Shown: positions 1-64,000 of the stretch, piece after piece
How the letters are laid out: each line of letters begins with the position of its first letter
How positions within the stretch are numbered: position 1 is the first letter of the stretch
DNA from: Lentilactobacillus laojiaonis
GTDB taxonomy: Bacteria > Bacillota > Bacilli > Lactobacillales > Lactobacillaceae
Direction of reading: 5' to 3'
NCBI RefSeq assembly: GCF_020616595.1
Contig: NZ_CP085278.1
Span: 868,001 to 932,000 of the forward strand
Length of the DNA: 64,000 nt
Position numbers and translations under genes: made by a program
Notes under the pieces: generated by a model
What the model was told of the DNA's origin: nothing
The model's input: only the letters and a program-made list of their open reading frames with translations
The model's database searches: none

Positions 1-187
1 GCTTTGTAGTTAATACATCTTGATCGTCATACTTTATTGTAATTGGTGAATTAGCATAGTTAATTCCCTTAAAATACAAGGTATGATTTTTAAATTTAAG
101 TTTAGTAATTTCAATTGTTGGTTTAGGATCATCTATCAACTTAACGTTGTCTAAAATATCAGCATTACGTTCCACTTTTTCCATCAT
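1..187 (-). CDS. Hypothetical protein, N-terminal part (cut by left edge)
   Basis: The reverse strand reads an open frame of 62 codons from an ATG-ATG pair, preceded by a good ribosome binding site (GGGAGGG at 191-197), and runs off the window. The visible part begins MMEKVERNADILDNVK and is rich in Lys, Ile, Thr and Asp. It has no signal peptide, membrane segment or motif that I recognise. It is divergent from clpP. No function is proposed. The ribosome binding site and lack of stops make it a likely real gene. Confidence 0.6.
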   Translation of the reverse strand, partial: MMEKVERNADILDNVKLIDDPKPTIEITKLKFKNHTLYFKGINYANSPITIKYDDQDVLTTK

Positions 188-296
188 TTTCCCTCCCGTT
201 ATTTCTTACTTACAGATTAACATTTTTAAGTTTTTAAACTAAAAATTATGCTTATAAAAACCTTAATATTTTTTTGTGAAATTTAAGAACAATTTA

Positions 297-313
297 TTTG
301 ACCTTTTTTGACC
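297..313 (+). promoter_or_regulatory. CtsR operator upstream of clpP
   Basis: TTTGACC-TTT-TTTGACC is a direct repeat matching the known CtsR heptad box (reverse complement of GGTCAAA-NNN-GGTCAAA). It overlaps the -35 element of the clpP promoter, so CtsR binding should block RNA polymerase. CtsR is the class III heat-shock repressor of Firmicutes. The ctsR gene is not in this window. Confidence 0.9.
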
Positions 314-326
314 TTTCTAGTAAAAT
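298..326 (+). promoter_or_regulatory. Sigma-A promoter of clpP
   Basis: The -35 element TTGACC (298-303) and -10 element TAAAAT (321-326) are separated by 17 bases. The start of transcription is expected near 333, and the clpP ribosome binding site AAGGAGG lies at 365-371. Confidence 0.8.
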
Positions 327-379
327 AGGCCCATAAGCTTGGAAGTTCCAAGTATATAAATCTTAAGGAGGCATCTCTA

Positions 380-973
380 ATGAATTTAGTGCCAACTGTT
401 ATTGAACAATCATCTAACGGTGAAAGAGCCTACGACATTTATTCTCGTTTGCTTAAAGATAGAATTATCATGCTATCTGGTGAAATCGAAGATAATATGG
501 CAAATGCAATTATTGCCCAATTATTATTCTTAGATGCCCAAGACTCTGAAAAAGACATCTACCTTTACATCAATTCTCCCGGTGGAGTAATTACCTCAGG
601 AATGGCAATTTACGATACTATGAATTTTATTAAATCTGATGTACAAACTATTGTTATTGGTATGGCAGCCTCAATGGCCAGTGTGCTAGCATCTTCCGGT
701 GCTAAAGGCAAACGTTTTGCTTTACCACATTCAACAGTTCTTATTCACCAACCATTAGGTGGAGCTCAAGGTCAACAAACTGAAATTGAAATCGCTGCTC
801 AAGAAATCTTAAAAGCACGTAAAATGATTACTGAAATTTTAGCTGAAAATTCAGGTCAAAGTGTTGAAAAAGTTAAATTAGATACTGAACGTGATAATTA
901 TCTAACTGCTCAGGAAGCCGTAGATTATGGTTTACTTGATGGTATTTTAAATAGTACCGATGAAAAGAAATAG
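380..973 (+). CDS. clpP: ATP-dependent Clp protease proteolytic subunit ClpP
   Basis: This 197-residue protein is the serine protease core that stacks as two heptamer rings and degrades proteins unfolded by ClpX, ClpC or ClpE in the cytoplasm. The catalytic triad is visible: Ser98 in GMAASMAS, His123 in LIHQP and Asp172 in ERDNY. Length is normal for the family. The ATG at 380 follows a strong ribosome binding site. A CtsR operator overlaps its promoter, so heat or protein stress should induce it. It is monocistronic: a perfect hairpin follows the stop and also serves the convergent whiA. Confidence 0.97.
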
Positions 974-974
974 A

Positions 975-1016
975 GCATAAAAAAAGACTTAGCAATTGCT
1001 AAGTCTTTTTTTATGC
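975..1016. terminator. Bidirectional terminator between clpP and whiA
   Basis: A near-perfect palindrome centred on AGCAATTGCT, with arms AAAGACTTAGC and GCTAAGTCTTT flanked by A and T runs. It ends transcription of both convergent genes, and the last whiA codons lie inside it. Confidence 0.85.
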
Positions 1017-1934
1017 TAATTTTTCAGCATATTCGTTAATTTTTCTTAAACGATGATTAACCCCCGACTTTGAAATCGGACCGCCACTAACAAGTTCTCC
1101 TAGTTCCTTTAGACTAACTTCTGGATGTTTTAGTCGAACATAAGCAACATCTTGCAACTTTTGCGGTAGTTGGTCAATACCAACCATTTCATCAATTAAT
1201 TTAATATTTTCAATCTGTTTAGTAGCTGCATTGGCAACTTTATTTAAATTAGCTGTCTCACAATTAACTAATCGGTTAACCGAATTACGCATATCTCTAA
1301 CGATTCTGACATCCTCAAATTTTAGCATGGAACTAGTAGCCCCAATTAATTGCAAGAAATCAGCTATCTTTTCCCCTTCTTTAAGGTAGGTAATATACCC
1401 ACTTCTTCTTTGGGTAGTACGAGCTTTTAACCCATATCGATTCATCATTTCAGCAACCATCTCATTGTGTTCTTCGTACAATGAGTAAATTTCTAAATGG
1501 TAGCGTGAAGTTTCTGGATTATTTACCGATCCACCAGCTAAAAAAGCTCCTCGTAAATATGATCTAACTTTATTATCATCACTTAATAGTTCATCAGGCA
1601 CCCGGTTAACTATTTCAGCGCCATCAAATATTTTTAGATCTTTTAATAAATCAGCAGCTCGATTTTTTACTTTTAAAATATATAAGTTATTTTTCTTTAA
1701 CTTCATTTTACGTCGCACACTTAATTCACTAGTTATTCCATAAAATTTGGATAGTAGTTTATACATTCTCCTAGCAATTGCTGGATTTTCTGATTGGACA
1801 TTTAAAACAAAGTGGTGATTAACTATTCCTAAATTTCCATTCATCCGAATTAAGGCCATTAATTCGGCTTTAGCATTTTCTTTGTGGACGCTTAATGAAG
1901 TTAGTTCTTTTTTTACTTCACTAGCGTAAGACAT
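1011..1934 (-). CDS. whiA: DNA-binding protein WhiA
   Basis: This 307-residue protein matches WhiA, a regulator of cell division and chromosome segregation in Gram-positive bacteria. It has a degenerate LAGLIDADG-type N-terminal domain ([16 protein letters not shown] at about 125-140) and a C-terminal helix-turn-helix ([13 protein letters not shown] at about 273-285). The metal-binding acidic residues of homing endonucleases are not evident, as usual for WhiA. It is the last gene of rapZ-yvcK-whiA, 17 bases after yvcK, the order kept across Bacilli. Confidence 0.95.
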
Positions 1935-1951
1935 TTCATTACCTCTTATCG

Positions 1952-2953
1952 TTAAATATTAGGTCGACCAATTAAATTAATTAATTCATCAACCACTTCT
2001 TTTCCATTATGAAAGACTCCCTTGTCTCGAAGTTCTACATAATCGGCGGTAATCACTCGGCAATCCATTTCACTCAACATCTCAAAATCATGACTAACCG
2101 GATGAGCTACTTCATTCCATTTTTTGCGATCAATATATTCTTCCGTTACGATTTGACTATTAACTAAAACCGTATTAATAAAATTACTTCCCAAGTGTTC
2201 ATTTAAAACTCGAACATGGTCAGCATCAGTAAATCCTTCAGTTTCACCTTTTTGAGTCATAATGTTACATATATAAACTACATCAGCATCCGTTTCAATC
2301 ACCGCTCTACCTACATTTTCAATCATTAAATTAGGTAAAATACTGGTAAATAAACTCCCCGGTCCTAAAACGATTTGGTCAGCCTCCATAATTGCATCCA
2401 CTACTTGTTGTTTAGCCTGAGGACGGTGTTTATGCTTGATATCGCTGCTCTCTACCCAAACTCGCTTAATCAATTTATTAGCGGCTGTAATTTCAGCTTC
2501 ACCACTTAAAACTGTGCCATCGGTAAATTCAGCATTTAAAACTAGTGGTTCATTAGCTGCCGGGAATACATGGCCATCCACTTTCATCATTGCACTAAGT
2601 TGTTGAACCGCATCAAAAATACCGCCTTCCATCTCAGATAAGGCTGCAATAATTAAGTTACCAATCGCATGACCAGCAAAAAATTGATCCGCACTATTAA
2701 ATCGATATTGAAATAACTTGAGTTCTAACTCTGGTAATTGGGATAGCGATACCATCACATTACGGATATCTCCAGGTGGAACCACGTTAATATAATCTCT
2801 TAAAATTCCGGATGAGCCACCATCATCAGCTACCGTTACTACTGCGGTAATATCCACATTTCGATTACGTAAATTATTTAAAATGACGGGTAATCCGGTT
2901 CCACCACCAATAACCACAATCTTAGGTTTAGTTTGTGTTAGTTTCTTTTTCAT
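1952..2953 (-). CDS. yvcK: YvcK-family gluconeogenesis/cell-shape factor
   Basis: A 333-residue CofD-like protein. In B. subtilis YvcK is needed for growth and normal shape on gluconeogenic carbon sources and binds UDP-sugars. The N-terminal dinucleotide-binding motif [13 protein letters not shown] (13-25) and the VADDGGSSG loop (41-49) are clear, and GPGSLFTS lies near residue 197. The start codon overlaps the rapZ stop by four bases, indicating translational coupling. Located between rapZ and whiA as expected. Confidence 0.93.
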
Positions 2954-3834
2954 TGGCCCGTCCCAGCCCTTTTATGTTTTTCAATATCTCGATGCGTAAT
3001 GTTAACTGGATATTCTTTAGATAATTGTTCACCTAATCGCTGAGCCATAGCTACAGAACGATGCTGGCCACCAGTACAACCAATTGCAATTGTTAAACTA
3101 GATTTACCCTCTTTTTCATAAGCAGGTAAGGTAAATTCAATTAATGAAGCTAATTTTTCATAAAATTCATCAGCCCCAGTAGATTGCATAACATAATCTT
3201 TAACGTCTTGATCTAATCCAGTTTGATAACGCATCTTTTTATCGTAATATGGATTAGGTAAGAACCTTACATCCATAGCGATATCGGCGTCTAATGGAAC
3301 TCCATATTTAAAGCCAAATGACATAACTTCAATATGAAATTTATAGTTATCATCTACAATTTCAAATCGATCAAAAATCTTTTCTCGTAAATCTCTTGGT
3401 GAAATTTCTGAAGTATCAATTACCATGTCGGCACTTTTCTTTATACCTTCTAATAATTCACGTTCTTTCTCAATTCCGTCAATTATTCGACCATTTCGAG
3501 CTAATGGATGTGCACGGCGTGTTTCTTTATAACGTGATACTAATTTTTCATCAGAAGATTCTAAGAACAGAACTTCGGCTTTATCATCATTTTTTTGTAA
3601 ATCATTATATATTTCAATAATGCCATCATAGAAAACCTGAGAACGGAGATCCATAACCATGGCAATTTTTTTAATTTCTTTTTCAGTTCTAATTAATTCC
3701 TTAAATTTCGGAAATAGTGTTGGAGGCATGTTATCGACACAAAAGTATCCTAAATCTTCAAAACTTTGCATAGCAACTGTTTTTCCAGCGCCACTCATTC
3801 CAGTAATGAGTACAAATTGATTATTATTTTTCAT
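2950..3834 (-). CDS. rapZ: RNase adapter / nucleotide-binding protein RapZ
   Basis: A 294-residue P-loop protein of the RapZ (YvcJ) family. Walker A is GMSGAGKT at 12-19. The C-terminal domain carries GCTGGQHRS (about 252-260) and HRDIEKHKR near the end. In E. coli RapZ guides glmZ small-RNA decay; in Bacilli YvcJ hydrolyses GTP and its loss affects competence, so the RNA-adapter role here is not assured. First gene of rapZ-yvcK-whiA. An extended -10 (TGGTATGAT, 3870-3878 reverse) is the likely promoter. Confidence 0.93.
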
Positions 3835-3869
3835 AACATTTTCCTTTCATTATTACATGATTGTAGTAT

Positions 3870-3878
3870 ATCATACCA
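3870..3878 (-). promoter_or_regulatory. Probable extended -10 promoter of rapZ-yvcK-whiA
   Basis: TGGTATGAT on the reverse strand fits an extended -10 element about 30 bases before the rapZ ribosome binding site (GAAAGGAAAA). No good -35 element was seen, which is acceptable for this promoter type. Confidence 0.4.
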
Positions 3879-3905
3879 GGCGTTCCATAAATACGTTATT
3901 TAAAC

Positions 3906-3940
3906 AAAAAGGTGTTGCAGTTGACTGCAACACCTTTTTA
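3906..3940. terminator. Terminator after uvrA
   Basis: Ten-base-pair stem GGTGTTGCAG / CTGCAACACC with a TTGA loop (3911-3934), with A5 on the left and T5 on the right. It ends the uvrB-uvrA transcript just before the rapZ promoter and could work in both directions. Confidence 0.88.
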
Positions 3941-6790
3941 TTTTGCCTGTTCAGTTAATTTAGTATCACGATCTAGAATTGGTTTTAAATATTTACCAGT
4001 ATAACTACCCTTTACTTCTACAACTTTTTCTGGTGTACCGGTAGCAACTACTTGGCCACCGCCATTACCGCCTTCGGGTCCTAAATCAATTAGATGATCC
4101 GCATTTTTAATTACATCTAAATTATGCTCAATAATTAGGACAGAATTACCATTATCAACTAATGCTTGCAAAACATTCAATAATTTACGAATATCTTCTG
4201 AATGTAATCCAGTAGTTGGTTCATCTAAAATATATAAATTTTTACCAGTTGATTTCTTATGAAGTTCGGAAGCTAATTTCATTCGTTGAGCTTCTCCTCC
4301 AGAAAGAGTAGTGGCTGGTTGGCCAAGAGTTACATAGCCTAATCCTACATCTTGAATAGTTTGTAGCTTACGAGTGATCTTAGGAATGGCACTAAAGAAT
4401 TCCAAAGCTTCATCAACGGTCATCGCTAAGATATCTGCGATATTTTTCCCTTTATACTCAACTGCTAATGTTTCGGCATTATACCGTTTACCATGACAGA
4501 CTTCACATGGAACATATACATCGGGTAAAAAGTTCATTTCAATTTTTAAGATTCCATCGCCATGACAGGTTTCACAACGACCACCCTTGATATTAAAACT
4601 AAAACGACCTTTAGTAAAACCATGAAGTTTTGATTCATTAGTATTAGCAAATAAGTCCCTTATATCATCAAACACTCCAGTATACGTTGCTGGATTACTT
4701 CGTGGAGTTCTTCCAATCGGTGTTTGATCAATATTAACAATTTTTTCAAGGTTTTCTATTCCAGTTATTTTTTTAAATTTACCAGGTTTTGCAGAATTAC
4801 GATTAAGTTTATGAGCCACTTCTTTTTTCAAAATATCATTTACTAAAGTAGACTTACCTGATCCGGAAACCCCAGTTACTACCACAAATTCACCTAACGG
4901 AATAGTTACGTTAATATTTTTTAAATTATTCTCAGCTGCTCCAGTTATTTTTAATTGTTTACCATTACCTTTGCGACGTTCTAAAGGCACGGGAATAAAT
5001 CTTTTACCCGATAAATATTGTCCCGTGATGGATTGTTTAGTATTTTCAACTTCTTCTGGTGTTCCAGATGCCATTACATTTCCACCATTGGCTCCTGCAC
5101 CAGGTCCAATATCAATTAAATAATCAGCAGCACGCATAGTATCTTCATCATGTTCTACTACCACTAAGGTATTACCTAAGTCTCGCATGTGTTTTAAAGA
5201 CTCAATCAATCTATCATTATCTCGCTGGTGAAGTCCAATAGACGGCTCATCTAAAACGTATAAAACCCCGGTTAGATTGGATCCAATTTGCGTAGCCAAT
5301 CTAATTCGTTGAGCTTCTCCTCCAGATAAGGTCCTAGCAGAACGCGATAAGGTTAGATAATCCAAACCAACATTTTTTAAAAAAGTTAGACGATCAGAAA
5401 TTTCTTTTAAAATTGGCGCCGCAATAGTCGCGTTTTGTTCACTCAATTTAAGTTCCTTAAAGAAATTAAGTTCAGCTTGAATATCCATTGCCGAGACTTC
5501 TGCAATATTTAAATCTGCAATTTTAACTGAGCGAGCTTTATCATTCAAACGATATCCATGACAGGTACGACAAGTTAACTCGGTCATATAGGTACGCATT
5601 TGGTCTCTAGTAAAATCACTACTAGTATCATGATAACGACGATCAACATTGTTAACTACCCCTTCAAATGTCGTATCTACATCACGAACTCCGCCAAAAT
5701 CATTTTCATAATGGAAATGAAATTCCTGACCATTAGATCCATAAAGAATTAGATTTTTCTGTTTATCTGATAAGTCCTTAAATGGTGTGTCCATATCGAT
5801 TTTAAAAGCCTGGCATACTTGTGCCAACAAATTGGGATAATATTTAGAACTAATTGGATTCCATGGGGCAATAGCTCCTTGGTTTAAGGTTAAAGTATCA
5901 TCAGGAACAATTAAGTCTAAATCAATTTCTAATTTAACTCCCAATCCATCACATTCAGGACATGCTCCCGTTGGTGAGTTGAATGAGAATAAGCGCGGTT
6001 CTAAATCACCAACTGTAAATCCACAAATTGGACAAGCATAGTGTTCGGAAAACATCATAGGGTCTCTTTGTCCTAAAAAGTCTATAATGGCATATCCATC
6101 ACTTAGTCTAAGTGCTGATTCTAGTGATTCTGATAGACGGGTATTCATATCATTTTTTACAATCATTCGATCCACCACAATATTAATGGTGTGTAACTTA
6201 GTCTTACTTAATTCAATATCTTCTTCAATATCTCGAGTTTCTCCGTCAACTTGAACTCGCACAAAACCTTCTTTTTTGATTTTATCAAATACTTTTTTGT
6301 GTTGACCTTTTTTACTTCTAACAATTGGTGAAAGAATTTGAATTTTAGTGCGTTCAGGTAATTGCTCAATTTGACTGATCATTTGATCTACGGATTGGCT
6401 TTGGATGATTGAACCGTCATTAGGACAAATAGGAGTTCCCACTCTGGCCCATAAAAGTCTAAAATAATCGTTAATCTCGGTAACCGTTCCAACTGTAGAT
6501 CGTGGATTTTTAGAAGTAGTTTTTTGATCAATTGAAATTGCAGGACTTAAACCATCAATTGAATCAACCTGGGGCTTATCCATTTGTCCTAAAAATTGAC
6601 GAGCATACGAAGATAAACTTTCCACATATCTTCGTTGACCTTCAGCATACAATGTATCAAAAGCTAAAGAACTCTTACCTGATCCGGATAATCCAGTCAT
6701 AACAACTAATTTATTTTTAGGGATTGTAACATTAACATCTTTTAGGTTATGTTCTCTAGCCCCTCTAATAACGATATTGTCTATTGCCAC
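3938..6790 (-). CDS. uvrA: Excinuclease ABC subunit A
   Basis: The 950-residue damage-recognition ATPase of nucleotide excision repair. It has two ABC ATPase modules: Walker A GLSGSGKSS at 33-41 and GVSGSGKST near 640. Zinc fingers CPICG with CPECD and CETCHGDG with CEVCHGKR interrupt them, and there are two LSGGEAQR signatures. Full length and intact. It starts with GTG at 6790 after AGGAGG. It follows uvrB by 12 bases and shares its LexA-controlled promoter. Confidence 0.97.
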   Translation of the reverse strand: MAIDNIVIRGAREHNLKDVNVTIPKNKLVVMTGLSGSGKSSLAFDTLYAEGQRRYVESLSSYARQFLGQMDKPQVDSIDGLSPAISIDQKTTSKNPRSTVGTVTEINDYFRLLWARVGTPICPNDGSIIQSQSVDQMISQIEQLPERTKIQILSPIVRSKKGQHKKVFDKIKKEGFVRVQVDGETRDIEEDIELSKTKLHTINIVVDRMIVKNDMNTRLSESLESALRLSDGYAIIDFLGQRDPMMFSEHYACPICGFTVGDLEPRLFSFNSPTGACPECDGLGVKLEIDLDLIVPDDTLTLNQGAIAPWNPISSKYYPNLLAQVCQAFKIDMDTPFKDLSDKQKNLILYGSNGQEFHFHYENDFGGVRDVDTTFEGVVNNVDRRYHDTSSDFTRDQMRTYMTELTCRTCHGYRLNDKARSVKIADLNIAEVSAMDIQAELNFFKELKLSEQNATIAAPILKEISDRLTFLKNVGLDYLTLSRSARTLSGGEAQRIRLATQIGSNLTGVLYVLDEPSIGLHQRDNDRLIESLKHMRDLGNTLVVVEHDEDTMRAADYLIDIGPGAGANGGNVMASGTPEEVENTKQSITGQYLSGKRFIPVPLERRKGNGKQLKITGAAENNLKNINVTIPLGEFVVVTGVSGSGKSTLVNDILKKEVAHKLNRNSAKPGKFKKITGIENLEKIVNIDQTPIGRTPRSNPATYTGVFDDIRDLFANTNESKLHGFTKGRFSFNIKGGRCETCHGDGILKIEMNFLPDVYVPCEVCHGKRYNAETLAVEYKGKNIADILAMTVDEALEFFSAIPKITRKLQTIQDVGLGYVTLGQPATTLSGGEAQRMKLASELHKKSTGKNLYILDEPTTGLHSEDIRKLLNVLQALVDNGNSVLIIEHNLDVIKNADHLIDLGPEGGNGGGQVVATGTPEKVVEVKGSYTGKYLKPILDRDTKLTEQAK

Positions 6791-6802
6791 TCTTAGTGCC
6801 TC

Positions 6803-8809
6803 CTATTTTTTGATACTAGTTTTTAACTCTAAAATAGTATCTCTTAAATTTGCAGCCTGCTCGAAGTCAAGTTTTCTAGCGGCTTCTTCCATTTGTATAT
6901 TTAAATTGTCTAACATTTCTTTTTGATCTTTTTTGCTCATACTTAAGAAATCACTTTCGATGAAATCATCTTTTTCGCCAGTGTTTTCATTCGCTTTTGT
7001 AACTGAAATCAAATCGCGAATTTCTTTTTTAATAGTATGTGGAACAATGTTATGCTCCTCATTATATTTCATCTGAATGCTGCGTCTTCTATTCGTTTCA
7101 TCGATAGCATTTTTCATTGAATCGGTAATTTTATCTGCATACATAATAACCTTACCATTTTCATTTCGAGCAGCTCGACCAATTGTTTGAATTAAGGATC
7201 GTTCATTTCGTAAGAAACCTTCTTTATCAGCATCCAAAATTGCTACTAACGAAACTTCTGGTACATCAATACCTTCTCTTAATAAGTTAATTCCTACCAG
7301 CACATCAAACTTTCCTAAACGTAAATCTCTAATAATCTGAGTTCTTTCTAAAGTCTTAATATCTGAATGTAGATATTTAACTTTGATCCCTAGATCTTTA
7401 AGATAGTCAGTTAAGTCTTCTGCCATTTTTTTAGTTAACGTAGTAATGAAAGTTCGTTCATTATGCTCAATTCGCTGATTAATTTCACCAACTAAATCAT
7501 CCATCTGTCCCATAATTGGACGGACATCAATTGTTGGATCAAGTAAACCAGTTGGACGAATAATTTGTTGAGCAACTTTGTCAGTTTCCGCTAACTCATA
7601 TGGTCCCGGAGTAGCTGACATATAGATAACTTGGTTAACATGTTTTTCAAATTCATTTAGAGTTAATGGACGGTTATCTAAGGCACTAGGTAGTCTGAAA
7701 CCGTAGTCTACTAATTGTTGCTTTCGAGCCTGATCTCCATTATACATACCACGAATTTGTGGCATAGTTTGGTGAGATTCATCTACCACCAATAAGAAAT
7801 CTTTAGGAAAGAAATCTAGCAAGGTATAGGGTGGTTCTCCTGGTTTTCTTCGGTCCATGAACCTAGAATAATTTTCAATTCCACTGGTGTATCCCATTTC
7901 TCGCATCATTTCAATGTCATAAGTAGTTCGCTGTTTTAACCTTTGAGCTTCAAGTAATTTGCCTTCATCTTCAAACTTATTAACTTGTTGTTGCATCTCT
8001 TCTTCAATCTCAGGTAAAGCAACGTTCATAATCTCATCATTAGTTAAAAAATGAGTCGCTGGAAATATCGCTACATGTTCGCGGTCGCCTAAAACCTCTC
8101 CTGTTAAAGTATCAACTTCTCTAATACGGTCAATTTCATCCCCAAAGAACTCAATTCTTAGAGCATGATCATCAATTGATGCTGGAAAGACTTCTACTAT
8201 ATCCCCGTGTACTCTAAATCTACCTCGTTGAAAATCAATATCATTTCTTTCAAATTGAATATTAACTAATTCTCTTAGTAACTTATCTCGATCTAGTTCT
8301 TGACCAACTCGAAGTGAAACTACATGATCATGATATTCTTTGGGATCACCCAGTCCAAATATCGAAGAAACTGAAGCAACTACAATAACATCATTTCTTT
8401 CTAGTAAAGAACTAGTGGCTGAATGCCTTAATTTATCTATTTCGTCATTAATTGAGGAGTCCTTTTCAATATAAGTATCACTTGAAGGTACATAGGCTTC
8501 TGGTTGATAGTAATCATAATAACTAACAAAATATTCTACTGCATTATTAGGGAAAAAGTCTTTAAATTCACCATATAACTGTCCAGCTAAGGTTTTGTTA
8601 TGAGACAAAATTAAAGTTGGTTTATTAACCTGTTGAATTACGTTAGAAATTGTAAATGTTTTACCAGTTCCTGTTGCTCCTAATAAAATTTGTGACTTTT
8701 CATTTTCATTAATTCCCTTCACCAACTGTTTAATTGCTTCCGGTTGGTCTCCGGTAGGTGAGTACTTAGAAACCAAATCAAATTTATTATTATTTTGTCG
8801 TTCAATCAT
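6803..8809 (-). CDS. uvrB: Excinuclease ABC subunit B
   Basis: The 668-residue helicase-like subunit that receives damaged DNA from UvrA and recruits UvrC. Walker A GATGTGKT is at 44-51, the damage-probing beta-hairpin [12 protein letters not shown] at 97-108, and a UVR domain ([17 protein letters not shown]) at the C-terminus. I chose the ATG at 8809 because AAGGAGG lies just upstream. An open frame continues 17 codons further, but it crosses a hairpin in the 5' leader. First gene of uvrB-uvrA, with a LexA box in its promoter. Confidence 0.96.
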
Positions 8810-8835
8810 GCAAAAGCCTCCTTCAAGGTACAAAT

Positions 8836-8858
8836 AAAAAAAGTGGGAAAATCCCCAC
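8836..8858 (-). other. Terminator-like hairpin in the uvrB 5' leader
   Basis: On the reverse strand GTGGG-GATTTT-CCCAC is followed by seven T, so it has the form of an intrinsic terminator. It starts about 8 bases after the predicted transcription start and ends about 26 bases before the uvrB ATG. It may protect the 5' end of the mRNA or attenuate transcription. There is no T-run on the other strand, so it does not serve trxB. Confidence 0.6.
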
Positions 8859-8872
8859 AAATACGTAACTAT

Positions 8873-8901
8873 ATTTTACCATACGAACATACTTTCGCCA
8901 A
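8873..8901 (-). promoter_or_regulatory. Sigma-A promoter of uvrB-uvrA
   Basis: The -35 element TTGGCG (8896-8901 reverse) and -10 element TAAAAT (8873-8878 reverse) are 17 bases apart. The spacer and the edge of the -35 element hold the LexA box. Confidence 0.8.
8884..8897 (-). promoter_or_regulatory. LexA (DinR) SOS box of uvrB
   Basis: CGAAAGTATGTTCG on the reverse strand agrees at 13 of 14 positions with the Gram-positive DinR consensus CGAACRNRYGTTYG. It lies between the -35 and -10 elements, an ideal repressor position, so uvrB-uvrA should be induced by DNA damage. Confidence 0.85.
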
Positions 8902-8910
8902 ATTTGAAAT

Positions 8911-8945
8911 AAAAAAAGTTTTGCTAAAATAGCAAAACTTTTTTA
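8911..8945 (-). terminator. Terminator after trxB
   Basis: Stem AAGTTTTGCTA / TAGCAAAACTT with an AAA loop and flanking A and T runs. It overlaps the trxB stop and ends the pspC-to-trxB gene series. Confidence 0.82.
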
Positions 8946-9869
8946 TTTGATAGATTCAATATATTTAAAGGCTTGTTGACCAGCTACTCCACCTTCGCCA
9001 ACTGCCGTTGTTATTTGTCTTAAATCTTTTTTACGAACATCACCAATTGCATAAATTCCAGGAATTTTAGTTTCCATTTTATCATTAGTAACAATCCAAC
9101 CATCTTGATCAGTAATTCCTAAATCTAAGAATGGTTTGGTCATAGGTAATAATCCTACGTAAATAAATACACCAGAAGTTTCAATAATTGATTCTTCGTT
9201 AGTTTTATTATTTACAACTCGAACACCTGTAACCTTATTTTCATCACCTAAAACTTCAACTACATTAGTATCCCAGGTAAAATGCATTTTATCATTAGCA
9301 AAAGCTTGATCTTGGCTAACTTTTTGAGCTCTTAATTGGTCACGACGATGAATTACATTAACATTGTTAGCAATTTTAGATAGGTAAATTCCCTCTTCAA
9401 TTGCTGAATCACCGCCACCAATTACAACGACATCGCGATTCTTGAAAAAGGCTCCGTCACATACCGCACAGTATGAAACTCCACGGCCACCATATTCTTC
9501 TTCACCGGGAACGCCTAGTTTTTTGTAATCTGAGCCACTACCAATAATAACTACTTTAGCTTCAATTTCATCACTATCAGTAATTACAGTTTTAGTTGCA
9601 CCATTGTCTTTAATGGCTTCAACACTGCCATATACATATTCAGCTCCAAAGTTTACGGAACCATCATAGATGTTTTGAGCCAAATCCGGTCCTTTAATGG
9701 ATTTATATCCCGGATAATTTTCAATTTCTGCAGTGTTATTCAATTGTCCACCATATATTCCTCGATCAATCATCGCTACAGAAAGATTAGCTCGAGAGGC
9801 ATATAATGCAGCTGTCATTCCGCTAGGACCAGCTCCGATAATTACAACATCATAACTTTTTTCAGTCAT
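8943..9869 (-). CDS. trxB: Thioredoxin reductase (NADPH)
   Basis: A 308-residue FAD flavoenzyme that passes electrons from NADPH to thioredoxin. The FAD-binding GAGPSG is at 12-17, the redox-active CAVC pair is Cys134 and Cys137, the NADPH motif is VIGGGDSAIEEG, and the C-terminal FAD motif is GIYAIGDVR. Length is typical of the low-molecular-weight class. The ATG at 9869 follows GGGAGG. It lies 63 bases after galU, so it may have its own promoter; none was convincing. Confidence 0.95.
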   Translation of the reverse strand: MTEKSYDVVIIGAGPSGMTAALYASRANLSVAMIDRGIYGGQLNNTAEIENYPGYKSIKGPDLAQNIYDGSVNFGAEYVYGSVEAIKDNGATKTVITDSDEIEAKVVIIGSGSDYKKLGVPGEEEYGGRGVSYCAVCDGAFFKNRDVVVIGGGDSAIEEGIYLSKIANNVNVIHRRDQLRAQKVSQDQAFANDKMHFTWDTNVVEVLGDENKVTGVRVVNNKTNEESIIETSGVFIYVGLLPMTKPFLDLGITDQDGWIVTNDKMETKIPGIYAIGDVRKKDLRQITTAVGEGGVAGQQAFKYIESIK

Positions 9870-9932
9870 TAGTATTCCTCCCTAATCATTAGTTTAGGAT
9901 AGCTTACTATTAATAAGTGTAAATGTCCAGTC

Positions 9933-10835
9933 TTATTTACCACTGTCTTCTTTTTCAAGTTTTTTACCTAGGTCTTTAATGTAATCTCTAAGTCCATCAG
10001 CAATTTCTGGGTGACGTAGACCAAATACAATATTAGTTTCTAACCAAGTTAATTTGTTACCAGTATCAAATCGCTTACCTTTAAATTCATGAGCAAATAC
10101 TCGTTGAGTTTGATTTAATTCATCAATTGCATCTGTTAATTGGATTTCACCACTGGCATCTTTTTGAGTATTTTCAAGAATATCAAAAATTTCAGGAGTT
10201 AATAAATATCTTCCAATAATTGCTAAATCACTTGGAGCATCTTCAGGAGATGGCTTTTCAACGAATTTTCTAACGTTATATAGACCGTCACTAACTTCTT
10301 CAGTTGGATCAATAACCCCGTATTTTGAAATTTGATCGTGTGGAACTTTTTTAACTGCTAATGTAGAAGCTCCGGTATTTTCAAAACTATCCATTAATTG
10401 TTTAGTTAACGGAACCTTATCTTCCATCACGTCATCACCTAACATAACAACAAAAGGTTCATTACCAATAAAACTTCTAGCAGTATAAACTGCATCACCT
10501 AAACCACGTGGGTGAGATTGGCGGATAAAGTAAATATTCATATCGTTAGTTTTAGTAATTGATTTTAGCATATCAATTTTATTTTTAGCTTCTAAGTTAG
10601 CTTCTAATTCTGGATTTGAGTCAAAATGATCTTCGATAGAACGTTTGCCCTTACCGATAACAATAATAATATCTTTAATTCCTGATTTTTTAGCTTCTTC
10701 AACAATAAATTGAATAGTTGGTGTATCAACAATTGGTAGCATTTCCTTTGGAAGTGCCTTAGTTTCTGGTAAAAATCTAGTTCCTAACCCAGCGGCTGGA
10801 ATAATTGCTTTAGTTACTTTTTTATTTTTATTCAT
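9933..10835 (-). CDS. galU: UTP--glucose-1-phosphate uridylyltransferase
   Basis: GalU makes UDP-glucose from UTP and glucose-1-phosphate for cell-wall glycans, lipoteichoic acid anchors and the Leloir pathway. The nucleotidyltransferase signature [18 protein letters not shown] lies at about 15-32, followed by VMLGDDV and FVEKP motifs. The protein has 300 residues. Two starts are possible: ATG at 10835 (used here) or an adjacent TTG at 10838. It follows gpsA by about 16 bases in the same operon. Confidence 0.95.
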
Positions 10836-10851
10836 CAAATATTAACTCCTA

Positions 10852-11868
10852 TTAATCTATTTCTGAGCGTCCATGACGTCTCATTAATTCGTTGATTGCT
10901 TCTTTAACATTTACATTATCATATAAAACATGATAAATTGCACTAGTTATTGGCATATCAATGCCACGTTGTTTAGATAATTCATAAGCTGCCTTAGTAG
11001 TAGCAATGCCTTCAATTACCATACCCATATTATCAATAACTTCTTTAACTGATTTTCCTTCACCAATTTGTTTACCAGCTCGCCAATTTCTAGAGTTAGA
11101 ACTAGTACCAGTTACAATAATATCACCTACTCCGGATAAGCCAATAAAAGTCATGGGATTAGCTCCAAAGGAAGTTCCTAAACGAGAAATTTCAGCAAGT
11201 CCTCGAGTCATTAAGGCCGCTTTAGAGTTATCACCATAACCTAAACCGTAAAGAGCCCCCGTTCCTAAGGCAATGATATTTTTCAAAGCTGCTCCAATTT
11301 CAGCTCCAATAACATCATCGTTAGTATAAACTCTAAAATAATTATTCATAAATAATGATTGAATATATTCGGCATCTTTTAAGTTATGACTAGCAACTGT
11401 TACTAAAGTAATATCCTTTTTAGCAACATCTTCAGCCTGACTAGGTCCAGATATTACTGAAATTGATTTAACATTTTTAACGGGTAATTCTTCGGATAAA
11501 ATTTCTGAAATTCGTTTATAAGTATTTTCTTCGATACCTTTTGAAGCATGCACAATATTATACTTTTTATCTGTATTTTTTAATATTTCTCCAACTCGTT
11601 TAGCCACCCCACGAGTTGCTTGAGCTGGAATTACAAATAAAATTGTATCAGCATCTAAAACTGCTTCAGATAAATCATTAGTGGCAACTAATGACTCGGA
11701 ATACTTAAAGTTTTGTATGTATTGTTCATTTGTATGCTTTTCATTTAACTCTGCCACTTGTTCCGGTTTATATGACCATAGTCTAACTGATGAACCATTT
11801 TCATCTAAAACATTAGCTAAGATACTGCCCCAAGAACCCGCACCTAAAACTGCTACTTTTTCAGTCAT
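10852..11868 (-). CDS. gpsA: Glycerol-3-phosphate dehydrogenase [NAD(P)+]
   Basis: A 338-residue enzyme that reduces dihydroxyacetone phosphate to sn-glycerol-3-phosphate for phospholipid and teichoic acid synthesis. The Rossmann motif GAGSWG is at 9-14, followed by FVIPAQ and SGPSQA motifs, and the catalytic-lysine region is GAALKNIIALGTG. Intact and of normal length. It lies between lgt and galU, grouping lipid-precursor and envelope genes. Confidence 0.96.
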   Translation of the reverse strand: MTEKVAVLGAGSWGSILANVLDENGSSVRLWSYKPEQVAELNEKHTNEQYIQNFKYSESLVATNDLSEAVLDADTILFVIPAQATRGVAKRVGEILKNTDKKYNIVHASKGIEENTYKRISEILSEELPVKNVKSISVISGPSQAEDVAKKDITLVTVASHNLKDAEYIQSLFMNNYFRVYTNDDVIGAEIGAALKNIIALGTGALYGLGYGDNSKAALMTRGLAEISRLGTSFGANPMTFIGLSGVGDIIVTGTSSNSRNWRAGKQIGEGKSVKEVIDNMGMVIEGIATTKAAYELSKQRGIDMPITSAIYHVLYDNVNVKEAINELMRRHGRSEID

Positions 11869-11898
11869 TTTTATTCTCCTTAAACCTAAGTTAAATAT

Positions 11899-12702
11899 TT
11901 AATTAATATACCACGCAAGATCTAATTTTTTTCTTCGGTATATAAAGGTTCCAATACTGCCAACAAATAGTAAAATCGAAAGAATTTGAGAAATTCTAAG
12001 ATTTCCTAACATTAAACTATCCGTTCGCATGCCCTCAATAAAGAACCTACCATAAGAATACCATATTACATACGTTAAAAATAACTCACCATTTTTAAAT
12101 AGTTTAGGATTATGGCGTAAAACCATTAACACCAAGAATCCTAAAAAGCTCCAAACGGATTCGTATAAAAAAGTGGGTTGTCGATACATTCCACCAATAT
12201 TCATTTGGTTAATTATAAATTTGGGTAAATGCAATCCCTGCAAAAATGCTAATGTGGTAACCTTTCCAAAAGCTTCTTGATTCATAAAGTTACCCCAACG
12301 TCCAATAGACTGAGCTAAAATTACGGTTGGAGCTGCAATATCCAACATCTTCCAAACAGACAAATAGTGGGTTCGACAATAGTAGATAATTACGATTATT
12401 GCCCCAATTAAGGATCCATAAATGGCAATTCCACCATCCCAAACTCTAATAATTTCCGATAAATGATCCTTATAATATGACCATTCAAATCCTACATAAT
12501 AAATTCTTGCACAAATTATCGAGATAGGAATTGCCCATAAAATCATATCATATATATTTTCAGGGTCAATTCCTTGTCGCTTGCCTTCTTTAGTCGCTAA
12601 AAATACTGCTATAAATACCGCACTAGCAATAATTATTCCATACCAGCGAACACTAATCGGACCAAAACTAAAGGCGATTGGATTTAATGCTAACTGTTTC
12701 AC
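11899..12702 (-). CDS. lgt: Prolipoprotein diacylglyceryl transferase
   Basis: A 267-residue integral membrane enzyme that transfers diacylglycerol from phosphatidylglycerol to the lipobox cysteine of prelipoproteins. The Lgt signature [13 protein letters not shown] is at 134-146, and about seven hydrophobic segments cross the protein. The GTG start at 12702 overlaps the hprK stop (GTGA), so the two are translationally coupled, as in B. subtilis. Confidence 0.96.
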
Positions 12703-13724
12703 TTATCTTTATCCTTACTTTCATTTTCATTATCAATTAATGATTTATTGTATTTATTAATTTCCTTTTGCTCAGCCATTTTATGGGTATCTTCTTGGCT
12801 ATTTTCTTTAATCAAATTATTTAAATTATTATCAAAAGTTTCGGTAGCATCATATCCCATTGATTGAGCTCTAAAGTTCATAGCTGCTGCTTCAATAATG
12901 ATAGCTAGGTTTCGACCAGTTTTAACTGGAATAGTCATTTTAGGGATCTTAACATCAAATATTTGAACTTCTTCCATCCCGTTACCAAGTCGATCATATT
13001 TAGCATCATTGGAATATAAAGCTAAATTGATAATTAATACTACCTTGGCTTGGCTTCTAATGGCTCCCGTTCCAAATAGTGTCATTACATCAATAATACC
13101 AATTCCGCGAATTTCTAATAAATGACTCAAGATTTTAGGTGCTGTTCCCATTAAAGTCTGTTCATCTTGTTGATAAACTTCAACTCGATCATCAGCAATT
13201 AATCGATGTCCTCGTTGGACTAACTCTAGAGCGGTTTCACTTTTACCAATTCCACTATCACCGGTAATTAAAATTCCCAGTCCATATACATCTACCAAAA
13301 CACCATGAATTGATTGGCGTTCAGCTAATTTATCATCTAAATAGTTGGTCATATTACTTAAAACTCGTGATGTGGTTAGTTTCGATCCCAATACTGGAAT
13401 CTTACTTTTTTGGGCAGCTTCAAGTAATTCTTCTGGTGGATCTAATTGAGTTGAAATTACAAATGCGGGAGTTTGTGGTTGACACATCTCTTCCATGACT
13501 TTTAATAGCTCATCGTGTTGCATTCCTTTAGCATATGAGATTTCCGTTATTCCTAATAATTGGACTCGATTAGCTGGGTAATAATTGAAAAAACCAGTTA
13601 ATTCTAAACCTGGTCTTGAAATATCACTAGTAGTAATCTCTTTATCTGCTAAATATTCTTGTCCGGAATATACATCTAATCGAGAATTTTTTACCAAGTC
13701 TGCAACGGTAACAGTATTTGCCAT
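12699..13724 (-). CDS. hprK: HPr kinase/phosphorylase
   Basis: HprK phosphorylates Ser46 of HPr when fructose-1,6-bisphosphate is high, driving CcpA catabolite repression, and reverses this when phosphate is high. Walker A GDSGIGKS is at 155-162, and the family signature [15 protein letters not shown] is near 203-217. The 341 residues exceed the usual ~310-320 because of a hydrophilic C-terminal tail rich in Asn, Lys and Glu (about 310-341), probably disordered. Confidence 0.96.
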
Positions 13725-13743
13725 AAATAAACCTCCTAATATA

Positions 13744-14091
13744 TTAATCGTTTGTGGAATTATTTGTAATAATTGTACTTACGACGGACATAATTATTGC
13801 GACTAACATCGCCATCCAAAATGATGAAAATCTAAATCCACTTCCCACAAGAAATGAAGTTAATTCCAACATAAAACCGTTGATAACAATACTAAATAAA
13901 CCAAAAGTTAAAAAATTAATGGGTAACGACAATAAACTTAAAATTGGTTTAACTAAAACATTCAAGATCGCTAAAACAAAGGCCGCTATTATAGCGATCC
14001 AAATACTAGACACAAAAAAGCTTGCTGGGAAAAATCCACTAATAGCTAAAAAAATTAAGGTATCTATAATGATGGTTGTAAAAAATTTCAT
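13744..14091 (-). CDS. YvlD-type small membrane protein
   Basis: A 115-residue protein with four hydrophobic segments that resembles B. subtilis YvlD, which databases call 'phage holin family'. It sits next to a PspC gene and upstream of hprK, as in B. subtilis (yvlC-yvlD-hprK-lgt). That chromosomal synteny argues against phage origin. The function is unknown; a role in envelope-stress responses with PspC is only an inference. A long antisense frame across it is a shadow. Confidence 0.85.
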   Translation of the reverse strand: MKFFTTIIIDTLIFLAISGFFPASFFVSSIWIAIIAAFVLAILNVLVKPILSLLSLPINFLTFGLFSIVINGFMLELTSFLVGSGFRFSSFWMAMLVAIIMSVVSTIITNNSTND

Positions 14092-14115
14092 TTAAATCAT
14101 TTCCTTTCTTTAATA

Positions 14116-14421
14116 TTACTTTTCTTCAACATTACTTTCTTCAACATCGGTTAAATGCTTTCTTGAGCGATTAGGTTGTTTACTAGAAGCTGTAAATTGA
14201 TCAGTAAAACCCCCAAATCCCGTTCGTTTATAACTTGATGGTATTAAGATGACTGCTAAAAGATAACAAACTAAGCCAATAAATTTTAATCCCGGTAATA
14301 AACATAAAATTACAAATATAATTCTCACAGCCGTTGAATTCCAATTAAAATATTTAGAAATCCCACCCAATACACCAGTTAAAACTTTATCAGTTGCTGA
14401 TTTAGTTAATTTTTTGTTCAC
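14116..14421 (-). CDS. PspC-domain membrane protein
   Basis: A 101-residue protein with an N-terminal PspC domain (KVLTGVLGGISKYF, then a hydrophobic pair around 32-60) and a short basic/acidic cytoplasmic tail. PspC proteins are linked to envelope-stress sensing. The start is GTG at 14421, after TTGGAGGAA. It is the first gene of the series running through yvlD, hprK, lgt, gpsA and galU. Confidence 0.88.
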   Translation of the reverse strand: MNKKLTKSATDKVLTGVLGGISKYFNWNSTAVRIIFVILCLLPGLKFIGLVCYLLAVILIPSSYKRTGFGGFTDQFTASSKQPNRSRKHLTDVEESNVEEK

Positions 14422-14470
14422 TTAAATTCCTCCAAATAATATATACTTTCATTTTACCCTAGTTTAATAA

Positions 14471-14509
14471 AAAAATGCATTACAATCACTAGGATTGTAA
14501 TGCATTTTA
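14471..14509 (-). terminator. Terminator after the MinJ-like gene
   Basis: Thirteen-base-pair stem ATGCATTACAATC / GATTGTAATGCAT with a five-base loop and T-rich 3' flank on both strands. It separates the PDZ membrane protein gene from the pspC promoter region. Confidence 0.82.
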
Positions 14510-15667
14510 ATCTTTCTCAGCAAAAGTTTCAATTCCCAACTCACTTGGTGAATCTTTAAAAATTGCTGTTTCTGTTACTTTTAGCTGATTATTCCGATCG
14601 ATGACTTTTAAATAACAATATGTTGAATTAGTTGATAATGCTCGATATAAATCGTCTTCATTATTAATTTTAATATGATTTACCTCTAAAATAACATCAC
14701 CAATTAATAAGTTCATTTTAGAAGCTGGGGTATGCGGCTGGATAGCAATAATTCGGACCCCATTAATCACTTGGCTATAATCAAAATCAGTTTTATTATC
14801 AGTATGCTTATTTGAAATAATAACTCTTAAATAATTAATTAGCATGATTAAAATTGCCCAAATACTTATAATTGGATAAAAATAGCTACCGATAATTCCA
14901 ACAATTCCAATTAATCCTGTTTGAATAATTCCTCTACTTAGAGATTTAAAAAGCTTACTTGGAATCGCATGTTTAACCGTCCATTTAAAACCAATCAATA
15001 CTGGGAAAAATAAAAATGCATAATGGTGATGGTTAACATCAAAAACTGGCCAAAATGCTAAATGATTAACAAACCAGTCTCCAGGTACTAAAGTGAAGAT
15101 TGGTACTATTGATAACTCATTAAATTGATAATAAGCAATGCGTTTTCTTCGTTGATTATATGTAATTTCTGGTGAAGTAAATTTTCCAGCGTTTTGCTTA
15201 ATAAAAATTCCCGTTAAAAAGATTAATAAAGTAAAGAATATTAGGAAATTGGCATTATCAAAATTAAAAAAACGTTCATTAATGCCTTTGTCACTTAATA
15301 CATTATTAATTGATCCCCAAAAGCCTAAATTTTTAGTAAAAAATAGGGCTGCCACACTTAAACATACGCCAACAATGCTCAGACTTTGTCGCATAAGTAA
15401 TAAAATAACCATTATCAATTCATAAACTAAGATAAATTTAATTGGTAAGACCATTCCTAAAGCCAGTCCTACTAACGATCCTATCAATCCTAAAATTAAT
15501 GCACTTCTAAGAAAATGCCGACCTTCAAAAAAATCGATATAAATTGATGAAGTAAACCATTTCCGTTCATTTTTGATCCGTTTCTTATAATTCATATATG
15601 TCATTAATATTCCCAACCAAAGAAGTGGTTGTAATACATAAAACATAATCGCCCATATAACCTTCAT
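14507..15667 (-). CDS. PDZ-domain membrane protein, MinJ-like
   Basis: A 386-residue protein with about eight hydrophobic segments in the first ~280 residues and a C-terminal PDZ domain (GVRIIAIQPHTPASKMNL, then GDVILEVNHIKI). In architecture, length and position near prfB-secA-hpf it resembles B. subtilis MinJ (YvjD, about 397 residues), which bridges DivIVA and MinD at division sites. No protease domain is present. The MinJ assignment rests on synteny and domain order, not on a close sequence match I could check. Confidence 0.7.
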   Translation of the reverse strand: MKVIWAIMFYVLQPLLWLGILMTYMNYKKRIKNERKWFTSSIYIDFFEGRHFLRSALILGLIGSLVGLALGMVLPIKFILVYELIMVILLLMRQSLSIVGVCLSVAALFFTKNLGFWGSINNVLSDKGINERFFNFDNANFLIFFTLLIFLTGIFIKQNAGKFTSPEITYNQRRKRIAYYQFNELSIVPIFTLVPGDWFVNHLAFWPVFDVNHHHYAFLFFPVLIGFKWTVKHAIPSKLFKSLSRGIIQTGLIGIVGIIGSYFYPIISIWAILIMLINYLRVIISNKHTDNKTDFDYSQVINGVRIIAIQPHTPASKMNLLIGDVILEVNHIKINNEDDLYRALSTNSTYCYLKVIDRNNQLKVTETAIFKDSPSELGIETFAEKD

Positions 15668-15722
15668 ATCGTTACTCCCTTAATATTAACTGATAATTAT
15701 TATATCATCATTTTTAGTAACT

Positions 15723-15759
15723 AAAAAAGCCCCTAATCATTGATTAGAGGCATTTTTTA
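15723..15759 (-). terminator. Terminator after prfB
   Basis: Reverse-strand stem TGCCTCTAATCA / TGATTAGGGGC with G-T pairing, followed by six T. It overlaps the prfB stop. Confidence 0.8.
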
Positions 15760-16873
15760 TTGTGGATTTTTATTTTTTAATTCCCATTGTAAAAATGAAT
15801 TAATAAATGGATCTAAATTTCCATCCATAACATTATTAATATTAGCAGTTTCAAAATTTGTTCGATGGTCTTTAACCATTGAGTAAGGATGGAATACATA
15901 CGAACGAATTTGAGAACCCCAGCCAATTTCTTTTTGTTCACCAGCAATTTGAGCCTTTTCCTGGGCCTTCTTTTGCTCTTCTAATTCATATAATTTCGAC
16001 TTCAGCATGTTCATGGCAGTTTGACGATTTTGTAATTGTGATCTTTGGGCTTGACTAGCTACTACGATTCCCGTAGGTAAGTGAGTTATGCGCACCGCTG
16101 AAGAAGTTTTATTAACATGTTGACCACCAGCTCCACTGGCTCGGTAAACATCAATCTTTAAGTCATCATTGTTAATATTGATTTCTACATCATCATTTAG
16201 TTCTGGCATTACTTCTACCGAGGCAAACGACGTATGGCGTCGGCCTGCTGAATCAAATGGTGAAATTCTAACTAAACGATGGACACCTTTTTCAGCTTTT
16301 AAATAACCATAAGCATTTTCACCACTAATTAAAATAGTTACACTACTTAACCCAGCTACATCACCAACTTGGTAATCTAGAGTTTCTACCTTAAATTGAT
16401 GTTGTTCCGCCCATCTGGTATACATTCTTAATAACATAGTGCCCCAATCTTGTGATTCGGTTCCACCAGCTCCGGGATGAATTTCTAATATAGCATTATT
16501 GTGATCATATTTACCATCTAATAACAAATTGAGCTGATATTGATCCAAATTACGACTTAACTCACTAATTTCATCATCTAATTCACTAGCTAAATCATCG
16601 TCATATTCTTCGCCTAATAATTCCATATTAACTTGGATATCTTCAATTGCTTCATTTAATACTCTAAATTTATCAACCTTATTTTTTAATAAGTTATTTT
16701 GATCAATTAATTTTTGAGCAGTTTTTTGATCGTTCCAAAAATTTGGTTCAGCCATTTTGGCTTCATTAATTTGAATTTCTTCATTTAAATTATCGAAGTC
16801 AAAGTGACCTCCTAAAACTATTAATAGTTTCTTGCATCTTAGTAATTTGCTTTTTGATTTCACTTAATTCCAT
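15757..16873 (-). CDS. prfB: Peptide chain release factor 2 (programmed +1 frameshift)
   Basis: RF2 ends translation at UGA and UAA. The gene starts at ATG 16873 ([13 protein letters not shown]...). After 24 codons it meets an in-frame TGA (16801-16799) in the context AGGAGG-TCA-CTT-TGA-C; slipping +1 on CTT joins it to the main frame beginning DFDNLNEE, giving 371 residues. The internal Shine-Dalgarno sequence and CTT-TGA-C are the classic autoregulatory recoding site. The anticodon-like SPF motif (ISPFDSAGR) and the catalytic GGQ ([12 protein letters not shown]) are both present. The upstream part of the plain open frame from 16863 is not real protein. Confidence 0.96.
16798..16813 (-). promoter_or_regulatory. 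prfB programmed +1 frameshift site
   Basis: The reverse strand reads AGGAGGTCACTTTGAC. The Shine-Dalgarno-like AGGAGG sits three bases before CTT, followed by TGA C. When RF2 is scarce the ribosome slips +1 and makes more RF2, as established for E. coli and many other bacteria. Confidence 0.95.
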
Positions 16874-16893
16874 AATTTTCTCCATTTAAGACA

Positions 16894-16921
16894 AAAAGCC
16901 AAGGAGTTGCCCTCGGCTTTT
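16894..16921 (-). terminator. Terminator after secA
   Basis: Reverse-strand stem AAGCCGAGG / CCTTGGCTT followed by five T. It lies between the secA stop and the prfB start, so prfB must have its own promoter or rely on readthrough. Confidence 0.7.
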
Positions 16922-16924
16922 GCT

Positions 16925-19288
16925 TTATCTTTGCATATTTTGTCTAATCTCTGCCTTCATAAACAAGCGAGTAGTATCATAATCAATATCTGAAACCATT
17001 TCTTCAAACATTGCATAACCTTCTCGTTGATATTCAACTAATGGGTTTTGTTGTCCATAACCACGAAGACCAATTGATTGACGTAATTGATCCATTGCAT
17101 CAATATGGTCTGTCCAGTGAGCATCAACTACTCGAAGAATAACTACCTTTTCAAATTCAAGCATTTGTGATGCATCATAAAGTTGATCCTCTTTTTGTTT
17201 ATAAGCATCATTAGCTAAATTCATAAGTAGCTGTTTGATTTCATCAGCAGATTTATTTTCAAAATCGGATAAGCTAACTTGATCAGGATTTACCATGGCA
17301 CTAATAGTAAAGTCTAAAATAGTTTGCAAATCCCAATCTTTTTGTTCGCCTTGAGTGTGCAAATCTACAATTCGATCTACAGTACGTTCAACCATTGGCA
17401 TAATTACCCATTTTAATGATGTTTCTTCATTAATAACTTGTTGACGTTCACCATAGATAACTTCACGTTGTTGGCGCATAACATCATCATATTGTAAAAC
17501 ATTCTTACGAGAATCGTAGTTATTACCTTCAACACGTTTTTGAGCAGATTCTACTTGTTTAGTAATCATTTTAGAACGAATAACTGCATCTTCTCCATCA
17601 ACTTTCATGCGATCTAAGAAGTTTTTAATTCTTTCAGAACCAAAACGTAACATTAAATCATCTTCAAGTGATAGATAGAATTGAGACATTCCTGGATCAC
17701 CTTGTCGACCGGCACGTCCTCTAAGTTGATTATCAATACGTCTAGATTCATGACGTTCGGTACCAATAACTGCTAGACCACCAGCTTCAACAACCCCTGG
17801 TCCAAGTTTGATATCAGTACCACGACCAGCCATATTAGTAGCAATAGTTACCGCACCCATCTGTCCGGCATTAGCAACGATATCAGCTTCCTTAGCATGG
17901 TTTTTGGCATTCAAGACTACGTGAGGAACGCCTTCTTTATCTAATCGATCTGATAAGTATTCAGAAGTTTCAACAGCTACAGTACCAATTAATAATGGTT
18001 GGCCTTTAGCATGTAGTTCTTTAATTTTTTCTACTACTGCATCAAATTTAGTTTCTAGACTTGGATATAAAATATCTGGTTCATCAATTCGAATAACTGG
18101 TTTATTAGTAGGTACTGAGATTACTTCCATGTTATAGATTTCTCTAAATTCTTCAGCTTCAGTTTTAGCAGTACCAGTCATACCAGCTAACTTTTTATAC
18201 ATTCTAAAGAAGTTTTGGTAAGTAATGTTAGCCATAGTTTTGCTTTCTTCTTGAATGGTTACACCTTCTTTAGCTTCAATAGCTTGATGCAAACCATCAG
18301 AGAAACGGCGACCGTCCATAATACGACCAGTAAATGAATCAACGATATCAACTTCGTCATCTCTAACCACGTAATCTTTATCAAGCAACATAATGTAGTT
18401 AGCACGTAATGCTTGATCAATATGGTGGGTTAAAGCAGTGTTGTCAGTATCGTATAGATTACTTAAGTTAAAGTATTCTTCAGCTTTTTTAATTCCTTCA
18501 TCAGTTAAAGATACTGTTTTTGATTCTAAATCTAACTTGTAATCTTCGTTTTCAGTTAAAGTCTTAGCAAAACGATCAGTTCTAACATAAAGTTGTGAAC
18601 TACCGTTTGATTGACCAGAAATAATCAATGGAGTTCTAGCTTCATCAATTAAAATTGAATCAACTTCATCGACAATGGCAAAGTTAAGTCCACGTTGAAC
18701 CATATCTTCTTTATAAACTACCATGTTATCACGAAGATAATCAAATCCTAATTCACTGTTGGTAGAATAAGTAATGTCAGCATTATAAGCTTCGCGTTTA
18801 GCATCAGCTTGCTTAGTAGCTAAGTTAACACCAACACTTAATCCCATCCAATTGTAAAGTTCGCCCATCTCAGTGGCATCACGTTCTGATAAATACTCGT
18901 TAACAGTAACAACGTGAACCCCTTTACCAGAGATGGCATTCAAATAAACTGGCATAGTAGCAGTTAAAGTCTTACCTTCACCAGTTTTCATTTCAGCAAT
19001 GTTACCTTCATGTAAAACTATTCCACCCATTACTTGAACATGGAATGGATATAATCCTAATACACGTTTAGCTCCTTCACGTACCGCAGCGAAAGCTTCA
19101 GGTAATAGATCATCTAAAGTCTCTCCATCTTGATAACGTTGTTTAAATTCAGGTGTTTTGGCTTTTAAGGCTTCATCACTAAGTTGGCTATATTCATCAG
19201 CATAGGCCCCAACCTTATTTGCCAATTGGTCGATTCTCTTTAATTCGCGCTTATCGCTTTCGACCCATTTTTTTAATAAATTAGGCAT
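16925..19288 (-). CDS. secA: Preprotein translocase ATPase SecA
   Basis: The 787-residue motor that drives unfolded preproteins through SecYEG. Walker A TGEGKT is at 102-107, and the DEVD box ([14 protein letters not shown]) and the late [10 protein letters not shown] motif are visible. The protein stops after the helical scaffold and lacks the C-terminal cysteine-rich zinc tail of many SecA proteins; some Gram-positive SecA proteins also lack it. It sits between hpf and prfB in the conserved Bacillus order. Confidence 0.96.
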
Positions 19289-19419
19289 ATTCGGCTTCCC
19301 TTCAATAAGTAATTGTTTTTATATTTTTATATTTTCTAATTGCATACTAATCAATTGTAGCATTTCAATGACATAATTTATATTTTATTTTGATTAAATT
19401 TACAATTTATTTTTTTAAT

Positions 19420-19450
19420 ATAAAAAGCTAAGTCAAATTGACTTAGCTTA
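19420..19450 (-). terminator. Terminator after hpf
   Basis: Stem AAGCTAAGTCAA / TTGACTTAGCTT, followed by T5 on the reverse strand. It ends the hpf transcript just before its stop-proximal edge; the ~130-base AT-rich gap up to secA holds nothing else I can support. Confidence 0.78.
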
Positions 19451-19454
19451 AGTT

Positions 19455-20057
19455 TTATTCATTAGTTTCAATTAAACCATAACGGCCGTCTTTTCTACGG
19501 TAAACAATATTAGTATCTTGAGTTTCACTATCTTCATAAATAAAGAAATTGTGACCTAATAAATTCATTTGTAAGATGGCTTCTTCACTATCCATTGGTT
19601 TTAATTCTAAACGTTTTACACGAACTACATCAAATTCTGATTCAGGATTTTCCACTTCTTCTACGCCTTCAGCGCTATCAATATTAGCGCCGGCTTCATT
19701 AGCGGCTTCGTCCATTTCACCAATACCTTCAATTTCAAATTGTTTAAAGCCTTTTTCACGAGCTTTACGGTTAACCTTGGTTTTATATTTTCTGATTTGA
19801 CGTTCGAGTTTTTCATTTACTAAATCAATACTTGCATATAAATCACTTGAAGTTTCTTCAGCTCTTAAAGTAATAAATGGTAAAGGAATTGTTACCTCCA
19901 CTTTAGCTTCTTTATCACGATATACTTTTAAACTAACGTGCGCAGTTGCTTCAACATCCCCAAGAAATTTATTTAATTTGTTAACTCTCTTTTCAACGTA
20001 TTCACGAATTGCTTGAGTAACTTCAATATTTTCACCACGAATGTTATAAGTAAGCAT
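19455..20057 (-). CDS. hpf: Long-form ribosome hibernation promoting factor
   Basis: A 200-residue two-domain HPF. The N-terminal domain (MLTYNIRGENIEVTQAI) binds the 30S decoding region, and the C-terminal domain (RVKRLELKPMDSEEAI...GHNFFIYED) dimerises to make 100S ribosomes in stationary phase. An acidic linker joins them (about 115-140). I chose the ATG at 20057 because AAAGGAGA lies 7 bases upstream; the longer open frame begins inside the leader. Adjacent to secA as in B. subtilis (yvyD). Confidence 0.95.
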   Translation of the reverse strand: MLTYNIRGENIEVTQAIREYVEKRVNKLNKFLGDVEATAHVSLKVYRDKEAKVEVTIPLPFITLRAEETSSDLYASIDLVNEKLERQIRKYKTKVNRKAREKGFKQFEIEGIGEMDEAANEAGANIDSAEGVEEVENPESEFDVVRVKRLELKPMDSEEAILQMNLLGHNFFIYEDSETQDTNIVYRRKDGRYGLIETNE

Positions 20058-20120
20058 AACAATCTCTCCTTTCACCATTACAAATCAACAGCGATCTTTC
20101 ATTTCGTTGTCTGTACATTA

Positions 20121-20150
20121 ATTATAGATTAACTCCGTAAAAATTAACAA
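20121..20150 (-). promoter_or_regulatory. Sigma-A promoter of hpf
   Basis: The -35 element TTGTTA (20145-20150 reverse) and a perfect -10 TATAAT (20121-20126 reverse) are separated by 18 bases. Transcription should start near 20114, about 57 bases upstream of the hpf ATG. Confidence 0.65.
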
Positions 20151-20170
20151 CTATTTGACTCATAAATTAA

Positions 20171-20851
20171 CTATCGGGCTAAAGTTAGTCCCCGAACATT
20201 TTTAAAACCATAATCCATCAAAAGTTCCGCAGCTAATCTAATGGTCGTCCCAGTGGTATAAACGTCGTCAACCAATACAATGTTTTGATTAAGTGAAATA
20301 TTACTAATTTCTTTTAAATCAATTAAAAATGGTTGTTCTAATTTCATCCGCTCTTTACGTGATTTTTTTGATTGGGAAATGGATTTATTAGCCTGCTTAG
20401 TTAATAAAATTTCTCGATAACTTAATTTTCCTAGTAAGCCGGTAACTTGGTTAAATCCACGAGTTAATAAAGTACTTTTATTAACTGGAATTGGAACTAC
20501 CATTTCCGGTTTAGAAATTGATGCTAATAGATCCTTTTGAAAAACTTTTCTTAATCTATAATCACCCAAAAACTTATATCGACGCATATACTCTCGCATT
20601 GCAAAATTATATTCAAATAAGGCAGTATTTTTAAAATCACTTAAATCATTCCAACGGTAGCAGTCCTGACATATAGAACTTGAGGGCCATCTTCGCCCAC
20701 AAATTTTACAAGTAGCGCAATCACTAAGTTTGACGAAAGTTTTCTGGCAAGCTATACAAATTTCGTCGATTTCAATGGAACTAAGTTTAAATAATTCTTT
20801 CACTTTAAACTCAATATCCATTGTTTTTTCACATAATAGGCATTTTTTCAT
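20171..20851 (-). CDS. comFC: ComFC-type phosphoribosyltransferase-fold competence protein
   Basis: A 226-residue protein with an N-terminal cysteine-rich zinc region (CLLC, CIAC, CATCKICG, CQDC) and a C-terminal phosphoribosyltransferase fold with a PRPP-type loop VLVDDVYTTGTT (about 192-203). ComFC is needed for DNA uptake in transformable Gram-positive bacteria. It looks intact. Its ATG overlaps the comFA stop by four bases, so it depends on translation through the broken comFA. Confidence 0.92.
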   Translation of the reverse strand: MKKCLLCEKTMDIEFKVKELFKLSSIEIDEICIACQKTFVKLSDCATCKICGRRWPSSSICQDCYRWNDLSDFKNTALFEYNFAMREYMRRYKFLGDYRLRKVFQKDLLASISKPEMVVPIPVNKSTLLTRGFNQVTGLLGKLSYREILLTKQANKSISQSKKSRKERMKLEQPFLIDLKEISNISLNQNIVLVDDVYTTGTTIRLAAELLMDYGFKNVRGLTLAR

Positions 20852-22173
20852 ATAGATTTAGCCTTACGATTCATTAGATTAATTTGGTATTGTGCCTGCC
20901 GAATGTTTTTATTTAAGTGTTCATAAATAAATAAAACTTCTCCAGTTGGTCTAGTTATACTTCTACCAACCCTCCCAGCAATTTGAACTAATGCCGAAGT
21001 TGAAAAAATTTCACTATCTGCATTGATAACCATAACATCAATTCCTGGAAAAGTTACTCCCCGTTCTAAGATAGTGGTAGTTATTAAGAATTTAAATTCA
21101 TGGTCTCGCATTTTCTATACCTTCGCTAACCGATTTTGATCATTAGCAAAAACCGTTTCAAATATGATTCGATCAAAATATTTCCCCAATACTCGTTTAA
21201 GGATTTCTAAATCATTAATGTGGGGCACAAACACTAAAAATGGAATTTTTGCCTCTACTTTGCTCCGCATAATTTTAATCAGTTTATTGGATATGCTACC
21301 TACATTAATATTTTCTCTCAACTTTTTTTGCCTTAGCAAACTAATTTCAGGCAATAAATGATTATGAAATCTTTTGGGTAAGTAACTAACCGAAATAGTA
21401 TGATGTTTAATCATTCTAAATAAATCTAAATCTGGGGTCGCCGTTAAATATAACTTAGTGCCGTTACGCTTTAGAGCATTTTTAACGGCAAAGTGTAACA
21501 TTGAATTACCAGCGTATGGAAAAACATCTACCTCATCAATAATTAATACATCAAAAGCTTGGTAAAACTTCATTAACTGATGTATAGTACAAATCGTCAA
21601 TTGACAATATTGGTAATTCATAGTAGATTTTCCATGAAGTAGACTAATATTGATCGACTCAAATGCTGCTTGTATTCGCGGAAATAGTTCCAAACATACA
21701 TCAACTCTAGGAGAAGCCAAAGCAATCCTTAATCCATTCTCTAAGGCCCAATTAATTGCGTTAAATAGCATCTCCGTTTTCCCAGCCCCGGTAACTGCCC
21801 ATAATAAATGGTCCTTACCGTCAACGAAGTTTTGTGTAATTTGTTTAGAACATTGAAGTTGCAATGGAGTTAGTTCTCCGTTCCAAGTTATCGGATTTAA
21901 GACCGCTTCGAATTGATTAGGCTCCTCTACATATACTAATTGATTTAAAGTATCAATTCTTCCCATTTGAATACATACTGGGCAATAATATTGATCGTTA
22001 GGTAACTTTGCTAAGCGTTTCTTAGTTTGAGTTCCACACCGTTTACAAATTATCCAGCTACGATTAATTTTAAGCCCATTAGTAAATTTTAATCGGTTAT
22101 CATTTTTTAGTTGATCACTTAAATTAGTTGCTATTAATCTACGACCATATAACTCACTAATTTCATTTATCAT
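20848..22173 (-). pseudogene. comFA: comFA, competence DNA helicase, interrupted by one amber codon
   Basis: ComFA is the cytoplasmic ATP-dependent helicase/translocase that pulls transforming single-stranded DNA inside. All parts are present in one frame of about 440 codons: zinc cysteines 43, 46, 64 and 67; Walker A AVTGAGKT (126-133); DEVD (213-216); TATP; ITTTILERGVTFP; and motif VI QIAGRVGRS. A single TAG (21117-21115) falls after codon 352 (RLAKV-stop-KMRDHE) and splits the second RecA domain. One base change from a sense codon such as GAG, AAG or CAG explains it. A downstream ATG (21111) has a possible AAGG ribosome binding site. Sequencing error is not excluded. Confidence 0.9.
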
Positions 22174-22220
22174 AAACTTTCACCTCTAAGTTATTAAATA
22201 CGTAACAAAGGAGTTTTATA

Positions 22221-22859
22221 ATGGATCAACCATATCTAACTATTAATGAATTTGGACAGCATCAAATAGAAATCAAAAAATCAAAATTTATTTGTACTCT
22301 GGCACCGATTAAGTCAGAAGATCAAGCTAAAGAAATCATCAATCAAATTACTCAAGATAATAAAAAAGCTAACCATAATTGCTATGCTTATCTAATTGGA
22401 GATAAAGATCAAATTGCTCGTGAAAGTGATAATGGTGAACCTTCTGGAACCGCTGGAGTACCTATTTTAGAGGTTTTAAAGAAAAATCAATTGCACGATA
22501 CTTTAGCAATTGTTACACGTTACTTTGGTGGAATTAAATTAGGCGCCGGAGGATTAATTCGAGCTTATTCTAATGCCACTTCTGAAGCTATTGAACATAT
22601 AGGAATGGTCCAATTAGTTCAACAACAATCCGTTGAGTTTACGATTGAATATAATCAGTATGATCGTTTAAAGTACTATCTTGAAAATCATGATTTAGAA
22701 ATATCTGACGTAAATTATCAAGCTAAGATATCCGTTACAATTTATATTGATGTTAATGAAGCTGCTAAATTAGTCGATCAAGTAACAGAATTATTTAACG
22801 GACAAGTTACCAGTTCTCTTAAAGATCAAAAAATCGTAGCAATTCCATATAATAAATAA
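22221..22859 (+). CDS. YigZ/IMPACT family protein
   Basis: A 212-residue protein of the UPF0029 (YigZ, YvyE) family. The N-terminal IMPACT-like domain contains KKSKFICTLAPI, NHNCYAYLIG, DNGEPSGTAGVPIL and TRYFGGIKLGAGGL, the family's diagnostic motifs; a ferredoxin-like C-terminal domain follows. The biochemical role in bacteria is not settled. It is divergent from comFA and next to tagO, as in B. subtilis. ATG at 22221 with AAAGGAG upstream. Confidence 0.92.
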   Translation: MDQPYLTINEFGQHQIEIKKSKFICTLAPIKSEDQAKEIINQITQDNKKANHNCYAYLIGDKDQIARESDNGEPSGTAGVPILEVLKKNQLHDTLAIVTRYFGGIKLGAGGLIRAYSNATSEAIEHIGMVQLVQQQSVEFTIEYNQYDRLKYYLENHDLEISDVNYQAKISVTIYIDVNEAAKLVDQVTELFNGQVTSSLKDQKIVAIPYNK

Positions 22860-22895
22860 AAAAAACACTTTCTATGATAGAAAGTGTTTTTTATT
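22860..22895. terminator. Bidirectional terminator between yigZ and tagO
   Basis: Stem AAACACTTTCTAT / ATAGAAAGTGTTT with A and T runs on either side, serving the two convergent genes. Confidence 0.85.
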
Positions 22896-23982
22896 TATTA
22901 CTTTTACTTGTAGTTCCCTTTACTAATCGTTTAATTGCATTTAAAAATGGCTTACGATCTTTACCAACCAATCCGATAGTTTCTACAAATAACTCTAAAC
23001 CAACTAACACGGCAACCGTTAATAACAACGATCCCCAAATAGTTGAAATCGGATATAGTAAAGCAATTAACGAAAATATTGAAGCAATTCCATAAATTAC
23101 TAATACGCTTTGGCGATGGGTTAAACCAATTTGAATTAATTGATGGTGTAAGTGATGCTTATCAGCAGTTGAAATAGATACCCGGTTAAGTAATCGTCTA
23201 AAAATCGCAAAAACAGTATCTGTAATAGGAACTCCTAAAATGATAACTGGCATGATTACTGTGATAAAAGTAGCGTTTTTTAACCCGAATAGTGAAAACA
23301 CTGAAATCATAAAACCAATAAACAGTGATCCGGTATCACCTAGATATATCCTAGCTGGAAAAAAGTTATAGGGTAAAAATCCTAAGCAAGCTGCAACTAA
23401 TGAAAAAATCATCACAGCTACAAAGGTATTTCCAACATTTAAAAAGAAGATCCCAGTAATTCCCATAGTGGTTAAAGCAATTATTGCAACTCCAGTAGCA
23501 AGTCCGTCTAATCCATCAATTAGGTTAACTGCATTAGTAATAGCTAAAATCCATAGTAAGGTAATTGGTAAGCTCAACCATCCCAAATGGATCATCGCGA
23601 ATGGTAACGATATAGTAGTCATTCTAATTCCCGCAAAAAAGTATACCCATAATGCAGCTAGAGATATGCCAATGACTTTTTGTCGGGGTTTTAATTCAAA
23701 AATATCATCAATTATTCCCGTTAATATTATTATTACTTCGCCACCAAAGATTCCCCACAAAAACCTAGTTGGCATTTGAGACCTTAACAAAAACATGGTA
23801 GAAAATGTATATGCCAGAAAGATTGCTAAGCCCCCCATAGTGGGCATTGATATTTTATTTACTCTTCGTTTATTTGGTTTATCGACTGCTCCTACTCTAA
23901 ACGACAAAATCCTTATAAATGGAGTTAGAATCGCCGAAATTAGGATTGTAGCAAAAATCGATACAATTATTTCAAATTTCAA
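22891..23982 (-). CDS. tagO: Undecaprenyl-phosphate N-acetylglucosaminyl-1-phosphate transferase
   Basis: A polytopic membrane enzyme of the MraY/WecA/TagO family that loads GlcNAc-1-phosphate onto undecaprenyl phosphate, the first step of wall teichoic acid or related wall glycan synthesis. Diagnostic motifs are DKPNKRRVNKISMPTMGG, NAVNLIDGLDGLATG and the late HHLHHQLIQIGLTHRQ. I use the TTG at 23982 (363 residues): TGAGGA lies upstream, and a longer frame from 24048 would run through the promoter. The product glycan cannot be read from here. Confidence 0.9.
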   Translation of the reverse strand: MKFEIIVSIFATILISAILTPFIRILSFRVGAVDKPNKRRVNKISMPTMGGLAIFLAYTFSTMFLLRSQMPTRFLWGIFGGEVIIILTGIIDDIFELKPRQKVIGISLAALWVYFFAGIRMTTISLPFAMIHLGWLSLPITLLWILAITNAVNLIDGLDGLATGVAIIALTTMGITGIFFLNVGNTFVAVMIFSLVAACLGFLPYNFFPARIYLGDTGSLFIGFMISVFSLFGLKNATFITVIMPVIILGVPITDTVFAIFRRLLNRVSISTADKHHLHHQLIQIGLTHRQSVLVIYGIASIFSLIALLYPISTIWGSLLLTVAVLVGLELFVETIGLVGKDRKPFLNAIKRLVKGTTSKSNK

Positions 23983-24013
23983 ATTAAAGTCCTCACATTT
24001 TATACTAAATATA

Positions 24014-24041
24014 ATTATACCGTGTCGTTGTCTAAAAACAA
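24014..24041 (-). promoter_or_regulatory. Promoter of tagO
   Basis: The -35 element TTGTTT (24036-24041 reverse) and a perfect -10 TATAAT (24014-24019 reverse) are 16 bases apart, placing the start near 24007, just upstream of the TGAGGA ribosome binding site. This supports the TTG start. Confidence 0.7.
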
Positions 24042-24098
24042 GATACATTTAGGTATTCATAACAAATTGAATATAATTGTATTATTTTATAATATAGT

Positions 24099-24127
24099 TT
24101 GTGAAATTTATAAAAACCATATATAAT
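24099..24127 (+). promoter_or_regulatory. Promoter of lrgAB
   Basis: The -35 element TTGTGA (24099-24104) and perfect -10 TATAAT (24122-24127) are 17 bases apart. TTGTGAA is also a Rex half-site; see findings. Confidence 0.65.
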
Positions 24128-24178
24128 GGTTGATTGGTAACGATTATTTTTAATTTATAAACGAAAGGAGTCTTATCA

Positions 24179-24610
24179 TTGGCTGAAAAAAATGATGTGT
24201 CACAAAAAACTGAAGCAAAACCAGCTCCTATTTTAATTCAAATGGGAATTTTTGCTGCCGTTCTATTTATTTCTAGTTTAATCTCACCACTATTTCCGGT
24301 TTCTTTCCCGGTTCCTACTCCAGTTATTGGATTAGTATTGTTATATTTATTACTAACTTTACACATTGTTAAAGTTGAATGGGTTGAACAATTTGCTAAC
24401 CTTATGATTAGTTTAATTGCCTTCTTATTTGTCCCATCAGGTATTCAATTAACTGCTTCATTAAACATTATGAAAGCACAAGGTATTCAATTAGTAGCTG
24501 TAATTGTTATCTCAACAGTAATCTTACTAGTTGTTGTGAGTCTTGTTACCACTTTCTTTATTAAAATCAAGAAAGATGTATTCCACAGCAATGTAGATAT
24601 CGATGAATAA
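24179..24610 (+). CDS. lrgA: LrgA/CidA-type holin-like membrane protein
   Basis: A 143-residue protein with four hydrophobic segments after a polar N-terminus. It matches the CidA/LrgA family, small membrane proteins linked to autolysis control and, in some bacteria, pyruvate uptake together with LrgB. It starts with TTG at 24179 after AAAGGAG. It is followed by lrgB after 24 bases, forming a two-gene operon divergent from tagO. No lytSR-type two-component genes are nearby. Confidence 0.88.
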   Translation: MAEKNDVSQKTEAKPAPILIQMGIFAAVLFISSLISPLFPVSFPVPTPVIGLVLLYLLLTLHIVKVEWVEQFANLMISLIAFLFVPSGIQLTASLNIMKAQGIQLVAVIVISTVILLVVVSLVTTFFIKIKKDVFHSNVDIDE

Positions 24611-24634
24611 TTTCACTTTGAAAGGATGAATATA

Positions 24635-25378
24635 ATGCAAGATACGATTATTACATATCTTGGTACACCAATTTTTGGTATTTTCTTATCAATTGTGGTG
24701 TTTTTAATTGGTCAATGGCTATTCAAAATTAGTCATGGATTTTTCCTATTCCAACCACTCTTCGTCGGAATGGTTCTAGGAATTTTTGTTTTATGGTTAA
24801 TGGCTAAAGCCTTTGGCGTTGATGTTACTTGGTTCTATACTAACGCATACAAACCAGGTGGAGATATTATTTTCTGGTTCTTAAATCCAGCAACAATTGC
24901 CTTTGCAGTTCCTTTGTACAAACGTAATGATATTGTTAAACGATTCTGGTTAGAAATATTGCTATCATTAATTATCGGTGTGCTTATTTCATTATTCTTA
25001 ATCTACTGGGTCGCAAAACTATTTGGTTTGGACAATTCCGGAATTGCTTCAATGCTTCCTCAAGCTGCAACAACTGCTGTGGCTATGCCAATCTCAACTG
25101 CTATCGGTGGTAACGCTGCTATCACTGCTATGGCCTGCATTGTTAATGCCGTTCTTATTTACGCACTTGGCGGATGGTTAATCAAAGTATTCCATCTTAA
25201 AGATGAAATCGGTATTGGTTTAGGTCTTGGTACTGCCGGACATACTGTTGGTTCTGCTAAAGCCTTACAATTAGGTTCAATTCCTGGTTCAATGGCATCA
25301 ATTTCAGTTGTTATCATTTCAATCGTTATTGACTTAGTTGTTCCAACCTTCGCTCACTTAATGGGTGTTGTTAAATAA
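24635..25378 (+). CDS. lrgB: LrgB-family membrane protein
   Basis: A 247-residue polytopic membrane protein of the LrgB/CidB family, the partner of LrgA. The conserved stretch TTAVAMPISTAIGGNAAITA and the late GLGTAGHTVGSAKA are clear. I chose the ATG at 24635 (MQDTII); the ATG at 24626 lies inside the ribosome binding site AAAGGATG. Likely function: antiholin-like control of murein hydrolases or pyruvate transport, depending on the organism. Confidence 0.88.
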   Translation: MQDTIITYLGTPIFGIFLSIVVFLIGQWLFKISHGFFLFQPLFVGMVLGIFVLWLMAKAFGVDVTWFYTNAYKPGGDIIFWFLNPATIAFAVPLYKRNDIVKRFWLEILLSLIIGVLISLFLIYWVAKLFGLDNSGIASMLPQAATTAVAMPISTAIGGNAAITAMACIVNAVLIYALGGWLIKVFHLKDEIGIGLGLGTAGHTVGSAKALQLGSIPGSMASISVVIISIVIDLVVPTFAHLMGVVK

Positions 25379-25437
25379 TTAAAGAGTAATAAAAAAAAGT
25401 CTCGATCAATGATCGAGACTTTTTTATTACTCTTTAA
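25379..25437. terminator. Long bidirectional terminator between lrgB and kimA
   Basis: Core stem GTCTCGATC / GATCGAGAC with an AAT loop, flanked by A8 and T6. The symmetry extends outward through TTAAAGAGTAAT / ATTACTCTTTAA, making an imperfect palindrome of about 59 bases that includes the last kimA codons. Confidence 0.85.
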
Positions 25438-27265
25438 GATGATAGTTATAAGTTGAAATAATAATATTTTGTCTAGAATTTAATACTGCTCTTAATCTTA
25501 AGCTAGTTTGGTTATGCAAGATTCTTTCCCATGGATGCTTAGGAATAAATTGTGGAACCAAAACAGTAGTTGAATAATTACGATCAGCAGCACGTTTAGC
25601 AATTACATCACAAAATCTTAAAGTCGGTTTGGCAATTGAACGATAAGATGAATGAATATCAACAAAGCGAACATTTGGGAAATCTCGCTTAAATTCTTCA
25701 GCAGTTTCATGTTCTTTTTCTGGATTCTCATCAAATGAAACGTGCATAGCAATAACATAATCACCAATTGATTCTGCATAACTAATCGCATTAGCGGTAA
25801 CTTTAGTTATATTACTTACTAATACAATTACAGTTGCACCATCTAGTTTCTTAGCTTCTTGCTCGCCACTATCTTCTGCAATACGTAATTGTTTAGCAAC
25901 TAATTTGTAGTGTTTATGGATTTTATAGAATATTCTAAGTAACACTGGCATAACAATTAAGTATGGCCAAACATTTGCAAAACGAAGTAAGAATAAGAAA
26001 ATAACTAAGCAAGCTGAGATAAATGCCCCGATAAAGTTAATAAAGGCCTTACCTTGCCACATTTTTCCACGATTACGATACCAATGAATAATCATCCCTG
26101 ACTGAGATAAAGTAAATGGGATAAATACCCCTACTGCGTAAAGCGGAATTAGGGAACTAGTTTTACCACCGAAAATCATTATCAAGACAACGGCACCAAT
26201 AGCTAAGGAAATAATTCCGTTAGAATAACCTAATCGGTCTCCTCGGTCTAAATAAGCATGTGGTAAATATTTATCTTTGGCTAAATTATAAGCTAATATT
26301 GGGAAAGCGGAAAATCCGGTATTAGCTGCAACCGCTAAAATCATTGCAGTAGATAATTGTAAAATATAATAAATTAAACCGTGACCAAATACCCCTTCAC
26401 CAATTTGTGATAACACTGTCTCATGACCATTTGGAACGATTCCCATATAATAACTTAGAAAAGTTATTCCACCAAAGAAAATGGCTAAAATAGTTGCCAT
26501 AATAGCTAATGTTGCTGAAGCATTTTTACTCTTTGGATTTTTAAAATTAGGTACCGCATTACTAATTGCTTCAACACCGGTCAGTGAAGAAGAACCAGAA
26601 GAAAATGCTCTAAAGAATAGGATCAAGGTCATCCCTTCAACAGGGGCATTCATTCGAGCAGCTGCATGATAATGAATGTTCCCAGTTGCTATGTTATAGC
26701 CACCATACACAATCATAAAAATAATCATTACAATAAATAAGTACACTGGTAGGGTTAAGAATGATGCCGATTCTCGCATCCCTCTTAAATTAAGTAACAT
26801 AATCCCTACAACAATTAAACAAGAAATCAAAACCTGATGCGACAATAAACTCGGAATGGCTGAAGTAATAGCTTCAGTGGCTGAAGTAGTTGATACCGCT
26901 ACGGTTAGCATATAATCAACTAATAACGATCCACCAGCTACTAAACCAGCCCCTCTTCCCCAGTTTGTACTTGCTACCACGTATGCACCACCACCAGATG
27001 GGTAGGCATGAATAATTTGTTGATAAGATAAAGTAATTGCTGCAAGTAATACCAATACTAATGCAGCAACCCAAATTTGATACATTAAAGCGGCTACTGA
27101 CAATGTAATCAAAATCGTTGTGATTTGTTCAGTACCGTAAGCCACTGATGATAAGGCATCTGAAGAAAGCAAGGCTAAAGCCTTAAATTTAGTTAACGAC
27201 TGTCCGCCTTCATCTGTGGTCTTTAAAGGTTTACCAATTAATAACCTTTTAATATATCGCCACAT
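25427..27265 (-). CDS. kimA: KimA-type potassium importer (APC superfamily)
   Basis: A 612-residue protein with about twelve membrane segments and a cytoplasmic C-terminal domain (about 455-612). The N-terminus (RLLIGKPL...ALLSSDALSSVAYGTEQI) and the segment LTGVEAISNAVPNFKNP closely resemble B. subtilis KimA (YdaO), a high-affinity K+/H+ symporter inhibited by c-di-AMP. Databases often call it an amino acid permease. The ~180-base upstream region shows no ydaO-type c-di-AMP riboswitch. Neighbours do not bear on its role. Confidence 0.8.
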   Translation of the reverse strand: MWRYIKRLLIGKPLKTTDEGGQSLTKFKALALLSSDALSSVAYGTEQITTILITLSVAALMYQIWVAALVLVLLAAITLSYQQIIHAYPSGGGAYVVASTNWGRGAGLVAGGSLLVDYMLTVAVSTTSATEAITSAIPSLLSHQVLISCLIVVGIMLLNLRGMRESASFLTLPVYLFIVMIIFMIVYGGYNIATGNIHYHAAARMNAPVEGMTLILFFRAFSSGSSSLTGVEAISNAVPNFKNPKSKNASATLAIMATILAIFFGGITFLSYYMGIVPNGHETVLSQIGEGVFGHGLIYYILQLSTAMILAVAANTGFSAFPILAYNLAKDKYLPHAYLDRGDRLGYSNGIISLAIGAVVLIMIFGGKTSSLIPLYAVGVFIPFTLSQSGMIIHWYRNRGKMWQGKAFINFIGAFISACLVIFLFLLRFANVWPYLIVMPVLLRIFYKIHKHYKLVAKQLRIAEDSGEQEAKKLDGATVIVLVSNITKVTANAISYAESIGDYVIAMHVSFDENPEKEHETAEEFKRDFPNVRFVDIHSSYRSIAKPTLRFCDVIAKRAADRNYSTTVLVPQFIPKHPWERILHNQTSLRLRAVLNSRQNIIISTYNYHLKE

Positions 27266-27407
27266 AAATAATTACTCCTTTATATTTATATATATAGTTT
27301 AAGTCCTAAGTAAAATAATTGCATATGTGCACTAAACTATAAAATCATAGTACTAAATATTAATAAAAACAAGTCTTTATTTATTTTCGATTATAATACA
27401 CAAATAA

Positions 27408-27440
27408 AAAAATGACCGAATAAAATTCGGTCATTTTTAG
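27408..27440 (-). terminator. Terminator after groEL
   Basis: Stem AAATGACCGAAT / ATTCGGTCATTT with an AAA loop, flanked by A and T runs. The rest of the gap to kimA (27266-27407) is AT-rich, and no further element could be supported. Confidence 0.85.
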
Positions 27441-27451
27441 ATTAATTTAAA

Positions 27452-29074
<1,623 letters not shown>

Positions 29075-29098
29075 TCACCCCAAATATTTTATTTTTTA

Positions 29099-29383
29099 TT
29101 ATTCCACGATTGCAACGATATCTTTTTCATGTAAAACTAGGTAGGTTTTTTCATCATAATTTACTTCTGTACCGGCAAATTTATCAAACATAACCACATC
29201 ATCAACTTTTACATTTAAAGCAACCTTTTGGCCATTATCTAATAGACGTCCGTCTCCAACCGCAACGATTTTTCCAGTTTGTGGTTTTTCTTTAGCATTA
29301 CTTGCTAATAAAATGCCACCAACTGATTTTTCTTCTTCGTCTTGTGTTTCGATGATTACGCGATCTCCTAATGGTTTTAACAC
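29099..29383 (-). CDS. groES: Co-chaperonin GroES (10 kDa)
   Basis: A 94-residue lid of the GroEL chamber. The N-terminus LKPLGDRVI and the mobile-loop region ([22 protein letters not shown]) are typical. The start is GTG at 29383, preceded by GGAGGGG; the upstream in-frame ATG lies within the leader. It is separated from groEL by 30 bases. Confidence 0.96.
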
Positions 29384-29419
29384 GTTAAACCCCTCCATTT
29401 TTTTACTGAATTAGCATAG

Positions 29420-29446
29420 TTAGCGCTCTAATGTTAAAAGTGCTAA
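29420..29446 (-). promoter_or_regulatory. CIRCE element (HrcA operator) of groES-groEL
   Basis: TTAGCGCTC-N9-AAGTGCTAA matches the CIRCE consensus TTAGCACTC-N9-GAGTGCTAA at 16 of 18 positions. It lies between the promoter and the groES start, so HrcA should repress the operon until heat or misfolded protein inactivates it. hrcA is outside the window. Confidence 0.88.
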
Positions 29447-29458
29447 CTGCTTGTTTAT

Positions 29459-29487
29459 AATATATTATTAAATGTGAATAATTGCAA
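29459..29487 (-). promoter_or_regulatory. Promoter of groES-groEL
   Basis: The -35 element TTGCAA (29482-29487 reverse) and -10 element TATATT (29459-29464 reverse) are 17 bases apart, just upstream of CIRCE. Confidence 0.55.
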
Positions 29488-29511
29488 TACATTTTAGTAA
29501 AAAAATACAAA

Positions 29512-29548
29512 TAAAAAAAGGATTAACCTATAGTTAATCCTTTTTTTC
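29512..29548 (-). terminator. Terminator after rex
   Basis: Stem AAAGGATTAAC / GTTAATCCTTT with a CTATA loop, with A7 on the left and T7 on the right. It overlaps the 3' end of rex. Confidence 0.85.
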
Positions 29549-30175
29549 TGTATAATTGTCAATGAAATAAATTAAAGTTTGTAATTCATTAGTTAGATCA
29601 ACATTTTGTACTCTAACATTGTCTGGAACTGATAATCTTAATGGAGTAAAGTTAAGAATTCCTTTTACCCCACCTTCAACAGCTTGCTCTGCAACTTCTT
29701 GAGCCACTGCTGACGGAACTGTTAAGATAATCACTTCAATTTGTTGATTCTCTAATTGTTCAGATAATTCAGAGATAGGATAGACTGGCACGCCTTCCAT
29801 AATGGTATTAACAATGTCCTCGTTAATATCAAAAGCCGCTGAAATTCTTACATTACTGTCTCTATGAAAATTAAAGTTTAATAAAGCGTGTCCCAAGTTA
29901 CCAACACCTACTAAAGCAACGTTAGTAAGATGTTCTTGATTTAAAATTTGTTTAAAAAAGTTAAGTAATTTTTGGATATCATAACCATATCCACGTTTAC
30001 CTAAGGCACCAAAATATGAGAAATCACGTCTAATAGTTGCCGAATCAACTTTAACGGCCTCTGCCAACTCGGTAGATGAAATACGATCTTTTCCTGATGT
30101 TAATAAAATATTTAGATACCGATAATAAATTGGAAGTCGTCTTGCCGTTGCTCTTGGGATGTTTTCGGTAGCCAT
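29534..30175 (-). CDS. rex: Redox-sensing transcriptional repressor Rex
   Basis: A 213-residue repressor that senses the NADH/NAD+ ratio. An N-terminal winged helix ([21 protein letters not shown]) binds DNA, and a C-terminal Rossmann domain ([15 protein letters not shown]) binds NADH. Rex controls fermentation and anaerobic genes in Gram-positive bacteria. A Rex-type operator stands upstream of fumC in this window, and a half-site (TTGTGAA) lies in the rex/ABC-F intergenic region. Monocistronic. Confidence 0.95.
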
Positions 30176-30348
30176 AAAAATGTTCCTCCTAAAAATTAAA
30201 TATGTTTACTTTGTGAAATATGCTTTCTTAATTATTCTACCATAGTATGGCATTATGTGAAAATGAATTCAATTATTTAATTTAAAATTTTCTTAATTAC
30301 CTAATAAATTATGATAAAATAACTCTTATATTGAAAGGTGGAAATATT

Positions 30349-32301
30349 GTGATAATTTTACAAGCACAAAATGTTACCAAACGATTTGGTGGCGAAGATT
30401 TATTTACTAATGTTAATTTAACGGTCCAAGATAAAAGCCGAATTGCATTAGTTGGCCGCAATGGCGCTGGTAAATCCACACTAATTAAAATGATTATGGG
30501 CGATGAATCAATTGATGACGGAACCATTAATCGTAAAAAAGGTCTTACAATCGGATACTTAGCACAAGATACCGGTTTAAATACGAGTTTAAACATTTAT
30601 GATGAAATGCTTTCGGTCTTTTCAGAATTAATTGAAGAGGAAGCAAAAATTCATGAATTAGAAATTCAAATCAGCAAATTAGATCCGATTCAAAATTCGG
30701 AACAATTTGAAAAATTATCCAATACTTACGATCGAATTAGAAACGAATTTGAACAAAACAACGGATATGGTTATAAAGCTGAAATTCGTGGTGTATTGCA
30801 TGGATTTGGATTTTTAGAAAAGGATTATCAAAGATCCATTTCCGAACTTTCCGGAGGTCAAAAAACCCAATTAGCTTTAGCTAAACTGCTCTTAGAAAAG
30901 CCCCAATTGTTAATTCTAGATGAACCTACCAACCATTTAGATGTTACTACTATTGCTTGGTTAGAAGGCTATATCCAAAATTATCAAGGGGCTCTATTAA
31001 TGATCTCGCATGACCGTTACTTTTTAGATAAAATTGTTAATGAAATTTATGATTTATCTAATCATACCCTGACGCATTACAAAGGAAATTATTCTAGCTT
31101 TATCAAGCAAAAAGATCAGCAAATTTCAACTCAATTAAAAGAATACGATAAGCAACAAAAGAAAATTGATAAACTGGAAACCTTTATTGATAAAAATATT
31201 GTTCGAGCTTCTTCTACTAAACAAGCTCAAGCTCGTCGTAAACAACTCCAAAAAATGGATAAGATTGATAAACCTATTAATGATAATAAAGTTGCCCATT
31301 TTTCATTTACCCCCACTAAGCAAAGTGGAAACAATATTTTGAAAATTACTGATGCTAAGATTGGATACCCAAATAAGCTTTTGTCCCAGGATGTAAATTT
31401 AGAAATTAAGAAACACCAAGCAGTTGCCATTGTTGGCCCTAATGGAGTGGGAAAATCAACACTGCTAAAAAGTATTTTAGGTAAAATCCCATTTATCGAT
31501 GGAAAAATTCAATTTGGTACTGGAATTGAAACCGGTTATTATGATCAAGAACAACGTAATTTACATAGTAACAAGACTGTTTTAAATGAATTATGGGATG
31601 ATCATCCTACCACTCCCGAAGGAGATATCCGAGGAATTCTAGGAAGCTTCTTATTTTCTGGTAATGATGTGGAAAAATTTGTCAGTGATCTATCAGGTGG
31701 AGAAAAAGCTCGTTTACTTTTAACGAAACTTTCAATGCGTCACGATAATTTCTTAATTTTAGATGAACCCACTAACCATTTAGATATCGACAGTCGGGAA
31801 GTTTTGGAAAAAGCACTTCAGCAATTTGAAGGTACCATCTTATTTGTTTCTCATGATCGATATTTTATCAATCAAGTTGCCACTTCAGTAGTCGAATTAA
31901 GCTTCGAAAAAACTACCCCTTATCTGGGAAATTATGATTATTATCTAGAGAAAAAAGAAGAATTACTTGCCATTGCTGAAAACCAAAAAAATGATAGTTC
32001 AGACGCAGTCACTATTTCATCTACCCAATCAACTGATAAAACTAACTATCAATTAAATAAAGAAAACCAGAAAAAACTTCGTAAACTAAATCGAAAAATT
32101 GAAGATTTAGAGAACCAATTATCTCAATTAGATGAACAAAAAAATCAAATTGAAGCCGAAATGGCATCTGAAGAAAATTATACTGATGTTTCTAAATTAT
32201 CAGAATTACAAACCCAATTGGACCAGATTACAACTGATATCGTAACTGTTGAACAAGATTGGGAAAATGCCAGCATAGAATTAGAAGAATTTAGTGAATA
32301 A
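30349..32301 (+). CDS. ABC-F family ATPase
   Basis: A 650-residue soluble protein with two ABC modules and no membrane domain: Walker A GRNGAGKST and GPNGVGKST, signatures LSGGQKTQ and LSGGEKAR, and an inter-domain charged linker. A C-terminal coiled coil (about 570-650, rich in Leu, Glu, Gln and Lys) resembles YdiF/Uup. ABC-F proteins act on the ribosome E-site during translation. No feature marks it as an antibiotic-resistance type. The GTG at 30349 follows AAAGGTGG; an in-frame TTG at 30331 is part of that site. Confidence 0.9.
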   Translation: MIILQAQNVTKRFGGEDLFTNVNLTVQDKSRIALVGRNGAGKSTLIKMIMGDESIDDGTINRKKGLTIGYLAQDTGLNTSLNIYDEMLSVFSELIEEEAKIHELEIQISKLDPIQNSEQFEKLSNTYDRIRNEFEQNNGYGYKAEIRGVLHGFGFLEKDYQRSISELSGGQKTQLALAKLLLEKPQLLILDEPTNHLDVTTIAWLEGYIQNYQGALLMISHDRYFLDKIVNEIYDLSNHTLTHYKGNYSSFIKQKDQQISTQLKEYDKQQKKIDKLETFIDKNIVRASSTKQAQARRKQLQKMDKIDKPINDNKVAHFSFTPTKQSGNNILKITDAKIGYPNKLLSQDVNLEIKKHQAVAIVGPNGVGKSTLLKSILGKIPFIDGKIQFGTGIETGYYDQEQRNLHSNKTVLNELWDDHPTTPEGDIRGILGSFLFSGNDVEKFVSDLSGGEKARLLLTKLSMRHDNFLILDEPTNHLDIDSREVLEKALQQFEGTILFVSHDRYFINQVATSVVELSFEKTTPYLGNYDYYLEKKEELLAIAENQKNDSSDAVTISSTQSTDKTNYQLNKENQKKLRKLNRKIEDLENQLSQLDEQKNQIEAEMASEENYTDVSKLSELQTQLDQITTDIVTVEQDWENASIELEEFSE

Positions 32302-32334
32302 AAAAATCGTAGACTCTTGTCTACGATTTTTCTA
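32301..32334. terminator. Bidirectional terminator between the ABC-F gene and tsaD
   Basis: Thirteen-base-pair stem AAAAATCGTAGAC / GTCTACGATTTTT with a TCTT loop. It overlaps the 3' end of tsaD. Confidence 0.87.
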
Positions 32335-33343
32335 TATAATCAAATTCTAATCCTGGTTCGGCATTTAAGCCTTCATCTGATAAAACATGATGTCTAAATA
32401 ACATTTCACCAGCTGATCCAATCATTGCAGCATTATCACCACATAATGGCAACGGAGCTAATCGTAGCTCAGTTGGCATATTTTTTAATTCTTGAGTTAA
32501 TCGTTCTCTTAAACCATGATTGGCAGCTACTCCGCCAGCCACAATAAGTTGTTTAACAGGGAAACTATTAATTGCACGAATGGTTTTATCCGCTAAAACA
32601 TCTACAACCGCTTGTTGAAAACTGGTTGCTAAATCATTTTTATCTAGGCTTTCACCAATTTGATCAGCATGGTGAACGGTGTTAATAAAAGCACTTTTTA
32701 GACCACTAAAACTAAAGTCAAAATTATCTTCTTTATCCATTGCACGAGGAAAATTAAAAGTATCATGACCTAAGTGAGCCATTTCGTCAACTTGTTTACC
32801 TGCCGGATAGTTTATTCCTAGAACTCTTCCGATCTTATCATAAGCTTCACCAGCAGCATCGTCCCTAGTTTCACCAATAATTTCAAATTGATTTTCTGCT
32901 GGCATATAAACTAATTCGGTATGTCCACCAGAAACAACTAGTGCCATAGCTGGAAACTCAATTGTTTTTTCAAGATTAGCAGCATAAATGTGACCTGCAA
33001 TATGGTTAACTGGAACTAACGGTAAATTATGAGCCCATGCTACCGTTTTTGCAGCTGTAACCCCAATTAATAAAGCCCCAACTAATCCCGGTCCATAAGT
33101 AACTGCAACCGCTGATAAATCATCATAGCCTACCTTAGCTTCATTTAAAGCTTCTTCAATACAGCTAGTAATTTGTTGGATGTGATGACGACTTGCTACT
33201 TCAGGAACTACGCCACCAAATCTTTGATGACTTCTAATTTGAGTAGCAACAATATTTGACAAGATGGTATGTCCATCTTCAATTACCGCAATTGAAGTTT
33301 CATCACAACTAGTTTCAAACGATAAAATTAAATTTCTATTCAT
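32321..33343 (-). CDS. tsaD: tRNA threonylcarbamoyladenosine (t6A) transferase subunit TsaD
   Basis: A 340-residue ASKHA-fold metalloenzyme that transfers threonylcarbamoyl onto A37 of ANN-decoding tRNAs, with TsaB and Tsa[15 protein letters not shown] at the N-terminus, the metal-binding stretch [24 protein letters not shown] and [12 protein letters not shown] are all present. Last gene of the tmk-to-tsaD operon, with its partner tsaB two genes upstream. Confidence 0.97.
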
Positions 33344-33359
33344 AATTCTCCTTTAAAAA

Positions 33360-33950
33360 TTAAAGTAGATCACTATTGTCAATTTTGGTTAAATCTAAAA
33401 CCATATTTAAAGCATCTTCATGATCTCCATAATAATAATTCTTTTTAATACCAGCATCTTTAAAACCTAAGTCATGGTAGAGCTTTTGAGCATTTAAGTT
33501 ACTAATTCTAACTTCTAAAGTAACTTGCTTACATTCCATTTGGCGAGCTTTTTTTATAGTCGTTGTAACCAAAAAATATCCCAATCCATGGTTTTGAAAA
33601 TGAGGAGCTACCGCGACATTGGTTATATGACAATCTTTTGCATCATTATTTAAAGAACAGCCAATAAAAGCTGCCAAAATATCATTTCGACGTAAAACAA
33701 AGTAAAGTCGATCTTCCTTACGTTTCAATTCATTTTGAAAAGCTACTTCATCCCAGGGAGTCTGACCACCATAAACAGAGCGTTCAATTCCTAGTATTTC
33801 AGGAATATCAGGAATCATCGCTTTTGCTAGAAAATAAGTGGTTCCATTAATAACTACATCGTGATTTTTGATATCTAAATAACGTTCACGTAATCTAGCA
33901 TCCTTATCATAGAAATTTTTCTTATACCATTTTTTAAATTTTCTCAACAT
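33360..33950 (-). CDS. rimI: Ribosomal protein S18 alanine N-acetyltransferase RimI
   Basis: A GNAT-fold acetyltransferase of 196 residues. The acetyl-CoA loop HFQNHGLGYFLV and the LEVRISNLNAQKLYHDLGF stretch typical of RimI are clear. An N-terminal basic extension (about 1-35) makes it longer than E. coli RimI (148), as is common in lactobacilli. It overlaps the end of tsaB by 17 bases and precedes tsaD, the usual tsaB-rimI-tsaD order. Confidence 0.92.
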   Translation of the reverse strand: MLRKFKKWYKKNFYDKDARLRERYLDIKNHDVVINGTTYFLAKAMIPDIPEILGIERSVYGGQTPWDEVAFQNELKRKEDRLYFVLRRNDILAAFIGCSLNNDAKDCHITNVAVAPHFQNHGLGYFLVTTTIKKARQMECKQVTLEVRISNLNAQKLYHDLGFKDAGIKKNYYYGDHEDALNMVLDLTKIDNSDLL

Positions 33951-34656
33951 AGTTTTCGTCGCCCTCTTTGGGATGTAGTTTTTGCCAATCAGCTTCGGCT
34001 TTAGTCAATCTTAAATATTTTGGAACTACTGAATTAATATCATTTACCGGCTCTAAATTATTACTATAAATACCCATTTTTGCAGCTCTGGGAATATTTG
34101 TTAAACTATTAGCCACAACAACTTGATTATTCAAAGTTTTTTTATAAGTGTCAATAAATGATTCAGTTTGTCCCAAAATAATAATGGGTTGATCAAAGTT
34201 TTTTAGTTTCTTTAACCAATCATCTACATTAGTATGTTGGTCTTCTATAACGTTAATAAGCTTTCCTTGCTGGCGCTGATATAATCCAGTAAACATATTG
34301 TTGTTTCTACCATCAAAAATAGGATTAATAAGATATTTGTCGGAATCAACATTCAATGATAACGATAAAAGGCTAGAAACCATTACCAATTCAATGTTTA
34401 AAGTCATCGATAAGGTTTTAGCTACTGTAACTGCCATTCGAATTCCTGTGTATGATCCAGGACCTTCAGCCACTACAATTCGATCTAAATCGCTGGGCTG
34501 TAAATTGGCTTTTTTCACTAAATCAGCTATCACTCCGTTAATAAATTCAGCATGTTTTTTATGGGTTGTCATCGTCAACTCAGTTAATAATTCATTTCCA
34601 TCTAGTACGGCAATAGACAGAGGCTGATTAGATGTATCGATCGCTAAAGTTTTCAT
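33934..34656 (-). CDS. tsaB: t6A biosynthesis dimerisation protein TsaB
   Basis: A 240-residue ASKHA-like protein that forms the heterodimer with TsaD. The N-terminus LAIDTSNQPLSIAVL and the stretch VAEGPGSYTGIRMAVTVAKT are diagnostic. Intact, and translationally linked to rimI through an overlap. It follows the thioesterase gene by 17 bases. Confidence 0.94.
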   Translation of the reverse strand: MKTLAIDTSNQPLSIAVLDGNELLTELTMTTHKKHAEFINGVIADLVKKANLQPSDLDRIVVAEGPGSYTGIRMAVTVAKTLSMTLNIELVMVSSLLSLSLNVDSDKYLINPIFDGRNNNMFTGLYQRQQGKLINVIEDQHTNVDDWLKKLKNFDQPIIILGQTESFIDTYKKTLNNQVVVANSLTNIPRAAKMGIYSNNLEPVNDINSVVPKYLRLTKAEADWQKLHPKEGDENYVEKI

Positions 34657-34673
34657 TATAATTCCTTTGATTA

Positions 34674-35405
34674 TTAATTATTTTTCCATTCAATTGTAGC
34701 ACTAGCTGACAAGTTTCCGTTAGATAAAATCTCATGATTAGTTACATTATCATTGATTTCAACCTCACTAGTTACTAATTGACCATATTTTACTTCATTT
34801 TCAAATCGAATGGCGATTTTACTTGGTTGGTTTTTTAATAAAAATTCCATACTTAATCCATCGATCATCCAATCCAAATATTTGGAATTATTAACATGGC
34901 CATTAAAATCAATATCACTGTATCTAACTTGATATTTTTTAGAATTAGCTTGTTCAGTTAATATTTTATTAGGTCTAGGTAGCTTGGGCATTTTTTTAAC
35001 TACTTCAGATTCATAGGGAGCAACAATCTCTTCGGGCAAGCGAGTTACTTTACGAGTTTCTTCATTGATTAAAACCCAGATACTATTTACTTTTACTAAT
35101 AAATTATCTTGTGAATCTCTAACCCAGAATTCACGATAGGCAAACATTTTATTTCGATAAGTTCCACTAGTTGTAATCTTTATGGTTTGATCAACTTTAG
35201 GGAGCTTATTAATTTGTATGTCATAGGAAGTAACTACCCAGCCTACGCCTTGCTCTGCAAGTGTATGATGATCAATTCCTAAATTGATATTTTGTTCTTC
35301 CGAATTTAAAATCAACATATTTAGTAACATCGCAATCGTAACATGATTGGTTACGTCACCTTCATAATATAAAACTGTATGTTCACTAGTAAATTTTTTG
35401 GCCAA
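34674..35405 (-). CDS. Acyl-ACP thioesterase
   Basis: A 243-residue double hot-dog protein of the plant/bacterial acyl-ACP thioesterase family, which releases fatty acids from acyl carrier protein. The second-domain active-site stretch VRYSDIDFNGHVNNSKYLDW carries the conserved Asn and His. It starts with TTG at 35405, with a weak AGGA upstream. It lies inside the tmk-to-tsaD operon between rsmI and tsaB; the functional reason is unclear. Confidence 0.88.
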   Translation of the reverse strand: MAKKFTSEHTVLYYEGDVTNHVTIAMLLNMLILNSEEQNINLGIDHHTLAEQGVGWVVTSYDIQINKLPKVDQTIKITTSGTYRNKMFAYREFWVRDSQDNLLVKVNSIWVLINEETRKVTRLPEEIVAPYESEVVKKMPKLPRPNKILTEQANSKKYQVRYSDIDFNGHVNNSKYLDWMIDGLSMEFLLKNQPSKIAIRFENEVKYGQLVTSEVEINDNVTNHEILSNGNLSASATIEWKNN

Positions 35406-35432
35406 ATTAAAAACTTCTTCCTACTATAAATA

Positions 35433-36320
35433 TTAATTTAAATCATGATATTCATTATAAATAACTTGCTTCTTAGTATCATTTAATTTAGCAACTTTTT
35501 TTATTGCTTCATTAACTGATAAATTATTATTTTTAATAAAGAAATCCACTTGTTCATTGATTGGCATTTCTTTTAATTGAGATTCTAAGGTACTATCTGC
35601 TTTTTTAGGATTGGAATTACCTTCCACGATTAACACAAATTCACCACGAATTTCATTTTCTTTGGCCCAATCATTAATTTCTCCTAAAGTGCCACGAATA
35701 AATTCTTCGTGTCTTTTAGTCAGCTCTCGACAAACCGAAATTTTTCGATGTTCACCTAAAACTGTTAACATATTTTCCAAAGTCTTCTTTAGTCGGTGAG
35801 GTGCTTCATAAAAAATAAGGCTTTCGGGCTCATTAATTAATTCTTGAAGGACATTTTTTTGTTCTTTAGGTTTTCTAGGTAAAAATCCATAAAATTGAAA
35901 CGGTTGGGGAGCAATTCCCGAGGCAATCAAAGATGTTAAACCAGCATTAGCTCCAGGTAATGGAACGACTGGAATGTCATGATCGATGCAAGCCTTCACT
36001 AAATCATGACCAGGATCACTAATAGAAGGCATCCCTGCATCACTTACTTGAGCAATACTAATTCCCGTAGATAATTTTTCAATTAGTTCAGGTATTTTAG
36101 CTTGCGAATTATGCTCATGAAAACTAATTTGCTTAGTCTCAATTTCAAAATGATTTAATAATTTTTGGGTATTACGAGTATCTTCAGAAGCAATTAAATT
36201 AACTGATTTTAATATATTAATTGCTCTAAAGGTCATATCTTCTAAGTTACCAATCGGAGTTGGAACTAAGTATAAAGTCCCCTCATTGTGTGGTACGTCA
36301 AAACTATGTTGAATATTCAA
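35433..36320 (-). CDS. rsmI: 16S rRNA (cytidine-1402-2'-O)-methyltransferase
   Basis: A 295-residue SAM-dependent enzyme of the tetrapyrrole-methylase fold. Diagnostic motifs are LYLVPTPIGNLEDMTFRA, ASEDTRNTQKLLNHF, SDAGMPSISDPG and FYEAPHR. It 2'-O-methylates C1402 near the ribosome P-site with RsmH. It starts with TTG at 36320 and follows yabA, as in B. subtilis. Confidence 0.95.
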   Translation of the reverse strand: MNIQHSFDVPHNEGTLYLVPTPIGNLEDMTFRAINILKSVNLIASEDTRNTQKLLNHFEIETKQISFHEHNSQAKIPELIEKLSTGISIAQVSDAGMPSISDPGHDLVKACIDHDIPVVPLPGANAGLTSLIASGIAPQPFQFYGFLPRKPKEQKNVLQELINEPESLIFYEAPHRLKKTLENMLTVLGEHRKISVCRELTKRHEEFIRGTLGEINDWAKENEIRGEFVLIVEGNSNPKKADSTLESQLKEMPINEQVDFFIKNNNLSVNEAIKKVAKLNDTKKQVIYNEYHDLN

Positions 36321-36342
36321 AATAAATTTGCCTCACTAATTA

Positions 36343-36675
36343 TTAACGACGGCCATAAATTACATCAGTACAAAAGATACAGCTTTCATCGTCTTCGCGA
36401 CGTTTACCGTAAAATTGACTACATACATGGAATCCCTCATTATATAATTTTTCTAGATTTTTGCGTGAATTTGATAAATGTTCTTCCGAATCATCAGCTG
36501 CTTTGTTTTCAATTTGATCAATTCGATCTCTTAAATGTTGGTTTTCAATAGCTAATTCACTATTTTCTTCAACTAATTCGTTTAATGATTCATACAAGTG
36601 TGAAAATCTATCACTAATTAAACTTAACTGCGCATCCATACCTTTTAATTCATCATATACTTCACGTTTGTCCAA
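36343..36675 (-). CDS. yabA: Replication initiation control protein YabA
   Basis: A 110-residue protein with an N-terminal coiled coil (about 1-65) that tetramerises and a C-terminal zinc cluster (FHVCSQFYGKR...SCIFCTDV). YabA binds DnaA and DnaN and limits replication initiation in Firmicutes. It starts with TTG at 36675, after AAAGGGTGAAG. It sits between holB and rsmI, the conserved position. Confidence 0.94.
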   Translation of the reverse strand: MDKREVYDELKGMDAQLSLISDRFSHLYESLNELVEENSELAIENQHLRDRIDQIENKAADDSEEHLSNSRKNLEKLYNEGFHVCSQFYGKRREDDESCIFCTDVIYGRR

Positions 36676-36690
36676 TTATCTTCACCCTTT

Positions 36691-37704
36691 TTATGATTGA
36701 ATAATATCAATGACTTGTAATGTAGTTGCTTCCATAATATTTTGAAAATTTACATTAACTTTTTGTTGTTTTTTTATATCTAAGATTATTTCCAAAATAC
36801 TAATAATTTTTTGATATGGCAACTTTTCAGCCATATCTTTAATAATATTTAGTATGCTCAGAAATTTAGTACTCTCTTCGTTAACGTTAAATACCTTAAC
36901 TTCTAATAATTCTTTAAATAGTTCTACAATAACATCAATTACTATATCTTGTTGATTACGATTACTAATTAGTGGCATTAAGTCCGATTGAATTAATGGA
37001 AAGGCCATTGCATCATTTTTTTCCAAATAAGTAAACCAATTACCTATTTGAATTACCACCCGTTCAAACCAATTATTTTCATTCCAAACTAAAATTTGGT
37101 TCATATCATTAGTAATTGAGAGTAATAAATTTACCTGATTTGGTAAAATTTTGGCATTTTTTAATTCAGATTTCAATAAATTCAAATCTAAATTTGGAAA
37201 ATCAATAACCTGAGTTCGAGAAATAATAGTTGGTAAAATTTGATTTTTTTCTTGGCTAATTAAAAAAATAGTAGTATTACCAATTGGCTCTTCAATAAAT
37301 TTTAACAAACTATTCGCAGCACTGTTAGTCATTTTATTAGCATCTTGGATAATAAAGATCTTTTTAGAGCCTTCCAACCCACTTTTTGAAAATTCACGCT
37401 TAATGTAGCGAATTTGTTCTACTTTAATGGTCTGACCTTCTGGCTTTATTTCCACTACATCAGGATGCTCTCCATTTAAAATCCGTTGGCATTCAAAACA
37501 TTCACCACAAGGAAAATTATCCTGAACATTTTGACAGTAAATCCGCATGGCCGAAGTTTTAGCAACATCCAACTCACCAACTCCTACGCCACCAATAAGC
37601 AAATACGCGTGACTTAAATGACCTGAAGCAATTAATTTCATAAATTGATTAGTGATTTTAGGCTGTTTAATTTTAGCAGTTAAGACAAGATTTTTTTCTG
37701 ACAT
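36691..37704 (-). CDS. holB: DNA polymerase III subunit delta'
   Basis: A 337-residue AAA+ clamp-loader subunit. A zinc module (CQNVQDNFPCGECFECQRI) and the sensor-1 region (ANSLLKFIEEP) are clear. The P-loop is degenerate (GGVGVGELD, lacking the GKT lysine), so this subunit probably does not hydrolyse ATP, as known for some delta' proteins. It works with DnaX (encoded at 40027-41721). Between darA and yabA. Confidence 0.93.
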   Translation of the reverse strand: MSEKNLVLTAKIKQPKITNQFMKLIASGHLSHAYLLIGGVGVGELDVAKTSAMRIYCQNVQDNFPCGECFECQRILNGEHPDVVEIKPEGQTIKVEQIRYIKREFSKSGLEGSKKIFIIQDANKMTNSAANSLLKFIEEPIGNTTIFLISQEKNQILPTIISRTQVIDFPNLDLNLLKSELKNAKILPNQVNLLLSITNDMNQILVWNENNWFERVVIQIGNWFTYLEKNDAMAFPLIQSDLMPLISNRNQQDIVIDVIVELFKELLEVKVFNVNEESTKFLSILNIIKDMAEKLPYQKIISILEIILDIKKQQKVNVNFQNIMEATTLQVIDIIQS

Positions 37705-37714
37705 TTATTTTCCT

Positions 37715-38041
37715 CTAAAATTGATGAAAAGCTTCAATAGGTAAAATCATCACGGTTGCCCCACCAACTTGTACCTCATACGGAGCAGAATGATCATTAG
37801 TATCTATTCCTAAAACTGATGTTGGTGATACATATTGTTTCCTAGTAGAACAATTTTCTTTAATGATCTCTAAAACCTTTTCGACTTCAGTTTCTTGAAC
37901 TGCCAACAAATAAGTAACATTGCCAGTTTTTAAAAAACTACCTGACGAAGCTAGTTTAGTGGCCATAATATTATTTTCCACAAATTTAGTTCGTAATTTA
38001 CCAGCATCTTTATTTTGTACAATTGCAATAATTAATTTCAT
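37715..38041 (-). CDS. darA: Cyclic di-AMP receptor DarA/PstA (YaaQ)
   Basis: A 108-residue PII-like protein that binds c-di-AMP as a trimer; its downstream target is unknown in most species. The N-terminus MKLIIAIVQNKDAGKL, the stretch TKLASSGSFLKTGNVTYL and the C-terminal VGGATVMILPIEAF are typical. I use the ATG at 38041; a TTG four codons upstream has poorer spacing. It lies between tmk and holB, as in B. subtilis (yaaQ). Confidence 0.92.
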   Translation of the reverse strand: MKLIIAIVQNKDAGKLRTKFVENNIMATKLASSGSFLKTGNVTYLLAVQETEVEKVLEIIKENCSTRKQYVSPTSVLGIDTNDHSAPYEVQVGGATVMILPIEAFHQF

Positions 38042-38055
38042 TTTTAATCCCAACC

Positions 38056-38685
38056 TTAAATATTATTAAGAATTGCTTGATAAGTCATTTCAACCACATC
38101 AGATAGCGGTTGAGTAGCATCAATTACAATAAATCTTTCCGGATCTTGTTTAACTAAATGTTGGTAAGCTGCATTAACTCGCTTATGAAATTCAATCGTT
38201 TCAACATCTAAACGATCAATATCATCAGTTTGACGATTATTGCTAATACGTTTTAAACCAACTTCAACAGGAATATCAAAATACAAAGTTTTATCGGGCA
38301 TTAATCCATCGGTAGCAAACAAATTCATCTCAGCTACTTCTTGCTCACCAATCTTTCTACCAGCTCCTTGATAGGCAATTGAACTATCAATATATCGATC
38401 ACACAAAACTATTTTATTAGCCTCGAGTGCTGGAATTACAGTTTCTATTAGATGTTGGCGTCTAGCTGCCGCATATAAAAGAGCCTCCGTCTTAGCATCC
38501 ATTAAGGTATTTTTACGATCTAAAATAACTTCTCGAATTTGTTCTGAAATTTGATTGCCACCTGGTTCCCTAGTGACTACAATATCTAAATCTGCATGTT
38601 GTTTTAACAAAAGTAAAACTTCATTCATAACCGATGTTTTTCCTGCTCCATCAGAGCCTTCGAACGTTATAAATTGTCCCTTCAC
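38056..38685 (-). CDS. tmk: Thymidylate kinase
   Basis: A 209-residue enzyme converting dTMP to dTDP. P-loop FEGSDGAGKTS at 8-18, DR(Y/H) motif LCDRYIDSSIAYQGAGR, and the TREPGG stretch are present. It starts with GTG at 38685 after TTAGGA. First gene of the nine-gene operon tmk-darA-holB-yabA-rsmI-thioesterase-tsaB-rimI-tsaD, whose spacers are under 30 bases or overlap. Confidence 0.96.
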   Translation of the reverse strand: MKGQFITFEGSDGAGKTSVMNEVLLLLKQHADLDIVVTREPGGNQISEQIREVILDRKNTLMDAKTEALLYAAARRQHLIETVIPALEANKIVLCDRYIDSSIAYQGAGRKIGEQEVAEMNLFATDGLMPDKTLYFDIPVEVGLKRISNNRQTDDIDRLDVETIEFHKRVNAAYQHLVKQDPERFIVIDATQPLSDVVEMTYQAILNNI

Positions 38686-38752
38686 CCAATCATTCCTAAC
38701 TTTTATATCTATGTCTAATTGTACTTGAACTTGGATTAACTGTCTATTTCCT

Positions 38753-38803
38753 AAAAAAAAGAGTGACTAAATTAAACCAAGAAGGTTTACATTTTCACTC
38801 TTA
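38753..38803 (-). terminator. Terminator after yaaL
   Basis: Two-part hairpin on the reverse strand: outer stem GAGTGA / TCACTC and inner stem GTAAACC / GGTTTA with a TTCTT loop, followed by eight T. It separates the dnaX-recR-yaaL transcript from tmk. Confidence 0.75.
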
Positions 38804-39058
38804 ATAAATCTCAGTTACCGAATCAATCACTGAAGATTGAATTCGATTATTCTTTATATTTCTGCGTCTGGCCTCGTTATAGATGAAAAAATACTTCCGT
38901 TTTGCCAATTGAGTACTTTCTTCAATTTCAATGTCACTATCTGCAATTGCTGCTTGGGTCTTTTGTGCATAATCCCAATCTTCTTTTAAATCATTAATTA
39001 AATCTAATAATTCTTCATCATACTGTTGAGAAATACTTTTTCGTTTAAATAGTGCCAT
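38801..39058 (-). CDS. yaaL: YaaL/DUF2508 family protein
   Basis: An 85-residue acidic/basic, probably helical protein (MALFKRKSISQQYDEELL...YFFIYNEARRRNIKNNRI) of the YaaL family, which stands downstream of recR in Bacilli. Its function is unknown. I use the ATG at 39058, preceded by GGTGAGG; the longer frame would overlap recR. Confidence 0.85.
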   Translation of the reverse strand: MALFKRKSISQQYDEELLDLINDLKEDWDYAQKTQAAIADSDIEIEESTQLAKRKYFFIYNEARRRNIKNNRIQSSVIDSVTEIY

Positions 39059-39080
39059 TGCTATAACCTCACCTTCAAAA

Positions 39081-39680
39081 TTATATTTCAGTTCTTCCTT
39101 CAACTGCTTTAAATAAAGTTAACTCATCAGCATATTCAATGTCAGTACCCACTGACAATCCATGAGCTAATCTTGTAACTCTAATCCCAGCTGGTTTAAT
39201 TAACCTACTTAAATACATTGCGGTTGCTTCCCCTTCAGGCGTAGCGTTAGTGGCTACAATTACTTCCTTAACAGCTTCATTTTTTTGAAGTCGTTTAATT
39301 AGAGAACTTACATTAATATCTTCCGGTCCTTTACCTTCAATTGGTGAAAGTACTCCATTTAAAACATGGTAAAGTCCATGATATTCCTGCATTTTTTCCA
39401 TTACCATTACGTCTTTAGGTTCTTCAACTACTAGTATAGTACTTTGGTCTCTTAATTTGTCAGAACAGATATCGCAAATTTCATTTTGAGTTAGGTTTCC
39501 ACAAATTTTACAATAATGTAAATCATCTTTAGTTGCGATTAATGCACTTGCAAATTCTTTTACATCATTTTCATGCATATCAACTGTATAAAACGCTAAG
39601 CGGGTTGCTGTTTTAACTCCCACTCCCGGAAGTTTCATATAGCTATCAATTAACTTAGCAATTGGTGCGGGATATTGCAT
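39081..39680 (-). CDS. recR: Recombination mediator RecR
   Basis: A 199-residue protein that with RecO and RecF loads RecA on gapped DNA. Helix-hairpin-helix [15 protein letters not shown] (17-31), the C4 zinc finger ([16 protein letters not shown]) and a Toprim domain ([12 protein letters not shown], then [15 protein letters not shown]) are in order. It follows ybaB by 21 bases. Confidence 0.96.
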
Positions 39681-39701
39681 AACTTACCTTCTTTAATTTA
39701 A

Positions 39702-40010
39702 TTACATTCCTAAGCCTTTAGTATATTTACCCATAGTTTCTTCAGTGGCTTTTGCAACATTAGCTAATCCATCGTTAACTGCAGATAATACTAAATCAGA
39801 TAACATTTCAGGATCGTCAGGATCAATCGCTTCTGGTTTGATTTGAATATCTGTCATAGTACGGTCACCATTAAAAGTAACAGTTACTAAATCGTTTGGA
39901 GCTTTACCAGTAAAGCTTTCTTTATTTAGTTGATTTTGTTCTTCTTCAATTTGTTTTTGCATCTTTTTAACTTGTTTCATCATTTTATTCATGTTCATGC
40001 CGTTCATCAT
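39702..40010 (-). CDS. YbaB/EbfC nucleoid-associated protein
   Basis: A 102-residue protein of the YbaB/EbfC family, dimeric DNA-binding proteins encoded between dnaX and recR in most bacteria. A Met/Lys-rich N-terminal helix ([19 protein letters not shown]) and the core [21 protein letters not shown] are typical. ATG at 40010 with GAGGT upstream. Confidence 0.94.
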
Positions 40011-40026
40011 AGTTAATTACCTCATT

Positions 40027-41721
40027 TTAATCATTTTTTATTTCTAAAATTTCACTACCAAATAAATTTTCAGCTTCGGCGACAATATCAGATTTTGGGG
40101 CTGATTCTACACCGGAAGCTTCTTTATTTGGTTGCTTGTTACTTAGATATTGTTTTCTAATTGCTGGCCATTGATCTTCAGGGACAAAAATAATTTTTGG
40201 TACTCGGTTAGTCAAACGATCCAAGCCATTTTGTAACGCATCCATTAACTCAATATCATCATTTACCTTTTGATATAAGAATGAATAATCAAAAGCTACG
40301 ATAATTCCATCATCACTGGCTGCTACTGGCTTAGATACATGCATCAAGGCTCGCTGAGTAACTGATAAAGAATTCATTAATTCTGGCCATAAATTAATAA
40401 AGTAGTTCAAATCTTTACGAGTGGCCTGATCTAATACCCCATAGATTCCTGATAAATTAATTTTAACATGCTGCTTAGAAGTCGTTTTTTGGGGCTTAGG
40501 TTTAGGTGTTTCTGATATAGTGTTAGACTTCTTTTGCAGTGTCTCTAAAGCTTGTTTGAGCTCATTAACTTGGTTCTCTAATTGCTCTATCACTGAGTTA
40601 TCAACGCTAGCTGAAGATAAATTAGTAGCTTCTACTTTGTTTAAATGGGTTAATTTGACAGTTAGGACTTCGAGATATACATCTGGATGATCCGTAAAAC
40701 GCATTGATTGCGAAGTTTCGTTAATAATATCAATTGCTTGATAAATAAAATCTTCTGAGATAGATTGGGCAAGGTCTTTAAAGTCATCATCAAACATCCC
40801 CAAATCTTCTTCTTCAATCATTTCAGGTGCCTGGTTATAAAGTAAAATATCTTGACAATAGCTAGTTAAATCTTCAATAAATCGTTGAGGATCTTTACCA
40901 TCATTTAATAATTTCTTAACCGTTAATAAAGCTTCTTTAGTATCTTTTAATTGAATTTGTTTAAAGTAATCTACTAAAAACTTTTTCGTAACACTACCTG
41001 TTACCATTAAGGCATTGTCGTAAGTAACCTTACCGTCACCATAAGAAGTGGCTTGATCCAAAATACTTAAAGCATCTCGCATACCACCTTCAGCGGCCTT
41101 AGCAATCACTTTTAAAGCCAATTCATCATACTGAACCTGTTTTTCTTTTAATATAAATTCCATTCGTTGCAAAATTTCACTAAATTTAATTCGTTTAAAA
41201 TCAAATCGTTGAGTTCGAGAAATGATTGTAGCCGGAATTTTATGAGGTTCAGTAGTTGCTAAAATAAATATAACATTGGTAGGCGGTTCTTCAAGTGTTT
41301 TCAATAGTGCATTAAAAGCTCCCGTAGATAACATATGAACTTCATCAATTATATAAACTTTGTAATCAGCCTGAGTCGGCGCATATTTTGCTTTATCACG
41401 AATATCACGAATTTCTTCCACTCCATTATTTGAAGCCGCATCAATTTCAATAACATCGTTTAAACTTCCTTCATTAATTGCCAAACAGGTAGCACAATTA
41501 TTACATGGCTCTCCGTCCTTTAAATTACGACAATTGACTGCTTTTGAAAAAATCTTTGCAGCAGAAGTTTTTCCCGTTCCTCTAGGTCCGGTAAATAAAT
41601 AAGCGTGGCTAATGCGCTGAGTGATCAAGGCATTTTTTAAAGTCTGGGTAATGATTTTTTGACCCACAATTTCATCAAATCGTTGTGGACGCCATACACG
41701 ATATAATGCTTGATAACCCAT
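40027..41721 (-). CDS. dnaX: DNA polymerase III subunits gamma/tau
   Basis: The 564-residue AAA+ clamp-loader motor. YQALYRVWRPQRFDEIVGQ at the N-terminus, Walker A GPRGTGKTS (about 45-53), a zinc module (CRNLKDGEPCNNCATC), Walker B IIDEVHMLS and an SRT arginine finger are visible. A low-complexity linker (about 375-420) leads to a tau-like C-terminal domain. No E. coli-type slippery heptamer in the right phase was found. First of dnaX-ybaB-recR-yaaL. Confidence 0.96.
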   Translation of the reverse strand: MGYQALYRVWRPQRFDEIVGQKIITQTLKNALITQRISHAYLFTGPRGTGKTSAAKIFSKAVNCRNLKDGEPCNNCATCLAINEGSLNDVIEIDAASNNGVEEIRDIRDKAKYAPTQADYKVYIIDEVHMLSTGAFNALLKTLEEPPTNVIFILATTEPHKIPATIISRTQRFDFKRIKFSEILQRMEFILKEKQVQYDELALKVIAKAAEGGMRDALSILDQATSYGDGKVTYDNALMVTGSVTKKFLVDYFKQIQLKDTKEALLTVKKLLNDGKDPQRFIEDLTSYCQDILLYNQAPEMIEEEDLGMFDDDFKDLAQSISEDFIYQAIDIINETSQSMRFTDHPDVYLEVLTVKLTHLNKVEATNLSSASVDNSVIEQLENQVNELKQALETLQKKSNTISETPKPKPQKTTSKQHVKINLSGIYGVLDQATRKDLNYFINLWPELMNSLSVTQRALMHVSKPVAASDDGIIVAFDYSFLYQKVNDDIELMDALQNGLDRLTNRVPKIIFVPEDQWPAIRKQYLSNKQPNKEASGVESAPKSDIVAEAENLFGSEILEIKND

Positions 41722-41818
41722 TTTGCCCCTCCATTTTTAATGCCAAATTAAGATAAAAACATCTTTATAATTATAGTATGAATTAAGTAATTTTCCAAAT
41801 TTTTTCTCAATAAAATAA

Positions 41819-41850
41819 AAGCTCCCAGTTGAATAATAACCGGGAGTTTA
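41819..41850 (-). terminator. Terminator after the SRP RNA gene
   Basis: Reverse-strand stem CTCCCGGTT / AACTGGGAG followed by CTTTTATTTT. It lies about 15 bases after the SRP RNA and ends its transcript before dnaX. Confidence 0.8.
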
Positions 41851-41865
41851 ATTTTATATAAAATA

Positions 41866-41946
41866 AGAGGCACAGGACTGAGATTACTTAGTGCTGCTTC
41901 CTTCCGGATCTGACACGATTCGTAATTCGTCCTTGCCTCTTAGCCT
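41866..41946 (-). ncRNA. ffs: Signal recognition particle RNA, small (4.5S-like) form
   Basis: The reverse strand holds the universally conserved SRP domain IV core GTCAGATCCGGAAGGAAGCAG (read here from the apical loop GGAA with its flanking symmetric loops), closed by a long hairpin whose arms are AAGAGGCAAGGAC and GTCCTGTGCCTCTT. At about 80 bases it is the short form without an Alu domain, unlike the ~270-base B. subtilis scRNA. It binds Ffh and targets membrane proteins to FtsY. It sits between tadA and dnaX, the conserved position. Exact ends are estimated. Confidence 0.93.
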
Positions 41947-41978
41947 TTCGGCATACTATATAATATCATCAAAATTGA

Positions 41979-42452
41979 TTAATTACTAGCCTTATTTTTA
42001 TGTTTTTTTCTAGCGGCTTTAAAAAAATTCTTCATAATTTGGCTAGCTTCATCCTGCAATAATCCAGCTTTTACCTTAGGACGATGGTTTAAACGTTCAT
42101 CTTCTAACACAGTATAGAGACTTCGAACCGCTCCTGCCTTAGGATCTTTAGCGCCAAAGTATACAGTTTTTATCCGCGAATTTACAATTGCACCAGCACA
42201 CATTAAGCAAGGCTCAATGGTTACATACATAGTACAATCAACCAAATGCCAACTATTCAATGTCTGACAAGCTTCTTGAATGGCCATAATTTCAGCATGA
42301 CTAGTTGCATCCTTTAAATGTTCTCTTAAGTTATGACCCCTACCAATTATTTGATCATCTTTTACAATGACTGCTCCGATTGGAACTTCATCAATTAACT
42401 GAGCCTTTTTGGCTTCCTTTAAAGCCTCATTCATATAATATTTTGCATCCAT
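41979..42452 (-). CDS. tadA: tRNA-specific adenosine-34 deaminase
   Basis: A 157-residue zinc deaminase that makes inosine at the wobble position of tRNA-Arg(ACG). The zinc/catalytic residues are visible: HAE at 52-54 and PCLMC with Cys82 and Cys85. It follows the methyltransferase gene by 10 bases and precedes the SRP RNA. Confidence 0.95.
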   Translation of the reverse strand: MDAKYYMNEALKEAKKAQLIDEVPIGAVIVKDDQIIGRGHNLREHLKDATSHAEIMAIQEACQTLNSWHLVDCTMYVTIEPCLMCAGAIVNSRIKTVYFGAKDPKAGAVRSLYTVLEDERLNHRPKVKAGLLQDEASQIMKNFFKAARKKHKNKASN

Positions 42453-42462
42453 ATATTAAAGA

Positions 42463-43074
42463 TTACTCCTTAGTACTTTGTAAAATATAATATCCTTTAT
42501 CACGCTTAATAATTTGGCAATTTCCAAAAGTTTTTTCCATTAATCGTTTAGCTGATGGTGCCCCTTGTTTTTTTTGTAAAACAACTGTTAAAGTGCCATT
42601 CGTTAGTAAATGTTCATCAGCTTTAGCAATCATTTCATCAACCACCTTTTTTCCTGCTCTAACTGGTGGATTAGTCACAATTGCTGCAAATTTACCATCA
42701 ACCTGATCATAAATATCACTTTGATGAATCTTTACGTTACTAATTTGATTAGCCTGAGCATTTTGCTGAGCCAATTCTAAAGCGCGAAGATTAACATCTA
42801 CCATTTCTACATTTCGATCAGGAACCAAAGTTGCAATTGATAAGCCAATTGGTCCATAGCCAGTTCCTAGATCTAAGATTGGGCCTTCTGGTAAATTATC
42901 TAAGTTAACATTATTTATTAATACCCGACTACCATAATCTACAGTATGTTTTGAAAATACTCCATTATCCGATGTAAAAATAAATTTTCGACCTACTAAG
43001 TCAAAATTCCATTTAATAGGATTATGAGCCACATCGGGATTTTCCGTATAATAGTGTTGTTGTTCTGTCATCAT
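42463..43074 (-). CDS. RsmC-like class I SAM methyltransferase
   Basis: A 203-residue enzyme of the RsmC/YbxB type, with SAM motif I ILDLGTGYGPIG and the catalytic NPPVRAGKK for exocyclic-amine methylation of guanine. Likely a 16S rRNA guanine-N2 methyltransferase, but B. subtilis YbxB is poorly characterised and the substrate is inferred. It heads the pair with tadA. Confidence 0.85.
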   Translation of the reverse strand: MMTEQQHYYTENPDVAHNPIKWNFDLVGRKFIFTSDNGVFSKHTVDYGSRVLINNVNLDNLPEGPILDLGTGYGPIGLSIATLVPDRNVEMVDVNLRALELAQQNAQANQISNVKIHQSDIYDQVDGKFAAIVTNPPVRAGKKVVDEMIAKADEHLLTNGTLTVVLQKKQGAPSAKRLMEKTFGNCQIIKRDKGYYILQSTKE

Positions 43075-43125
43075 TTTCCTCTTAACTGTTAATAGTATAG
43101 CTACAATTTTAACACATTCATAATC

Positions 43126-43158
43126 AATAAAAAAAGCCAGTTAACAACTGGCTTTTAA
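43126..43158. terminator. Terminator after ldhD
   Basis: Stem AAAGCCAGTT / AACTGGCTTT with a three-base loop and an A7 run that reads as T7 on the reverse strand. It ends the mprF-ldhD transcript upstream of the methyltransferase gene. Confidence 0.82.
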
Positions 43159-44150
43159 TTTACTGAATTTTCAGAAGTTCCGGTTAACATTACTGTCTTT
43201 AAATTGTCTAAAGAAGTATTTACCATATTTTCAATTGACTCTTGGGTGTTGAAGGCTACGTGAGGAGTTACGATAGTATTCGGCATTTTGGCTAACGCTA
43301 TAATATTAGGATCATTTAAGGTTTGGTTAGACTTAGTGTCTAAAATATCTCCTGGTTCATCTTCAAAAGTATCAAGTCCCGCACCAGCAATAATACTATT
43401 TTCAAGCGCATAGATTAGCGCTTGTGTATCAACCAATGACCCTCTAGCTGTATTAATTAAAATAGCACTATTTTTCATAATATCTAAACGTTCACGATTA
43501 ATTAAATGGTAATTATCAGGGCTACCAGGAACATGCAAATCAACAATATCCGCCTGTCTTAATAACTCATCTATATCATTATCATATTCAATATCACCAT
43601 CGTCGGTATCAACTGCAAATTTATCATAGGCAATTATTTTTGCGCCTAAGCCTTTGAATAACTTAATTGCGGCTCTTCCAATATGGCCAGTCCCGATAAT
43701 TCCAACCGTCATATCACTAATTAATTTACCAATAAAGTGATCTTCATTATGAAATTGATGTTTTTGATGGAGTAAATCTTGCATATATCCGGCTTTTCGA
43801 GTTAGATATAAACTCATCATAACTGAAAATTCTGCAATACTTTCGGGACTATAGGTTGGTACGTTTGTCACCAAAATATCATTTTGTTTAGCAGCAACTA
43901 AATCAATGTTATCAGTTCCGACATTTCGAATCGTTAGAACCGGAATATTTAGTTTGTGCATTTTTTCAAACAATTCATTTTCCATAGGTTGTAATTGTAG
44001 TGTAGATATTCCATCATAATTTTTGGCTAATTCCACACTATTTATATCCAAAAGTTTATCTGTAAAATCAACTTCAATGGCATTATCCTCACTCCATTTT
44101 TTTACAAAAGGTATTTCACTTTCAATAACGTTATAGACCATAAATTTCAT
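43155..44150 (-). CDS. ldhD: D-lactate dehydrogenase (D-2-hydroxyacid dehydrogenase family)
   Basis: A 331-residue NAD-dependent enzyme reducing pyruvate to D-lactate, of the usual length for lactobacillus D-LDH. The Rossmann motif GTGHIG is at 153-158 with Asp176 downstream for NAD preference, and the catalytic Arg236 (NTARGSL), Glu265 (FEDEPG) and His297 (TPHVAF) are in place. I chose the ATG at 44150. It starts 16 bases after mprF, with no terminator between them. A close relative such as a 2-hydroxyisocaproate dehydrogenase is possible. Confidence 0.82.
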   Translation of the reverse strand: MKFMVYNVIESEIPFVKKWSEDNAIEVDFTDKLLDINSVELAKNYDGISTLQLQPMENELFEKMHKLNIPVLTIRNVGTDNIDLVAAKQNDILVTNVPTYSPESIAEFSVMMSLYLTRKAGYMQDLLHQKHQFHNEDHFIGKLISDMTVGIIGTGHIGRAAIKLFKGLGAKIIAYDKFAVDTDDGDIEYDNDIDELLRQADIVDLHVPGSPDNYHLINRERLDIMKNSAILINTARGSLVDTQALIYALENSIIAGAGLDTFEDEPGDILDTKSNQTLNDPNIIALAKMPNTIVTPHVAFNTQESIENMVNTSLDNLKTVMLTGTSENSVN

Positions 44151-44166
44151 TTCAATCAATCGCTCC

Positions 44167-46755
44167 TTATTTATTACTATCAAAATATTGTTCAAATATT
44201 TTAGGTACTAAAATACTCTTACTATTTTTACCAACTCGTTTATTAACTACCGTTAGGATTTGCATCATTGTAAAGACTAGTGAACTTGAGCGTTGATAAG
44301 CAATATATTTAGCGGTCCATTTATCAACATACTTATCTTTATAGGATCTTAAACCTTCAAAACTATAAAATTTATATCCATATTGATAAATTAAATGGGC
44401 CATCTTTTCATCAGGAAAACTAAATTTAGATATTCCAACGTTCGATAAAGGTGACATTCCAAGATCAAAATACTTATAGCCTTTATCCTTAGAAGCTTGA
44501 TACAAGTTAACAAAAATACCATCCATAATTCCTGAAGGAGCATTGTCACTTGAACGCATCAAATCAATAGAGGTAGTATCAGTTCCTCCGCTAGGCATTA
44601 AATTAGCAAAGGCTACAATTGCACCATCTTTATCTTTCATAATCGCAATAGGCGCTTCATTTAAATAATTATTATCAAAATATCCTAATGAAAAGCCCTT
44701 TTCAGTCTTCCCATTAAGCCATTCATCTGAAATTTCTTTAAGTGCCAATAAAAAGTCACTATTAAATGGTGGATTTATAATTTCAAATTGATACCCATCA
44801 CGATCAAATTTATTCATTAAAGCTCGTTCACCACGATGGCGTTTACCAGCTAAAGTAAATTCATCCACATCTACTAAACCAGTTTCTCCAGCTTTAATAA
44901 AGTCAAATCCCTTTTCATGCAATAACATGGTTAGATTTTCATTAACTTCATAAAATACTAGTTTCATATTTTGCTTATCAGCATCTTCCATAAACTGATC
45001 GATAGCTTGATTAAAATAAGCTTTATTACCAACTGGTTCACCCATAATAATTAATTTATCGGCATTAATTCGATACATAAAAAATACCTGATCTTCACCA
45101 TCAACCGTGTAATAATAAACATTTTTATCACGTAAAAATACTAAGTGACTTATTTCGTTACCACCATAATTTTCTATAATATTTCTAACTCGGCCGGTGT
45201 TTAATTTTTCTTTCATCCAACTTGGTTTACCATGAGTTAAATAACGATTGATTAATATAAGGACAATTAAAGCAATTGCCAAGCCAGTCAATCCAGAAAT
45301 CCAAATTTGTTGTGATGGAAAGACATAGGCATTATTTAGTTTAAAACCAGTATTATTGCTATTCACAATTCCGACAATTACATAAGCAATTAAGGTAACA
45401 ACAAAAATTGAACCATTAAAAATCAATGATCCCCAAGAATTAGACATCTTATCACGATATAATACTTTTTTGGAGAATCCTAAAATTACTAAAATAATTA
45501 GTAAGAAAATAATCATATTCCAGGTAAAGGATTCATTTATTAAGGTATTAATAATCGAAATGATTAGAACAATTACGGTAGGCCAAAAAGCTCGTTTGGT
45601 TTTGGCCCAAATACCACTTGCAAATCCAATAAGTAAAAAAGCTACTACAATATTAGTAATTTGACCAATATAAAAGAAGGTATATGGAGCAATAATTGGA
45701 TAGAACTTATTAAAAATTACCACATTAGGCAAAGTGGCTAACAATAACATAATAATTCCAGAAAAATACATAAATACGGTTAAAATAATTTGGGATATTC
45801 GTTCAATTAACATTCTTGGTAGCCCATCAAGCCGTTGATTTAACTTACTACCAGTATCTTGAATAAATAAAATTACTCCTAATAAAAATGGAAGAATGTA
45901 ATAAAAAACTCGATAGAACAAAATCCATACAATGGCTGTACTTTCACTTACCCCGATATAGCTCAATCCTAGTATCATAAATACATCAAATGAACCTAAG
46001 CCTCCAGGTATAAGTGAAACTACTCCGGCTACATTAGCAATTACAAAAATTGGTATCACGCTCGCAAAATTAGTATTAATTTTCATTAGCATACCAATTA
46101 TTATGAAAAATACTAAAGCACAAAGCCACTCAAAAAATGAACCAGTTCCCATGGCAAGTTCCTTTTTTAAGGATAAATCGCTAAAAAATTCAGAATTATT
46201 TAAATGTGTAACTAACAAGACCGCAGGGAAATATAAGGCACCGCCCAACAACCAAATCCAATATTTGGCATACATACTCCCAATTCGAAAACCAAATATC
46301 ATTATTAATGAAATTAAGCATAAGGCAGACAAACCTGCCAATAAGAAAAGTGCCACTTTAGAAATTGCATATAAAATTTGTTTTTTGGTCGCATTTTTAC
46401 TATAGAAATGGGCGCGTAAACTAGCTCCCAATAAACCACCAAAACCAAATAGATTAGTAAAGCTATTAACGATCCAGCCACTTCTAACAATATATCCGAT
46501 CTTAAATTTTCCTGGCAGAAATTTTACAATTGTAAAATCATATGTAAGCATAGGTAAAACAGCAGCAAATCCGCATACTGCCATGATTATTAACGATAAT
46601 TGTGATTGACTTGATAAGCTAGCTTGTAATTTATCACCATTAACTTGTTTTAAAATCTTGCCAGCTTCACCAATAACAAATATTAAAACTGCTAATACAA
46701 ATACAAGTCTCAATAAGGTCCCTCGTCTATTGATAAAATCTTTAATTTTTTTCAA
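44167..46755 (-). CDS. mprF: Bifunctional lysylphosphatidylglycerol flippase/synthetase MprF
   Basis: An 862-residue protein with about fourteen membrane segments (flippase part, to ~residue 520) and a C-terminal GNAT-like DUF2156 synthetase domain (EKGFDFIKAGETGLVDVDEF, then KYFDLGMSPLSNVG). It adds lysine, or a related amino acid, from tRNA to phosphatidylglycerol and moves it to the outer leaflet, lowering sensitivity to cationic peptides. I use the TTG at 46755 after GGAAGGGG; the open frame upstream covers the promoter. Substrate amino acid not determinable here. Confidence 0.92.
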   Translation of the reverse strand: MKKIKDFINRRGTLLRLVFVLAVLIFVIGEAGKILKQVNGDKLQASLSSQSQLSLIIMAVCGFAAVLPMLTYDFTIVKFLPGKFKIGYIVRSGWIVNSFTNLFGFGGLLGASLRAHFYSKNATKKQILYAISKVALFLLAGLSALCLISLIMIFGFRIGSMYAKYWIWLLGGALYFPAVLLVTHLNNSEFFSDLSLKKELAMGTGSFFEWLCALVFFIIIGMLMKINTNFASVIPIFVIANVAGVVSLIPGGLGSFDVFMILGLSYIGVSESTAIVWILFYRVFYYILPFLLGVILFIQDTGSKLNQRLDGLPRMLIERISQIILTVFMYFSGIIMLLLATLPNVVIFNKFYPIIAPYTFFYIGQITNIVVAFLLIGFASGIWAKTKRAFWPTVIVLIISIINTLINESFTWNMIIFLLIILVILGFSKKVLYRDKMSNSWGSLIFNGSIFVVTLIAYVIVGIVNSNNTGFKLNNAYVFPSQQIWISGLTGLAIALIVLILINRYLTHGKPSWMKEKLNTGRVRNIIENYGGNEISHLVFLRDKNVYYYTVDGEDQVFFMYRINADKLIIMGEPVGNKAYFNQAIDQFMEDADKQNMKLVFYEVNENLTMLLHEKGFDFIKAGETGLVDVDEFTLAGKRHRGERALMNKFDRDGYQFEIINPPFNSDFLLALKEISDEWLNGKTEKGFSLGYFDNNYLNEAPIAIMKDKDGAIVAFANLMPSGGTDTTSIDLMRSSDNAPSGIMDGIFVNLYQASKDKGYKYFDLGMSPLSNVGISKFSFPDEKMAHLIYQYGYKFYSFEGLRSYKDKYVDKWTAKYIAYQRSSSLVFTMMQILTVVNKRVGKNSKSILVPKIFEQYFDSNK

Positions 46756-46792
46756 AGTTACCCCTTCCATGTCTAACAATTTATTTATATTA

Positions 46793-46821
46793 ATTATGCC
46801 AAGGAAATAATCAATCGACAA
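46793..46821 (-). promoter_or_regulatory. Probable promoter of mprF-ldhD
   Basis: The -35 element TTGTCG (46816-46821 reverse) and -10 element CATAAT (46793-46798 reverse) are 17 bases apart, about 40 bases upstream of the TTG start. Confidence 0.5.
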
Positions 46822-46847
46822 GTAATATGCCTATTTTAATACAACAA

Positions 46848-46880
46848 AAAAAGCCATTCCATACGGAATGACTTTTTATA
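46848..46880 (-). terminator. Terminator after rplL
   Basis: Reverse-strand stem AGTCATTCC / GGAATGGCT with a GTAT loop and one G-T pair, followed by seven T. Confidence 0.8.
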
Positions 46881-46896
46881 ATAAATATTAAATTTA

Positions 46897-47262
46897 TTAT
46901 TTAACAGTAACTGAAGCGCCAACTTCTTCAAGTTTTGCCTTGATATCGTTTGCTTCGTCTTCAGTAACGCCTTCTTTAACCATTGAAGGTGCATCGTCAA
47001 CAAGACCTTTAGCATCTTTTAAGCCAAGACCAGTGATTTCACGAACAACTTTAATAGCTTTAACTTTTTGGTCACCTGCAGCAGTTAATTCTACGTCAAA
47101 TGAGTCTTTAGCACCAGCATCGGCACCTGCACCACCAGCAACTGCAACTGGAGCAGCAGCTGAAACACCAAATTCTTCTTCAATTGATGAAACTAAGTCG
47201 TTTAAGTCAGTAATTGAAGCATCTTTTAATTGAGCAATAATATTGTCTTTATCGAAAGCCAT
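46897..47262 (-). CDS. rplL: 50S ribosomal protein L7/L12
   Basis: A 121-residue stalk protein that recruits translation GTPases. The N-terminal dimerisation domain, an Ala/Gly-rich hinge ([17 protein letters not shown]) and the C-terminal factor-binding domain ([17 protein letters not shown]-type) are standard. I use the ATG at 47262 after TGGAGG. Second gene of rplJ-rplL. Confidence 0.97.
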
Positions 47263-47312
47263 TTTATTTTCCTCCATTTTAGGGAATTAATTTTAATTAA
47301 TTTAAATCAAAA

Positions 47313-47825
47313 CTAGGCAGCGTCGCCATCGTCTGATTCTTTCTTTTCAGCAACTGCTTTAACGGCATAAGCAACGTTACGAACAGGAGCTTGAAGCATA
47401 CTAGCAAGAGTAGCCAATAATTCTTCTCTACTTGGTAATGTAGCGTAAGTTGAGATTTCTTCAACTGAAGCAACTTTACCTTCGATAACTCCACCCTTAA
47501 GTTCAAGAGCAGGAGCTTCTTTTGAGAAGTTATGCAAAATTTTTGCACCAGCAATTGCATCATCAGATGAGAATGCAACGGCAGTTGGACCTGAAAGAAC
47601 TTCTTTCAAATCGTCAAAACCAGTTTTTTCAACTACACGTTCTAAGATTTTATTCTTAATAACTTGCATTTGAACACCAGATTCACGTAATTGTTTACGT
47701 AAATTAGTAACTTGTTCAACAGTTAAACCACGGTAATCAACAATAACAACTGATGAAGCATTTTGAAATTTTTCAACAATTTCATCAACTAATTGTGATT
47801 TTAGAGCAATACTTTTTTCACTCAC
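47313..47825 (-). CDS. rplJ: 50S ribosomal protein L10
   Basis: The 170-residue base of the L7/L12 stalk ([21 protein letters not shown], then the L12-binding C-terminal helix). The GTG at 47825 follows GGGAGGTG, so it is preferred over the in-frame GTG inside that site. The L10 leader upstream gives autoregulation by the L10(L12)4 complex. Confidence 0.96.
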
Positions 47826-47837
47826 GAATTTCACCTC

Positions 47838-47955
47838 CCAAAATTTTCGTTGGGATTTAATAAAAAATCCCTATGCCAACCATAGACATAGGAAAGAAAT
47901 TTCCTCGGCAGGATATTAAGGCAAAGCCACCTGAGTCTTAGGCGTTATTCAGCAT
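47838..47955 (-). ncRNA. Ribosomal protein L10 leader with attenuator
   Basis: The reverse strand carries the L10 leader core: AGACTCAGGTGGC, a variable stem, then TTAATATCCTGCCGAGGAAA, which is diagnostic for this Firmicute leader and mimics the L10 site on 23S rRNA. It is followed by an eight-base-pair stem CCTATGTC / GGCATAGG (47870-47892) and a T6 run, an intrinsic terminator 40 bases before rplJ. Bound L10 should favour termination. Confidence 0.88.
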
Positions 47956-47960
47956 AGACA

Positions 47961-47990
47961 AGTTTACCATAGTTGGTAAAAACCAGTCAA
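47961..47990 (-). promoter_or_regulatory. Promoter of rplJ-rplL
   Basis: The -35 element TTGACT (47985-47990 reverse) and extended -10 TGG-TAAACT (-10 at 47961-47966 reverse) are 18 bases apart, immediately upstream of the L10 leader. Confidence 0.6.
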
Positions 47991-48034
47991 TAAGGATTTT
48001 TTAATAATCAAATTCCAACTAACCTAAAACTAAG

Positions 48035-48727
48035 TTAGAATGATTCAACGTCAACTTCAACACCAGGGCCGAAAGTTGATGAGATTGAAATGTTTTTAAT
48101 GTAAGTACCACGTACAGCAGCTGGACGTGAACGAACAATAATTTCTTCGATAGCTTTTAAGTTACCAACTAACTTATCAGTATCAAAAGATACTTTACCA
48201 ACAGGAACAGCAACGTTACCATCACGGTCTGTACGGTAAGTAACTTTACCAGCTTTAGAATCTGAAACTGCTTTTGTAACATCCATAGTTACAGTACCAG
48301 TTTTAGGGTTTGGCATTAAGTTCTTAGGTCCAAGAATACGTCCTAAACGACCTACTTGAGCCATCATATCAGGAGTTGCAATAGCAACATCGAAATCTAG
48401 CCAGCCATCTTGGATTTTTTGAACTAAGTCAGCTTCACCAACGAAGTCAGCACCAGCTGCTTCGGCTTCTTTAGCTTTATCACCTTTAGCGAATACAACA
48501 ACAGTTTGGTCTTTACCAGTACCGTTAGGAAGGACAACAGCCCCTCTAAGTTGTTGATCTGCTTGTTTTGTATCAACATTTAAATTAAATGCAATTTCGA
48601 TAGTTGCATCAAATTTTGCATAATCAATTTTCTTTACTAAATCAACAGCATCATTGATTGAATAAGCTTTGTTTGCGTCAACTTGTTCAACAGCTGCTTT
48701 ATAATTTTTACCTCTTTTACGAGCCAT
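48035..48727 (-). CDS. rplA: 50S ribosomal protein L1
   Basis: A 230-residue protein of the L1 stalk, which moves deacylated tRNA out of the E-site; it is also a translational repressor of its own operon in many bacteria. The signature [18 protein letters not shown] and [13 protein letters not shown] are clear. It follows rplK by 90 bases that include an L1-binding-site mimic. Confidence 0.97.
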
Positions 48728-48747
48728 GAATGTTTCCTCCTTGCTTT

Positions 48748-48774
48748 GTGGTTATAACGGTTAAACCTCCCACG
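48748..48774 (-). promoter_or_regulatory. Putative L1 operator in the rplA leader
   Basis: Reverse-strand CGTGGGAGG is closed by GTGG / CCAC pairing. GTGGGAGG is the L1-binding segment of 23S rRNA helices 76-77, and a second copy precedes rplK. Likely a site for translational feedback by L1. Confidence 0.6.
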
Positions 48775-48817
48775 CAACATCAAAGTTCAATGCTTGATCA
48801 AATACTACCGTAGAAAA

Positions 48818-49243
48818 TTAGCCTTCAACAACGAAGCCCATACTACGTGCAGTTCCTTCGATCATGCGCATTGCTGCTTCAACGTCAGCTGCGTTAAGGT
48901 CTTGCATTTTAGTTTCAGCGATTTCTCTAACTTGTGCACTTGTAACAGTTGCAACTTTGTTAGTATTTGGTTCGCCGGAACCATGTTCAACACCAGCAGC
49001 TTTTTTGAGCAAGATAGCAGCAGGTGGGGTTTTAGTGATGAAATCAAATGAACGATCTTCATAAACACTAATAACAACCGGAATAATCATGCCTGCTTGA
49101 TCAGCAGTACGTGCATTAAATTCCTTAGTGAATCCCATAATATTAATTCCTGCTTGACCCAATGCAGGTCCAACTGGAGGGGCAGGTGTTGCTTTACCCG
49201 CAGGAATTTGCAATTTAACAATGTTAGCTACTTTTTTAGCCAC
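48818..49243 (-). CDS. rplK: 50S ribosomal protein L11
   Basis: A 141-residue protein of the GTPase-associated centre. The Pro-rich N-terminal loop [18 protein letters not shown] and the rRNA-binding C-terminal domain (TARSMGF end) are standard. It starts with GTG at 49243 after AAGGAGG. First gene of rplK-rplA. Confidence 0.97.
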
Positions 49244-49268
49244 GAGACATACCTCCTTAAGTCCGTGT

Positions 49269-49302
49269 GTGGTAACTGGAAATAAAAATTTTTCCTCCCA
49301 CG
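49269..49302 (-). promoter_or_regulatory. Putative L1 operator in the rplK leader
   Basis: Reverse-strand CGTGGGAGG, then a loop, then CCAC pairing back to GTGG, directly upstream of the rplK ribosome binding site. Same motif as the element before rplA. Confidence 0.6.
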
Positions 49303-49371
49303 TTTAGTATGTATAAAACATACCGTATTAATATAACATAGTATTTCGCCATTAACAATGTAATTTTTTAA

Positions 49372-50205
49372 TTACCAAATAAATCTAGCAATTTTATGAT
49401 CTACTCGACTATTTTCATGTAATAAAGAATGTTTGCCTTCCCTACCGGTAATTACTAATTCCGAATAACGCTTCGAAGAATTAATTAGTAGATACTTTAA
49501 AGATAATGCACTACTTAACGAAACCGCACCGTCGCTTTTCACATCATCCCCGATGTTTCCGGCAATATTTAAAATTCGAATATTTTCAGGAATATTATCG
49601 ATCTTTTTTTCTAATTCTATATATATCTTATTACGATAGATAGGACCTTTTTTAGTTAGATAATGTGATTCAATTTTTCTAGTAGTTCTAGCTACTTCTG
49701 AATCATTAAAGGGTCCTCCCATCGCCACTACGTTTTTAACCTTAAGACTAGTTTCATTTAAAAAATGAGTTAAAAACCAAAATTCCGTAATACATCCCAT
49801 CGAGTGAGCCACCAAGTTAACTTCTTCAACCTGATAACTAGCGTATAATTGCTGGCAAACATTTCTAAGACCAGCTGCTTGTAAATCAGCCCGACTATTT
49901 TTATTTCTAAATAATATTTGTACCATCGGACGATAAGCATCAATTTCTCCACGCATATCTACGGAGTTATCCTTATTAACAATCGCTACAATTGATTTGT
50001 TGGCACCGTAATATTTATGAAAGCGGCGCATCAATCTTCCAAATGAAAATCGGTTTCCCATATATCCTGGAATAAATAACGTGGGCACTTGCTGTTTTAC
50101 TTGGCGTTCATTTTTAATCTTGTCAGGCTTTCCTGCCTTTATAAAAAAATAGCCTCCAATTATTAATAAAATTAATAATAGGGAGACTATCATTTCAATC
50201 ACCAT
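49372..50205 (-). CDS. Membrane-anchored alpha/beta hydrolase
   Basis: A 277-residue protein with an N-terminal hydrophobic anchor (about 4-22) and an extracellular alpha/beta-hydrolase domain. The nucleophile elbow is AHSMG (Ser in AHSMGCITEFW), the oxyanion region is PTLFIPGYMGN, and a late GKHSLLHEN gives the probable catalytic His. It matches the lactobacillus 'cell surface hydrolase' (DUF915-like) type; its substrate is unknown. It stands between nusG and rplK, which adjoin in B. subtilis. The start is ATG 50205 or an in-frame ATG at 50193. Confidence 0.82.
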   Translation of the reverse strand: MVIEMIVSLLLILLIIGGYFFIKAGKPDKIKNERQVKQQVPTLFIPGYMGNRFSFGRLMRRFHKYYGANKSIVAIVNKDNSVDMRGEIDAYRPMVQILFRNKNSRADLQAAGLRNVCQQLYASYQVEEVNLVAHSMGCITEFWFLTHFLNETSLKVKNVVAMGGPFNDSEVARTTRKIESHYLTKKGPIYRNKIYIELEKKIDNIPENIRILNIAGNIGDDVKSDGAVSLSSALSLKYLLINSSKRYSELVITGREGKHSLLHENSRVDHKIARFIW

Positions 50206-50222
50206 TCTTAATTCACCGAATT

Positions 50223-50771
50223 TTAAACGATTGAATCAACTTGGTTAAATTCAAGTTCAGTACTAGTTTCTCTACCAAACATATCAATATTTACTTTAAG
50301 ACGCATCTTTTCATTATCAATTTCAGTTACTTTTCCGTTTAATCCAGAAAAGGCACCATCAATAATTTCAACAGTATCACCTTCATGAATGTCTAAGTTT
50401 TCATGACGCGCACTCATACCAATACGACGTAAGATTAAATCAACTTCATCAGGTAAAAGTGGAGTTGGTTTACTTCCTTGACCATGTGAACCAACGAATC
50501 CAGTTACTCCAGGAGTATTTCGAACAATGTACCAAGCTTGATCAGTCATGACCATTTCAACTAGTACATATCCTGGGAAAGTTTTATCCATTTTGACTTT
50601 ATCTTTACCATTTTTGATTTCGTGTTCTTCTTGCTCAGGAACTACTACTCGATAGATAAAATCTTCCATTCCCATAGATTGTTTACGAGTATCTAAATTC
50701 ATTTTAACTTTATTTTCGTATCCAGAATAGGTATGCAAAACGTACCATTTCTTTTCTGCTGATTCAACCAT
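50223..50771 (-). CDS. nusG: Transcription termination/antitermination factor NusG
   Basis: A 182-residue protein with the NGN domain (KKWYVLHTYSGYENKVKMNL) and a C-terminal KOW domain (HEGDTVEIIDGAFSGLNGKV). It modulates RNA polymerase pausing and couples it to the ribosome. ATG at 50771 after AAGGAG. It follows secE, as in nearly all bacteria. Confidence 0.96.
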   Translation of the reverse strand: MVESAEKKWYVLHTYSGYENKVKMNLDTRKQSMGMEDFIYRVVVPEQEEHEIKNGKDKVKMDKTFPGYVLVEMVMTDQAWYIVRNTPGVTGFVGSHGQGSKPTPLLPDEVDLILRRIGMSARHENLDIHEGDTVEIIDGAFSGLNGKVTEIDNEKMRLKVNIDMFGRETSTELEFNQVDSIV

Positions 50772-50858
50772 GTAATTACTCCTTTTAATTCAAATAAAAA
50801 AACCTGACATCATGTGCCGGTTTTCTTAATTAACTATATCAAATTTAATTCAATTTTA

Positions 50859-51035
50859 CTATGCTAACAATTTTAATCCCCATTGAAAGGCCCAATCAAT
50901 TAGTCCTAAAAAGATGGCCATTAAAATTGATGTTCCAACAACTGTACTAGTGTCGCGTTTAGTTTCTTGTGCATTTGGCCAAGTAACTAATTTCATTTCT
51001 TGTGCAACACTCTTTAAGAAATTAACAAATTTCAA
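50859..51035 (-). CDS. secE: Preprotein translocase subunit SecE
   Basis: A 58-residue single-span subunit of SecYEG that clamps SecY. The reverse strand reads TTG at 51035 with AAGGAGG eight bases upstream; the product begins MKFVNFLKSVAQEMKLVTW, has the conserved amphipathic VTWPN region, and ends in one hydrophobic helix (about 34-55). An overlapping ATG at 51040 ends at once in a stop. Located between rpmG and nusG as expected. Confidence 0.93.
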   Translation of the reverse strand: MKFVNFLKSVAQEMKLVTWPNAQETKRDTSTVVGTSILMAIFLGLIDWAFQWGLKLLA

Positions 51036-51064
51036 TTCATTTTCCTCCTTATGGATATCAATAA

Positions 51065-51214
51065 CTAACGGGTTTCACGGTGAAGAGTGTATCCTCCACA
51101 ATATTTACAAAACTTTTTAACTTCTAATCGCTCAGTTCTAGTAGAACTTGATGAGATTGTATAATTTCTTGATCCACAATCAGAGCATGCGAGAGCAACC
51201 TTTTTATAAGCCAT
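51065..51214 (-). CDS. rpmG: 50S ribosomal protein L33
   Basis: A 49-residue zinc-binding L33 with two CxxC pairs: CSDCG at 10-14 and CKYCG at 36-40 ([18 protein letters not shown]...HRETR). ATG at 51214, preceded by AGGAGGA. It precedes secE, matching B. subtilis rpmGB-secE-nusG. Confidence 0.95.
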
Positions 51215-51266
51215 ATGAGTCCTCCTCATTAAACAAAAATAATTTTAGCATTCTTCAATACTTCAG

Positions 51267-51808
51267 TCAATTTGTGTCATTTCTAAATTTAGTTTTACAT
51301 CTTTCGAAAGCATTCGTAAATGTTTGATGATTCAATTCAAAGCTTAAATCATAAATTAACGTTAATAAAACTTTTCTTTCTAAAGGTGAACACTTATTAT
51401 ATAACTTTTCTAAACTTTCACCAACTAAAATTGAATTTTCCGGATTAACTGCTTTAAAGTCAAGTAAAGTAGCATCATAAAAACTTTCATTAGCATTAAT
51501 CGAAGAAAGGACTTCTATTGGAAATCTTTTTTAGCGTTAGTTTTTCTAATTAAGTCAATTACTCGATGCTTTAAATTTTGTCGATAAAAGCTCCCAAAAC
51601 TAGTTCTGTATTTTGATTGATAATTTTGTACTGATTTATACATCACAATTCGAGCTTCCTGATCCCAATCATCATTATCCATCCCGACTACATAATAATC
51701 ATATTTGATTTTTTTAAGGACTGGGTAATATTTTTCAAATAATTTTTTAAAATCCTGATCACTACCTAATATAATTTCATTAAGCAGTTTTTGATCATCC
51801 TCTACCAA
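51267..51808 (-). pseudogene. sigH: sigH/comX-like sigma factor, split by a -1 frameshift
   Basis: A sigma-70-family factor at the conserved sigH position. It starts with TTG at 51808 after AGAGGTG. Region 2 is intact (GMDNDDWDQEARIVMYKSV, YRTSFGSFYRQNLKHRVIDL), but the frame stops after 97 residues. Region 4 continues in the -1 frame (FPIEVLSSINANESFYD, then LEKLYNKCSPLERKVLL and FTNAFERCKTKFRND) to a TGA at 51267. One extra A in the A6 run (T6 at 51527-51532 on the plus strand) would restore a 180-residue protein reading NAKKRFPIE. In lactobacilli SigH homologues activate competence genes. Mutation, slippage or sequencing error are all possible. Confidence 0.9.
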
Positions 51809-51904
51809 AAAATCACCTCTTCGTAAATTTGAATATTAGCTTATAAAAGGCTATAAATCCAAACAAGCGAACTAATATTTGGTAGATAATATTTCAGGTA
51901 TACC

Positions 51905-51932
51905 AATATAAAAATATAATTATTTTTATATT
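51905..51932 (-). terminator. All-A/T hairpin after rae1
   Basis: Perfect 28-base palindrome AATATAAAAATA / TATTTTTATATT with a TAAT loop, overlapping the rae1 stop. It contains no G or C, so it would be a weak terminator for the cysS-to-rae1 transcript. Confidence 0.5.
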
Positions 51933-52455
51933 ATTTAGACAATTCATCACGAAGCTTTTCTAATTTAAGTAATTGGGTAGCGTTAAATGGAGAATGTCTT
52001 AAAACTGAACTTTTATCAGTAAATTCGCGAGCCTTAACTTCCACTTCATTTTTGGCTCGTTTAATATCGTCTAATAATTCTCTAGCCGGAATTCTTAAAG
52101 CTCCTGCTGAGAAAACTGTCCACTGTTCTGCTTGGTCGCTTGTAGCTACGACCACTTGAACAAATCGACTCTGTTTTTGTCTGGCTAGAGCTTCAATATA
52201 ACTATCTGCCGTCTGATCTTTGCTAGTCCAAACAATCTCCATATCAAATTTTTTAAAACTTTTAGCATTACCTGGTACATACATAGCATCAAAAATTACC
52301 ATCATATTTACATCTCTAAATTTTTTATATTCTGATAATTGAGCTAGTAAAGTATCCCGTGCTTCATCTAATCGATTAGCCTGCTTTAATTTATTTAAAT
52401 GCGGCCAATTACCGATCATATTATAAGCATCTACAATCAACAATTCTTCTTTCAT
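51931..52455 (-). CDS. rae1: Rae1-type NYN-domain endoribonuclease (YacP)
   Basis: A 174-residue PIN/NYN-fold nuclease. LLIVDAYNMIGNWPHL near the N-terminus carries the conserved Asp and Asn, with further acidic residues in FDAMYVPG and TADSYIEAL. In B. subtilis Rae1 cuts mRNA in the ribosomal A site. I use the ATG at 52455 (MKEELLIVD); a TTG five codons upstream is also open. Follows rlmB, the conserved order. Confidence 0.9.
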   Translation of the reverse strand: MKEELLIVDAYNMIGNWPHLNKLKQANRLDEARDTLLAQLSEYKKFRDVNMMVIFDAMYVPGNAKSFKKFDMEIVWTSKDQTADSYIEALARQKQSRFVQVVVATSDQAEQWTVFSAGALRIPARELLDDIKRAKNEVEVKAREFTDKSSVLRHSPFNATQLLKLEKLRDELSK

Positions 52456-52473
52456 ATCACTTAATATCAACCA

Positions 52474-53232
52474 TTATTTTAGCGGATGACGAGAATTAAA
52501 TCCTTGATAAATTAAGACACTGGCTGCCACACTAGCGTTTAAACTTTGGATTTCTCCTACCATGGGAATTGTTAACATTTCATCCACCTGTTTTTTTAAT
52601 AATGGTGAAATTCCCTTTCCTTCATTTCCAATAATAATTGCACTAGCACCTTTAGCGTTCCAAGTACGATAATCATTGCCTTTAACATCTGTCCCAAATA
52701 CCCAGACTCCCCGATCCTTTAACTCATTAATGGTATTAGATAGATTAGTTACCCTTGCAACCGGTACACGTTCAATTGCTCCAGCTGAAGTCTTGGCAAC
52801 TGTAGCAGTTAAGCCAACTGCACGATGTTTAGGAATAATTACTCCATGTACCCCAGCAGCATCAGAAGTTCTGATAATTGAACCTAAGTTATGCGGATCT
52901 TCAATATTATCTAAAATTACAAAGAATGGATCTTCGTTTTTTTGTTCCGCATTCATAAATAAATCATCAATAGTGGCATATTTAAAAGCAGCTACCGACA
53001 AGATAATTCCTTGATGATTTTGATTATTAGATAATTTATCTAACTTTTGCTTAGGTACTTTAGAAATTACTAGGTGTTTCTTTTTAGCTAATTTAACAGC
53101 TTCTTCAATCGTTTTATCATCTTCATTAATTCCTGATTGAATAAAGACCTTATTGATTTCTTGTCCACCCTTTAAGGCAGAAACTACGGGATGTCTACCA
53201 ATTACAAATTCTTCTGAAGTATTATTTTCCAC
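52474..53232 (-). CDS. rlmB: 23S rRNA (guanosine-2251-2'-O)-methyltransferase RlmB
   Basis: A 252-residue SpoU/TrmH (SPOUT knot) enzyme. The N-terminal substrate-binding domain ([14 protein letters not shown]) and knot motifs [30 protein letters not shown] and [14 protein letters not shown] are all present. It overlaps mrnC by 11 bases. Confidence 0.93.
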
Positions 53233-53632
53233 GTTTTACTCTCCCACTTTCTACTTGCTTAATGCACCAATTAGCTAATTCTGCTAGGCGTTCTTTTTGA
53301 TTACTTAAATATAAATAACCCATCAAAGCTTCAAACCCCGTTGAAATTCGATAAGTGACCACATCAGTATTTTTAGCATGTGTATAACTTTTAGCATTTC
53401 TACCACGTTTAAAATAATCCCACTCAGTTTCTGATAAAACTTCATCTTGTTGCATTAAATCAATTAATCCTGCTTGAGCTTTAGCTGATACATAATTAGT
53501 AGCCACATGTTGTAAACGATTGGGTTTAGTTAAACCTTGTTCAATCAAATGTTCTCTAATGAACACTTCATAGGCCCCATCTCCCATATAGGCTAAAGCA
53601 ATTCCGTTCAATTGTTGATACTTATCTGTCAT
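53222..53632 (-). CDS. mrnC: Mini-ribonuclease III
   Basis: A 136-residue RNase III catalytic domain without a double-stranded-RNA-binding domain. [17 protein letters not shown] carries the catalytic Asp and Glu. It matures the 3' and 5' ends of 23S rRNA precursor. It lies two bases after cysS, coupled translationally. Confidence 0.94.
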
Positions 53633-53634
53633 AG

Positions 53635-55047
53635 TTATTCCTTTCTAAATCGTGTTCCTTGAGGAGTATCTTCTAAGACAATTCCTTGATTTTTTAAAAT
53701 CTCTCGAATTTCATCGCTACGAATAAAATCTTTATTTTTTCTAGCTTGATTTCTTTCATCAATTAGTTTCCAAATTTCATCATCATTAATTTCAGTTACT
53801 TTCAAGACGATTCCGAAAATCATAGATAATTTTTCTAAATTGTCCATTAATTTTTGAATGGTTCCCTTAAATACTGATGGTCTAGCAACATATACATTAG
53901 ATAATTTAGCTAATTCATATACTTCTGCAATTCCATTTTGAACATTAAAATCATCATCCATTGCCTCGATAAATTTAGACTCAATCTGACGGATTTCTTG
54001 ATCAACTTTGATATCGTTACCTTCATCAGCTTTTTTCAATCGGTAGTTTAAATTACTATAGGCGTTTTGTAATTTTTTAAAGTTACTTTGAGCCTCATCC
54101 AAACTAGTTTGAGTGTATTGAATAGGTCTACGATAGTGAGTAGTTGACATTAATAGTCGTAAAACTTGACCATCAATTTCTTTTAAAAGATCATGCACCG
54201 TAATGAAATTACCTAAGGACTTACTCATTTTTTCATTGTCCTCACCGATGGTTACAAAACCATTATGCATCCAGTATTTAACAAACTGCTGATGAGTTTT
54301 AGCTTCACTTTGAGCACGCTCATTTTCGTGATGCGGAAAGACTAAGTCTTCTCCTCCACCATGAATATCAATTGTATTTCCTAGATACTTAGTTGACATA
54401 ACTGAACATTCAATATGCCAGCCAGGACGTCCCTTCCCAAAAGGAGCATCCCAAGAAATTTCATCACCAACCGATTTTTTCCATAGGGCAAAGTCAATCG
54501 GATCTTCTTTTTGTTCAAATTCCCCATTTTTTACATCAACATGTTGGCTAGCTCCCACTTCTAGTTCATTAACATCAACATGTGCTAATTTACCATAAGT
54601 ATCAAATTTTCGAGCTCGATAGTAAACATTGCCGTCAACATTATAAGCATAGCCATCATCAATTAATTGTTGGATGAAATTTATAATTTCATCAATATTA
54701 TCAGTAGCTCTAGGATTAGCTGTGGCCTTTTCTATATTAAGAGCCTGTGTATCTTGCATATAAGCATCGATATATTTATCAGCAATCGCTTTGACCGTAG
54801 TGTGATTTTCTCGGGCTGCGTTAATCATTTTATCGTCTACATCTGTAAAATTAGAAATATAATTAACCTTATATCCTCTAAATTCTAAATAACGACGAAT
54901 GGTATCAAAGGCAATTACACTCCGGGCATTACCAATATGAATATAGTTATAGACAGTTGGTCCACACACATACATATTCACTATGTCCGGATTCATTGGT
55001 TTAAAAACTTCTTTTTTTCGAGTTAAGGTGTTAAATACTTCAAGCAT
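53635..55047 (-). CDS. cysS: Cysteinyl-tRNA synthetase
   Basis: A 470-residue class I synthetase. [13 protein letters not shown] is the HIGH motif, and EKMSKSLGN holds KMSKS. Zinc ligands include Cys28 (YVCGPT), GWHIECS and HHENERAQ. First of cysS-mrnC-rlmB-rae1. cysE, which lies between gltX and cysS in B. subtilis, is absent here. No T-box leader was found. Confidence 0.97.
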
Positions 55048-55121
55048 TTAAATTTACCTCTTTTCTTAACTATTATTTATTGAAATGATAGCACATTTTT
55101 GAAACTCTTTTTTAAGAATAT

Positions 55122-55161
55122 AAAAATTGGTCTCCCAAATAAATGGATGAGACCAATTTAA
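55122..55161 (-). terminator. Terminator after gltX
   Basis: Stem AAATTGGTCTC / GAGACCAATTT around a 14-base loop, followed by TTTATA on the reverse strand. The rest of the gap (55048-55121) should hold the cysS promoter. Confidence 0.7.
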
Positions 55162-55171
55162 AATTAAATAT

Positions 55172-56665
55172 TTAATTATTACTAATTTGATCAATTGTTT
55201 GCTTAACATGAAGTAAAGCAGTTTTCTTACCAATCAATTCAATTGATTCTGGTAATTCGGGACCATGCATTTCATGAGTAACCGCAATTCGGATTGGCAT
55301 CCAAAGTTTACGTCCTTTAATACCAGTATCTTTTTGAATTTCTTTAATAGTTTTTAGAATTTGAACTTTATCGAATAAAGTTAATTCTTGAATTCGAGCA
55401 TAGAATTCTTTCAAAACAACCGGAGCAGTTTCGTTTTCTAGTTCAGCTAGCGCATCCCCAGTTACTAGTTCTGGTTCGTGGAAAAATACATCAGCCATTT
55501 CATTAATTTGGGCCATGTAGCTCATTTGTTGTTTATAAACATTAATTAATTTTCGAGCCCATTCAATTGTTTTTGAATCAGGATCTACCGGAATATTACC
55601 AGCATTAATTAATTGTTTTAAGGCCAAATCCATAATAACATCTTCATCACTAGCTTTAACGTACTGGTTGTTAATCCATTCTAATTTTTTAGAATCAAAT
55701 TTAGCAGCCGACTTGCTTAAACGAGTTTCATCGTACATTTTAATAAATTGTTGTCTAGTAAAGATTTCTTCTTCACCAACTGGTGACCAACCAAGTAAAG
55801 TAATGAAATTAAACATTGCATCAGGTAAATATCCGAGTGCTCGGTATTGTTCAATAAATTGAATAACAGATTCATCACGTTTACTTAATTTCTTACCAGT
55901 ATCTGCACTAGTAATTAAACTCATGTGACCAAATTTAGGAGCATCCCAGCCAAAAGCTTCATAAATCATTAATTGTTTTGGAGTATTAGCAACATGATCA
56001 TCTCCACGGAATACGTGGCTAATTTTCATTTCATGATCATCAACTACTACTGCAAAGTTATAAGTAGGCATTCCATCACGTTTGGCAATAACAAAATCAC
56101 CACCAATTGTGTCTGAGTTAAAGGAAATATTACCTTTAACTATATCGTCCCATTCATAAGTATGATTTACTGGTACTCTAAAGCGAATAACGGGTTTAAG
56201 TCCTTTTTCGCGTGATGCCTTTATAGAAGCTTTAATTTCTTCATCGGTCATACCAGCATATTCATATTCATAATGTGGCATTTCTCCACGAGCTTTTTGA
56301 GCTTCACGATCGCTCTCTAATTCTTCTTCAGTTTTGTATGATTCATAGGCTTTATCTTCATCAAGTAGTCGTTGAATTAAAGGACCATAAATCTCTTGGC
56401 GTTCAGATTGACGATAGGGTCCAAAATCTCCTGGATTGTCTGGACCTTCATCCCAATCTAAGCCTAGCCATTTAAGGTTTTCTAGTTGGCTTCGTTCTCC
56501 ATCAGCTACATTTCTTTTAGTATCAGTATCTTCAATACGGATAATAAATTTACCTTTATTATGTCTAGCAAATAAATAATTAAAAATAGCTGTTCGCGCA
56601 TTTCCAATATGGAGATGTCCGGTTGGACTTGGTGCATATCGAACTCGAATTGCATTTTTTGCCAA
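55172..56665 (-). CDS. gltX: Glutamyl-tRNA synthetase
   Basis: A 497-residue class I synthetase with HIGH in [18 protein letters not shown] and KLSKRD in KKLSKRDES. In bacteria without GlnRS, such as most lactobacilli, it also charges tRNA-Gln for GatCAB. I chose the TTG at 56665, preceded by AAAGAGG; the open frame upstream (20 codons) has no family similarity. Confidence 0.96.
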
Positions 56666-56742
56666 TATAAACGCCTCTTTCTTGGTTTTATTGTTCAATG
56701 TTTCAAGTTTACAATGAAGTTTCACAAAAATAAAGGGTTGAT

Positions 56743-56782
56743 AAAAAGAAATCTCATAATTAATTATGAGATTTCTTTTTAT
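56743..56782. terminator. Terminator after yacL
   Basis: Perfect palindrome with arms AAAAAGAAATCTCATAATT / AATTATGAGATTTCTTTTT, symmetrical and usable in both directions. It overlaps the yacL stop. Confidence 0.85.
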
Positions 56783-57921
56783 TTATGATTATCTTTTTTG
56801 TTTTCAATACCTTTATCAGCATGTTCCGGCTTAGCAAAAATCATTTTACCAGCATCGGTCTGAATAGCGCTGGTAACAATTACATCTAAATGTTCATTTA
56901 GATAATACTTACCATTTTCTACAACTACCATGGTACCGTCATCTAGATAGGCTACTCCTTGTTGGCGTTCTGTTCCATTCTTAACCACCATAACATTTAG
57001 AGTCTGTCCAGGAAGTACCTTTTGTTTTAATGAATTAGCTAAAGCATTGATGTTAAATACATCTACGTGTTGAAATTGAACAACCTTATTCAAATTGTAA
57101 TCATTCGTAATGATGACTCCATCTAGATCTTTAGCCAATTGAATTAATTTACTATCTACTTCATCAATATTTTCGTAATCTTTTTCATAAATTTCAATAG
57201 GAATTAGATTTTCATTTTGCAACTTATTTAAAATGTCTAATCCTCTACGGCCACGCACCCGTTTAACACTATCACTAGAATCCGCTATATATTGTAATTC
57301 ATACAGTACAAAGTTGGGTACTAATAAAGTTCCTTCGATAAATCCTGTTTTAACAATATCGTAAATTCGTCCATCAATTAAAATATTAGTATCTAAAATT
57401 TTATAGTGATGGTAATTTAAATCAGTCGGATGATCAATCAGCTGTTCATCAAATTTGGAATTCTTAGGATTAGCGGATGCTTTATTTTTAAAGGTAAATA
57501 ATTTACCCATCCGCTTACTTTGAGCAAATCCTAGGCGCAAGCCCAAATATCCTAAACCAATCATAATGATGATTGGAATCATGATACTTAAAAATACCGA
57601 ATGAAATCTAAAAAAGATGGTGGAAATTAATAAAGCTAAGACTAATCCAATTATCAGTCCCAACGTACTAGATAATAATTCATCTGGCCTTAAATTAACT
57701 AAATTCTTTTCGGCCTGATCAACCGCTTTTAAAATATAATTGCTAACAAACAAAGAAATAATATAAAAAATAATTGCTCCGAGTAAGATATCTGTTATCG
57801 GATTATTAATTAAATTTCCACTAGGTATATTTAATAAATACCACATCATCGGAAAATAACTAATTCCTATTGCTGCACCGCCAATTGTAAAAATTAATTT
57901 GATAATTCTTTTTCGATGCAT
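56779..57921 (-). CDS. PIN/TRAM-domain membrane protein YacL
   Basis: A 380-residue protein: four membrane segments (to ~residue 135), then a PIN nuclease domain ([20 protein letters not shown], with the conserved Asp residues, and [11 protein letters not shown]), then a C-terminal TRAM domain ([21 protein letters not shown]). B. subtilis YacL has this plan; its substrate is unknown. It is coupled to radA, 17 bases upstream. Confidence 0.9.
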
Positions 57922-57938
57922 TCATACCACCTACTTTT

Positions 57939-59312
57939 CTAATAGTGTAATGCTAATTTTAACGCCTGACTTAATGTTGAAACGCCTACTATTGAAATAC
58001 CTTTTGGTGGAGTCCATCCTTGTAAATTATTTGCCGGCACCAAGATACGTTTAAATCCAAGTTTCTGAGCTTCTGCTACTCTTTGTTCAATTTGAGTAAC
58101 TCGTCGAACTTCGCCAGTTAACCCTAGCTCACCTATATAACACTCTGTAGGATCGGTACCAATATTTTTATAAGAAGAAGCAATGCTAATTGCTAAAGCT
58201 AAATCAATAGCTGGTTCATTAAGCTTTACCCCACCAGCTGCTTTTAAATAAGCATCTTGATTTTGTAATAATAATCCAGCTCGTTTTTCTAAAACTGCCA
58301 TGATTAATGAAACACGATTGCGATCTAGGCCTGTTGCAGTCCGTTGTGCATTGCCAAAGACTGACGCCGTAATTAGTGCCTGAATCTCAACTAAAATTGG
58401 TCGAGTTCCTTCCATGGAAACAACGATCGCAGAACCAGTGGCATCTTTTAACCGTTCTTCTAAAAAGATTTCTGAGGGATTAGTAACCTCTCGTAGACCA
58501 TCTTCACGCATTTCAAAGATTCCCAGTTCGTTGGTTGAGCCAAAACGATTTTTTACTGTTCGTAAAATACGGTATGAATGATGGAGATCACCTTCAAAAT
58601 ATAAAACCGTATCTACCATATGTTCTAAAACTTTAGGTCCCGCAATGGCCCCACCTTTTGTTACATGCCCCACTACAAAAACCGTAATTCCTTGACCCTT
58701 AGCAATATTCATTAAATCCGAAGTTACTTCTCTGATTTGAGTAACTGAACCAGTCGCTGATTGAATATCAGGTTCTTGCATCGTTTGAACTGAATCAATG
58801 ATCATAGCATCCGGCTTTATATCGTTAATGGCATTTTTAATAATGTCCATATTAGTTTCCGGATAAATATATAAATTTTCACCATCGACATTTAACCGAG
58901 CAGCTCGCATTTTTATTTGGCTAGCACTTTCTTCACCAGATACATATAAAATTTTACCTTTTTTACTTAATTGCCCGGAAACTTGAAGTAGCAACGTAGA
59001 TTTTCCGATTCCGGGATCTCCACCAATTAAAACTAAGGATCCCGGAACTACTCCACCACCTAATACTCGGTTTAATTCATTTAATTCAGTTTTATATCTA
59101 GTTTCACTTTCAAAATTAATTTCGCCAATCAACTGTGGTTTAGAGTTATTACTTCCTACTCTACGTAAGCTTTTCGATGTAGTTGATTTTAAAGAAACTT
59201 CTTGTTCTTCAACTAACGTATTCCATTCACCACAATTAGGACATCTTCCTAAATAACGTGGTGAATTATAACCACAGTTTTGACATACAAAGTGAGTTTT
59301 TACTTTAGCCAA
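57939..59312 (-). CDS. radA: DNA repair protein RadA
   Basis: A 457-residue RecA-like helicase for branch migration in recombination. N-terminal C4 zinc finger ([21 protein letters not shown], residues 10-30), Walker [13 protein letters not shown], the RadA-specific [13 protein letters not shown] motif, and a Lon-protease-like C-terminal domain. It starts with TTG at 59312 after GGAGA. In B. subtilis RadA is also needed for transformation; this copy is intact. Confidence 0.96.
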
Positions 59313-59376
59313 ATAATTTCTCCTTATACTTAAATATTATACCGCTATTTACTATTTTTAGGATGCCATTCACAAA

Positions 59377-59916
59377 CTATTTTCCAGATGAACCAAATCC
59401 ACCATTTCGCTTACGCTTAATTTGTGACGCATCTTGATCTGATAATAGATAAGGCATGAAAATACCTTGTCCAATTCGTTCACCTTTATTAATCTTTATA
59501 TCGGTAATTCCAAAGTTAATAAGTTGAATGAATATTTCACCTTCATTTTTTTCATTATTATAATAATCCGCATCAATTACTCCAATTCCGTTTGGAATAA
59601 CTAATCCTCGTTTTAAGGGATTACTAGAACGATTAGCAATGATTAAAACTTCATTGTCTTCCATATAGGCCTTAATGCCGGTCGGAACTAAAAATGGCTT
59701 TAGCTCTGCTTTAGCAGCATTTAATTCCTCATCACTTAGGGTTTTAGATTTTCTAATCACTCTTAAAGCTTTCAAAAAATTTAATTTCCAAATTGATGGA
59801 ATAACCATATCAACTCGGCTTTCAAAGTCATAACCGGCTGCATTTTGGGTAGTCCGATACGGTAAATTAAGTTGATCCTGCTTATATTTTGAAACCACTT
59901 CAAAGCCACGTTTCAT
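59377..59916 (-). CDS. dut: dUTP diphosphatase
   Basis: A 179-residue trimeric dUTPase. Motifs in order: AGYDFES (1), RSSNPLKRGL (2), GVIDADYYN (3), KGERIGQGIF (4) and NGGFGSSGK (5). An insert between motifs 1 and 2 (about 45-75) makes it longer than the ~150-residue E. coli enzyme. It removes dUTP and supplies dUMP. I use the ATG at 59916 after AGGA. It stands 64 bases before radA. Confidence 0.92.
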   Translation of the reverse strand: MKRGFEVVSKYKQDQLNLPYRTTQNAAGYDFESRVDMVIPSIWKLNFLKALRVIRKSKTLSDEELNAAKAELKPFLVPTGIKAYMEDNEVLIIANRSSNPLKRGLVIPNGIGVIDADYYNNEKNEGEIFIQLINFGITDIKINKGERIGQGIFMPYLLSDQDASQIKRKRNGGFGSSGK

Positions 59917-60050
59917 TTTTATCAATCCTAACATTGTGATCTTAAGAATAATATACGTAAAGATATATCATTATAAACCATTATTATAAATTGACAAATT
60001 TTATTCAGTACATCAGAATAAAATTATTAAAATCTTAGGAGAATTTATTT

Positions 60051-60734
60051 ATGACACAAAATGAATTAAAAGAATTAGTTGGTAAAGCTGCCGTTGATTT
60101 TATCGAAGATGAAATGATCGTTGGCTTGGGTACTGGTTCAACCGTTAAATACATGGTAGATTTTTTGGGCAAACGAGTTCAATCAGAAAATTTAAATATC
60201 ATTGGAGTACCAACCTCTGACCGTACTGCCAAACAAGCTCGTGATTTAGGAATCACAGTTAAGAATGTCGATGAAGTTGATCATATTGACTTAACTATTG
60301 ATGGTGCCGATCAAATTGATAAAAATTTCCAAGGTATTAAAGGTGGCGGAGCTGCTCACTTATGGGAAAAGATTGTAGCAATTAACTCCACTAAAAATAT
60401 GTGGATCGTTGATGAAAGTAAAATGGCAGATAAACTCGGTTCATTTCCCTTACCTCTTGAAGTTATTCCTTATGGAAGCACTCAATTGTTCAAACGCCTA
60501 GAACAAAAAGGCTACCAACCTAAATTTAGAAAAGATGCTAATGATGAATTTATTTTAACTGACTCTAAAAACTATGTGATTGACTTACATATGGGAGAAA
60601 TTAAAGATCCATTCGCATTAGCTAAAGATCTTGATTCAATGACTGGTATTGTTGAACATGGCCTATTTTTAGATATGGTTAATACGGTAATTGTTGGTCG
60701 TGAAGATGGCCCAGAAATTTTAAACGCTCGTTAA
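60051..60734 (+). CDS. rpiA: Ribose-5-phosphate isomerase A
   Basis: A 227-residue enzyme interconverting ribulose-5-phosphate and ribose-5-phosphate. [22 protein letters not shown] and the catalytic-loop stretch [12 protein letters not shown] are present. It serves nucleotide synthesis and the pentose-phosphate or phosphoketolase route. ATG at 60051 with TAGGAG upstream. Monocistronic. Confidence 0.96.
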
Positions 60735-60748
60735 TATAGCTAACAAAG

Positions 60749-60780
60749 TAAAAGTCGTTTGCATTTAAACGGCTTTTTCT
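60749..60780 (+). terminator. Terminator after rpiA
   Basis: Stem AAAGTCGTTT / AAACGGCTTT with one G-T pair and a GCATTT loop, followed by TTCTT. Confidence 0.75.
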
Positions 60781-60820
60781 TATACTTAAAGATAAGTAAT
60801 TAATAAAAGGAGTGATTCAT

Positions 60821-62155
60821 TTGACTAAAGAAATTAATTTTGACCAAATTAACCAATATCAAGCCAATTTAGACAATCGTAAAGATAGTAGTGTAGTTGA
60901 ACGTGCGGTTACTCACCAAGGAATTTTAGCCGTTAGTTCCGACTTTAAATCAGATATTAATATGAATCCAGTTTTTTCCATTGATCTTTCTACTGGAGAC
61001 GTTTCCGATCAAAAACAAAGTGGACGTTGCTGGATGTTTGCCGCTTTAAATACCATGAATCATCGCCTAATGAATAATTTTAAAGTTGCCGATGACTTTG
61101 AACTTTCTCAAAACTATATTAATTTTTGGGATAAATTTGAAAAATCAAATTATTTTTTAGAAAATGTAATTAAAACCGCCGATGAACCTTTAGATTCAAG
61201 AAAAGTTGCTTGGTTACTAGCTACTCCACAACAAGATGGTGGTCAATGGGACATGCTCTGTGCCCTTGTTGAAAAATATGGAGTTGTACCTAAGTCAGCA
61301 ATGCCAGAAACTTTTAGTAGTAATAGTTCTAATCAATTAAATAAATTTTTAAACCTTAAATTACGTCGTAACGCTGCCCAACTAAGAGAATTAATAGCTA
61401 GTGGTGCATCCGAAGATCATTTATCAAAAACCAAAGATATCATGATGAATGAAATTTATCGTATGCTTACTTATACTTTAGGAACTCCTACAAAGAAATT
61501 TAATTTTGAATATCGTGATAAAGATAAGCAATATCATATTGATCAAGATTTAACGCCTAAAGAGTTCTTTAATAAATATATTAACGTTGATCTAGACGAC
61601 TATGTTTCAATCATTAACTCCCCTACTGATGACAAACCATTTAACAAAACCTACACAATTGATATGTTAGGCAACGTGGTTGGGGGTCGCCAAGTTAAAC
61701 ATCTTAATCTTGAAATGCATGACTTTAAACAATTAGCCATTGATCAATTAAAACGAGGAGAATCTGTTTGGTTTGGTAGTGACGTTGGCCAATCATCTGA
61801 TTCTAAAAAAGGAATTTTAGATACTGAACTTTATGCAGTTGATGAACTATTTGACATGGATCTTTCGTTATCTAAAGGTGCCCAACTACAATTCGGTGAA
61901 AGTTTAATGACGCACGCCATGGTAATTACCGGAGTTGATTTAGTCGATGACAAACCTGTTCGCTGGAAAGTTGAAAATAGCTGGGGTAACAAAGTTGGTA
62001 ATAAAGGTTACTTTGTCATGAGTGATGCATGGATGGAAAAATACGTTTACCAAATCGTTGTAAATAAAAATTATTTACCAAGCAATCTAAAGAAAGCTCA
62101 AGCACAATCACCTAAGGTTTTAGCTCCTTGGGATCCAATGGGTGCACTTGCTTAA
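60821..62155 (+). CDS. pepC: Aminopeptidase C (C1 cysteine peptidase, bleomycin-hydrolase type)
   Basis: A 444-residue cytoplasmic cysteine aminopeptidase typical of lactic acid bacteria, releasing N-terminal residues from peptides taken up as amino-acid source. The catalytic residues are Cys70 (SGRCWMFA), His365 (THAMVITG) and Asn386 (VENSWGN). It starts with TTG at 60821 after AAGGAG. It lacks a signal peptide, as expected. The C-terminus ends PMGALA, as in other hexameric bleomycin hydrolases. Confidence 0.95.
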   Translation: MTKEINFDQINQYQANLDNRKDSSVVERAVTHQGILAVSSDFKSDINMNPVFSIDLSTGDVSDQKQSGRCWMFAALNTMNHRLMNNFKVADDFELSQNYINFWDKFEKSNYFLENVIKTADEPLDSRKVAWLLATPQQDGGQWDMLCALVEKYGVVPKSAMPETFSSNSSNQLNKFLNLKLRRNAAQLRELIASGASEDHLSKTKDIMMNEIYRMLTYTLGTPTKKFNFEYRDKDKQYHIDQDLTPKEFFNKYINVDLDDYVSIINSPTDDKPFNKTYTIDMLGNVVGGRQVKHLNLEMHDFKQLAIDQLKRGESVWFGSDVGQSSDSKKGILDTELYAVDELFDMDLSLSKGAQLQFGESLMTHAMVITGVDLVDDKPVRWKVENSWGNKVGNKGYFVMSDAWMEKYVYQIVVNKNYLPSNLKKAQAQSPKVLAPWDPMGALA

Positions 62156-62199
62156 ATAAAAAAACGAAATCTATTTAGATTTCGTTTTTTTATTTAAGC
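62148..62199. terminator. Bidirectional terminator between pepC and gpmA
   Basis: Core stem AAACGAAATCT / AGATTTCGTTT with an ATTT loop. Symmetry extends to TGCTTAAATAAA / TTTATTTAAGCA, so the palindrome covers about 52 bases including both stop regions. Confidence 0.87.
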
Positions 62200-62861
62200 A
62201 ATTTTTTATTTAAAATTTTTAGGTTCTGATCAAACTCATACAAAATTGGTTGAGCATTTGGAACTTCAACTTGACTAATTTGATCATCGGAAACTTGATC
62301 TAAATATTTTATCAATGCCCTTAAGGTACTTCCGTGGGCAACAATTAATTGATTATGACCATCGATTAAATTAGGAGCAATGTGATCCACCCAATATGGC
62401 AAAACACGTTGCCAAGCCATTTCTAAACTTTCGCCTAATGGAATTTTAACCCCGATTTTATCATATCTTAATTCATGATCTCGCTGATCAAGTAAAGGAG
62501 GCACTACTTTATAACTCCGTCGCCAAATCTTTAATTGTTGCTCGCCCACTACTGTCTTAACTTGTAATTTATTTTTTCCCCGTAAACTACCATAGTGACG
62601 TTCATTTAATCTCCAAGTTTTAAACTCAGGCAAGTAATTTTGGTCAATCTCATCTAGAACAATATTAGCCGTCAAAATCGCTCGCTTTAAATATGAAGTA
62701 TGGACCTCACTAAATTGGATTTGTGTATTTTTAATTAATTTTCCTGCAATATGTGCTTGGTCAACACCCTTATTAGTTAAATCAACATCACTCCAACCGG
62801 TAAAAATATTTTTTTGATTAGCAACACTTTCTCCATGTCTAACAATTACTAATTTAACCAT
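62190..62861 (-). CDS. gpmA: 2,3-bisphosphoglycerate-dependent phosphoglycerate mutase family protein
   Basis: A 223-residue histidine-phosphatase fold enzyme. LVIVRHGES holds the phosphorylated His, RLNERHYGSLRG holds the acidic catalytic Glu, and AHGSTLRALIKYLD the second His. These match GpmA, but several usually fixed positions differ (RHGESVANQ for RHGESEWN, HGST for HGNS). It may be a diverged paralogue; lactobacilli often carry more than one copy. Monocistronic. Confidence 0.82.
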   Translation of the reverse strand: MVKLVIVRHGESVANQKNIFTGWSDVDLTNKGVDQAHIAGKLIKNTQIQFSEVHTSYLKRAILTANIVLDEIDQNYLPEFKTWRLNERHYGSLRGKNKLQVKTVVGEQQLKIWRRSYKVVPPLLDQRDHELRYDKIGVKIPLGESLEMAWQRVLPYWVDHIAPNLIDGHNQLIVAHGSTLRALIKYLDQVSDDQISQVEVPNAQPILYEFDQNLKILNKKLLK

Positions 62862-62980
62862 TTCACCACTTCTTTAACATAAATAGTTTTAAATACATTT
62901 AACCATTAATAATTCATAATTTCACTATATAAGTTATAAATATCTTTTGTTATAAAAAAAATTTATAATAAAAGTTGCCT

Positions 62981-63010
62981 TTGACTATAATTATTAGTTC
63001 GTTATACAAT
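62981..63010 (+). promoter_or_regulatory. Promoter of fumC
   Basis: The -35 element TTGACT (62981-62986) and -10 element TACAAT (63005-63010) are separated by 18 bases. The Rex-type operator begins four bases further on, at the expected transcription start. Confidence 0.7.
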
Positions 63011-63013
63011 GCT

Positions 63014-63031
63014 TTGTGAAATGCAACACAA
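63014..63031 (+). promoter_or_regulatory. Rex-type operator upstream of fumC
   Basis: TTGTGAA-ATGC-AACACAA agrees with the Rex consensus TTGTGAA-N4-TTCACAA at 12 of 14 positions. It overlaps the start of transcription, so Rex (encoded at 29534-30175) should repress fumC when NADH is low. Confidence 0.7.
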
Positions 63032-63061
63032 CTTTTAAGATGTATTTAGGAGGAACTATCA

Positions 63062-64000
63062 ATGACTGAATATCGTGAAGAAGAAGATACATTAGGAACT
63101 GTTAAAATCCCCGCAGAAGCTCTTTGGGGTCCCCAAACTGAAAGAAGTCGTAATAATTTTAAAGCCGGCTCAAAAATGCCTATCGAAATTATTCGTGCAT
63201 TAATTCAAATTAAATTAGCTGCTGCTAAAGCTAACGAAGAATTAGGTCAAATGCCTAAAGAAAAAACTGACTTAATTGTTAAAGCCGCTAATCAATTACT
63301 TGATTTAAGTGATGAAGACCTTAGAAAAGATTTTCCATTAGTGGTATTCCAAACTGGATCTGGAACTCAAACTAACATGAACGTTAACGAAGTTCTTGCC
63401 CACTTAGCTACATCACTAAGCAATGGAGAAATCACCATTTTAGCTAACGATGATGTTAACCATGGTCAAAGTTCAAATGATATTTTCCCTACTGCTATGA
63501 ACGTTACAGCTAGTGTTGCCGTTAATGAATTGAAAAAATCATTAACTCATATGATTGACGAACTAAAGAAAAAACAAGCCGAATTCTGGAAAGTTGTAAA
63601 AATTGGTCGTACTCATTTACAAGATGCAACTCCTTTAACTTTTGGACAAGAAGTTAGTGGTTGGGTAAGCATGCTTGAACACGATTTAGAATTTATCGAC
63701 TCACTTGAACCAACTTTATACAAACTTGCTATGGGTGGTACTGCAGTTGGTACCGGACTAAACGCTGCCCCACATTTCTCAGAAAAAATCATTGATATCG
63801 TTTCAAAAGCTTATGATCTTCCATTTAGCGATAAAGAAAATAAATTTTATGGTTTAGCTGCTCACTCCGGTTTAAACGTAGTGCACGGTGCATTTAAATC
63901 ATTAGCTAGTGATTTAATGAAAATCGCTAACGATATTCGGTTCTTAGCCAGTGGTCCTCGTGCCGGTTATAATGAATTAAATATTCCAGCAAACGAACCT
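63062..64000 (+). CDS. fumC: Class II fumarate hydratase, N-terminal part (cut by right edge)
   Basis: 313 codons of an iron-independent fumarase, open to the window edge. VFQTGSGTQTNMNVNE, DVNHGQSSND and IGRTHLQDATPLTFGQE are the FumC substrate-site motifs; the GSSxMPxKxN loop should follow beyond the edge. It hydrates fumarate to malate. In lactobacilli without a full citric acid cycle it serves malate/fumarate/succinate conversion or aspartate use. ATG at 63062 follows TTAGGAGG. Confidence 0.95.
   Translation, partial: MTEYREEEDTLGTVKIPAEALWGPQTERSRNNFKAGSKMPIEIIRALIQIKLAAAKANEELGQMPKEKTDLIVKAANQLLDLSDEDLRKDFPLVVFQTGSGTQTNMNVNEVLAHLATSLSNGEITILANDDVNHGQSSNDIFPTAMNVTASVAVNELKKSLTHMIDELKKKQAEFWKVVKIGRTHLQDATPLTFGQEVSGWVSMLEHDLEFIDSLEPTLYKLAMGGTAVGTGLNAAPHFSEKIIDIVSKAYDLPFSDKENKFYGLAAHSGLNVVHGAFKSLASDLMKIANDIRFLASGPRAGYNELNIPANEP

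Follow-up and report, generated by a model that had tools for sequence, protein, structure and literature searches.

A SigH/ComX-type sigma factor gene split by a one-base frame break in Lentilactobacillus laojiaonis: very probably one of three recent lesions in a lineage losing natural competence

A sigma factor gene whose second half lies in another reading frame than its first may be lost, may be rescued by recoding, or may simply be miswritten in the assembly. We asked which of these applies to a locus of the competence sigma factor family in Lentilactobacillus laojiaonis. The window, i.e., the whole stretch of DNA analysed here, spans 64 kb and is largely colinear with three relatives. 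An earlier note on this DNA had described a competence-type sigma factor gene broken at a run of six adenines and had allowed for two readings, a recent lesion or a switch operated by slippage.

The split sigH gene and its neighbours

All features of the locus lie on the minus strand. The N-terminal half (51515..51808) starts with a TTG at 51808, carries region 2 and ends with a TAG at 51515 after 97 codons. Reading of the sequence places the frame break at an A6 run (51527..51532), where the zero-frame codons are, judged by eye, GCT AAA AAA GAT; a further A6 run and one A7 run lie inside the first half of the gene. From about 51530 the homology resumes with the C-terminal half (51267..51530), which takes the position of region 4 and remains open for 87 codons down to a TGA at 51269-51267. 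This half matches its relatives but does so in the -1 frame, so that region 4 does not share the frame of region 2. The join between the two frames sits at a conserved NA(Q/K)KR motif. Within the C-terminal half there is no ATG, GTG or TTG start except for one TTG that would yield 22 amino acids. The coordinates reported earlier for the TTG-started frame, the A6 run and the -1 frame down to 51267 were thus confirmed.

Upstream of sigH lies an open reading frame that we take to be a YacP/NYN-type gene (51931..52470, minus strand), matched in one frame and found in the same order in three relatives. The presumed nusG follows downstream (50223..50771, minus strand), as judged from its open reading frame and synteny, and two short genes read from the sequence, presumably rpmG and secE, are placed between sigH and nusG. 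By synteny, the gene occupies the interval between cysS and nusG that is the usual locus of the family, as described for lactobacilli in an earlier report (PMC3364868).

Each half could be recognised on its own. The N-terminal half matched the Pfam profile Sigma70_r2 with an E-value of 5.8e-6 (26.5 bits, cut-off 24) and shares 40-52% identity with eight relatives of the genus. Searched alone, it matched 18 of 18 genus relatives (E 7.9e-34 to 1.3e-21), as did the C-terminal half searched alone (E 5.9e-23 to 1.5e-11), with six outgroup rows removed beforehand and three more outgroup loci outside the set. The best NCBIfam matches were SigH models, which scored far under their own cut-offs, and a PDB search with the family alignment ranked the RNA polymerase sigma-H factor 3mzy first (E 2.3e-10). 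The continued homology of both halves is not due to chance. The SigH/ComX-type identity put forward earlier is therefore borne out by the Sigma70_r2 match, the relatives and the cysS/nusG locus. The sequence comparisons identify the minus-strand gene at 51808-51267 as an orthologue of sigH/comX in which a shift of one base separates two halves that are both still recognisable.

The earlier description of region 4 as intact in the -1 frame stood only in part. The C-terminal half is open and matches all 18 relatives, but gave no region-4 match in Pfam, where the top hit was an unrelated family under its cut-off (E 0.014). We use the label region 4 on the basis of position and relatives, because the profile matches neither this half nor its counterparts. 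In alignment A2, which comprises 15 SigH proteins from the genus that are intact or nearly so, no protein matched Pfam region 4, though all 15 matched region 2; the promoter-reading half of SigH is thus unusually diverged across the genus. The second half of the L. laojiaonis gene shows no further damage, as had been claimed, though its DNA-binding region shares this divergence beyond recognition by Pfam.

Among the 24 genus genomes compared, sigH forms a single open frame in 22, carries one internal TAA in G007 and is split in L. laojiaonis. The split layout is absent from the other 23, in which A runs of 2-7 bases surround the site of the break. A frame that is whole in 22 of 24 genomes agrees with the proposal of a recent lesion, and the case that would have spoken against it, a truncation of every homologue at about residue 97, does not occur in this set. 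Apart from sigH, the search gave only one weak match in each genus genome, to a sigma gene that is 374-450 codons long and presumably rpoD. As it stands, sigH of L. laojiaonis is a pseudogene of the SigH/ComX family. Our search, which covered part of the literature, returned no earlier report of a split sigH in Lentilactobacillus, no frameshift precedent in ComX of Lactobacillus and, on competence or natural transformation in Lentilactobacillus, nothing beyond a general review.

Companion lesions and a shared promoter box

SigH of Latilactobacillus sakei, a group IV SigH-like factor, resembles the present one in family, cysS/nusG locus, low identity between species and competence regulon, and its overproduction raises expression of comFA-FC, comEA-EC, comG genes, comC and dprA (PMC3364868). 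Because of this homology, an intact factor in L. laojiaonis would be expected to activate the com genes. In L. laojiaonis, by contrast, the reading frame of the gene is interrupted, and stops are present in two likely targets of the factor.

The first of these targets is comFA (20854..22173, minus strand), a pseudogene of 352 open codons that is interrupted by a premature in-frame TAG (21115-21117, minus strand) and continues with 87 conserved codons, including the motif QIAGRVGR. The stop corresponds to residue 355 of 442 of the reference, and the open reading frames of relatives reach 443 (G001), 419 (G018) and 438 amino acids (G010). We base the name comFA on synteny and on comFC being next in order, as curated models alone give PriA-like helicases. 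The adjacent comFC (ComF family; 20171..20851, minus strand) is unbroken and matched TIGR00201 with an E-value of 4.4e-27, which lies under that model's own cut-off. The second target is comEC (G000:C1:376014-378122, plus strand; positions 6014-8122 of locus L151), where an in-frame TAG at position 688 of the 729 reference residues cuts off the last ~41 residues; conservation carries on past this stop. Both stops fall within the last fifth of their genes, and the truncation of comEC may be tolerated.

A survey of 270 kb of the L. laojiaonis genome against stretches of three relatives covered 246 distinct genes with a homologue. At least 80% of the length was covered by one match in 233 of them, and eight genes were flagged. 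Three flags proved to lie in rRNA or tRNA genes, while two were open reading frame artefacts, i.e., a 65-codon frame (39.7 bits) for which the other relatives searched gave no counterpart, and an N-terminal extension present in G010 only. The lesions remaining after this check were those in sigH, comFA and comEC. As competence genes make up 12 of the 246 genes surveyed, the chance of all three lesions falling among them is about 1e-4; leaving out the preselected sigH, the chance for two of two is about 0.002.

Most of the other competence genes examined are still open, which argues against an already decayed machinery. Specifically, comGA, comGB, comGC, comGD, comGF, comEA, comFC, coiA and dprA are unbroken, comGE and comGG being both too short and too diverged to judge, and the comC candidate is an open frame of 222 codons that scored under the family cut-off. 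We also compared the divergence from G001 of ten competence genes with that of 106 others, scaled to each gene's own rate, where comGA and comGC are outside the ten and sigH is represented by its N-terminal half alone. No excess was found (mean z -0.11, p 0.42), which speaks against long-standing relaxed selection.

Small alternative sigma factors of the streptococcal ComX/SigX type act on a short box, TACGAATA, located just before the late com genes. The arrangement in L. laojiaonis would be of the same type, with the box CGTAWHTW in place of the streptococcal TACGAATA. All five competence operons examined (comGA, comEA-EC, comFA-FC, coiA and dprA) have this box 24-31 nt ahead of the start, as do two of the 233 other genes that carry an SD-like site. 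It was defined from four of the five operons, so that comFA alone is independent; there, the shared box CGTATTTA (22195..22202, minus strand), a putative SigH promoter element, was found with the shorter box. None of the competence operons of L. laojiaonis was matched by an initial promoter pattern whose gap was four bases long. A pattern with a three-base gap, derived from those same four competence promoters, gave ten matches including these four, and the reversed pattern gave four. In G001 and G018, similar boxes were seen by eye ahead of several of the same competence genes.

CGTAWHTW may represent the SigH promoter; it directly precedes the ribosome binding site, a location that would suit a -10 type element recognised by a SigX-like factor. 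The shared box indirectly supports a role of SigH in directing transcription of the late competence genes. Our search yielded nothing specific on a SigH promoter motif in lactobacilli among the matches listed. Since the ten competence genes are not unusually diverged and the box is kept in all five operons, the loss looks young; the intact com genes and the five boxes would also fit a sigma factor that still works.

Assembly error, slippage and a two-piece factor

Run-length errors are the commonest consensus error of long reads, and the runs of the relatives vary in length around the same site. On these grounds, the possibility has to be weighed that sigH is in truth whole and that the A run was miscalled in assembly or consensus building. 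The assembly is a single contig of 1,242,019 bases that is 88.8% complete as judged from marker genes. In the 61 window genes covered over at least 80% by one match, a set that includes comFA with its stop, we counted 159 homopolymer runs of at least six bases (121 A, 37 T and 1 G), none of which breaks a frame. The assembly is thus not rich in run-length errors, and the A6 run in sigH is nothing special, such runs being common in other genes. Moreover, the companion lesions are stop codons and not changes in run length, so that comFA and comEC would be cut regardless, and the lesions left after the survey are confined to competence genes. We therefore consider an assembly error unlikely. A search against plasmids gave matches to three Listeria records, all confined to ribosomal-protein genes; one of these records is unannotated there.

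Tandem AAA codons can slip, and the complete sigma factor might be produced, in low or switchable amounts, through recoding or through slippage of transcription on the A run. The conserved C-terminal half and a regulon preserved in good part, boxes included, would be in line with this possibility. The dnaX slippery phase reads A-AAA-AAG. The run in sigH is only six bases long and is read as GCT-AAA-AAA-GAT, unlike the dnaX phase, so that by eye no slippery heptamer stands in the right phase. No stimulatory RNA structure was detected downstream of the run, as 153 of 200 shuffled sequences folded at least as well (z +0.73; 101 nt, folded without pseudoknots). Conservation of the layout across the 24 genus genomes, as expected for a programmed -1 frameshift gene, was not observed either, and we found no programmed frameshifting in sigma factors in the literature searched. 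Together with the companion stop codons, phase, structure and lack of conservation led us to reject programmed recoding of sigH. Slippage in general is not supported, because slipping on an A run could not overcome the in-frame stops in comFA and comEC. It is needed to explain none of the observations and would not restore the two cut genes, and we regard it as very improbable. The phase or recoding switch suggested earlier is accordingly not supported, in view of the single frame in relatives, the missing structure, the short and common run and the stops in comFA and comEC.

A related scenario would make the A run a slow on/off switch, in which rare slippage or changes in run length provide a few cells with a whole sigma factor. 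A genome that is shrinking would then retain competence as a rare state, and the shortened forms of ComFA and ComEC would keep part of their function. We attach very little weight to this scenario. That the two regions act as separate proteins, in the manner of the two-piece sigma factor SigO-RsoA of Bacillus subtilis, would agree with the conserved sequence of both halves, but is almost certainly not the case given the lack of a usable start in the C-terminal half and the absence of the layout from all 23 other genus genomes.

Two further causes were considered and discarded. The N-terminal half of sigH, comFA and comEC all end in TAG; reassignment or suppression of this codon is not the answer, since TAG terminates 38 of 228 intact genes of the genome and thus acts as a regular stop. 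Loss of mismatch repair does not account for a contraction of the run, as mutS is open over 860 codons here.

Loss of competence in L. laojiaonis and its genus

Taken together, sigH of L. laojiaonis is very probably a recent pseudogene of the SigH/ComX family that belongs, with comFA and comEC, to a set of three fresh lesions marking an ongoing loss of natural competence in this lineage. Using its region 2 to bind RNA polymerase, an intact SigH would steer the enzyme to the CGTAWHTW box of its targets comGA, comEA-EC, comFA-FC, coiA and dprA. With the frame broken, the A6 run would be the point where the ribosome departs from the sigma frame, to stop after reading three more codons. Its product would consist of the region-2 fragment only, for which contact with RNA polymerase is possible and full promoter recognition is not expected, so that the late competence genes would stay off. 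ComFA, if made, would lack what we take to be its last helicase motifs. We infer that the region-2 fragment has no activity, and the cells probably cannot be transformed.

Lesions in these genes also occur elsewhere in the genus. We found stops in comFA of G013 and G016 (L231 or L271 and L243), in comEC of G003, G013 and G018 (L268, L231 or L271, and L254) and in sigH of G007 (L093), and within any one gene the stops differ in place between members. In G032, comFA was not found. At least one lesion in sigH, comFA or comEC is present in six of 23 genomes including L. laojiaonis, a rate for these three genes only and without a yardstick from other genes; among the six, G013 is only 86% complete. 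G033 (L276-L278) has comEC in three pieces, with mutS and other genes fragmented as well, and its assembly looks frameshift-rich; we left it out of the count because of this fragmentation of other genes.

Damaged com sets are known from other lactic acid bacteria. Oenococcus oeni com genes carry frameshifts (PMC6498615), and an intact com set is present in about 25% of Lactococcus lactis strains (PMC11244767); as here, the damage or incompleteness differs from lineage to lineage. In contrast to these cases, the sigma factor itself is broken in L. laojiaonis, the decay is at an early stage and most of the com genes examined are open. Early pseudogenisation of natural competence, matching the loss described in other lactic acid bacteria, is the best explanation of our data. 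Frequent loss of transformation has also been described within two other species, where inactivated competence genes, comM apart, were rarely the cause (PMC11472951).

The L. laojiaonis genome is the smallest of the 24 compared, the others ranging from 1.5 to 3.3 Mb, and perhaps belongs to a reduced, niche-bound lineage. The mechanism is an ordinary one, and the findings look like the recent loss of an ability, not like a novel form of gene control. The locus offers an early snapshot of competence loss in a 1.24 Mb genome, with the master switch and two machinery genes damaged while the boxes and most com genes examined are still clean. The differing competence lesions between members of the genus bear on how frequently transformation is lost in lactic acid bacteria.
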